32,749 bases of DNA. It comes from Chloroflexota bacterium. GTDB taxonomy: Bacteria > Chloroflexota > Chloroflexia > Chloroflexales > Roseiflexaceae. The stretch covers positions 1 to 32,749 of the forward strand of contig JAUQOW010000022.1 in NCBI GenBank assembly GCA_030550675.1. Reading direction: 5' to 3'. The stretch's first letter is position 1; each line of letters starts with the position of its first letter. The translations under genes were made by a program, and so were the position numbers. Below the pieces are notes generated by a model, which was not told the origin of the DNA, did no database searches, and saw nothing but the letters and a program-made list of their open reading frames with translations. Below are positions 1 through 32,749 of the stretch, one piece after another.

Positions 1-2
1 TC

Positions 3-407
3 GCTATCGCCGCCGAACTGGAGCGCGCCGCCGATTATGCTAAAGGGATCGCCAAGAAAGTTGAACGTAGCCTGCAAACGCCAGCAATTATCGAGGCGCC
101 GGTCGAACTCCACCGCCTGGGCACACTTGTGCAAAATATGCTGCGCATGTGCCTGGACGCTTTTGTGCAACTCGATGTAACGCTGGCGCGCTCACTTGGC
201 GAGCGGGATCAGGAAGTCGATGCGCTGGAGGATCGCGTGGTCGCAATGTTGAAAGAGATCGCGCGCCAGGATCCGCGCAAACTCGATTGCGCCCTGCTTC
301 TGATCGATACTGCTCACGTCCTTGAACGTCTTGCCGACCGGACGACCAACATTGCAGAGCGGGTCATTTTCATCGCCACAGCAAAGGCGGAGGAAATCAA
401 CCCATGA
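3..407 (+). CDS. phoU: PhoU-like phosphate signalling regulator (5' truncated)
   Basis: The gene runs in from the left edge; the first in-frame codon is at position 3 and about 134 C-terminal residues are visible. The helical, charged sequence with the segments LGTLVQNMLRMCLDAFV and HVLERLADRTTNIAERVIFI matches the second three-helix half of PhoU, where the conserved ER-ADR-TNIAE stretch contributes to metal binding. PhoU proteins act in the cytoplasm and connect the Pst phosphate transporter with the PhoR/PhoB two-component system. The stop codon overlaps the start of the next gene in an ATGA arrangement, so the two are probably translationally coupled. The pst genes expected upstream lie outside the window. 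Identity is fairly secure from the signature; whether the start is normal cannot be judged. Confidence 0.85.
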   Translation, partial: AIAAELERAADYAKGIAKKVERSLQTPAIIEAPVELHRLGTLVQNMLRMCLDAFVQLDVTLARSLGERDQEVDALEDRVVAMLKEIARQDPRKLDCALLLIDTAHVLERLADRTTNIAERVIFIATAKAEEINP

Positions 408-685
408 CGGACATTGTTCGCGCCCATGTCTTCATCTCAGGTCGCGTGCAGGGGGTCAACTTCCGTGCCAGCGCCCGCGCCTACGCCCGCGAGATCGGCG
501 TCTCTGGCTGGGTGCGAAACCTGGAGGACGGACGGGTCGAAGCCGTCTTTGAGGGTCCGCGTCCGGCGGTGCAGCGGATGGTCAGCTGGTGTTACAGCGG
601 TCCGGCGCATGCCCGCGTTGATTCGGTCGATGTTCAGTGGGAAAAGCCAACCGGCGAAGAACGCGGTTTTTCGATCATCTGGTAA
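404..685 (+). CDS. acyP: Acylphosphatase
   Basis: The 93-residue protein has the full acylphosphatase fold length. It carries the phosphate-binding loop GRVQGVNFR, with the catalytic Arg at about residue 21, and GWVRNLEDG, with the catalytic Asn at about residue 39. The family hydrolyses carboxyl-phosphate bonds such as acetyl phosphate or 1,3-bisphosphoglycerate. The ATG overlaps the phoU-like stop codon (ATGA), so it is probably co-expressed with that gene. A link to phosphate or acetyl-phosphate signalling is tempting but only inferred from position. No transcription terminator with a U-run follows; the next 340 bases hold a palindromic repeat. Confidence 0.93.
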   Translation: MTDIVRAHVFISGRVQGVNFRASARAYAREIGVSGWVRNLEDGRVEAVFEGPRPAVQRMVSWCYSGPAHARVDSVDVQWEKPTGEERGFSIIW

Positions 686-717
686 GCGGTCATCTCTACA
701 GCATTTCTCGCTACGTA

Positions 718-795
718 TTGACGCGAAGACGCAAAGGCGCAAAGCCTTGCGATCAAGTATGATGCGCTCTTTGCGTCTTTGCGCCCTCGCGTCAA
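718..795. repeat. Palindromic dispersed repeat, family C copy 1
   Basis: A 78-base near-perfect inverted repeat. The left arm starts TTGACGCGAAGACGCAAAG and the right arm ends CTTTGCGCCCTCGCGTCAA, with about 20 bases between the arms. The same words recur at 26254-26320. It lies in the gap between acyP and the OB-fold gene; the transcript would fold into a long hairpin, but no U-run follows, so it is not a typical intrinsic terminator. Confidence 0.8.
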
Positions 796-978
796 CCTTT
801 CGGAGATATCCTGCACAAGACGCCAAACGGTCCCGGACAGAACCACGCTGGCGCTGTCATTGGATGTCAATCACAGAATCGCCGGTCTCATATTTCCTCT
901 ATCCTGCCATACAACCACACATAATGCGCCGCTAAAGGGGACTGTCGGGCGCTTTTCTGGCTAGCGCTTCGCTGCTAT

Positions 979-996
979 CGTATCCCCGACGATACG
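979..996. promoter_or_regulatory. Small dyad upstream of the OB-fold gene
   Basis: CGTATC and GATACG form a perfect 6-base inverted repeat separated by 6 bases, about 30 bases before the start codon at 1027. It could be an operator or a leader hairpin. Nothing else recognisable was seen between the family C repeat and the start codon. Confidence 0.3.
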
Positions 997-1026
997 CACA
1001 CTGTCAGACCCGAAGGGAAGCCTGCA

Positions 1027-1869
1027 ATGAGCGACACATCTTCCGCCGACGTCAGCGTGTACCGCGCCGCAGCGGTCGGCATTCTCGACTTTCCGCCTGC
1101 GAGTCGCCAGAGTCCCTCCCGCCGCCCTCAGTTGCGGATGTCAGGACCGTTCGGCGGCGATTTTCGCCTGCCAATCCGGGTCACGCGCGAGATTCCCGGA
1201 CGTGAGTTGCTCGATCCCGCGCACCACGGCGAGCGATTGCTGGTCGAGGGTCAGTTGGAGTGGACGGTATCTCCTGATCAGGCGCCGTCCACGCCGACGC
1301 TCATTGCCAGTGTTGTGCGCCCCGTTACTCCCGAAGACGAAGATGGCTGCGACATTCACATGTGTGGAGAGATCACCGGACCCGCACGCATTGGACGGCA
1401 CCCGCTCCGCTCCGGCGTGGCGCTGGCGCAGGTGACGGTGCGGGTCCAGATACCGCGCACCCGCCCAGGGAGTCGCGCTATCCTCACCGAGACAGTGCGC
1501 ATTCCGGCGGTTATTCCGCTCAACCATCCCGGAACGCCTGCGCTCCTGCGCCCCGGCAATCGCGTCGTGATCGAGGGCTTGCTGGAACAGGCCTCATTGC
1601 CGCGCAGCGGACCAGAAGTTGAGCAGGAGCTCGCACGCCTGGAAGAGACAGCGAAACAGCGCGCAGCGCGAGCCATGACATCAGAAGAGGCGCGCGCCGC
1701 CGAGCGCGACCACGCCCGGCAGCGCTGGGAAGCGACCCATACTGTTGTCCATCGAGTCGTTGCGGGATATGTCGAGTTACTAAATGGCGCACCCGCGACC
1801 ATCCGCGAGGCGCGCGAACTGCGCCGCGCCGCGATGCAACGTCGTGCGCAACGGCAGCAGGCATCATAA
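1027..1869 (+). CDS. Predicted tandem OB-fold protein (SSB-like), function unknown
   Basis: A 280-residue protein with a clean start behind GAAGGGAAG. I do not recognise a named family with certainty. Two segments look like the last strands of OB folds: GERLLVEGQLEW (about residues 68-79) and GNRVVIEGLLEQ (about 177-188), each after a basic, beta-rich stretch. That arrangement resembles single-stranded-DNA-binding proteins with two OB domains. The last 80 residues are a charged, Ala/Arg/Glu-rich helix, probably a coiled coil, ending in a basic tail; there is no acidic SSB tip. No membrane or secretion signal is visible. It stands alone between long non-coding stretches. A nucleic-acid-binding role is an inference from fold-like motifs only. 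Confidence 0.6.
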   Translation: MSDTSSADVSVYRAAAVGILDFPPASRQSPSRRPQLRMSGPFGGDFRLPIRVTREIPGRELLDPAHHGERLLVEGQLEWTVSPDQAPSTPTLIASVVRPVTPEDEDGCDIHMCGEITGPARIGRHPLRSGVALAQVTVRVQIPRTRPGSRAILTETVRIPAVIPLNHPGTPALLRPGNRVVIEGLLEQASLPRSGPEVEQELARLEETAKQRAARAMTSEEARAAERDHARQRWEATHTVVHRVVAGYVELLNGAPATIREARELRRAAMQRRAQRQQAS

Positions 1870-2395
1870 ACGGTGGTAACCGGCGGTCGGTCATCCGGGC
1901 CGCCGAGACCAGGCCAGCCCACCAACTCCCCTCTTCCACCGGCGAGGACGTCGGCTGGCTTCGTATCACCGGCCCGGCGGGGCCGGCGGCGGGTTTCCCG
2001 CTGCACTGCACCCTGACAACGCCCATACCACATGTTGCTTTCCAATGAATATTTGTGCGTATTCGCGCATATATCCTGGAAAGAACGATCTTCGGCGCTG
2101 TATGCGCCAGCCCCTTCGTTCCGTTGTCAACCGCCGGTCCGTGCAGTTATGACGTATCGTACGTCACCCAACTTCTGCTGCGCCATCCGGCGCTTTTGAC
2201 GCCCACAGCAGGAAAACGCTCGCTTCGCTTTCCGTGTGACGTCGCGCTACAACCGCCACCTGGCAGTGCGACGCCGCACATATCGTTTGTATCCATTCCC
2301 GCGCAGGGACACACCAGCTTTCTGGACGTGTCCCGCGCGGGACGTCACGGAACGTTGGCGTGCTCTGCGCTCCTGAATCGCACCAGGAGACAGCA
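1870..2395. other. Intergenic region with structured leader
   Basis: 526 bases without a credible gene. Short frames here lack family signatures. Two inverted repeats are present: TGACGTA-TCG-TACGTCA at 2150-2166, and a long hairpin at 2300-2339 whose arms CGCGC-A-GGGACAC and GTGTCCC-GCGCG differ by one bulged A. Both lie upstream of the gene at 2396, so they may regulate it. Confidence 0.5.
2150..2166. promoter_or_regulatory. Perfect 7-base dyad, possible operator
   Basis: TGACGTA TCG TACGTCA is a perfect inverted repeat, about 230 bases upstream of the small His/Cys protein gene. Related ACGTC/GACGT words occur at 2237-2245 and 2340-2347. It could bind a dimeric regulator; no regulator is identifiable. 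Confidence 0.3.
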
Positions 2396-2830
2396 ATGCT
2401 GCACAACGTTCCCGTCCTGCCCACGATGTTCAAGAACCGCTTCATTCTGGGTTACCCGGATAGTCGTATTCAGACGGCGCTGAGGAATCCGGCATACCCG
2501 CCGTTCTTTGAACTGATCTGCCACGGTTCGTTGCCCAATAAAAAAGACGAAACGTTTGCGATGCCATACACGGCAGAAAACGGTTCGCAGCCAAAAACGC
2601 TAACCGCAGAGCAGCTTTTTGAGATTATCGTCACCCATCCCGCATATTCTTTCGGACAACCCGTCCGTCTGATCATGTGCTGTGCGGGGTATGGTCCCAA
2701 TTCGCTGGCGCAGCAGCTCGCAGACCTTCTGGGAGCGCCTGTGCTGGCGGCGAACGATCTTGTGTGCGCCTATACACTTCTACCGCTCAACGATGGTCGC
2801 TGGATACTGTTCGGGCCGCGCATTCGCTGA
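2396..2830 (+). CDS. Small protein with clan-CD-like His/Cys pair, function unknown
   Basis: A 144-residue protein. The ATG at 2396 is preferred over a GTG at 2360 because AGGAGA lies 5 bases before it. Residues 39-46 contain ELICHGS (His43) and residues 91-98 contain RLIMCCAG (Cys95/Cys96), 52-53 residues apart, then a helix QQLADLLGAPVLAAND and a final strand pair ending RWILFGP. The HG-then-C pattern resembles clan CD cysteine peptidases (caspase/C80-like) and domains found at the ends of large polymorphic toxins, where the text HGS...L.SC.TG...ADxLGVPVxAP recurs. Here it is a free-standing short protein without signal peptide or secretion domain. No partner gene is adjacent. Activity is not proven; it may be non-catalytic. 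A strong terminator follows directly. Confidence 0.75.
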   Translation: MLHNVPVLPTMFKNRFILGYPDSRIQTALRNPAYPPFFELICHGSLPNKKDETFAMPYTAENGSQPKTLTAEQLFEIIVTHPAYSFGQPVRLIMCCAGYGPNSLAQQLADLLGAPVLAANDLVCAYTLLPLNDGRWILFGPRIR

Positions 2831-2840
2831 TCACGACTGT

Positions 2841-2880
2841 GGGGGCAGGAGCGCAATCTCGCTCCTGCCCCCGTCTTTAT
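2841..2880 (+). terminator. Intrinsic terminator after the His/Cys protein gene
   Basis: A perfect 13-base-pair GC-rich stem (GGGGGCAGGAGCG / CGCTCCTGCCCCC) with a 6-base loop, followed by GTCTTTAT. It starts ten bases after the stop codon at 2830. Confidence 0.9.
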
Positions 2881-2910
2881 AAGGGCATAACAACCGGGTC
2901 GCGCGTTCGT

Positions 2911-2970
2911 TGGGCTACGGGCTAAAGCCCTCGCTCAGGACCGAAAGCCCCTGCGGGGCTGGCGCGATCT
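2911..2970. repeat. Dispersed repeat, family B copy 1
   Basis: Contains CGGGCTAAAGCCC, TCGCTCAGGAC and the hairpin AGCCCCTGCGGGGCT. The same words in the same order recur near 11.3 kb and 28.7-29.0 kb. It abuts a family A element on its right side. Confidence 0.75.
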
Positions 2971-2972
2971 CA

Positions 2973-3084
2973 TAGGAAGATCACCTGGACAAACACGCCT
3001 GTACCTGTGGAGCGGTCGGCGTTGGCTGAGCCTGTCGAAGCCAACGCCGATCACGAGATTGTCTAACGTTTGGTTGATCTTCCG
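2973..3084. repeat. MITE-like repeat, family A copy 1
   Basis: The ends TAGGAAGATCA (2973-2983) and GTTGATCTTCC (3073-3083) are inverted copies of each other. The interior carries the inverted repeat GTTGGC...GCCAAC around TGAGCCTGTCGAA. The intact version lies at 7999-8120. No coding capacity. Confidence 0.75.
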
Positions 3085-3159
3085 ATCAGTTGGGGCCCTT
3101 GCCTGTAGCGCCCAGGAGTGCCTGCCTGTTTGCTCAATCTTTATTAGTAGTCAGTAAAC

Positions 3160-3420
3160 GAAGGCTGCCAGCGATTGAAATCGCCCCTGAAGGGCCTGCG
3201 GCCGCCCGTCCGCCTGCGCGGACGGGAACGGCGGCGTCCACGCGCGGTGAGCGCGCCGAACCGCGCGCGGTGAGCACGCCGAACCGCGCAGGTGGACGCC
3301 CGGCGGAACGCCCGCCCGGCGCGACGTCGGTCGCCAGCCCAGGCGCAGCGCCACAGAGACGCGCTTGCTTGCCGCCTGACCATGCATGCCTGGACCATCA
3401 CCGGAAAACGTACTTTACAG
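3160..3420. other. GC-rich structured intergenic region
   Basis: Between convergent genes. It folds into several perfect stems: CCCGTCCGC/GCGGACGGG (3205-3213 with 3218-3226) and GGCGTCCAC/GTGGACGCC (3233-3241 with 3292-3300), the latter continued by GCGCGGT/ACCGCGC (3242-3248 with 3283-3289). Inside the second stem the words CGCGCGGTGAGC and CGCCGAACCGCGC appear twice. Frames through it have no credible protein. It may be a structured RNA, a decayed repeat or a boundary between convergent transcripts. Confidence 0.4.
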
Positions 3421-3470
3421 ACTAATTAGCCCACAGCGTTCTGGACCGGAAGGAATATGGCACAAGCCCA

Positions 3471-5936
3471 TCATCGCAAACGACGCAGAGATTGAGCTCG
3501 ATGCCGGGAGCGCGATTGCGCATTGTTTGCAGGCAGGCAAAATGTTGCGCCGATCCGTCCAATGAGCAGAGTCAGCAGTTCGCGCCGCAGCGCGCGCCAC
3601 TCTTCAACTGGCAACCGGGCAGGAGCGGCATGGGCAGGATGATACCGCTCGGCGACAAAATCGCCGACAATGCGATCAACGACGTGCTTCTGACAGGGGA
3701 TGCGCTCCCGGATCAGCGCCGCATACTCATACGGCGTCGCATCAGGCGGCGCTGCGACGCCAGCCCATCCCGCCAGGCGCGTCAGACGCGCATAGGCGGC
3801 GGCAGCGGGTGAAAGACCGCGCACATCCCAGTGCAACCACAGGAACAGAACTCCAACCAGCGCCAGCGTAAGCGCCAGCGCCCCGCCCACAGTTGCAATC
3901 AGACGCAGACGCTCCTCTGCGCGCCGCGCTTCGATTTCGCGTTGTAGCGCGCTATCGTCGCCAATGGCAGGACCGGTGTTGCGTTCGATCAGCTCGCGCA
4001 GCATGGCTTCCGGGTCGCTCAGGGTTCCTCCCAACCCGCCGGTGATCTCCGGTCGCTCCGTCGCATCATCCGGAGGAAACGCCGGTCGCACCGGTACGCT
4101 AGCGTAAGGCGCAGGCGTCGGCTCGAAGCGCTGCCATCCGTAGCCGGGGAAATAGACTTCGGGCCAGCTATGAGCGACATCCTCGCGCACCAGGTACACC
4201 CGTCGATCCGGGTCGAATACGCCGCCGGCGTACCCCTGGACCCAGCGCGCCGGAACGCCCTCGGCGCGCAGGAGCACGACCATTGCTGAGGCGAAATCGT
4301 CGCAGTAGCCGCCTGGGGCATCGAACAGGAACCAGTCGACCCAATCGCGGTCTTCGGGCGGCATCGGGCGCTGATCGTTGTACGGCAGCGTGCGCAGATA
4401 CTCCTGGATCGCCAGCGCCTTGTCGTAAGGCGTGACCGCGCCAGCGTCGCGGACGATGGCGGCTGCCAGTTCGCGCACCTGTGATGGCAGCGTGTCGGGC
4501 AACTGGAGGTACGCCACGCGCACCCATTCCGGGTAGATGGTTCCGCTTTCGCGCAGACTCTGCTCATCGACCGTGGAAAGATATGTGGCGACGGTATAGG
4601 TCTGCGTCGCTTCCAGCGGCGCTTCAGTCACGACCGTGGCGGTTTCGGTAAAGTTGGGCAACAATTCGCCGGATATTGCCAGATATCCATGCTGGATTAA
4701 CACGGGCAAACTGGTGGACGCCAGCGCACCGCCGACCATGACCAGTCCATCGGTGCGCGTTTGCGCAAGCTCAATCGTCGTGGTCACCAGGGTGCGGCCA
4801 CGCAGTTCGGGCTGTTCGAGCCGAACGCCGGGCGCCAGCGGAGTCCGCGCCGCTTCCGCTGTCGCCGTCCCCAGCGCTGCGCGCGCCCGCTCACCGACCA
4901 TGTTCTGCCACATGCGACCGGTGTAGCGATCAAACGCTGCCGCGCGCCAGTAACTGTACTCGGCGGAGCGCACCGTCATCACCAGCGACGTGCCCAATTG
5001 GCGGGGACCGCCAACTCGCGCGTTGCGGGTCAGAAAGGCGCTGGTTGATCCCGGCGGCGCATTGATCGTGCTGAACGCTTCCTGCCACTCCTCGCGCAAT
5101 GCCGTAATCGGCGCACGGATGGTGCGCCAGAGACGCGCCAGATGCTCGTTGTCCGGTTGGTTTGGCAAAAAAGCGGTGACAATCGCCAGGAACACGAAGG
5201 TCAGCAACGAAGCCAGCAGCACGCGCGCTGGCAGGAAGTCGGGGAACTCGACGCGCGCGGATCGCCAGAGGCGCTGACGGCGGTCGATGTGCTGGCAGGC
5301 AAGCAGAAGCAAGGCAGCGATCAGAAAAACGAAGAACAGCCCGGTCGGTTTGGGCCAGGCATAGGTGTAGTTGATCAGGATGACGCCTGCCTGCAATGCG
5401 ACAGCGATCCAGGCGCGTTGATGGCGAAAGATGAGCCATCCCGCCGCGTAACCCATCCCCCAGATGATCAACGCCAGGGTCAGCACAAAGAGCACAATAT
5501 CCTCGCCGCGCCCGCCTGCCTGAAGGGTGCGCAGCCAGATGAGCGCGCGCAGCGCGACTTCTGCGGCGACATCGCCCCACGTCGTCAGACGCTGCGCCTT
5601 TGCTGCGCCGAACTCAGCCGCCGTCTGCGCACGGACAATCGGGCTGATCTGCTGAATGACGAACACAACGCCGAGGAGCGACGCCAGGGGATGCGCCAAC
5701 CACGACGGCATCCAGGCGACTCGCGCAAAAAGGGCGCCAGCGAGGAGCGCCGCCAGACCGATGCCTGTCAGCATCGTCAGACCGTCCGCCCAGTTTGCGA
5801 CTTCGAGACTGCGCGCCATGCTCCAGGTTGTGGCGGCTGCCAGCAGGAACGGAAGCGCCAGCGTCCCCAGTTCAAGTCGGGCAAACCAGGATCGGGATGG
5901 GGTCTCGTCTGGAAGAGCGACAACCGATGGACTCAT
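3471..5936 (-). CDS. TgpA-like membrane transglutaminase
   Basis: An 821-residue protein with the architecture of the TgpA/DUF3488-transglutaminase-DUF4129 family. Roughly six hydrophobic segments fill residues 25-260. An extracytoplasmic region leads into a transglutaminase core with PGGYCDDFASAMVVLLR (catalytic Cys about 545), DVAHSWPEVYFPGYGW (His about 589) and FEPTP, where Glu about 605 takes the place of the more common Asp. A further membrane segment follows near residues 675-700, then a cytoplasmic DUF4129-like tail. Such proteins are anchored in the cell envelope; substrates are mostly unknown and protease-like or amide-linking chemistry is possible. The start codon overlaps the tatD stop in an ATGA arrangement. 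The usual partners (MoxR ATPase, DUF58 protein) are absent here, which is unusual for the family. Confidence 0.92.
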   Translation of the reverse strand: MSPSVVALPDETPSRSWFARLELGTLALPFLLAAATTWSMARSLEVANWADGLTMLTGIGLAALLAGALFARVAWMPSWLAHPLASLLGVVFVIQQISPIVRAQTAAEFGAAKAQRLTTWGDVAAEVALRALIWLRTLQAGGRGEDIVLFVLTLALIIWGMGYAAGWLIFRHQRAWIAVALQAGVILINYTYAWPKPTGLFFVFLIAALLLLACQHIDRRQRLWRSARVEFPDFLPARVLLASLLTFVFLAIVTAFLPNQPDNEHLARLWRTIRAPITALREEWQEAFSTINAPPGSTSAFLTRNARVGGPRQLGTSLVMTVRSAEYSYWRAAAFDRYTGRMWQNMVGERARAALGTATAEAARTPLAPGVRLEQPELRGRTLVTTTIELAQTRTDGLVMVGGALASTSLPVLIQHGYLAISGELLPNFTETATVVTEAPLEATQTYTVATYLSTVDEQSLRESGTIYPEWVRVAYLQLPDTLPSQVRELAAAIVRDAGAVTPYDKALAIQEYLRTLPYNDQRPMPPEDRDWVDWFLFDAPGGYCDDFASAMVVLLRAEGVPARWVQGYAGGVFDPDRRVYLVREDVAHSWPEVYFPGYGWQRFEPTPAPYASVPVRPAFPPDDATERPEITGGLGGTLSDPEAMLRELIERNTGPAIGDDSALQREIEARRAEERLRLIATVGGALALTLALVGVLFLWLHWDVRGLSPAAAAYARLTRLAGWAGVAAPPDATPYEYAALIRERIPCQKHVVDRIVGDFVAERYHPAHAAPARLPVEEWRALRRELLTLLIGRIGATFCLPANNAQSRSRHRAQSLRRLR

Positions 5937-6706
5937 AGTCCAAAGACTTCCTTCGCGTTGCGCCGCGTCGCCTGAGCCAGATCATCGAGCGGCATGCCGC
6001 GCAGATCCGCGATCCGTTCTGCAATCAGGCGCACATACGCGGGTTCATTCCGTTTTCCACGCAAGGGATGGGGCGCCAGATAAGGACTATCGGTTTCGGT
6101 CAGAATGCGGTCGAGCGGAGCGCGCCGCGCAACGTCGTGCAGAACGATGGCTTTCGGGAAGGTGACGGGACCGCTGAACGAAAGGTGGAACCCGATGTCC
6201 AGACACGCGCGCGCATACTCCCAGTCGCCGGAGAACGAGTGCATAACGCCGGAAAGGCCGCGCGCCGCGTCGCGCAGCACGCGGATGGTATCATCGTGCG
6301 CATCGCGGCTATGAATAACGACGGGAAGGCGCAGATCGCGCGCCAGGTCGAGTTGCGCGCGGAAACATGCTTCCTGTGCAGCGGCAGGCGCCGCATTCCA
6401 GTAGTAGTCGAGACCAATTTCGCCAATGGCGATCACCTTTGGCTGCTGCGCCAGGGTGCGCACCTGGTCAAGCCAGTCGTCCGGAAGGTCGGCGACGTGG
6501 TTGGGTTGCACGCCAACTACTGCGTAGATCGGTTCATGCTGTGACGCCAGTGCAACTGCCGCACACGACGTTGCCAGGTCGTAGCCGATTTCGATGATCC
6601 GCACCACCCCAGCAGCGACGGCGCGCTCGATCACAGCGCTGCGATCTGCATCGAACTGCGCAGATCCCAGGTGAGCGTGAGTATCGATCAGATGCAATGT
6701 ATTCAC
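5933..6706 (-). CDS. tatD: TatD-family metal-dependent DNase
   Basis: A 257-residue protein when started at the GTG at 6706. A longer frame reaching 6775 would overlap the divergent gene and adds a non-conserved leader. Metal ligands of the amidohydrolase-like TIM barrel are all visible: DTHAHLG at the N-terminus, GEIGLDYYW, VIHSRDA, MHSFSGD and TETDSPYLAP. TatD enzymes are 3'-5' exonucleases acting in DNA repair and nucleic acid turnover. It forms an overlapping pair with the transglutaminase gene downstream. A TACAAT box ends 7 bases before the GTG and no ribosome-binding site is possible upstream of the predicted transcript start, so the gene is probably leaderless. Family assignment is secure; the start is inferred from promoter and length. 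Confidence 0.93.
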   Translation of the reverse strand: MNTLHLIDTHAHLGSAQFDADRSAVIERAVAAGVVRIIEIGYDLATSCAAVALASQHEPIYAVVGVQPNHVADLPDDWLDQVRTLAQQPKVIAIGEIGLDYYWNAAPAAAQEACFRAQLDLARDLRLPVVIHSRDAHDDTIRVLRDAARGLSGVMHSFSGDWEYARACLDIGFHLSFSGPVTFPKAIVLHDVARRAPLDRILTETDSPYLAPHPLRGKRNEPAYVRLIAERIADLRGMPLDDLAQATRRNAKEVFGL

Positions 6707-6712
6707 GCTCTG

Positions 6713-6768
6713 TATTGTACCATGCGCCTGATGCCATGACTGCCAGAGCGCAGAGACGTGGTACAATA
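6713..6768. promoter_or_regulatory. Symmetric divergent promoters of tatD and the hybrid kinase gene
   Basis: TATTGTACCA (6713-6722) and TGGTACAATA (6759-6768) are perfect inverted copies. Each contains a TACAAT -10 box, at 6714-6719 for the minus strand and 6762-6767 for the plus strand. The -10 boxes end 7 and 6 bases before the respective start codons, so transcription should begin at or next to them. The expected -35 positions of both promoters overlap around 6737-6744, which would make the two mutually exclusive or jointly controlled. Confidence 0.7.
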
Positions 6769-6773
6769 GCGCC

Positions 6774-7997
6774 ATGCAGGATCAGACCCGTATTATGGTC
6801 GTCGAGGACGATCCGACCATCGCCAGCCTTATTGAATTCGTCCTTCGAGGCGCCGGCTATCAGACGCTTCTGGCGACAACAGCCGGTGAGGCGCTTACCC
6901 TTGTCGAAACCAGTTGCATCGATCTTGTCATTCTGGACTGGATGCTGCCAGACATTCCAGGCGTGCAGATTTGCACCGATCTGAAGAAGCGTTCTGGTCG
7001 GGGATTTCTGCCTGTTCTGATGCTGACCGCGAAGGGTGAAGTTTCAGACCGGATTACGGCGCTGGACTCCGGCGCCGATGATTATCTGACCAAGCCTTTT
7101 TACATTGAGGAGCTGCTGGCGCGGGTGCGGGCGCTGCTCCGTATTCGCGCCGCCGAAAGCGAGCGTGATGCGGCGATGGCGGCGCTCGCGGCGCAGAATG
7201 ACGCCCTGCGCGCTGCAAACGAACAATTGCGCGCTATGCAGGCGCAACTGGTGCAGAGCTCAAAACTCGCCGCACTCGGCGAACTGGTCGCCGGTGTAGC
7301 GCACGAGTTGAACAATCCCCTCGCCATCATTCTTGGCAATGCCGAACTCCTGTCACCGCAACGCGACCCTGATGACCAGCGATCAGTCGAACAGATTATC
7401 GAAAGCGCCAAGCGCGCCCGTCGCGTGGTTCAGAGTCTGGCGACGTTCGCCCGTCGCGGACCCATGACCAAGGAATGGACGGCGCCGACCGATCTGGTTG
7501 ATCGCGTGCTCGATCTCAAACGGGCGGCGCTGCGCTCGGCAGGCGTCGCGCTTGAGGTCATCTATCAACCGGATTTACCGATGCTGTGGATTGACGTTCC
7601 GCAAATGCAGCAGGTGCTGCTCAATCTGCTGCTCAACGCCGAACAGGCGCTGTCGGGCTTCCCTGCGCCGCGGGTGCGGTTGAGCGTCTCACGCGGTCAC
7701 GCCGGGCCGCCGCCGCTGCTGCCAGCGCAGGCAGTCGAGGAAGATGGCATATTCGTGCGGTTCGATGTGGCGGATAATGGTCCCGGCATACCGGCGCACA
7801 TCATCGAGCGACTGTTCCAGCCCTTCGTCACTACCCGTCCTCCCGGTCAGGGATCAGGATTGGGGCTGGCCATCGCTTACGGCATCGTCACGCAACACGG
7901 CGGTCAGGTCCTGGTATCCAGCCAGCCGGATCGGGGAACGACGGTACGGGTCGCGTTGCCGATCGAACCGCCAGAAGGCATGACCTGGCAGGAGTGA
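6774..7997 (+). CDS. Hybrid response regulator-histidine kinase
   Basis: A 407-residue soluble protein in inverted order. A receiver domain comes first (acidic pocket EDD at 11-13, phospho-acceptor Asp55 in LVILDWMLPD, Lys107 in LTKPF). A coiled-coil linker follows at about 125-165. The HisKA helix has VAHELNNPLA with the phospho-His at about 177. The ATPase domain has the N box NLLLNAEQAL, the G1 box DNGPGIP, and the G2 box GSGLGLAIAYGIV. There is no membrane segment or sensor domain, so the signal must come by phosphorylation of the N-terminal receiver. Such proteins act as intermediate kinases in phosphorelays. No partner regulator lies nearby. The gene appears leaderless, because the TACAAT box ends 6 bases before ATG. 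A family A repeat begins two bases after the stop codon. Confidence 0.92.
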   Translation: MQDQTRIMVVEDDPTIASLIEFVLRGAGYQTLLATTAGEALTLVETSCIDLVILDWMLPDIPGVQICTDLKKRSGRGFLPVLMLTAKGEVSDRITALDSGADDYLTKPFYIEELLARVRALLRIRAAESERDAAMAALAAQNDALRAANEQLRAMQAQLVQSSKLAALGELVAGVAHELNNPLAIILGNAELLSPQRDPDDQRSVEQIIESAKRARRVVQSLATFARRGPMTKEWTAPTDLVDRVLDLKRAALRSAGVALEVIYQPDLPMLWIDVPQMQQVLLNLLLNAEQALSGFPAPRVRLSVSRGHAGPPPLLPAQAVEEDGIFVRFDVADNGPGIPAHIIERLFQPFVTTRPPGQGSGLGLAIAYGIVTQHGGQVLVSSQPDRGTTVRVALPIEPPEGMTWQE

Positions 7998-7998
7998 A

Positions 7999-8120
7999 TT
8001 AGGAAGATCAACTGGGTGTTGAACTATCTTGTGATCGGCACTGGCTTCGACAAGCTCAGCCAGCGCCAACCGCTCCGCAAGTGCAAGCGTGATTGCGCAG
8101 GTTTAGGTTGATCTTCCTAA
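7999..8120. mobile_element. MITE-like element, family A, intact copy
   Basis: A 122-base element with perfect 14-base terminal inverted repeats, TTAGGAAGATCAAC (7999-8012) and GTTGATCTTCCTAA (8107-8120). The interior holds GGCTTCGACAAGCTCAGCC. It has no coding capacity and fits exactly between the kinase stop codon and the next ATG at 8123. No clear target-site duplication is visible. A transposase that could mobilise it is not in this window. Confidence 0.8.
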
Positions 8121-8122
8121 CT

Positions 8123-8707
8123 ATGAGAGCGGTCACGCTGTTGAATCATCAGGACTGCACCCGTTGCCCGGCGCTCGTCGCAAGCCGACGGCGCATCGTG
8201 CATGGCTGCGGCGACGTTGAAAGCGGCATCGTGTTCATCGGCGAGGCGCCCGGTCGGCATGGCGCCGATCAGACAGGCGTTCCTTTCTACGGAGATCGAT
8301 CAGGACGGGCGCTGCGCCGGATGCTGATGCGGATCGGGCTGGCGAGTGACGAAACCGCCGCCGCAACGCTGCGCTGTTTCATCACCAACGTGGTGCGCTG
8401 CTGCCCGCCGGGGAATCGCACGCCAGCGCCGGGCGAAGTGCGCGCCTGTCGTGAATGGCTGCACACGGAACTCGATATCATCAAGCCGCGCCTGATTGTT
8501 CCGGTTGGGCGCATTGCCCTGCGAGAAGTCGGAATGCGGTATCTGGGGCGTGATCCCGGCGCCATCCGCACGTTGCATGCAACCGTACTTCGCAGCGAGC
8601 ATGTCATGATCCTTCCGCTCATTCATCCGGCTCGCATTAGCCGCACCGATATGCAGGCGTTCATCACGGCAGTTCAGCCGCTCATTGACGAGAGGAGTGA
8701 ACCATGA
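8123..8707 (+). CDS. Uracil-DNA glycosylase, family 4/5 type, iron-sulfur
   Basis: A 194-residue protein started at the ATG at 8123. A frame from 8093 would run into the repeat element. Iron-sulfur ligands are Cys12 and Cys15 (CTRC), Cys93 or Cys94 (RCCPPGNRTP) and Cys109 (EVRACREWL). The active-site loop reads GEAPGRHGADQTGVPF followed by YGDRSG, and a second loop reads HPARIS. The GEAPG opening is typical of family 4 enzymes, while HGADQTG and GDRSG resemble family 5 (UDGb), so the subfamily is unclear. The enzyme removes uracil or deaminated bases from DNA as the first step of base excision repair. The stop overlaps the next start in ATGA, coupling it to an acyl-CoA dehydrogenase without obvious functional link. 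Confidence 0.88.
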   Translation: MRAVTLLNHQDCTRCPALVASRRRIVHGCGDVESGIVFIGEAPGRHGADQTGVPFYGDRSGRALRRMLMRIGLASDETAAATLRCFITNVVRCCPPGNRTPAPGEVRACREWLHTELDIIKPRLIVPVGRIALREVGMRYLGRDPGAIRTLHATVLRSEHVMILPLIHPARISRTDMQAFITAVQPLIDERSEP

Positions 8708-9855
8708 ACTTTGACCTCGCCCCTGAACATCAGCGCATTCGCGCAGAAGTGCGGCGTTTCGCCGAGCAGGAGATCGCGCCGCGCGCCCGTCACGTTGATG
8801 AGACGGGTGAGTTTCCCGCTGAAACGTTCCGCAAGATGGCAGACCTGGGACTGATGGGATTGCCCTTCCCCGAAGAGTATGGCGGCGCTGGCGCCGATAG
8901 CATCTCGACCGCGATTGCCATTGAGGAGATTGCGCGCGCATGCGGTTCAACGGCGCTGACCTACGCGGCGCACCTGGGGTTGGGGTGCGCACCCATCGCT
9001 ATGTTCGGCACTGAAGAGCAGAAACGACGCTTCCTGCGCCCTGCGGCTGAAGGACGATATTTGGGCGCATTCGCGCTAACCGAACCGCATGCCGGATCCG
9101 ACGCCGGCGCCACCCGCACGACTGCTCGCCTGGAAAATGGAGAGTGGGTGATCAATGGCTCGAAGATGTGGATCACCAATGCCTCAATTGCCGGGCATTT
9201 GATTGTGACTGCGGTGACCGATCCGGGAGAACGGCATTCGATCAGCGCCATTATTGTGCCCGCCGGAACGCCAGGGCTGAGTTTTGGCAAGCCGGAAGCC
9301 AAAATGGGATTGCGCGGCTCAATCACGAATGCGGTGATGTTCGAGAATGTCCGCGTGCCCGAAGAGAACCTGCTGGGTCGGCGCGGGCGCGGGTTGCAAC
9401 AGTTCCTTGCCGTGCTCGACGGCGGACGGATTGGCATTGGCGCCATGGCGATCGGGCTGGCGCAGGCGGCTTTCGAGGTCGCCTCCGCTTATGCGCGGGA
9501 ACGTACCGCTTTTGGCAAACTGATCGGCGCCTACGAGTCGGTTTCGAACATGATCGCCGATATGGCGGTCGGGCTGGAAGCGGCGCGTTTGCTGGTCTAT
9601 CAGGCCGCATGGCTGAAAGACCAGGGGCGTCAATACAGCCGCGAGGCGGCGATCGCCAAACTGTACGCTTCGGAGGTCGGCGAGAAGATCTGTCGCGACG
9701 CAATTCAGGTGCTTGGCGGGTACGGATACAGCAGTGAGTATCCGCTCGAACGCATCTACCGCGACCAGCGCCTGCTCACCATTGGCGAAGGCACCTCAGA
9801 GATTCTGCGGGTGGTCATTGGGCGGCAGATTCTGGGAGAGTTCGTCGGGCGGTGA
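8704..9855 (+). CDS. Acyl-CoA dehydrogenase
   Basis: A 383-residue flavoenzyme of standard length. Family signatures are ALTEPHAGSDA (FAD/substrate loop, about 126-136), WITNAS, and the C-terminal block QVLGGYGYSSEYPLERIYRD with IGEGTSEI, which carries the catalytic Glu at the short-chain/butyryl-CoA dehydrogenase position. It catalyses alpha,beta-dehydrogenation of acyl-CoA with electron transfer flavoprotein as acceptor. Substrate chain length cannot be read from sequence alone; branched-chain or short-chain types fit best. It is translationally coupled to the glycosylase gene upstream through the ATGA overlap. No terminator stem is evident after it; a degenerate repeat-rich stretch follows. 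Confidence 0.93.
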   Translation: MNFDLAPEHQRIRAEVRRFAEQEIAPRARHVDETGEFPAETFRKMADLGLMGLPFPEEYGGAGADSISTAIAIEEIARACGSTALTYAAHLGLGCAPIAMFGTEEQKRRFLRPAAEGRYLGAFALTEPHAGSDAGATRTTARLENGEWVINGSKMWITNASIAGHLIVTAVTDPGERHSISAIIVPAGTPGLSFGKPEAKMGLRGSITNAVMFENVRVPEENLLGRRGRGLQQFLAVLDGGRIGIGAMAIGLAQAAFEVASAYARERTAFGKLIGAYESVSNMIADMAVGLEAARLLVYQAAWLKDQGRQYSREAAIAKLYASEVGEKICRDAIQVLGGYGYSSEYPLERIYRDQRLLTIGEGTSEILRVVIGRQILGEFVGR

Positions 9856-10141
9856 CGGCGTGGAACGTTGCAGGTACGAACGTTGAGTGCGGGAAGGCGG
9901 AACCGTGGAACGTGGAACATGGAAGGGTGAAGCAAGGCGTGAGGCGCGAGGCAAGAGACGGGAGGGGTTTCAGGTCGAAGGTTAAAGGTGCAAAAGTGAC
10001 GCACATGCTCCAGGTCCTCTGCGCCTCTGTAGTTTTATCAGCAGATGAGAAGGTGAAGCAAAGCGCGAGGCAAGGGGCGGGAGGCAAGCGGCAAGCGGCG
10101 ATAGAGCGGAAAATCTAACCCTTAACCCCTAACCCTTAACT
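9856..10141. repeat. Strand-biased degenerate repeat stretch, family D copy 1
   Basis: A purine-rich non-coding stretch made of recurring short words (GTGGAACGT, GGCGAGGCAAG, GGTGAAGCAA, GGAGGCAAGCGGCAAGCGGCG), ending in CTAACCCTTAACCCC-type repeats at 10117-10140. Similar wording occurs at 14715-14935 (opposite strand) and 22987-23090. The frame at 9852-10118 is composed of these words and is not a credible gene. Confidence 0.5.
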
Positions 10142-11089
10142 CCTGATTCCTTGCCCCAGAATCCATCCCTCGACGCGGCGAGTGACCTCGTCCTCCGGTT
10201 CACCGGCGGCGCGTCGCCCAAGGACGACATTGAGCGCGCCGAACAATCCCACAGTTGCATCGAAATCATCGTCGCCGCCGGGCGCAGCGCCAAATCCATC
10301 GCCAATCGCGCAGCGCAGGGCAGGGTCGAGGGCAACCCCCGCGCCATCAGCCCATTCCAGCAGCGCCGTGCCCGCAGCGGCGCGGGTTGCCTGAGCGCGT
10401 TTGCTGCCACGGAGCGCAATGCCCAGATGGTGGTAGCACTCGCCAGGGTAGACTTCGGCGACGACCAGGCGTCCCGCAGCAAGCAGATCATTCAGGCGTC
10501 CATCGAAGGGCCAGAGCCAGGGGAATCGCGCATCGCTTCGGGCGTATGCGCGGCGCGCCGCCCCCAGCATATCGCGCCAGCCGACGATCGTCGCCTTGCC
10601 CACCTGCTGCGCGCCGAGCGTCCAGAAGATCGGCGCAGCGGCGCGCCGCGCAGTGGAAGCGCGGTCGCAGCGACGCCGCAGGTCGTCAATGGTCGTCATG
10701 CCAAGCGCCTGGATCAGGTGCGCCTGACGCGCTCCGCCCGGTCGCAGCGGGTAGAATGGACGCTCGACGCTGATCTCGCACGGTTGACTGGCGACATCAT
10801 AAAAATGCGCCCATCGCCCTGAACCCAAGTCCGGCAGCAGCGCCGCAAAGTCGGTAATGCCAGCGATGCCGGCATAGCGCAGCGGAAAACCAAGCGGAAA
10901 ATCGACGCCGAACAGGATGCCGCCGTCGGGCGCGAGCGCGCGCAACCGATCCAGCAACGTGTGCGGATCGCCTGCCGGACCCGGCGCAAACGCCATGAAT
11001 CGTCCGTCGGGCTGGCGCAGCGCATACGCCAGGCGCCGCCGCGCAGCGCTCGATCCCCAGTCAGCATGAGCAACCAGAACGGCTCTCAT
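10136..11089 (-). CDS. DUF429-like predicted nuclease-fold protein
   Basis: A 317-residue protein from the ATG at 11089; an upstream ATG at 11116 is possible but adds a non-conserved MTVRNGSRA. GILFGVDFPLGFP near the N-terminus, a central VAEVYPGECY and a C-terminal DDFDATVGLFGALN plus EGWILG resemble the DUF429 family, which is predicted to have an RNase H-like fold with acidic active-site residues. The reaction and substrate are unknown. No membrane or secretion signals are visible. The stop codon lies inside a CCCTTAACC-type repeat at the edge of a degenerate stretch, so the C-terminal end is shaped by repeat DNA. It stands alone, about 600 bases downstream of the metallopeptidase gene on the same strand. 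Confidence 0.6.
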   Translation of the reverse strand: MRAVLVAHADWGSSAARRRLAYALRQPDGRFMAFAPGPAGDPHTLLDRLRALAPDGGILFGVDFPLGFPLRYAGIAGITDFAALLPDLGSGRWAHFYDVASQPCEISVERPFYPLRPGGARQAHLIQALGMTTIDDLRRRCDRASTARRAAAPIFWTLGAQQVGKATIVGWRDMLGAARRAYARSDARFPWLWPFDGRLNDLLAAGRLVVAEVYPGECYHHLGIALRGSKRAQATRAAAGTALLEWADGAGVALDPALRCAIGDGFGAAPGGDDDFDATVGLFGALNVVLGRRAAGEPEDEVTRRVEGWILGQGIRS

Positions 11090-11141
11090 TGCTCTTGACC
11101 CGTTACGGACCGTCATATGGCAGGCATTGGCTGAACCCCAA

Positions 11142-11286
11142 CAGGAACATCAGTTCGATGTCGGACAATCTTGCGATCAGCACCGGCTGAGCCGGTCGAA
11201 GCCAGCGCCGGTTGAGCCGGTCGAAGCCAGCGCCAACCGCTCCGCAGGCGCAGACGCGGTTGTCCAAGTTTGGGTTGATCTTCCTG
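11142..11286. repeat. MITE-like repeat, family A copy 3, with duplicated core
   Basis: The right end GTTGATCTTCCT (11274-11285) is intact, while the left end AGGAACATCAG (11143-11153) is degenerate. The core GGCTGAGCCGGTCGAAGCC is present twice in tandem, offset by about 27 bases. A family B repeat follows closely. Together these account for about half of the 630-base gap between the DUF429-like and metallopeptidase genes. Confidence 0.7.
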
Positions 11287-11316
11287 ATAAGTCCGGTCAA
11301 CCCGGGTTGCCTGATC

Positions 11317-11412
11317 GCGCGTTCTGTGAGCGGCGGGCTAAAGTCCTTGCTCAGGATGTGGAAGCCCCTCCAGGGCTTGCCCGATCTCAGCCGGGGCTTC
11401 AGCTCGCAGCAC
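11317..11412. repeat. Dispersed repeat, family B copy 2
   Basis: Reads GCGCGTTCTGTGAGCGGCGG, then GCTAAAGTCCTTGCTCAGGA, a hairpin GAAGCCCCTCCAGGGCTT, and GGGGCTTCAGCTCGCAGC. The same flank GCGCGTTCTGTGAGCGGCGG occurs at 28843-28862, so the repeat unit is longer than its core. Confidence 0.75.
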
Positions 11413-11575
11413 CCCAGAAACCTCTTCAAGGCTCGCCTTAGCGAGAGCTGATGAAGATTCTGCTTTTAGCATACCGCCAGCGACGCGCCCGACTCCAGGC
11501 GTGCATCGTCAGGCGGCGAGAAAGCGCATCCCTGCTGCGCCCCGGCTGGAGACCGCCCCCAACCCCCGCAAGCGG

Positions 11576-11663
11576 CTCACAAGGGTAGAGTTTTTGGGAT
11601 GCGAGGGGCGCGGCGCTCCCCTCGCACCCCAAAAACTCTACACCTGTGAGGAAGTCTCACAGG
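11576..11663. repeat. Large palindrome plus second hairpin
   Basis: A near-perfect stem of about 28 base pairs spans 11585-11641, with arms beginning GTAGAGTTTTTGGGATGCG and ending CACCCCAAAAACTCTAC. Weaker pairing extends it outward to 11576-11650. A separate perfect hairpin CCTGTGAG-GAAGT-CTCACAGG lies at 11643-11663. It sits about 60 bases downstream of the metallopeptidase gene and could terminate transcription in either direction, although no U-run follows the main stem on either strand. Confidence 0.65.
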
Positions 11664-11721
11664 GGCTTTCACGTTCTCAGCAAAGGCTTCAGCCCGCAGC
11701 GATACCTGCTATCGGGTCGCG

Positions 11722-13227
11722 TCAGGGAACGGCAACAGGCGCGGCAGTAAGCACCCAATCGCGGTAGAAATCACCAAGATCGCAGGCGCAGGCGCGCTCC
11801 GCAACGACACGCACATCGTTGCTCGACGCGATGCGGTAGCGGAAGGCGGCGTAGTAATCGCGCAGAAAGCGGTCGAACGCCGGTTCACCGATGCGGAGGC
11901 GCAGCGCCTGGAAGAAGAGCGCCCCCTTCGCATAGGCAATAGCGGTGTAGTTGCCGCGCAACGCCGAAACCGGGCGTTTGAGCGGAGCATCACGACCTGC
12001 CTGCCGCGCGCGCAGGTAGGTTGCGCGGAAACCGTCGAGTTCGCGCTCTGCCGCTAGCGCGCCACGGGTTTCTTCCTGATAAACCACTTGCGCAAACGAG
12101 GTCAACCCCTCATCAAGCCATGCCTCGTTCTGCACGTCGTTGCCGACGAGACTGTACCACCACTGATGCGCCACTTCGTGCACCACAACGATCTCCAGAC
12201 CTTCGCGCTCTCCAGCATACAGGCGTCGGTCAATCATGATCAGTCCGGGATACTCGACGCCAAGGAATTTGCGTGCGTCAATCTGCACAATATCGAGTTC
12301 AGCCAGCGGGTACGGTCCAAACCGACGGTTGAACACGCGCAGCGCGTTTGCGGCGGCATCGAGCGCCGCACGTCCGCCTTCGGGGTTCTCCGGTCGGAAA
12401 TACGATGTAATGCGCGTGCCATCCACTTCCGCCGAAACTGATGGGAAACGGGTGAGCACTATCGTGAAATCGCGTTGTGGACCGCTGACGAAGCGAGTGG
12501 TTCGGAGCGCGCCGTCGATCCGGCTTTCGATCGCCGTCCCAGTGGTCACGGCAGTCCAGGCGGCGGGGATTGTGAGTGTCACATCGTAGAGCGCTGTGTC
12601 ACTGGTGACAAGGTCGCCGCGGAAGAGAGGCGTTGTCAGTTGCCAGACGCCATCGACCCGTCGCGCAGCCATAGGCAGCGCCGACGCCAGTGCCAGCACG
12701 CCGCGTTCGCGGTTGAAGCCGGCATAATAGCGTTGACTGGCATTGAGCGGCGCCGTGGCGCTGAAATCGAGCAGAATCCCAGCGGAAGCGCCGGACGGAA
12801 GAGGCGCAGGCAGATCAAGCCGCAACAGAAACCGGTTCGACTCATACTGCACTCGCACCGCTACGCCATCGATAGTAGCGCTATGAATGTCAAGCCGTCC
12901 GCCAAACTCCGGCAGATTGGGGAAAAGGTAGAAGTAAATGCGGTCGAGCGGATCGGCAGCGCGGTTGGTGTACTCCAGGCGCGCTATGCCGGCGATTGTG
13001 CGCTTCTCAGGGTCGATGCCAGCGCGCACCGTGTAGCGATCCCATTCGCCTGCGGCATCAAGGTCGGCGCTGAAGGCGGGCAGCAGCGCCGCCTCCTGGC
13101 GTTGCACGTCAAGCGGCGCAATAAAAAGCGGATCGCTGACCTGCGGCGCAGCGGAGAGCGGGAGAGCAGCGCCCCAGAGCGCCGCCGCAATCAGCGCCAT
13201 CAGGAGAAGTCGCCTGTACACAACCAT
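11722..13227 (-). CDS. Secreted M1-family-like zinc metallopeptidase
   Basis: A 501-residue protein from the ATG at 13227, which places a classic signal peptide (VVYRRLLLMALIAAALWGAA, cut near LSAAP) at the N-terminus; longer frames disrupt this. The zinc site is HEVAHQWW (His350, Glu351, His354) with the third ligand Glu373 in AWLDEGL, 18 residues later, the spacing of gluzincin family M1. The exopeptidase motif GAMEN is replaced by GVEYPGL, as in bacterial relatives that form a separate M1 subgroup. The N-terminal 220 residues form the beta-sandwich of M1 enzymes. It is probably exported and may degrade peptides outside the cytoplasm. It ends shortly after the catalytic domain, shorter than classical aminopeptidase N. 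Confidence 0.9.
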   Translation of the reverse strand: MVVYRRLLLMALIAAALWGAALPLSAAPQVSDPLFIAPLDVQRQEAALLPAFSADLDAAGEWDRYTVRAGIDPEKRTIAGIARLEYTNRAADPLDRIYFYLFPNLPEFGGRLDIHSATIDGVAVRVQYESNRFLLRLDLPAPLPSGASAGILLDFSATAPLNASQRYYAGFNRERGVLALASALPMAARRVDGVWQLTTPLFRGDLVTSDTALYDVTLTIPAAWTAVTTGTAIESRIDGALRTTRFVSGPQRDFTIVLTRFPSVSAEVDGTRITSYFRPENPEGGRAALDAAANALRVFNRRFGPYPLAELDIVQIDARKFLGVEYPGLIMIDRRLYAGEREGLEIVVVHEVAHQWWYSLVGNDVQNEAWLDEGLTSFAQVVYQEETRGALAAERELDGFRATYLRARQAGRDAPLKRPVSALRGNYTAIAYAKGALFFQALRLRIGEPAFDRFLRDYYAAFRYRIASSNDVRVVAERACACDLGDFYRDWVLTAAPVAVP

Positions 13228-13274
13228 TTCAAGACGCCTCACAAAGCCCGATGCCGACGTGCGCCGATGCGCTG

Positions 13275-13310
13275 CAGGCATTGGTTGAGCCTGTCGCAGC
13301 CAACGTCCGC
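13275..13310. repeat. Fragment of family A repeat
   Basis: GCAGGCATTGGTTGAGCCTG followed by TCGCAGCCAACGTC matches the core of the family A element but lacks both terminal inverted repeats. It lies in the gap between the divergent metallopeptidase and Crp/Fnr genes. Confidence 0.55.
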
Positions 13311-13422
13311 TGTACGGATCAGGACTTGTGCGAAAGACTGCTATCGTCGCACGGAGGCATTATATCATTTTGTATGGAACTGCCAGGAAACCCGCCACAG
13401 TACTGTTGGCAACACAGGATCA

Positions 13423-13431
13423 TGCTATACT
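13423..13431 (+). promoter_or_regulatory. Extended -10 promoter of the Crp/Fnr gene
   Basis: TGC-TATACT ends 8 bases before the ATG at 13440, so the transcript would start at or near the start codon and be leaderless. GTTGGC at 13405-13410 is a weak -35 with 15-base spacing. Confidence 0.6.
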
Positions 13432-13439
13432 GCCAGACC

Positions 13440-14096
13440 ATGACAACGCCCGAAGAATTGAGACATATTCCGCTCTTCGCTACGCTGGACGACCGCACGC
13501 TGATGGACACAGCGCGCTCGATGGAGTCGCGCACCTACCGTCCCGGCGAGTACATTGCTTACGAGGGCGAGCGACCGGCTGGGGTGTACTTTGTGCAGCG
13601 CGGCAGAGTCCGATTATCACGCACCGCGCCGGACGGTCGTGAGCAGGTGCTGGCAATGGTCGGCGCTGGCGAAAACTTCAACGCCGTCGCCATCTTCGAC
13701 GGGCGCGGGAATCTGGCGACGGCGCGCGCAATGAGCGCGGTGCAGTGCCTGCTCTTGCCGGGAGATGCGCTGATCGCGCTCATTCGCCGTCACCCCGACC
13801 TGGCGCTGGCAATGCTGCGCGAAATGGCGGGGCAACTGCGCAGCCTGGCAGTGCTGGTCGAAGATTTGGCGTTCCGATCGGTGCGCGAGCGCCTGGCGCG
13901 TGAGCTGCTGCGCGAGGCGCGCGGAGGCGCCGCCGAACTGACCCACCAGGAGCTGGCGGAACGCACCGGCACGGTGCGCGAGATCGCCGGGCGAGCGCTG
14001 CGCCAGCTGGCGCAGGAGGGGCTGGTGCGACTGGAACGCGGGCGTGTGGTGGTGCTTGACCCGGATGGTCTGGCGCGGATCGGAGATGGCGAGTAG
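13440..14096 (+). CDS. Crp/Fnr-family transcription regulator
   Basis: A 218-residue protein. The ATG at 13440 is chosen because upstream residues in the same frame are encoded by repeat DNA and a promoter. Residues 1-120 form the cyclic-nucleotide-binding-like beta barrel (PLFATLDDRTL; YRPGEYIAYEGERPAGVYFV; GRVRLSRTAPDG). A long dimerisation helix follows at about 105-140. The C-terminal winged helix-turn-helix contains LTHQELAERTGTVREIAGRALRQL (about 163-186), ending in a wing with GRVVVLDPDGL. The N-terminus lacks the Cys cluster of oxygen-sensing FNR, so redox sensing by an Fe-S cluster is unlikely. The effector is unknown. The gene seems leaderless. It may control its neighbours, but no matching operator was identified. 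Confidence 0.93.
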   Translation: MTTPEELRHIPLFATLDDRTLMDTARSMESRTYRPGEYIAYEGERPAGVYFVQRGRVRLSRTAPDGREQVLAMVGAGENFNAVAIFDGRGNLATARAMSAVQCLLLPGDALIALIRRHPDLALAMLREMAGQLRSLAVLVEDLAFRSVRERLARELLREARGGAAELTHQELAERTGTVREIAGRALRQLAQEGLVRLERGRVVVLDPDGLARIGDGE

Positions 14097-14121
14097 GGCG
14101 GAATGCGCTGCGGGGAGGTCA

Positions 14122-14266
14122 TAGGAAGATCAACCAGTTGACTATCCCGCAGTCGGCGCGGGCTGCGACAGGCTCAGCCTATGCCAACTGTACGCGGGCT
14201 TTGACAGGCTCAGCCCGCGCCAACTTTGTGCGGGCTTTGACAGGCTCAGCCCACGCCAAACGTGTC
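14122..14266. repeat. Family A repeat with triplicated core
   Basis: The left terminal repeat TAGGAAGATCAAC (14122-14134) is followed by three head-to-tail copies of a core like GCGGGCTTTGACAGGCTCAG plus CCCGCGCCAACT, with a spacing of about 34 bases. The right terminal repeat is missing. It fills most of the gap between the Crp/Fnr gene and the ferredoxin gene. Confidence 0.75.
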
Positions 14267-14372
14267 GGTGGAATGGTCGGCGACAGCGGCGTGCATGCAG
14301 CCCTGTCTCAAAAAGTCTGGTTATGACGCGCTGTGTTGTGGTACTAAAGTCACAGAAAAGTTGATAAGGGCA

Positions 14373-14381
14373 TGCTATGAT
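14373..14381 (+). promoter_or_regulatory. Extended -10 promoter of the ferredoxin gene
   Basis: TGC-TATGAT at 14373-14381 predicts a start near 14388 and a leader of about 36 bases containing AAAGGAGA at 14411-14418. No convincing -35 box is seen. Confidence 0.5.
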
Positions 14382-14423
14382 TGCGAGCGATGGCATACTT
14401 TCCTTACGCTAAAGGAGACAGAT

Positions 14424-14660
14424 ATGGCGTATATCATTGCGGAGCCGTGCATCGGCGTGAAAGATGCTTCGTGTGTGGCGGTCTGTCCGGTCGATTGCAT
14501 TTACGAGGGTGAGGACCAGTACTACATCAACCCTGAAGAGTGCATCGACTGCGGCGCCTGTGAGCCGGAGTGTCCGGTAGAGGCGATCTTCGCCGATGAC
14601 TCGGTGCCAGAGCAGTGGCGAAGCTACATTGAGAAGAACCGTGCGTTCTTCGGATTGTAA
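14424..14660 (+). CDS. 7Fe ferredoxin (3Fe-4S plus 4Fe-4S)
   Basis: A 78-residue protein with a strong ribosome-binding site. A longer upstream frame is non-conserved. Cysteines fall at 9, 17, 21, 25, 40, 43, 46 and 50 (CIGVKDASCVAVCPVDC, then ECIDCGACEPECPVEA). The position that would be a fourth ligand in the first motif is Val12, the pattern of Azotobacter FdI/actinobacterial FdxA-type ferredoxins with one 3Fe-4S and one 4Fe-4S cluster. It shuttles electrons in the cytoplasm; its partners are not revealed by the neighbourhood. The C-terminal extension PEQWRSYIEKNRAFFGL is typical of this group. It is monocistronic, bounded by an extended -10 promoter and a hairpin terminator. Confidence 0.95.
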   Translation: MAYIIAEPCIGVKDASCVAVCPVDCIYEGEDQYYINPEECIDCGACEPECPVEAIFADDSVPEQWRSYIEKNRAFFGL

Positions 14661-14682
14661 TAGTCATTCATCCTGCTGAACG

Positions 14683-14714
14683 GAGGCGCTCTGCAAGGGG
14701 CGCCTCGCTTGTTT
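14683..14714 (+). terminator. Intrinsic terminator of the ferredoxin gene
   Basis: The stem GAGGCGC (14683-14689) pairs with GCGCCTC (14700-14706) across a 10-base loop, followed by GCTTGTTT. It lies 22 bases after the stop codon. Confidence 0.7.
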
Positions 14715-14935
14715 GGGGTTAGGACTTCCGCCTTCGCACCTTGCAACCGTGTCACCTGCCGCCTTCTCACGTGAACCCTTCCCTGCGGAACCCTTCTGCG
14801 TTCGACCTTCAACCTTCCTGTCTGCAACGCTCCACGTTCCGCAACCGCATTTCTATCTGCATCTTCCTGCGCGCCGCCTCTGCACCCGCGCGATCCTGGA
14901 TCATCGCAGACGTTTGACGTCCAACCTGCGCCCTG
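14715..14935. repeat. Strand-biased degenerate repeat stretch, family D copy 2
   Basis: Pyrimidine-rich on this strand. Its complement uses the same words as 9856-10141 and 22987-23090 (GGTGCGAAGGCGGAAG, GGTTGAAGGT, GCGGAACGTGGA, GTTGCAGA). It has no credible gene and separates the ferredoxin terminator from the next promoter. Confidence 0.45.
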
Positions 14936-14973
14936 CACCCATTGCGCGCCTTCCCACGCACCGCCGTCCTGTA

Positions 14974-14982
14974 TGCTATAAT
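14974..14982 (+). promoter_or_regulatory. Extended -10 promoter of the small membrane protein gene
   Basis: TGC-TATAAT matches the consensus extended -10 exactly. The predicted transcript start is near 14989, giving a leader of about 26 bases with CGGAGA before the ATG at 15015. No good -35 box is visible. Confidence 0.7.
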
Positions 14983-15014
14983 TTGCGCGGGGATGCTGGC
15001 GCACGGAGACGCCC

Positions 15015-15491
15015 ATGGCGCGTTTCGACACTCGCACGTTTCTGCTCATCTTTGGCGCGGCATGCATTGGTGCGGTTTGGGCGACCTATCAGCGCAGCAC
15101 GACAGCCCCCCCTTACGGCGAAGCGCAGATCCCGGCGTTGATCTGGACCGTGTTCGCCACGCCGTTTGCGATGTTCTGGGGATGGTTTGTCGCCCGGCGC
15201 GAGGAACGCTGGCGGGCGGCGTTTGTCTGTTTCTGCATCTACTTTCTCTCCATATTTGCGGCAGCGCGTTATGAGACGTGCGTGGTTGTCCATGGATCGT
15301 TTAACCTGGTCAGTTGCTTCGTCGATACGGAACAGGCGCAGGCGCTTGCAAACGCCAGCGGTCATCGCGTCTATTTCGAGTCGATCGTTGCCATACACCT
15401 GATCGCTGCGCTGGTCACCGCGTTGCAGCGCTCGCTGAAACGACGTACAATGCATGATGCGTCGCTTCGTCCGGCAGGCGAGGCGACCTGA
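15015..15491 (+). CDS. Small multi-pass membrane protein, function unknown
   Basis: A 158-residue protein whose ATG is preceded by CGGAGA. Hydrophobic segments lie at about residues 8-24 (FLLIFGAACIGAVWA), 40-60 (PALIWTVFATPFAMFWGWFVA), 66-85 (AAFVCFCIYFLSIFAAA) and 119-136 (YFESIVAIHLIAALVTAL). Arg-rich stretches (ARREERWR, LKRR) between and after them suggest the cytoplasmic sides. Two Cys residues (YETCVV, NLVSCFV) sit in a loop that would face outside and could form a disulfide. I recognise no family. The dGTPase-like gene starts 82 bases downstream, so the two could share a transcript. Confidence 0.75.
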   Translation: MARFDTRTFLLIFGAACIGAVWATYQRSTTAPPYGEAQIPALIWTVFATPFAMFWGWFVARREERWRAAFVCFCIYFLSIFAAARYETCVVVHGSFNLVSCFVDTEQAQALANASGHRVYFESIVAIHLIAALVTALQRSLKRRTMHDASLRPAGEAT

Positions 15492-15573
15492 CATCTTCCG
15501 TCCGGTTTGTAGCGTATCCCTGGTTTCTAGGTACGGCAGCGGCATTGGACCCTGTCGGCGCTGGAGGTTCGGC

Positions 15574-16647
15574 ATGACCAGAGCGCATGCTGGTGTACGC
15601 CAGCGTATCGAAGCCGATGAGCGCGCGCGCCTTTCCCCGCTGGCGGCGTTCAGCGACAGCGCTCGACGCGCGCGCCCTGAAGAACCGTCGCCGGTGCGGA
15701 GCAGTTTTCAGCGCGATCGCGACCGCATTCTGCACTCCAAACCGTTTCGACGCCTGAAACATAAAACGCAGGTGTTTATTGCGCCGCAGGGCGACCATTA
15801 CCGCACACGCCTCACTCATACGCTCGAAGTGACGCAGATTGCGCGCACGGTTGCGCGTGCGCTGCGCCTCAATGAAGACCTGGTTGAGGCGATTGGTCTG
15901 GGGCACGATCTAGGGCATACGCCCTTCGGTCATGCAGGCGAGACGGCGCTCTCGCACGCGATGGGGCGCGCCTTCCGGCATAATGAGCAGAGCCTGCGCG
16001 TCGTTGACGTCCTGGAGCGGAATGGCGCCGGGTTGAACCTGACCGATCAGGTGCGCGAAGGTATTTATATGCACTCTAAAGCCCGGCGTGACATTACCAT
16101 GCGTGCATGGGGAACCGCCAGCACGCTGGAAGGGCAGATTGTCAAACTGTGCGATGCCATTGCCTACATTAATCACGACATTGATGATGCAATCCGCGGC
16201 GGCTTGATCCATCCCGAAGACCTGCCGCGCGACGCTATCGAAGTGCTTGGCGCGACGCACGGTCAACGCCTGGATACGATGGTCTGCGACCTGATTGACC
16301 ATAACTGGTGGGCGACTGGCGAAGAGCCGCCGCCTGATCCGCCGGAATTGTCGATGAGTCCGGATGTGTTGAAGGCGACGAATACGCTGCGGGAGTTTCT
16401 CTATCAGCACGTGTATCTTGGATCGAAGGCAAAGGCGGATGATGGCAAGGTTTACCTGATGATCGAGTTGCTGTACCATCATTTTCTGAAACACCCGGAG
16501 CAATTGCCCGCTGATCTGCTGCGGATCAATCAGGCACGCAACGAACCGATCGAGCGCGCTGTCGTGGATTACATCGCTGGTATGACCGACCGCTATGCGC
16601 TGAAGGTGTTCAACGACCTGTACGTGCCGCGCACCTGGAGCGCATGA
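15574..16647 (+). CDS. dGTPase-like HD-domain triphosphohydrolase
   Basis: A 357-residue protein from the ATG at 15574, which has CTGGAGGT upstream; a longer frame from 15454 overlaps the previous gene and is not conserved. The HD metal site is complete: HSKPFRRLKHKTQVF (residues 54-68), RLTHTLEV (His82), GLGHDLGHTPFGHAGE (His111-Asp112, His115, His120) and a distant Asp in KLCDAIAYINHDIDDA. This is the deoxyguanosinetriphosphate triphosphohydrolase-like family, which converts dNTP to deoxynucleoside and triphosphate and so affects dNTP pools and DNA replication fidelity. Its place directly upstream of dnaG fits a replication-related operon. The preferred nucleotide cannot be deduced. Confidence 0.93.
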   Translation: MTRAHAGVRQRIEADERARLSPLAAFSDSARRARPEEPSPVRSSFQRDRDRILHSKPFRRLKHKTQVFIAPQGDHYRTRLTHTLEVTQIARTVARALRLNEDLVEAIGLGHDLGHTPFGHAGETALSHAMGRAFRHNEQSLRVVDVLERNGAGLNLTDQVREGIYMHSKARRDITMRAWGTASTLEGQIVKLCDAIAYINHDIDDAIRGGLIHPEDLPRDAIEVLGATHGQRLDTMVCDLIDHNWWATGEEPPPDPPELSMSPDVLKATNTLREFLYQHVYLGSKAKADDGKVYLMIELLYHHFLKHPEQLPADLLRINQARNEPIERAVVDYIAGMTDRYALKVFNDLYVPRTWSA

Positions 16648-16672
16648 TGTGCGTGATTGCGGATGGATCCGT

Positions 16673-18634
16673 ATGCCTGGCGTGACTGATCAGATCAAAG
16701 AAAAGATTGATATTGTTGAGTTCATCTCAGCATATGTGCCACTGCGGAAGACGGGGCGCAGCTACGTTGGCTTCTGCCCGTTCCACCCCAACACCCGTAC
16801 CCCGGCGTTTCACGTCTTTCCCGACACGCAAAGTTTTCACTGCTTCAGTTGCAAGGCGTCGGGGACGGTCTTCGACTTTCTGATGCGTCGTGAGGGGCTG
16901 GAATTCCGCGAGGCGCTCGAACGTCTGGCGCAGCGGGCAGGGGTGCAGTTGCATCCACGCACCGAAGCCGAAGAGCAACTGGACCGGTTGCGCACCCGTC
17001 TGCTGGAAGTGAACGCGGCTGCGGCAGCATTCTTCCGCCATATGCTGGTGAAGTCGCAACGCGGTGAAGAGGCGCGCGCATATGTCGCCAAACGGCGCAT
17101 CAACGACGCCGCCAGCGAGGCGTTCCTGCTCGGTTACGCTCCCGATGACTGGAGTTTGCTGCTCACCTACCTGACCGAGCGGCGCGGCTTTTCACCGGAA
17201 GAGATCGAAGCGGCGGGTCTGGCGATCCATCACGAAACGCGCGGGTATTACGACCGGTTCCGCAACCGGCTTATGTTCCCGATTCGCAACGCGAACGGCG
17301 ATATTGTCGCCTTTGGCGGCAGAGCATTGGGGGACGTGCAGCCGAAGTATATGAACTCGCCGCAAACGCCGCTCTTCGACAAGGGGAAAGTGTTGTACGG
17401 ACTCGACCTGGCGCGCGATGCGATCCGCCAGAGCGATGCGACGGTGATCGTCGAAGGGTATGTTGATGTCATCATCGCGCACCAGTACGGCTTTCGCAAC
17501 GTCGTGGCGCCGCTCGGCGCGGCGTTGACCGCCGATCACGTGGCGCTGGTGAAGAAACTATCGCACCGGGTGTATCTGGCGCTCGACGCCGACGCCGCTG
17601 GCGTGCGGGCGACGCTCAAGGGGTTGCAGGCGCTCCAGAGCCAGCCGGAGGGCGAATTGACCGCCGTGATCTCGCCGCAGGGGATCATCAGGCTGCAACG
17701 TCTTCAGGATGTCGAGATCAGGATTCTGACGCTTCCCGACGGGAAAGACCCCGATGAGGTCATTCAGGAAGATCCCGACCAGTGGCGTTCAGCGCTGGCG
17801 GCGGCGCGTCCGGCGATGGATTTCTACATCGAGACGCTCACGTCCGATCTTGATCTGTCAAGCGGGCGCGGGAAGACGGACGCGGTTGAACGGATCGCTC
17901 CTTTGCTCGCTCAGATCGCCAATCCAGTCGAGCAAGCGCACTATATCCAGCGCCTGGCGCGACTGATCGATATTAAGGAAGAGCATATCCTGGCAGCGCT
18001 GAGAAGCAGGGCGCGTCAGGAAGGGCAGCGTCGTTCGCCGGATCAGACGCGCGCAGCGAATGTTCCGGCGCCGCAAGCCAGCGAGTCGGCGCAGCGCCCC
18101 GGTGACGCTGCGCCATCGCCTCCGACGCAGGAGGAATATCTGTTGGGCTGGATCATTCGCTACCCGGCTGCACGCGCAGCCGTGGAGGAGAAACTTCACA
18201 ACGACCTGGCGCAGTATCCGGCGCTGCAATCGCTGATGAGCGGCACGGTTGATGAGTTGTTCACCCACGATGAGTGCCGCGCCCTGTGGCGCGCCTGGAT
18301 CGCCGCCCCTGCCGACAGCGACCCGGATGCGTGGGCAGCCAGCCTGGATGCGCCGCTGGATGCGGCGGCGCGACGGGTGCTGGGTTTGCATGCGCCGCAG
18401 CCGCAGGCATATCGGATTGTCACCGATGCAATGGAATGTGCTACAATCCTTCAGCGCGACGTTGCAAAACGCTGGCTCGCCCGGATTGCGCGCATGCAGG
18501 CGGAGGCGACCAGCGAGGCGGAGCGGGAGACGCTGCTTGACCAGTTGGTGCAGATCAAAAGATTCATCAATATGCTGAGCATCCCACGCCGCAGTTCAGC
18601 ATATGTCGATCTGCACGCCCTGCATGGGATCTGA
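16673..18634 (+). CDS. dnaG: DNA primase
   Basis: About 653 residues from the ATG at 16673; a GTG at 16649 two bases after the dGTPase-like stop would add eight residues. Domains in order: the CHC2 zinc ribbon near residues 33-60 (CPFHP and CFSCKASG), the catalytic core with Toprim motifs IVEGYVDVI and YLALDADAAG, and a C-terminal DnaB-binding region after a linker rich in Ala, Pro and Gln at about 440-490. A stretch SQPEGELTAVISPQGIIRLQ within the Toprim region looks like an insertion relative to the usual primase. DnaG makes RNA primers for replication with the DnaB helicase. It is followed by rpoD, the classical macromolecular-synthesis order, here without rpsU. Confidence 0.96.
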   Translation: MPGVTDQIKEKIDIVEFISAYVPLRKTGRSYVGFCPFHPNTRTPAFHVFPDTQSFHCFSCKASGTVFDFLMRREGLEFREALERLAQRAGVQLHPRTEAEEQLDRLRTRLLEVNAAAAAFFRHMLVKSQRGEEARAYVAKRRINDAASEAFLLGYAPDDWSLLLTYLTERRGFSPEEIEAAGLAIHHETRGYYDRFRNRLMFPIRNANGDIVAFGGRALGDVQPKYMNSPQTPLFDKGKVLYGLDLARDAIRQSDATVIVEGYVDVIIAHQYGFRNVVAPLGAALTADHVALVKKLSHRVYLALDADAAGVRATLKGLQALQSQPEGELTAVISPQGIIRLQRLQDVEIRILTLPDGKDPDEVIQEDPDQWRSALAAARPAMDFYIETLTSDLDLSSGRGKTDAVERIAPLLAQIANPVEQAHYIQRLARLIDIKEEHILAALRSRARQEGQRRSPDQTRAANVPAPQASESAQRPGDAAPSPPTQEEYLLGWIIRYPAARAAVEEKLHNDLAQYPALQSLMSGTVDELFTHDECRALWRAWIAAPADSDPDAWAASLDAPLDAAARRVLGLHAPQPQAYRIVTDAMECATILQRDVAKRWLARIARMQAEATSEAERETLLDQLVQIKRFINMLSIPRRSSAYVDLHALHGI

Positions 18635-18808
18635 CAGGCGCGGCGCCGGGTGATTCGCTGCCGGGCGAAGGAAACGCTCCTGGAGGCGGAAAGGTTGTGC
18701 GCGATATGGGCGCGTCTCTGCTGCCAGGTCTTCTCAGCGCTGCAAATGCGAGGAAAAGGTTCTGAATCACGCTGACCAGGAAGGCAGTGGTTGCCTGCGG
18801 AGGTTTCG

Positions 18809-20434
<1,626 letters not shown>

Positions 20435-20479
20435 AGGGTGTGGCAGGTCCTCCGGCGTCGGGCGCTTTCCTGCCGCCGG

Positions 20480-21835
20480 ATGCCTCATGGTGTGCCCGTG
20501 TACGACTTCGAGGAGTTAGACTTCTACGAACTGCTTGGCGTGTCGCGCTCGGCGTCGCCGGAGGAGATTAAGCGCGCATATCGGCGCGAAATTGCCAGGT
20601 ATCATCCTGACCGATACGTCAATGCCAGTCCTGAAGACCTCGAATATGCACGTCGTCGCAGTCAATTGCTGACTGAGGCGTACACGACGTTGAGCAACCC
20701 GTCCGCGCGGAGCGCTTACAACCTCGATCGCCGTCGCCAATCTGGTCGAAAGTCGCCACGTCCTGCGCCGCCGCCGCCAACCCCGCGCGATCATCAGGCG
20801 GAACTCTACCAGCAGGCGCGCGACCATTTCGAGGCGGGACGGTACGTTCAGGCGATTGCGGCATTGCGCCAGTTGCATCAGATCAATCCGTTTTACCGTG
20901 ATAGCGCTGAACTGCTGGCGAATGCCGAGTCCCGCTTGCGGGATCGCACTGCCGGGAAACGTTCGGTTGCAACCCCGGCGCCGCCGCGACGGTTGACGCT
21001 GATAGTCGGAGCGGCTGCGGTTCTCGTGCTTGTCAGCGGCGCGATCTGGTGGCTGGGATCACAGAATGCGCCGCGATCAGTCGACGCGGGTACAGGCGCA
21101 ATTATCACACCGGACGTTCAGCCATCCCCTGCGCCAGCCGAACCAACGCCGACGGCGCCGCCGACGGTCCCGCCAGCGACTCCGACAATCCCTCTGGCGC
21201 CTTCACCGCTCCTGGAAGCGACGGTTGCGCCGCCGACTCCCACAGCGCAGGGAATAGCGGACGCCTCAACGCCAACCCCGGCGTCGCCATCTCCTGAAAC
21301 GGAAGGCGCTCTGCTCCTGCGCGATGATACATTTGACCAGGGATGGGCGTCGGTGCGCCGCACGACGTGGAGCGTCGGACCGCGCGACGGACGGTATCGC
21401 ATCACAGCCGAGGCGCAGGTGGGGGTGATCTGGAGTTACCGCAGCGTCCCAACCAGCGATGTTCGCCTGAACGTTGACGTTGAAGTCGTCGAGGGCGAAG
21501 GAGGCGTCATCCTGCGGTTTCGTGACGAACAGAACTATCTTCTCTTCACCATAGCGCCGCAAACAGGAGATTTTCTGCTCGAACAGATGCGCAACGGAAC
21601 GCTGAACGTGATTGCCAGCGGCGCGCGCGACGGTCTCCGGCTTCCAGACGGACGGTTCCGCATCGACGCCCGTCTCCGCGGCAGCCAGGTCAGCATTGCC
21701 GTCGACGGACAGTCTGTTGTAGAGACTGACGTTCCCGCTCCGCCAACCGCCTCGCGCTTCGGACTGGCAGTGGTTGCGCGCGAAACACGCAGCGAAGCCT
21801 GGTTCGATCATCTGGAAATTCGAGCATTGCCCTGA
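20480..21835 (+). CDS. J-domain membrane protein fused to a lectin-like outer domain
   Basis: About 451 residues; the ATG at 20480 or the GTG eighteen bases later are the likely starts. The N-terminal J-domain is complete (YELLGVSRSASPEEIKRAYR, HPD at 42-44, LTEAYTTLSNPSARSAY), so it should stimulate an Hsp70/DnaK partner. A TPR-like helical pair follows (about 105-155: LYQQARDHFEAGRYVQAIAAL). One membrane segment lies at about 172-193. A Pro/Thr/Ala-rich linker of about 75 residues leads to a beta-rich C-terminal domain (about 280-451; RFRDEQNYLLFTI, LRGSQVSIAVDGQSV, WFDHLEIRALP) resembling the laminin-G/concanavalin-like fold of DUF1080-type proteins. The topology would put the J-domain in the cytoplasm and the lectin-like domain outside. 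The next gene overlaps by one base. Confidence 0.87.
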   Translation: MPHGVPVYDFEELDFYELLGVSRSASPEEIKRAYRREIARYHPDRYVNASPEDLEYARRRSQLLTEAYTTLSNPSARSAYNLDRRRQSGRKSPRPAPPPPTPRDHQAELYQQARDHFEAGRYVQAIAALRQLHQINPFYRDSAELLANAESRLRDRTAGKRSVATPAPPRRLTLIVGAAAVLVLVSGAIWWLGSQNAPRSVDAGTGAIITPDVQPSPAPAEPTPTAPPTVPPATPTIPLAPSPLLEATVAPPTPTAQGIADASTPTPASPSPETEGALLLRDDTFDQGWASVRRTTWSVGPRDGRYRITAEAQVGVIWSYRSVPTSDVRLNVDVEVVEGEGGVILRFRDEQNYLLFTIAPQTGDFLLEQMRNGTLNVIASGARDGLRLPDGRFRIDARLRGSQVSIAVDGQSVVETDVPAPPTASRFGLAVVARETRSEAWFDHLEIRALP

Positions 21836-22986
21836 TGAGACGCCAGCGTTCTCGCCAGATCTGTCCAGCCAGGCGTTCGCGCTCCCGCAGCGGGCGCTGG
21901 TCGTTCTTCCTGTTCATCGCCGCATTTGTTGTCAGCGCCTGTGGCGCTGCACACGATCCGCAATCCGAGGCTCTGCCGCCGGTCACGGCTGATGGTGAGC
22001 GCCTGCGCGCCGGAGGGCGCGACTTCGAGGTGCGCGGCGTGAACTATGTTCGTCCGACCGGCGATGATGAACGCCGGTGCTGGACGCTCCAGTTCGGCGC
22101 CGATATTAACTGCCCCTGGCGCATGTCGGCTATTGAAGCCGACTTCGACGCAATGCGCGCGCGGGGGGTCAATACTGTGCGCATTTTTCTCAACTACTAT
22201 GTCTTCGGCGGTCAGCGCGAAGCCGATGCTTCCTACCAGAAGAGCGACGCTCTGCGCCATCTGGAAGAGTTCATTGCTGCGGCAAATCGGCGCGGTCTTT
22301 ACGTGCTGCCGGTGTTGCTCGTCGAGTATCCGCAGGACCAGTTCGGACCGGAATACTACGAACGCGCGCTCGAATGGCATGTGCGACCGCTGGTGCGCCA
22401 TTTCGCCGGCAGACCCGGCATCCTGGCATGGGATCTGTTCAACGAACCGGATATTGGCAGCCCGGTCGATGTGCGCTGCTGGGACTGGGACAATGCCGAT
22501 TTTCCGCTCTGCTTTCCGCTTGCCGAGGAGCGCCAGCGGTTTGTGCGCGTTGTCCACGACGAGGTGAAGCGCCTCGATCCTGAACGATTGACGACGGTGG
22601 GCATGGCGTTTGCGAAGAGTTACTTTGAGCCAGCCGAGGCGGCGCTTCGCATGGCGGATGTGGTCGATTTTTACACGTTCCATTACTACGACAATGAACC
22701 CTACGACAGCGGACGCTACCGGCAGCACTGGTACTACGGCGAAGGCTTCCCCGCCGATCTGCGGCGCGCCATCGACGAACTCCATGCGCTTGGTCTGCGC
22801 AAGCCGGTGGTGGTGACCGAACTCGGGTTTCCGACCGGTCCCGGCGCCACGCGCACGCTCGACGATCTGCGCCGCGACCAGCGGATCGCCCTGCAAACCA
22901 TCCGCAGTGCGCGCGGCGCTGGAGTTGTGCTCTGGTCGTTCCAGTCGTCGCCGGAGGAGTTGCTCGGCGATCTGTTCGTGCGCTGA
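21835..22986 (+). CDS. GH5-like glycoside hydrolase lipoprotein
   Basis: A 383-residue protein starting in the TGATG overlap with the J-domain gene. The N-terminus has a basic stretch, hydrophobic FFLFIAAFVV and a lipobox SAC with Cys36, so it is probably lipid-anchored outside the membrane. The TIM-barrel body has the clan GH-A signatures: acid/base Glu204 in WDLFNEPDIG and nucleophile Glu329 in VVVTELGFPTG, with FHYYDNEPYD between them. This matches GH5-type cellulase/mannanase-like enzymes; the polysaccharide substrate is unknown. Coupling to a gene with an external lectin-like domain suggests both act on cell-surface or environmental glycans, which is an inference. No terminator stem follows. 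Confidence 0.85.
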   Translation: MRRQRSRQICPARRSRSRSGRWSFFLFIAAFVVSACGAAHDPQSEALPPVTADGERLRAGGRDFEVRGVNYVRPTGDDERRCWTLQFGADINCPWRMSAIEADFDAMRARGVNTVRIFLNYYVFGGQREADASYQKSDALRHLEEFIAAANRRGLYVLPVLLVEYPQDQFGPEYYERALEWHVRPLVRHFAGRPGILAWDLFNEPDIGSPVDVRCWDWDNADFPLCFPLAEERQRFVRVVHDEVKRLDPERLTTVGMAFAKSYFEPAEAALRMADVVDFYTFHYYDNEPYDSGRYRQHWYYGEGFPADLRRAIDELHALGLRKPVVVTELGFPTGPGATRTLDDLRRDQRIALQTIRSARGAGVVLWSFQSSPEELLGDLFVR

Positions 22987-23090
22987 CAGTTGAAGGTGCG
23001 AAGGCGGAAGATTACAGGCGGCGAAGGTGAGTTGCAGATGTTGAACGTTGCACGTTGCACTTGGCGGACGCGAAGGTAGAATGTCAACGG
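22987..23090. repeat. Strand-biased degenerate repeat stretch, family D copy 3
   Basis: Contains AGTTGAAGGTGCGAAGGCGG, GGCGGCGAAGGTGAGTTGCA, GTTGAACGTTGCACGTTGCAC and ACGCGAAGGTAGAATG, wording shared with the two other degenerate stretches. It follows the GH5-like gene directly and shows no gene. Confidence 0.45.
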
Positions 23091-23093
23091 TTA

Positions 23094-23207
23094 AGGCAAC
23101 CAGATGTTGGACAATCTCGTGATCGGCGTCGGCTGAGCCTGTCGAAGCCAACGCCAACCGCGCCACAGGTGCAGGCTCGATAGTCCAGGTTTTGGTTGAT
23201 CTCCTTA
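23094..23207. repeat. MITE-like repeat, family A copy 6
   Basis: The core GGCTGAGCCTGTCGAAGCC and the right end GTTGATCTCCTTA (23195-23207) match family A; the left end is degenerate. It is adjacent to the simple tandem repeat that precedes the mobA-like gene. Confidence 0.7.
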
Positions 23208-23212
23208 TCAGT

Positions 23213-23295
23213 TCTCGACTCTCAGTTCTCAGTGCTCGGCTCTCAGTTCTCAGTTCTCAGTGCTCGGCTCTCAGTTCTCAGTTCTCAGTGCTCTT
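23213..23295. repeat. Tandem CTCAGTTCTCAGTGCTCGG repeat before mobA
   Basis: Roughly 80 bases made of the words CTCAGTTCTCAGTGCTCGG and CTCAGTT, repeated three times with register shifts, running right up to the ATG of the next gene. There is no recognisable ribosome-binding site in it. Repeat-number changes would alter the distance between promoter and start codon. Confidence 0.8.
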
Positions 23296-23934
23296 ATGTC
23301 TACTTCCTGCATCATCATTGCTGGCGGCTCAAGCCAGCGCATGGGGAGCGATAAGCGCTGTCTGCGGCTGTGGGGCGAGCGCGGTCCGACGCTGCTGGAA
23401 CATATGGTTGCGCAGGCAGCCCGTTTCAGTGATGATGTGGTTGTCGCCTTGAACGACCCGGAAGCCTGGAATGGATTAGCGGCGCGTCTGGTGCGCGACG
23501 AGGCGGCGGGGGGCGGTCCGCTCGCCGGGTTGGCTGCCGGTCTCGCAGCAAGCCGGTACGAGTATGCGCTGGCGCTGGCGTGCGACATGCCGCTGGTGCA
23601 GGATGCGCTGATCGATGCGCTCCTGGCGTATCCGCGCCCCTATGATGCGCTGGCGCCGCTCCGCCCTGACGACGGCGCGCGCGCGCCGCGCAACCGGCTG
23701 GCGGCAGAGCCGCTCCTGGCGGTCTATCGGCACACGTGCCTCCCCGCAATCCGCGACTGCCTGCGGCGCGGCGCGCGCGCGCTCGTAGATCCGTTGGAGA
23801 TGGTCGATGCCCGGTATCTTGCGCCAGAGGTCTGGCGACCGTATGATCCGCAGGGATTGTCGTTCATTAACGTCAATCGACCGGAGGATGTCGCTCGGGT
23901 GCAGATGATTCTCGCCAGCCGGCGCGGGGGGTGA
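23296..23934 (+). CDS. mobA: MobA-like molybdenum cofactor guanylyltransferase
   Basis: A 212-residue protein. The ATG at 23296 is preferred over the GTG at 23260, which would encode a repeat-derived leader. The nucleotide-binding signature IIIAGGSSQRMGSDK opens the protein, ALACDMPLV (about 95-103) is the metal-binding Asp loop, and EPLLAVYRHTCLPAI and FINVNRPEDV fit the family's later motifs. MobA attaches GMP to molybdopterin to make the guanine dinucleotide cofactor used by DMSO-reductase-type enzymes. The next gene begins within its stop codon (TGATG), so it heads a three-gene cluster. A related NTP-transferase specificity (such as MocA-like) cannot be excluded. No usual ribosome-binding site is seen. 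Confidence 0.85.
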   Translation: MSTSCIIIAGGSSQRMGSDKRCLRLWGERGPTLLEHMVAQAARFSDDVVVALNDPEAWNGLAARLVRDEAAGGGPLAGLAAGLAASRYEYALALACDMPLVQDALIDALLAYPRPYDALAPLRPDDGARAPRNRLAAEPLLAVYRHTCLPAIRDCLRRGARALVDPLEMVDARYLAPEVWRPYDPQGLSFINVNRPEDVARVQMILASRRGG

Positions 23935-25403
23935 TGATGCTGACCATTGCGCACATTCGATCAGCGGCGCCCGTCGCAGGCGCGTCTTTCGGTCTGATCG
24001 GCGCACTGGCATTGTTGTGGATCTCGCGGCGCGAGCCGCTCTCCCTGCCGCCGCTGGCGTATTTTGATGCGCTGGGAGCATTCTTCGTCTTCGCCACGTG
24101 GTGCGGAATAGCGTTCCGGGCAGCGCTGCGCGTACCAGCAGAACCAGGGTGGCGTCTCTGGTTGACGGCGCTGGCGCTGACGGTCGCGTTCGTCACGTCG
24201 CTGACTCCGCTGATCATCGCAGTTTATGCTCTGCTGGCGCTGATGCACATGCCGCCGGTGCGTCGCGGTAAATTGCTGGCTGCACTCCGCAGCGCCGTCG
24301 TCCCGCTGTTGGCGGCTGCGGCGCTGGCAGCCGGGTACGGCGCGCTGGCATTGCGCGGCGCCGTGCGCTTTGATGCGCCGCTGGCTGGCGCTGCGCTTGA
24401 CTCGCTCGTCTTCTGGTTCGTCCTGCTGGCTGCCGCGATCCCGCTCCTCCCATTCGCGGCGTCGCCGGGAGATAGGCAAAGCCCTCCTGCGCGGGTCAGC
24501 CTGGACCTGTTCGCCTTTGCCTGGCTCTACCCGCTCATGCGGCTGTACACCCTCAGCCCCTGGAACGAAGGATGGTCATTCGCAACGCTGACGCTCGGCG
24601 GCAGCGCGATGCTCTGGCTGACGCTCGGCGCGCTGACGGCGGCGGCGCGACCGGAACGCACGGAGCGCAACCGCCGTCGACTGCTCGCGCTGGCGCTGGC
24701 GGGGATCGGTCTCAGCAGCGGCGCCGGTCTGGCGGCGGCGTGTTACGCGGCGCTGGTCTATCTGCTGCTCGTGGTAACTGACGAGACCGGCTCGGAGACG
24801 GATTCAACTACTGGCGCAACCGTGTGGGGATTGCCGCCATCAGTGCCGTCCTGGTTGCTCTCTGGCGCCTTTCCGCTGACAGCGCCCTTCATCGCCGCCT
24901 GGATGATCATCGGGGCGGGCGCGGCTGGCGGCGTCACGATGCTGACCGCCGTCGCCTGGCTGACAATGCTGGTTAGCGCGCTGCCGGTTGTGATCGACTC
25001 GCCAACTGTTGCGTCGTATCGCCGATGGATCGGCGGCGGCGTCAGCCTGGCGCTCGGCGTGACATCCCCGCTGGTTGTGCGTCTTCTCATTCAGCCGGTG
25101 ATCGAGCAGTTGCAGGGCGGGCTGAGCGTCTACGGCGACGTCAATGTCTGGCCCTGGGTCGGGCTGGCGATGGTCAACTCGGCGCGCACCAGCATCACGG
25201 CGCTGCCGACCATCGGCGCCGCCGGGTTGATGGTCGTGCTGAGCGCAATGGTCTATCTGCTGGCGCGGTTGTTGAATCCGCCGCCGCCGACCTCTTCTTC
25301 CTCTGCCCCGACAGCATACGACGAGGTGGTGCGGGACCTTCGCCGCGCTGTTCCGTGGCTGGGCGAACCGGCAACGAAAGCATCGGACCATGACGATCGC
25401 TGA
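23934..25403 (+). CDS. Divergent complex-I/Ech/Hyf antiporter-like membrane subunit
   Basis: A 489-residue protein with about twelve hydrophobic segments and a short charged tail. The order of several segments resembles NuoL/M/N, HyfB or EchA. WLYPLMRLYTLSPWNEGW with a following GGSAMLW fits the region after TM7. RRRLLALALAGIGLSSGAG and then AAACYAALVYLLL fits the KrLLAYSS...Q.G region. FPLTAPFIAAWMIIGA fits the G-PL-GF---W segment. The Lys residues expected in TM7 and in the KRLLAYSS motif are not present, so proton pumping as in complex I is doubtful. Assignment is from pattern memory only. It overlaps mobA (TGATG) and the next gene (14 bases), so the three are coupled. It could instead be an unrelated polytopic membrane protein. 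Confidence 0.55.
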   Translation: MMLTIAHIRSAAPVAGASFGLIGALALLWISRREPLSLPPLAYFDALGAFFVFATWCGIAFRAALRVPAEPGWRLWLTALALTVAFVTSLTPLIIAVYALLALMHMPPVRRGKLLAALRSAVVPLLAAAALAAGYGALALRGAVRFDAPLAGAALDSLVFWFVLLAAAIPLLPFAASPGDRQSPPARVSLDLFAFAWLYPLMRLYTLSPWNEGWSFATLTLGGSAMLWLTLGALTAAARPERTERNRRRLLALALAGIGLSSGAGLAAACYAALVYLLLVVTDETGSETDSTTGATVWGLPPSVPSWLLSGAFPLTAPFIAAWMIIGAGAAGGVTMLTAVAWLTMLVSALPVVIDSPTVASYRRWIGGGVSLALGVTSPLVVRLLIQPVIEQLQGGLSVYGDVNVWPWVGLAMVNSARTSITALPTIGAAGLMVVLSAMVYLLARLLNPPPPTSSSSAPTAYDEVVRDLRRAVPWLGEPATKASDHDDR

Positions 25404-26226
25404 GTTGTTGTCGTTTCTGGGGCTGGCGTGGTCACGGCTGCTGATCTTCCCCGGCGGGGTGTGCGCGCTTATCGCCGTGTGGCTCGCGGAAGCGTTCGAG
25501 CGACGGCGTGCGCAGACCGGATTCCTTTCCTTTCCCACGTCGTGGCTTGCCTCGCCGATCACGGCGAGCGCAGTCGTTCTCCCGTGGCTCGGCGTGGCGC
25601 TTCTGTCGCTGCCAGGCGCAACGGCGCTGTCGCGCCCCATCGACCTGGTTGCCGCCATTGGACTGCTGGAGTGGTCCCGGTTGCTGGCAATCGCCGCCGA
25701 TCTGCAGCGCGGCGACCGCGCGCGCGGCGTCCAGCGACTGGCGGCGGCGCTGAACGGCTATCCGCCGCTCATTCTTTCGCTTCTCGTCATATCACTGGGA
25801 GCAGGAACGCTGGAGGTTGCGGGATTGCTGCGCATCCCGGAGAGCGCCGCTCCTCTTCAGCAAACGGCATGGTTCTGGATCGGCGCGGGGGCGCTGATCC
25901 TCACCCTGCCGCCGCTGATCGAGGTTGGACCATTTGCGCTTGATGCACCCGACGAACTACGCCCTGGTCTGCGTTTGCGGATGCTGGGGTTCATCCTGAT
26001 CGCCGCGCTGCCGGGGATTGCGTTGCTGACCCGCGATGGCGCCGGGGACTGGTGGCGCATTGCTTTACCGCCGCTGACGATCAGCGCAGCGCTGTGGTTC
26101 TTTCACCGCAGCGCGCATCATCAGCCTGCGCTGCGGTGGGCGCGCATGTATGTCGGACTCGACCTGATCCTGCTGCTGGCGCTGCTGGCAGCCGGACTGA
26201 TCGCGTTGCAGGCGCGCCTGGCGTAG
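25390..26226 (+). CDS. Divergent NuoH/HyfC/EchB-like membrane subunit
   Basis: A 278-residue protein with about eight hydrophobic segments, starting inside the end of the previous gene. Similarities to the quinone-site subunit NuoH, or HyfC/HycD/EchB, are AEAFERRRAQ after the first segment, the stretch GVQRLAAALNGYPPLILSLL (compare SREx...EPxLLLxL in HyfC) and IEVGPFALDAPDELRPGLR (compare the PFDxPEAExEL-G signature). The key acidic residues of these motifs are partly replaced. The gene order, antiporter-like then NuoH-like, is that of echA-echB and hyfB-hyfC. No hydrogenase, NuoB/C/D/I or iron-sulfur partner is present in the window; the next gene is convergent. Function is unknown, and a vestigial or novel membrane module is inferred. 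Confidence 0.55.
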   Translation: MTIAELLSFLGLAWSRLLIFPGGVCALIAVWLAEAFERRRAQTGFLSFPTSWLASPITASAVVLPWLGVALLSLPGATALSRPIDLVAAIGLLEWSRLLAIAADLQRGDRARGVQRLAAALNGYPPLILSLLVISLGAGTLEVAGLLRIPESAAPLQQTAWFWIGAGALILTLPPLIEVGPFALDAPDELRPGLRLRMLGFILIAALPGIALLTRDGAGDWWRIALPPLTISAALWFFHRSAHHQPALRWARMYVGLDLILLLALLAAGLIALQARLA

Positions 26227-26253
26227 CGGGGAGAAGCTAAACGATGCATCCAG

Positions 26254-26320
26254 GTCGACGCGAAGGCGCAAAGGCGCAAAGACGCAAAGGCTGTGAGCGC
26301 GTCTTTGCGCCTTTGCGTCA
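26254..26320. repeat. Palindromic dispersed repeat, family C copy 2
   Basis: The left arm GACGCGAAGGCGCAAAGG then CGCAAAGACGC pairs with the right arm GCGTCTTTGCGCCTTTGCGTC. It shares its words with the copy at 718-795. Located between the ends of two convergent genes, it could form a hairpin in both transcripts and act as a shared stop; no U-run follows. Confidence 0.75.
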
Positions 26321-26339
26321 GCCTTGCTGCGAAAAGCCG

Positions 26340-27914
26340 CTAGATAATCAACGTCGTGGCGTGCTGAATATCCGGCTCCTCGCGCAGACGCGCCATCACA
26401 TGCGGCGGCACCGGGTCATCCAGGCGCAGCACCATCATCGCCTGCTCGCGCGGCGCCAGCCGCCCCACGTCCATACTGGCGATATTGACGTCCGCCTCGC
26501 CGAGGAGCGTGCCGACCTTCCCGATCATGCCGGGACGGTCGCGGTGATAGGTGAAGAGCATCGGACCAGAGGGCACGAACGTGACCCAAAAGCCATCGGC
26601 TTCGACAACGTGCGGTTCGCCGCGCAGGATCGTTCCGGCGAACTCGCGCGCGCCATCGCTCGTTTGCGCACGCAACACCAGCAACCCTGAGAAGTTTCCC
26701 GCGTCCTCCGTCGAGAACTCGGTCAATTTCAGCCCCAACTCACGCGCCAGGATCGGCGCATTCACCGGCGTCACCCGCTCCTCGCGGGTGCCAGCCAGCA
26801 GTCCCTGCAACACTGCCAGGCGCACAGGGGTGGTATCGACCATCGCCAGTTCACCGCGATACTCGATCTCAAAGTTGCGCACCGGATCGTGGACCAGACC
26901 GGCGCAGAGCATGCCGAGGCGCCGACCCAGATCGACGTAGGGCGCGACGAGACCGCGATGCTCAGGCGGAATATAGGGAGCGTTCACCGCATAGTGCGGC
27001 GACCCGCCAGCCAGCGCCACCAGGACTCCTTCAGCGACATCGACGCCGGTGAGCGCCTGCGCCTCAACAGTGGAGGCGCCCAGGTGCGGCAGAGTAATCA
27101 CGCGCGGATGCCCGACGAGCGGATTGCCGACCGGCGGCTCGGTCGAGTAGGTGTCGAGCGCAGCGCCAGCCAGATGACCGCTGTTGATCGCTTCGAGCAA
27201 TGCTGTTTCGTCCACCACGCCGCCACGCGCCGCGTTGATCAGATACGCGCCGCGTTTCATCTGCGCCAGGCGCTCTGCATTGATCAGGTTGCGGGTGGAA
27301 TCGATCAGCGGCACGTGAAGCGACACGATATCCGACTGCGCCAGGACTTCTTCGAGCGGCGCAAGGGTCACGCCGAGCTGCGCGGCGCGTTCGGTCGAGA
27401 CCACCGGATCATAGGCGACGACGTGCATTTCCAGCCCGCGCGCGCGGCGCGCCACTTCCGCACCGATTCGCCCCAACCCGATCAGCCCCAGCGTCTTGCC
27501 GCGCACCTCGAAACCCATAAAACGGTTGCGTTCCCACTTCCCCGCGACGACCGAACTATGCGCCTGCGGGATGTGACGCGCCAGGCTCAGGATCAGCCCG
27601 ATGGTCAACTCCGCCACGGCGACGCTGTTCGACGCGGGTGCATTGACGACCATAATCCCCTGGCGGGTGGCGGCGTCGAGGTCGATATTGTCCACGCCGG
27701 TTCCGGCGCGCCCCACGACGCGCAGGCGGGTTCCCGCCGCCAGGACATCAGCAGTGACTTTGGTGGCGCTGCGGACGATCAGGGCGTCGTATTCGGGAAG
27801 GATGGCGATCAGACCGGCTTTGTCGAGATCGGTGCGGACATCGACATGTGCGACGGCGCGGAGCCGGGCAAGCCCTTCCTCGGCAATTGGCTCAGTGACA
27901 AGAATGCGGTCCAT
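26340..27914 (-). CDS. serA: D-3-phosphoglycerate dehydrogenase
   Basis: A 524-residue long-form SerA. The N-terminal domains show RVVGRAGTGVDNIDLDAAT, the Rossmann loop GLIGLGRIGAEVARRA and the catalytic residues in NAARGGVVDE (Arg) and LPHLGAST (His, after the Glu in STEPPV). A middle ASB-like domain follows (about 300-445), then a C-terminal ACT domain (FTYHRDRPGMIGKVGTLLG, NIASMDVGR), which in homologues binds serine for feedback control. The enzyme oxidises 3-phosphoglycerate to 3-phosphohydroxypyruvate, the first step of serine synthesis. It has its own extended -10 promoter. The leader is about 80 bases and shows no T-box. It is monocistronic and convergent with the membrane subunit gene. 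Confidence 0.97.
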   Translation of the reverse strand: MDRILVTEPIAEEGLARLRAVAHVDVRTDLDKAGLIAILPEYDALIVRSATKVTADVLAAGTRLRVVGRAGTGVDNIDLDAATRQGIMVVNAPASNSVAVAELTIGLILSLARHIPQAHSSVVAGKWERNRFMGFEVRGKTLGLIGLGRIGAEVARRARGLEMHVVAYDPVVSTERAAQLGVTLAPLEEVLAQSDIVSLHVPLIDSTRNLINAERLAQMKRGAYLINAARGGVVDETALLEAINSGHLAGAALDTYSTEPPVGNPLVGHPRVITLPHLGASTVEAQALTGVDVAEGVLVALAGGSPHYAVNAPYIPPEHRGLVAPYVDLGRRLGMLCAGLVHDPVRNFEIEYRGELAMVDTTPVRLAVLQGLLAGTREERVTPVNAPILARELGLKLTEFSTEDAGNFSGLLVLRAQTSDGAREFAGTILRGEPHVVEADGFWVTFVPSGPMLFTYHRDRPGMIGKVGTLLGEADVNIASMDVGRLAPREQAMMVLRLDDPVPPHVMARLREEPDIQHATTLII

Positions 27915-27998
27915 TGGCGCTGTCTACGCTCCCTGGAGGTATGCAGACGAGATAACCGGCTCGGCGGTGAGGCGGTCGCTGCGCTGCGACAGGGGGAT

Positions 27999-28007
27999 AT
28001 TATAGCA
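27999..28007 (-). promoter_or_regulatory. Extended -10 promoter of serA
   Basis: On the minus strand TGC-TATAAT, the same extended -10 as for the gene at 15015. The start site is predicted near 27992, giving a leader of about 78 bases. No clear -35 hexamer is found. Confidence 0.6.
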
Positions 28008-28031
28008 TAGATAATGCGGTGCGTTATGTCG

Positions 28032-28355
28032 TTACTCGGCAAACAATTCAGCCAGCACCGCCAGCGCCTGTTGCTGCGTGCTGCGGTCAATCCGTCCGAG
28101 ACGTTTGATCAGCCGACGACGGTCAATCGTGCGAATCTGCTCCAGCGCAATGTATGCATCACGATCCTCGAAGCGGCAGGCGACGCGCGTCGGATATGCA
28201 CGCGATCGGGTCATCATTGGCGCCACGATGACCGTCTGAATGGCTTCATTCAGTTCATCCGGCGAGATAATCAGACAGGGGCGCGTTTTCTGGATTTCGG
28301 CGCCAACCGTCGGATCGAGCTGGACGAGAAAGACGTCAAACCGCCTGACTACCAT
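28032..28355 (-). CDS. MazF/PemK-family toxin, mRNA interferase
   Basis: A 107-residue protein from the ATG at 28355; a GTG two codons upstream is an alternative. The SH3-like barrel motifs of the family are present: RRFDVFLVQLDPTVGAEIQK, KTRPCLIISPDELN, TVIVAPMMTRSR and DAYIALEQIRTIDRRRL. The Arg in TRP and the Thr/Ser in the TR-S loop are the residues used for RNA cleavage in MazF. It cuts single-stranded RNA at short sequences when free of its antitoxin. The start overlaps the end of the antitoxin gene by seven bases. The target sequence of the interferase cannot be predicted. Confidence 0.93.
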   Translation of the reverse strand: MVVRRFDVFLVQLDPTVGAEIQKTRPCLIISPDELNEAIQTVIVAPMMTRSRAYPTRVACRFEDRDAYIALEQIRTIDRRRLIKRLGRIDRSTQQQALAVLAELFAE

Positions 28356-28612
28356 TCCCACTCAGTCTCCTCCCAGGTTGTCAGGTTGGTATCGGGCATC
28401 AGGAGACGATCATCGCCCTGCTCCGCCATCTGCCGGAATGCTTCCGCCCATCCGGCGCGCGGTCGCTTGCCGCGCCGAACGATCAAATAGTCGTCCCGGA
28501 TTTCGAGTTCGACGACGTCGGTCAACTGTAATTGTTCAATCAACGCAGCCGGAATGCGAATTCCCTGGGAATTGCCAATCCTGATCAGGCGGGTCTGAAT
28601 CACGTTTGCCAT
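28349..28612 (-). CDS. MazE/AbrB-family antitoxin
   Basis: An 87-residue protein with a swapped-hairpin AbrB DNA-binding domain at the N-terminus (IRIGNSQGIRIPAALIEQLQ, VVELEIRDDYLIVRR) and a flexible acidic tail (TTWEETEWEW) that in MazE-type antitoxins wraps around the toxin. AAGGAGGT-like AGGAGG precedes the ATG. It lies upstream of and overlaps the toxin gene, the usual order for repression and neutralisation. A perfect CTGTAATTACAG palindrome just before the gene is a likely autoregulatory operator. The adjacent cmr locus on the other side of a repeat cluster is divergently transcribed. Confidence 0.93.
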   Translation of the reverse strand: MANVIQTRLIRIGNSQGIRIPAALIEQLQLTDVVELEIRDDYLIVRRGKRPRAGWAEAFRQMAEQGDDRLLMPDTNLTTWEETEWEW

Positions 28613-28621
28613 ACCAACCTC

Positions 28622-28659
28622 CTGTAATTACAGTGTACTTACTCTTCCAGATTTGTCAA
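28622..28659 (-). promoter_or_regulatory. mazEF promoter and probable operator
   Basis: On the minus strand, TTGACA (28654-28659), a 16-base spacer and TACACT (28632-28637) form a good sigma-70 promoter. The transcript start falls in the perfect palindrome CTGTAATTACAG (28622-28633), immediately followed by the AGGAGG ribosome-binding site at 28618-28623. Binding of the MazE/toxin complex there would block transcription. Confidence 0.75.
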
Positions 28660-28700
28660 ACCAGCGAGGTTGCTTTGCGCTGTCAACGAAGAGGGAAGCG

Positions 28701-28770
28701 AGCGGCGGGCTAAAGCCCTTGCTCAGGACATTGAAGCCCCTGCGGGGCTCGCACGATTTCAGCCAGGGCT
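28701..28770. repeat. Dispersed repeat, family B copy 3 (truncated)
   Basis: Starts GAGCGGCGGGCTAAAGCCC-like and runs through the hairpin AGCCCCTGCGGGGCT to CACGATTTCAGCCAGGGCT; the right end motif GGGCTTCAGCCCG is lost. It is within a 537-base non-coding gap between mazE and cmr1. Confidence 0.8.
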
Positions 28771-28841
28771 GCCGCATACGGCCCGCCACCTGGCGACCGA
28801 CGAGGATCAAGAAAAAAACCGGCACGTCCATGCTGCCGAGC

Positions 28842-29000
28842 CGCGCGTTCTGTGAGCGGCGGGATCAAGCCCTTGCTCAGGACATTGAAGCCCCTGCGGG
28901 GCTCGGACGATTCCTCTGCGCTGCGGGATCAAGCCCTTGCTCAGGACATTGAAGCCCCTGCGGGGCTCGCACGATTTCAGCCAGGGCTTCAGCCCGTAAC
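28842..29000. repeat. Family B repeats in tandem (copies 4 and 5)
   Basis: Two copies with identical 45-base cores (GGGATCAAGCCCTTGCTCAG...) are offset by 64 bases. The first has the flank CGCGCGTTCTGTGAGCGGCG; the second ends with GGGCTTCAGCCCG, the partner of the left end CGGGCTAAAGCCC. They sit about 90 bases before the cmr promoter. Confidence 0.85.
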
Positions 29001-29083
29001 ATCCTGGCACTATCGAACGATTTTCCTAATGTTCATCAGCCCGCGACGAGACGGCGGTTCCCGACGCATTGTGCCTGCACCTC

Positions 29084-29113
29084 TTGACCTGCCGTTTACC
29101 CTGATCGTATAAT
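29084..29113 (+). promoter_or_regulatory. Promoter of the cmr operon
   Basis: TTGACC (29084-29089), an 18-base spacer and TATAAT (29108-29113). Transcription should start near 29120, giving a leader of about 30 bases that contains GTGAGGGGGG before the ATG at 29150. Confidence 0.85.
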
Positions 29114-29149
29114 CAGCAGCAATTGAGGACGGTATCAGGTGAGGGGGGT

Positions 29150-30382
29150 ATGCTCCGCGAAGTGCATTTGACCTGTGATCTCATCACCCCGCTGTTTATG
29201 TCTGGCGCCGACCCGCGCGGCGCGCCGGAGCTGCGCCCCCCCGGCATCCGTGGCGCGCTGCGGTACTGGCTGCGCGCGCTGACGGGCGCTGCGGGGGAAG
29301 ATGCGATGAAGCGTTATGAAGGCGTTTTGTTCGGCACAGCAGGGGATGAGAAAGAAGGCGGCGCTGGCGCTATTGGTCTGCGCACTTTAGTACTAAGCGC
29401 AGCGAATACGCAGGGTTTCTCCGAGTTGGCAAAAAAGGGGGTGTCTGAAGAAAAGAAGAAGGCATCTAAAGATACGAAGACGTCTGGCGCTGGCTATCTC
29501 TGGTTTGCTGCTCGTGGTACGACAAAAGAGCCTGAACGCCAGGCGATTGTCCCGCCTTTCCAATTCCGACTCACCCTGAATTGCTCTCGCAGCAAGCACC
29601 CTGAACAGGACCTCAAGCAAGCGCTGGCTGTGGTATGGCTGCTCAGTCGGTTGGGCGGCATTGGCGCGCGCAGTCGTCGATGTGCTGGCGCGTTGCAGGT
29701 GAGTGAGCTTTCAGCATCAATAATGCCAGATGCGCTCAAGTTGCCGGTGCAGGCAAAGACCCCTGAAAAGTTACGCAATGAAATCCAAGGCGGCATTGCA
29801 GAGGCGCGCACTATCTTCGGCATCGCTCAGGCAAGTTCGCTGCCAACCACGTTTGATATTCTTCACAAGGATACATGCCGGATATTCGTGCTTGATCACA
29901 CTTTTGAGGAATATTCCAAAGCTATTGAGTCTATCAGCGGTATATTCCAGGAGTTTCGTAGTAAACGCCAGCGAGACTACGATGCGGTAAAAAGTGCTAT
30001 GAGATCAGGGAAGAACTTGAGCGATACAGTTAAGCGAGCAGCTTTTGGATTGCCTGTCCCGTTCTACTTTCGTTCACTGGGTAGAAACAGTAAATTACAG
30101 GCATCAAGAGGTAATGAGAAGATCGACCGCCGTTCATCACCGCTGTGGATGCGCGTGGTCCGACTGGCGAACAATAAGTATACGATAGTGTTTACATGGT
30201 TCAAAAGCCAATTTTTGCCCTCAGATGCGCAATTGATTCTGACGGAAAAGGGGAAAAGTGATTTGCGTGCGCCCGCATTGCCAGATGATTGCCTCATTCA
30301 GATGTTCCTTCTCGATCCCGATCCGCAGAAGAAATCATCTCTCAAAGATAAAGGATATAGGTTGCTGGAGGTGAGTCTGTGA
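29150..30382 (+). CDS. cmr1: Cmr1, RAMP subunit of type III-B CRISPR effector
   Basis: A 410-residue protein. RAMP features: TCDLITPLFMSGADP, ELRPPGIRGALRYWLRAL (a canonical Cmr1 opening), a glycine-rich loop GGIGARSRRCAGAL near residue 170, and FGLPVPFYFRS further on. In the Cmr complex this subunit caps the 3' end of the crRNA. Glycine-loop residue Cys in RRCAGAL replaces the usual Gly-Phe. A lysine-rich, AT-rich region around residues 80-120 (SEEKKKASKDTKTSG) has base usage unlike the surrounding GC-rich genes. The start at 29150 follows a G-rich ribosome-binding site; an earlier frame start is less likely. The last bases overlap cmr2 (GTGA), and no CRISPR repeats are seen in the window. 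Confidence 0.92.
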   Translation: MLREVHLTCDLITPLFMSGADPRGAPELRPPGIRGALRYWLRALTGAAGEDAMKRYEGVLFGTAGDEKEGGAGAIGLRTLVLSAANTQGFSELAKKGVSEEKKKASKDTKTSGAGYLWFAARGTTKEPERQAIVPPFQFRLTLNCSRSKHPEQDLKQALAVVWLLSRLGGIGARSRRCAGALQVSELSASIMPDALKLPVQAKTPEKLRNEIQGGIAEARTIFGIAQASSLPTTFDILHKDTCRIFVLDHTFEEYSKAIESISGIFQEFRSKRQRDYDAVKSAMRSGKNLSDTVKRAAFGLPVPFYFRSLGRNSKLQASRGNEKIDRRSSPLWMRVVRLANNKYTIVFTWFKSQFLPSDAQLILTEKGKSDLRAPALPDDCLIQMFLLDPDPQKKSSLKDKGYRLLEVSL

Positions 30383-32100
30383 GCTCCGACGCTGTTCTCA
30401 TCTTCACCTTCAGCCCGATTCAGTCGTTCATTGCCGAGGCGCGACGGGCTGCCGATCTGTTCACCGGCAGCGCAATCCTTTCCGAGCTCGCAAAAGCGTC
30501 CGCAAAAGCGATTGGTCACAGTCGACTGGTCTATCCTGCGTCACTCAATGCAGACGCTCCAAATGTCATTGTGGCAATTGTGCCCGATGCACAGGCGCAG
30601 AACATTGCCAGCAACGCCCAACAGGCGTTTCTAACCCGGTGGCAAACGATTGCCGACTCAGCACGCTGTCAGTTCAGCGGGCTTACTGACCAGACATTTG
30701 ATGCTATCTGGCAACGTCAATGCGATCGCTACTGGGAGACATACTGGGCAGTCGCTACAATTGACGAGAAGGGATATGCCGAGGCGTACAACCGGGCGCG
30801 ACAGGCGCTCGACGCTGCCAAACGCAGTCGATTGTTTGATCAGGTCGAAGAACCGGGGATCAAGGATACCTTGAGCGGCGTGCGTGAGGCGCTTCATCCC
30901 GTCAATCAGACAACATATCAGCAGGTGAAGCAATTCTGGCATTCTGTTGCGACTAAAAAGAACCTCTCTCCCGCAAAATTGCGACCTGAGGGCCGTGAGC
31001 GTCTTGATGCCATTGGTGCAATCAAGCGCTTTTGCGACATCGCTGACAGACAGTTTCCCTCGGTCAGCACCGTGGCTGCGCTGGATTTCATTCAGCGCGC
31101 AAAACACCAGGCTCGTAATCAATTGGGCGAGTATCGTCAAGCGGTTGAGAAGCTGCTCGGTCAGCACGCCTATCGCCCATCAAATGATCCCGACTGGCCC
31201 TTCGACGGCGATCTGCTTTATCTTGAGACGCTGACACCCCATCGTCTGGAAGACAGCTATGGGTTGAAGCAACCCGATCCGCAGAATCTTATCGATGCGC
31301 GCAAGCATCTCAAAGCTTTATATGAGGCGGTCAATGATACTCCATCCACCTACTACGCTGTTCTGGCGCTTGACGGCGACAGCATGGGAGAGCGCATCAG
31401 TGCGTGCCTCTTGCAGCCCAATCCGCAGCAGGCGCATCGTCAACTGAGTGCGTCACTGGCTGATTTTGCAGACGAGGTTGGCAAAATCTTCCAAAATATC
31501 CCGTCGTGCCTCATTTACAACGGCGGTGATGATGTGCTGGCATTTTTGCCTCTGAGCCAGGCGCTGACGATGGCTGGCGCACTGGTGCAGGCATTCATTG
31601 ACGTGGCAAAGAACAAAGCGCCAACGCCAGGCACTGCCTCGGCAGGCATTGCGGTTGTCCACCATCTCCACCCGTTGGATGCCGCCCTGCGCGCTGCCCG
31701 CGATGCCGAGAAACACGCCAAGCGCGTGGATGGCAAGAATGCACTCTGTGTTACGGTTCTCAAGCGGAGTGGCGAACACGAAACTGCGCGCGTCAAATGG
31801 GATGGCTTGCCTGTTGTCGTGGAATTGATCGAACAGCTGAAGAGCGGCGGTCTCTCTTCGCGTTTCATCAGCGATGCCGTACTCTCGCTGCGCGCCATTC
31901 CAGCTTCGGAGCCTGCGATGCTGGAAGACGAGCTGCGCCGCCAGATACATCGTCATCGGGATGAGGCAAAGCTATCCTCCAGTGATGTCAATGTATTAGC
32001 GCAGTCGCTCACCACCTGGACGTTGAGTCTTCCTGGACAAATTGAAGAATTGCGACGCTGGCTGGGAGTCGCTCGCTTCATTGCGCGTGAAACGCGGTAG
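30379..32100 (+). CDS. cas10: Cmr2/Cas10, short form without HD domain
   Basis: A 573-residue protein starting at GTG within the cmr1 stop. The N-terminus begins with FTFSPIQSFIAEARRAADLF, the segment that typically follows the HD domain in long Cas10 proteins, so HD-mediated DNA cleavage is not expected. The two Palm domains are represented by YYAVLALDGDSMG (about 325-337) and the GGDD motif in LIYNGGDDVLAFL (GGDD at 382-385), which is intact, so cyclic oligoadenylate synthesis is possible. No CxxC zinc knuckle is seen; ERLDAIGAIKRF lacks the usual Cys. In the Cmr complex, Cas10 senses target RNA and signals to ancillary nucleases. No Csm6/Csx1 or other CARF gene lies in the visible part. 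Confidence 0.93.
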   Translation: MSSDAVLIFTFSPIQSFIAEARRAADLFTGSAILSELAKASAKAIGHSRLVYPASLNADAPNVIVAIVPDAQAQNIASNAQQAFLTRWQTIADSARCQFSGLTDQTFDAIWQRQCDRYWETYWAVATIDEKGYAEAYNRARQALDAAKRSRLFDQVEEPGIKDTLSGVREALHPVNQTTYQQVKQFWHSVATKKNLSPAKLRPEGRERLDAIGAIKRFCDIADRQFPSVSTVAALDFIQRAKHQARNQLGEYRQAVEKLLGQHAYRPSNDPDWPFDGDLLYLETLTPHRLEDSYGLKQPDPQNLIDARKHLKALYEAVNDTPSTYYAVLALDGDSMGERISACLLQPNPQQAHRQLSASLADFADEVGKIFQNIPSCLIYNGGDDVLAFLPLSQALTMAGALVQAFIDVAKNKAPTPGTASAGIAVVHHLHPLDAALRAARDAEKHAKRVDGKNALCVTVLKRSGEHETARVKWDGLPVVVELIEQLKSGGLSSRFISDAVLSLRAIPASEPAMLEDELRRQIHRHRDEAKLSSSDVNVLAQSLTTWTLSLPGQIEELRRWLGVARFIARETR

Positions 32101-32111
32101 GAGTCGCGGTG

Positions 32112-32749
32112 ATGTCCATGGCGCTGTTTCTTGAACCGGTCGATGTCTGGCTCTTTCGGGACGGTCGCCCCTTCGATGCTGGCGACGACCACTATGCGCG
32201 CACGCTTTTCCCGCCGTTTCCGACGGTTCTTCAGGGGGTGATCCGTTCCCATCATCTGCGTGTGAAGGGGATTGATCTGAATGATAAGTCGGCCATCCAG
32301 CGTACTGTCGGCACTGCAACCAGCTACGGCACATTGCGGTTGCGCGGTCCGTTTGTAGCGCAGCGAACCGGTGACGCCATTACTCGCTACTTCCCCTTGC
32401 CGGCGGATGCTGTGCCATTTGCAAACGGTACAGTGAAGCCCGCTCAACCGCAAGCGCCTTCGGCGACAGGCGCCCGGACCTGCTGGGATAATTATATTCC
32501 ATTTCTCCTCTTCCCTGTTGAGTCTGAACCGCGCAAACCGGACGAAGGCGCCTGGCTAAGCGAATGCGATCTTTGGAACTACCTGTACGGTCAGCCTGTT
32601 CAGCCGCTGTCGGCGAGCGAACTCTTCGTCATCGAGCACCGCTACGGCATCGGCATTCAGAAAGAGCGGAATCGCGTGGTGGAGGAAGGAAAGTTGTACG
32701 CTGCTGAATTTGTGCGCCCCGCTGACGGTGTGGGGTTGTACCTGGACAT
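32112..32749 (+). CDS. cmr3: Cmr3, RAMP subunit of type III-B effector (3' truncated)
   Basis: The gene continues past the right edge; about 212 residues are visible. TAGGAG at 32098-32103 precedes the ATG at 32112. Family features are VDVWLFRDGRPFDAGDD, LFPPFPTVLQGVIRS (typical Cmr3 opening), and RYGIGIQKERNRVVEEGKLY with a following AAEFVRP. Cmr3 binds the 5' end of crRNA and joins Cas10 in the base of the complex. The remaining subunits (cmr4, cmr5, cmr6) are expected downstream outside the window. The frame reads without interruption to the last base. Confidence 0.93.
   Translation, partial: MSMALFLEPVDVWLFRDGRPFDAGDDHYARTLFPPFPTVLQGVIRSHHLRVKGIDLNDKSAIQRTVGTATSYGTLRLRGPFVAQRTGDAITRYFPLPADAVPFANGTVKPAQPQAPSATGARTCWDNYIPFLLFPVESEPRKPDEGAWLSECDLWNYLYGQPVQPLSASELFVIEHRYGIGIQKERNRVVEEGKLYAAEFVRPADGVGLYLD

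Follow-up and report, generated by a model that had tools for sequence, protein, structure and literature searches.

A divergent HyfB/HyfC-like membrane gene pair in the Chloroflexales and its probable kinship with an Ehr-type operon

Energy-converting hydrogenase-related (Ehr) complexes are related to the group 4 hydrogenases, and some of them have lost the ligands of the Ni-Fe centre (PMC6349859). The genome paper of Chloroflexus aurantiacus reports two complex I clusters, and its passages on complex I and hydrogenases contain no hydrogenase-related complex (PMC3150298). Here, two membrane genes, named A and B, were analysed in a 32,749-nucleotide stretch of DNA (the window) from a Roseiflexus-like genome (5.06 Mb, 446 contigs; nearest named relative Roseiflexus sp. 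SKYB12), together with their relatives in other Chloroflexota. The two overlapping membrane ORFs that a sequence-only reading had placed after mobA were confirmed as hydrophobic genes with orthologues across the order and dN/dS ratios of coding genes (positions in Table 1).

A begins (GTG 23931 or ATG 23934) where mobA ends with a TGA stop codon (23932-23934), and because of this overlap a single message probably serves the translation of both genes in Roseiflexus; A and B in turn overlap by 14 bases. Both A and B are strongly hydrophobic, with 10 and 7 segments, respectively, in a simple hydropathy scan. The best NCBIfam matches of the mobA-like ORF were MobA models, every one of them under its cut-off, while direct scans matched A and B to no Pfam or NCBIfam family; a weak Nitrate_red_gam match was obtained for 3 of 27 relatives of A. 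Elsewhere in the window, short tandem repeats resembling CTCAGTTCTCAGTGCTCGG lie upstream of mobA (23208-23296), two small minus-strand genes (28032-28612) have MazF-like and AbrB/MazE-like translations, as in a toxin-antitoxin pair, and a repeated stretch (28653-29112) has a translation that repeats KPLLRTLKPLRGS.

Table 1. Position and annotation of the genes in the window and of the order-wide hydrogenase-related operon (Prob, hhalign probability).
Feature	Location	Strand	Pfam match	Other evidence or remark
mobA-like NTP transferase	23260..23934	+	PF12804 6.3e-31	likelier start, ATG 23299
Gene A, degenerate HyfB/NuoL-type antiporter-family membrane protein (predicted), 490 aa	23931..25403	+		hhalign to L587; A+L587 profile vs PDB; conserved residues
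Gene B, degenerate HyfC/NuoH-type membrane protein (predicted), 278 aa	25390..26226	+		hhalign to H272; B+H272 profile vs PDB; conserved residues
Operon loci across the order	L136:6388-12742; L140:8216-16520; L141:1-4508 (window genome G000, contig C101); L142; L213-L232	minus (L136)		
Operon large subunit, HyfG-like			PF00346 5.5e-39	hhalign to HyfG, Prob 100
Operon L587			PF00361 1.7e-5	hhalign to HyfB/D/F, Prob 93-98
Operon HyfE-like protein, 240 aa				weak likeness; hhalign to HyfE, Prob only 11
Operon N487			PF00361 1.6e-20	hhalign to HyfF, Prob 99.7
Operon small subunit, HyfI-like			PF01058 3.4e-15	hhalign to HyfI, Prob 98.4
Operon H272			none	hhalign to HyfC, Prob 47.6
Operon end, ABC ATPase and membrane protein				membrane protein taken as permease of the ABC ATPase

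Among 301 Chloroflexota genomes, A was found in 26, all of one order, and B in 19, with one weak match (E 0.001) outside that order. Profile searches recovered A in 57 of the 82 Chloroflexales genomes and in 44 of the 56 good ones. Wherever both genes lay on one contig they were adjacent, in the same order and closely spaced or overlapping. Of 20 loci in a second set, 18 had a recognisable B, and the two without it include one very short contig. A and B are real genes under purifying selection: dN/dS between the window and the SKYB12 copy was 0.217 for A, 0.198 for B and 0.16 for mobA, and reached 0.308 for A and 0.226 for B against a more distant Roseiflexus.

When the same genomes were searched with PF00361, most of them yielded two highly divergent members in addition to ordinary complex I and Mrp-type genes. 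The hydrogenase-related operon encodes, in this order, a HyfG-like large subunit, L587, a HyfE-like protein, N487 (HyfF-like), a HyfI-like small subunit (in part of the loci), H272, an ABC ATPase and an ABC permease; the hhalign references were the Hyf subunits of E. coli and relatives from Chloroflexota. The small subunit was not recognised in most Chloroflexaceae loci, and Herpetosiphon carries the operon in two separate pieces. The RICGxC...CxAC motif of the large subunit and all four cysteines of the small one are retained in most of the Roseiflexaceae examined, and Herpetosiphon has lost most of the Ni-Fe and Fe-S ligand residues. Across the operons the ligands range from intact to lost. 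None of the six genomes of the Herpetosiphon-like genus g4 (G034, G043, G078, G102, G110, G281) and none of the 11 of the Roseiflexaceae genus g2 has HypD, a maturation factor needed for the Ni-Fe centre, although H272 is present in ten of the g2 genomes. In these two lineages the predicted complex is unlikely to act as an ordinary Ni-Fe hydrogenase, a state for which PMC6349859 uses the term Ehr. The pair had been described as having no hydrogenase or quinone-oxidoreductase partner, which stands for the window and fails for the genome, where this operon with paralogues of A and B lies elsewhere; A-B was found beside the Ehr-type operon in none of the loci examined.

Profile-profile comparison (hhalign) aligned A with L587 over 426 columns (Prob 92.9, E 3.6e-7), with similar values in the run that included reversed and shuffled controls (Prob 94.4, E 8.8e-8) and lower ones for the widest A family (Prob 82.6, E 9.7e-6). 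With enlarged families, B aligned with H272 over 235 of 276 columns (Prob 93.7, E 1.8e-7). The pairing was specific, A matching only L587 and B only H272, and all other tested pairings with the families of the complex and with complex I NuoH and NuoL/M remained below Prob 8; direct comparisons of A or B with the Chloroflexales complex I NuoL/M or NuoH gave Prob 0.1-0.2. Real alignments scored 38-68, whereas reversed and column-shuffled target alignments reached 10-22 and a family of unrelated ABC permeases stayed at background (13-18). As judged from these profiles, A is a paralogue of L587, and B of H272. The likeness to antiporter subunits and to NuoH/HyfC that had been seen by eye in A and B is thus beyond chance, given the matches through L587 and H272 and the negative controls.

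The connection to the complex I and group 4 hydrogenase superfamily runs through the same two proteins. Against the PDB (177,635 sequences), single-profile searches gave nothing decisive, neither A nor B alone reaching significance and the sole match of B being 6u8y_M at E 0.034. The joined A+L587 profile matched antiporter-type chains of MBS, Mrp and complex I from E 2.3e-19, including 6u8y_X and 7qru_A. The joined B+H272 profile matched HycD, the formate hydrogenlyase subunit 4 (7z0s_D, 2.7e-9), MbhM, also named Mbh13 (6cfw_M, 4.8e-8), and MbsM, the NuoH-like subunit of MBS (6u8y_M, 7.2e-5), with nothing else under 0.4; it was also collinear with HyfC (Prob 62, E 7.5e-5). L587 itself aligned with NuoL/M at Prob 99 (E 2e-18). 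In other Chloroflexota, ORFs of three genomes (G084, G112, G232) were matched by both E. coli HyfC and the B/H272 profile, which bridges the families. Profile homology thereby assigns A, only through L587, to the NuoL/HyfB antiporter-like superfamily (PF00361), and B, through H272 and the joined profile, to the NuoH/HyfC/EchB superfamily (PF00146); as L587 and H272 themselves contribute to the power of the joined profiles, both assignments are transitive. A tree built from B, H272 and HyfC placed each family in a single clade (supports 100/99, 99/97 and 100/99); as long branches meet there, no branching order among the three is claimed. AlphaFold models of A and B were poor (pLDDT 37.6 and 39.7), because only two sequences were used as input.

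The residues on which pumping depends in these families were largely missing. Lysine occurs twice in A (positions 114 and 483), both times outside the predicted membrane segments, and nowhere in B. In alignments that are weak, the columns of the NuoL/M TM5 Glu, TM7 Lys, TM8 His and TM9 Lys hold non-ionisable residues (Ala, Val, Leu, Gly and others) in L587 and N487 and mostly in A, where the TM7 column has D in 5 of 47 and K in 2 of 47 sequences. Neither L587 nor N487 retains the TM12 position, which is not mappable to A. The conserved ionisable proton-path residues of the NuoL/HyfB family (TM5 Glu, TM7 Lys, TM8 Lys/His) were thus for the most part not found in the alignment columns of A, which bears out the earlier remark that the lysines of the antiporter core are not visible. 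Nor did B show the PFDxxEAExEL acidic loop or the E-channel acids of the NuoH/HyfC/EchB family; the window copy reads GPFALDAPDEL at the place of the loop, a region that is gapped or dissimilar in most relatives. What is conserved is R204, W215, G223, P315, W324 and R446 in A, and GxxWxRLLxxPGG, R16 and D85 in B, D85 being its sole near-invariant acid. With the pumping residues missing, A-B is predicted not to pump protons by the canonical mechanism.

The genes around A-B varied with the family. A mobA gene adjoined A in 6 of 48 loci, two of which (L048 and L211) are apparently the same contig, leaving five genomes, or about 5 of 46, all from Roseiflexus or a single genus related to it. The gene directly upstream of A in 19 Chloroflexaceae loci (e.g. 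L050:11679-12674) encodes a ParA-like ATPase that carries a zinc-ribbon motif at its C-terminus, and a 208-aa convergent gene without Pfam match was located downstream of B in 15 loci of this family (L050:8903-9526). In Herpetosiphonaceae and another family, the place directly upstream of A was taken by LysM/polysaccharide-deacetylase-like proteins (L065:10600-12231, L062:7206-8946), one of the LysM proteins having a polysaccharide-deacetylase-like part; these domain names were read from the sequences. No gene was conserved with A-B across the order in the neighbourhoods read, and no catalytic or Fe-S hydrophilic subunit gene stood beside the pair in the 48 loci. The earlier question whether the pair always occurs with mobA is answered in the negative, the Chloroflexales neighbourhoods showing local linkage only, and a general link between A-B and mobA is rejected on these counts.

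The reading that we favour, with moderate confidence, is that A-B is an ancient, non-pumping paralogue of the HyfB-like and HyfC-like subunits of the Ehr-type complex, perhaps accessory to it. We see a doubtful, though serious, alternative in A-B as an independent two-subunit membrane complex, such as a channel, carrier or sensor, of the same ancestry and in which the hydrogenase-related complex is no longer involved. Such independence would agree with the separation of A-B from the Ehr-type operon, with neighbours that change by family, from mobA to the ParA-like ATPase and the LysM/polysaccharide-deacetylase-like proteins, and with conserved residues in A and B that differ from those of L587 and H272. 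H272 was detected in 77 of the 82 Chloroflexales genomes and in all 56 good ones, 12 of which gave no match to A; A-B is therefore dispensable for the complex, and the H272 gene is kept without it. Since all good genomes have H272, co-occurrence is uninformative on a link between the pair and the complex. Against independence stand the derivation of A and B from two subunits of one same complex and the absence of any other partner or substrate gene conserved with them.

Other explanations fare far worse. It could be argued that the resemblance to the complex I superfamily merely reflects the shared composition of Ala/Leu-rich membrane proteins, as single-family PDB searches were weak and no confident fold was obtained, but this is very unlikely given that reversed or shuffled alignments and unrelated membrane families produced no signal, and that the matches are collinear, long and subunit-specific, with the expected subunits as PDB matches. 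A role with MobA in molybdenum-cofactor supply or for a molybdoenzyme, which the sequence-only reading had raised, draws on the overlap of the mobA stop with the start of A in the window; it is highly improbable, as so few genomes, all of two genera, have mobA upstream and other families have the pair without it. Hardly any more credit can be given to A-B as a decaying, functionless remnant: the core Lys and Glu are lost and some genomes lack the pair, among them every one of the 11 in a Roseiflexaceae genus, yet the frames are open and conserved across the order, dN/dS is 0.20-0.31, residues are invariant and the A/B overlap or close spacing is preserved, so that the earlier word "remnant" does not apply.

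Under the favoured reading of an accessory module, A-B would have descended as an ancient copy of two membrane subunits of the hydrogenase-related complex. That A and B are constantly adjacent and derive from two subunits of a single complex suggests that they act as one membrane module, and they may form a heterodimer through preserved packing surfaces, which would comprise the invariant Trp, Gly and Pro residues and the Arg residues of A, and the N-terminal WxRLLxxPGG segment and D85 of B. In the least certain step, this accessory or alternative module might assemble with the complete Ehr-type complex, or with a sub-complex of it, and have a docking or structural role there.

These results suggest that a HyfB-HyfC (NuoL-NuoH) pair can be maintained by selection throughout an order once its ionisable core and the genes of its redox partners are gone, and that subunits of this type may serve a function other than redox-driven pumping. 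We tentatively consider, at somewhat less than even weight, that A-B is a membrane-only, two-subunit derivative of the superfamily, devoid of redox subunits and pumping residues, in a role that is not known for it (membrane docking, channel or sensor), beside an unusual order-wide hydrogenase-related complex encoded with an ABC transporter. The pair also pointed to that operon, which is present across the order, in a lineage of filamentous phototrophs.

Among known systems, HyfB-HyfC (HycC-HycD) and EchA-EchB resemble A-B in having two membrane subunits of the antiporter and NuoH/HyfC families in the same order. The antiporter-then-NuoH-like order proposed earlier for the pair agrees with hyfB-hyfC of E. 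coli, and presumably with echA-echB. In contrast to Hyf, Hyc and Ech, A-B has no nearby hydrophilic, catalytic or Fe-S subunits and lacks the core Lys and Glu, and unlike HyfC and EchB, B of most relatives has no recognisable PFDxxEAExEL-type loop. NuoL/M/N and NuoH of respiratory complex I would belong to the same superfamily as A-B, through L587 and HyfC-type proteins, although neither A nor B directly matched the Chloroflexales NuoL/M or NuoH profiles. Mrp antiporters and the MBS and MBH of Pyrococcus furiosus provided the best PDB matches of the joined profiles, but those systems possess ionisable transport residues and full complexes. The description of Ehr complexes (PMC6349859) fits the Chloroflexales operon with L587 and H272, whereas A-B stands outside the operon and consists of two membrane subunits only.
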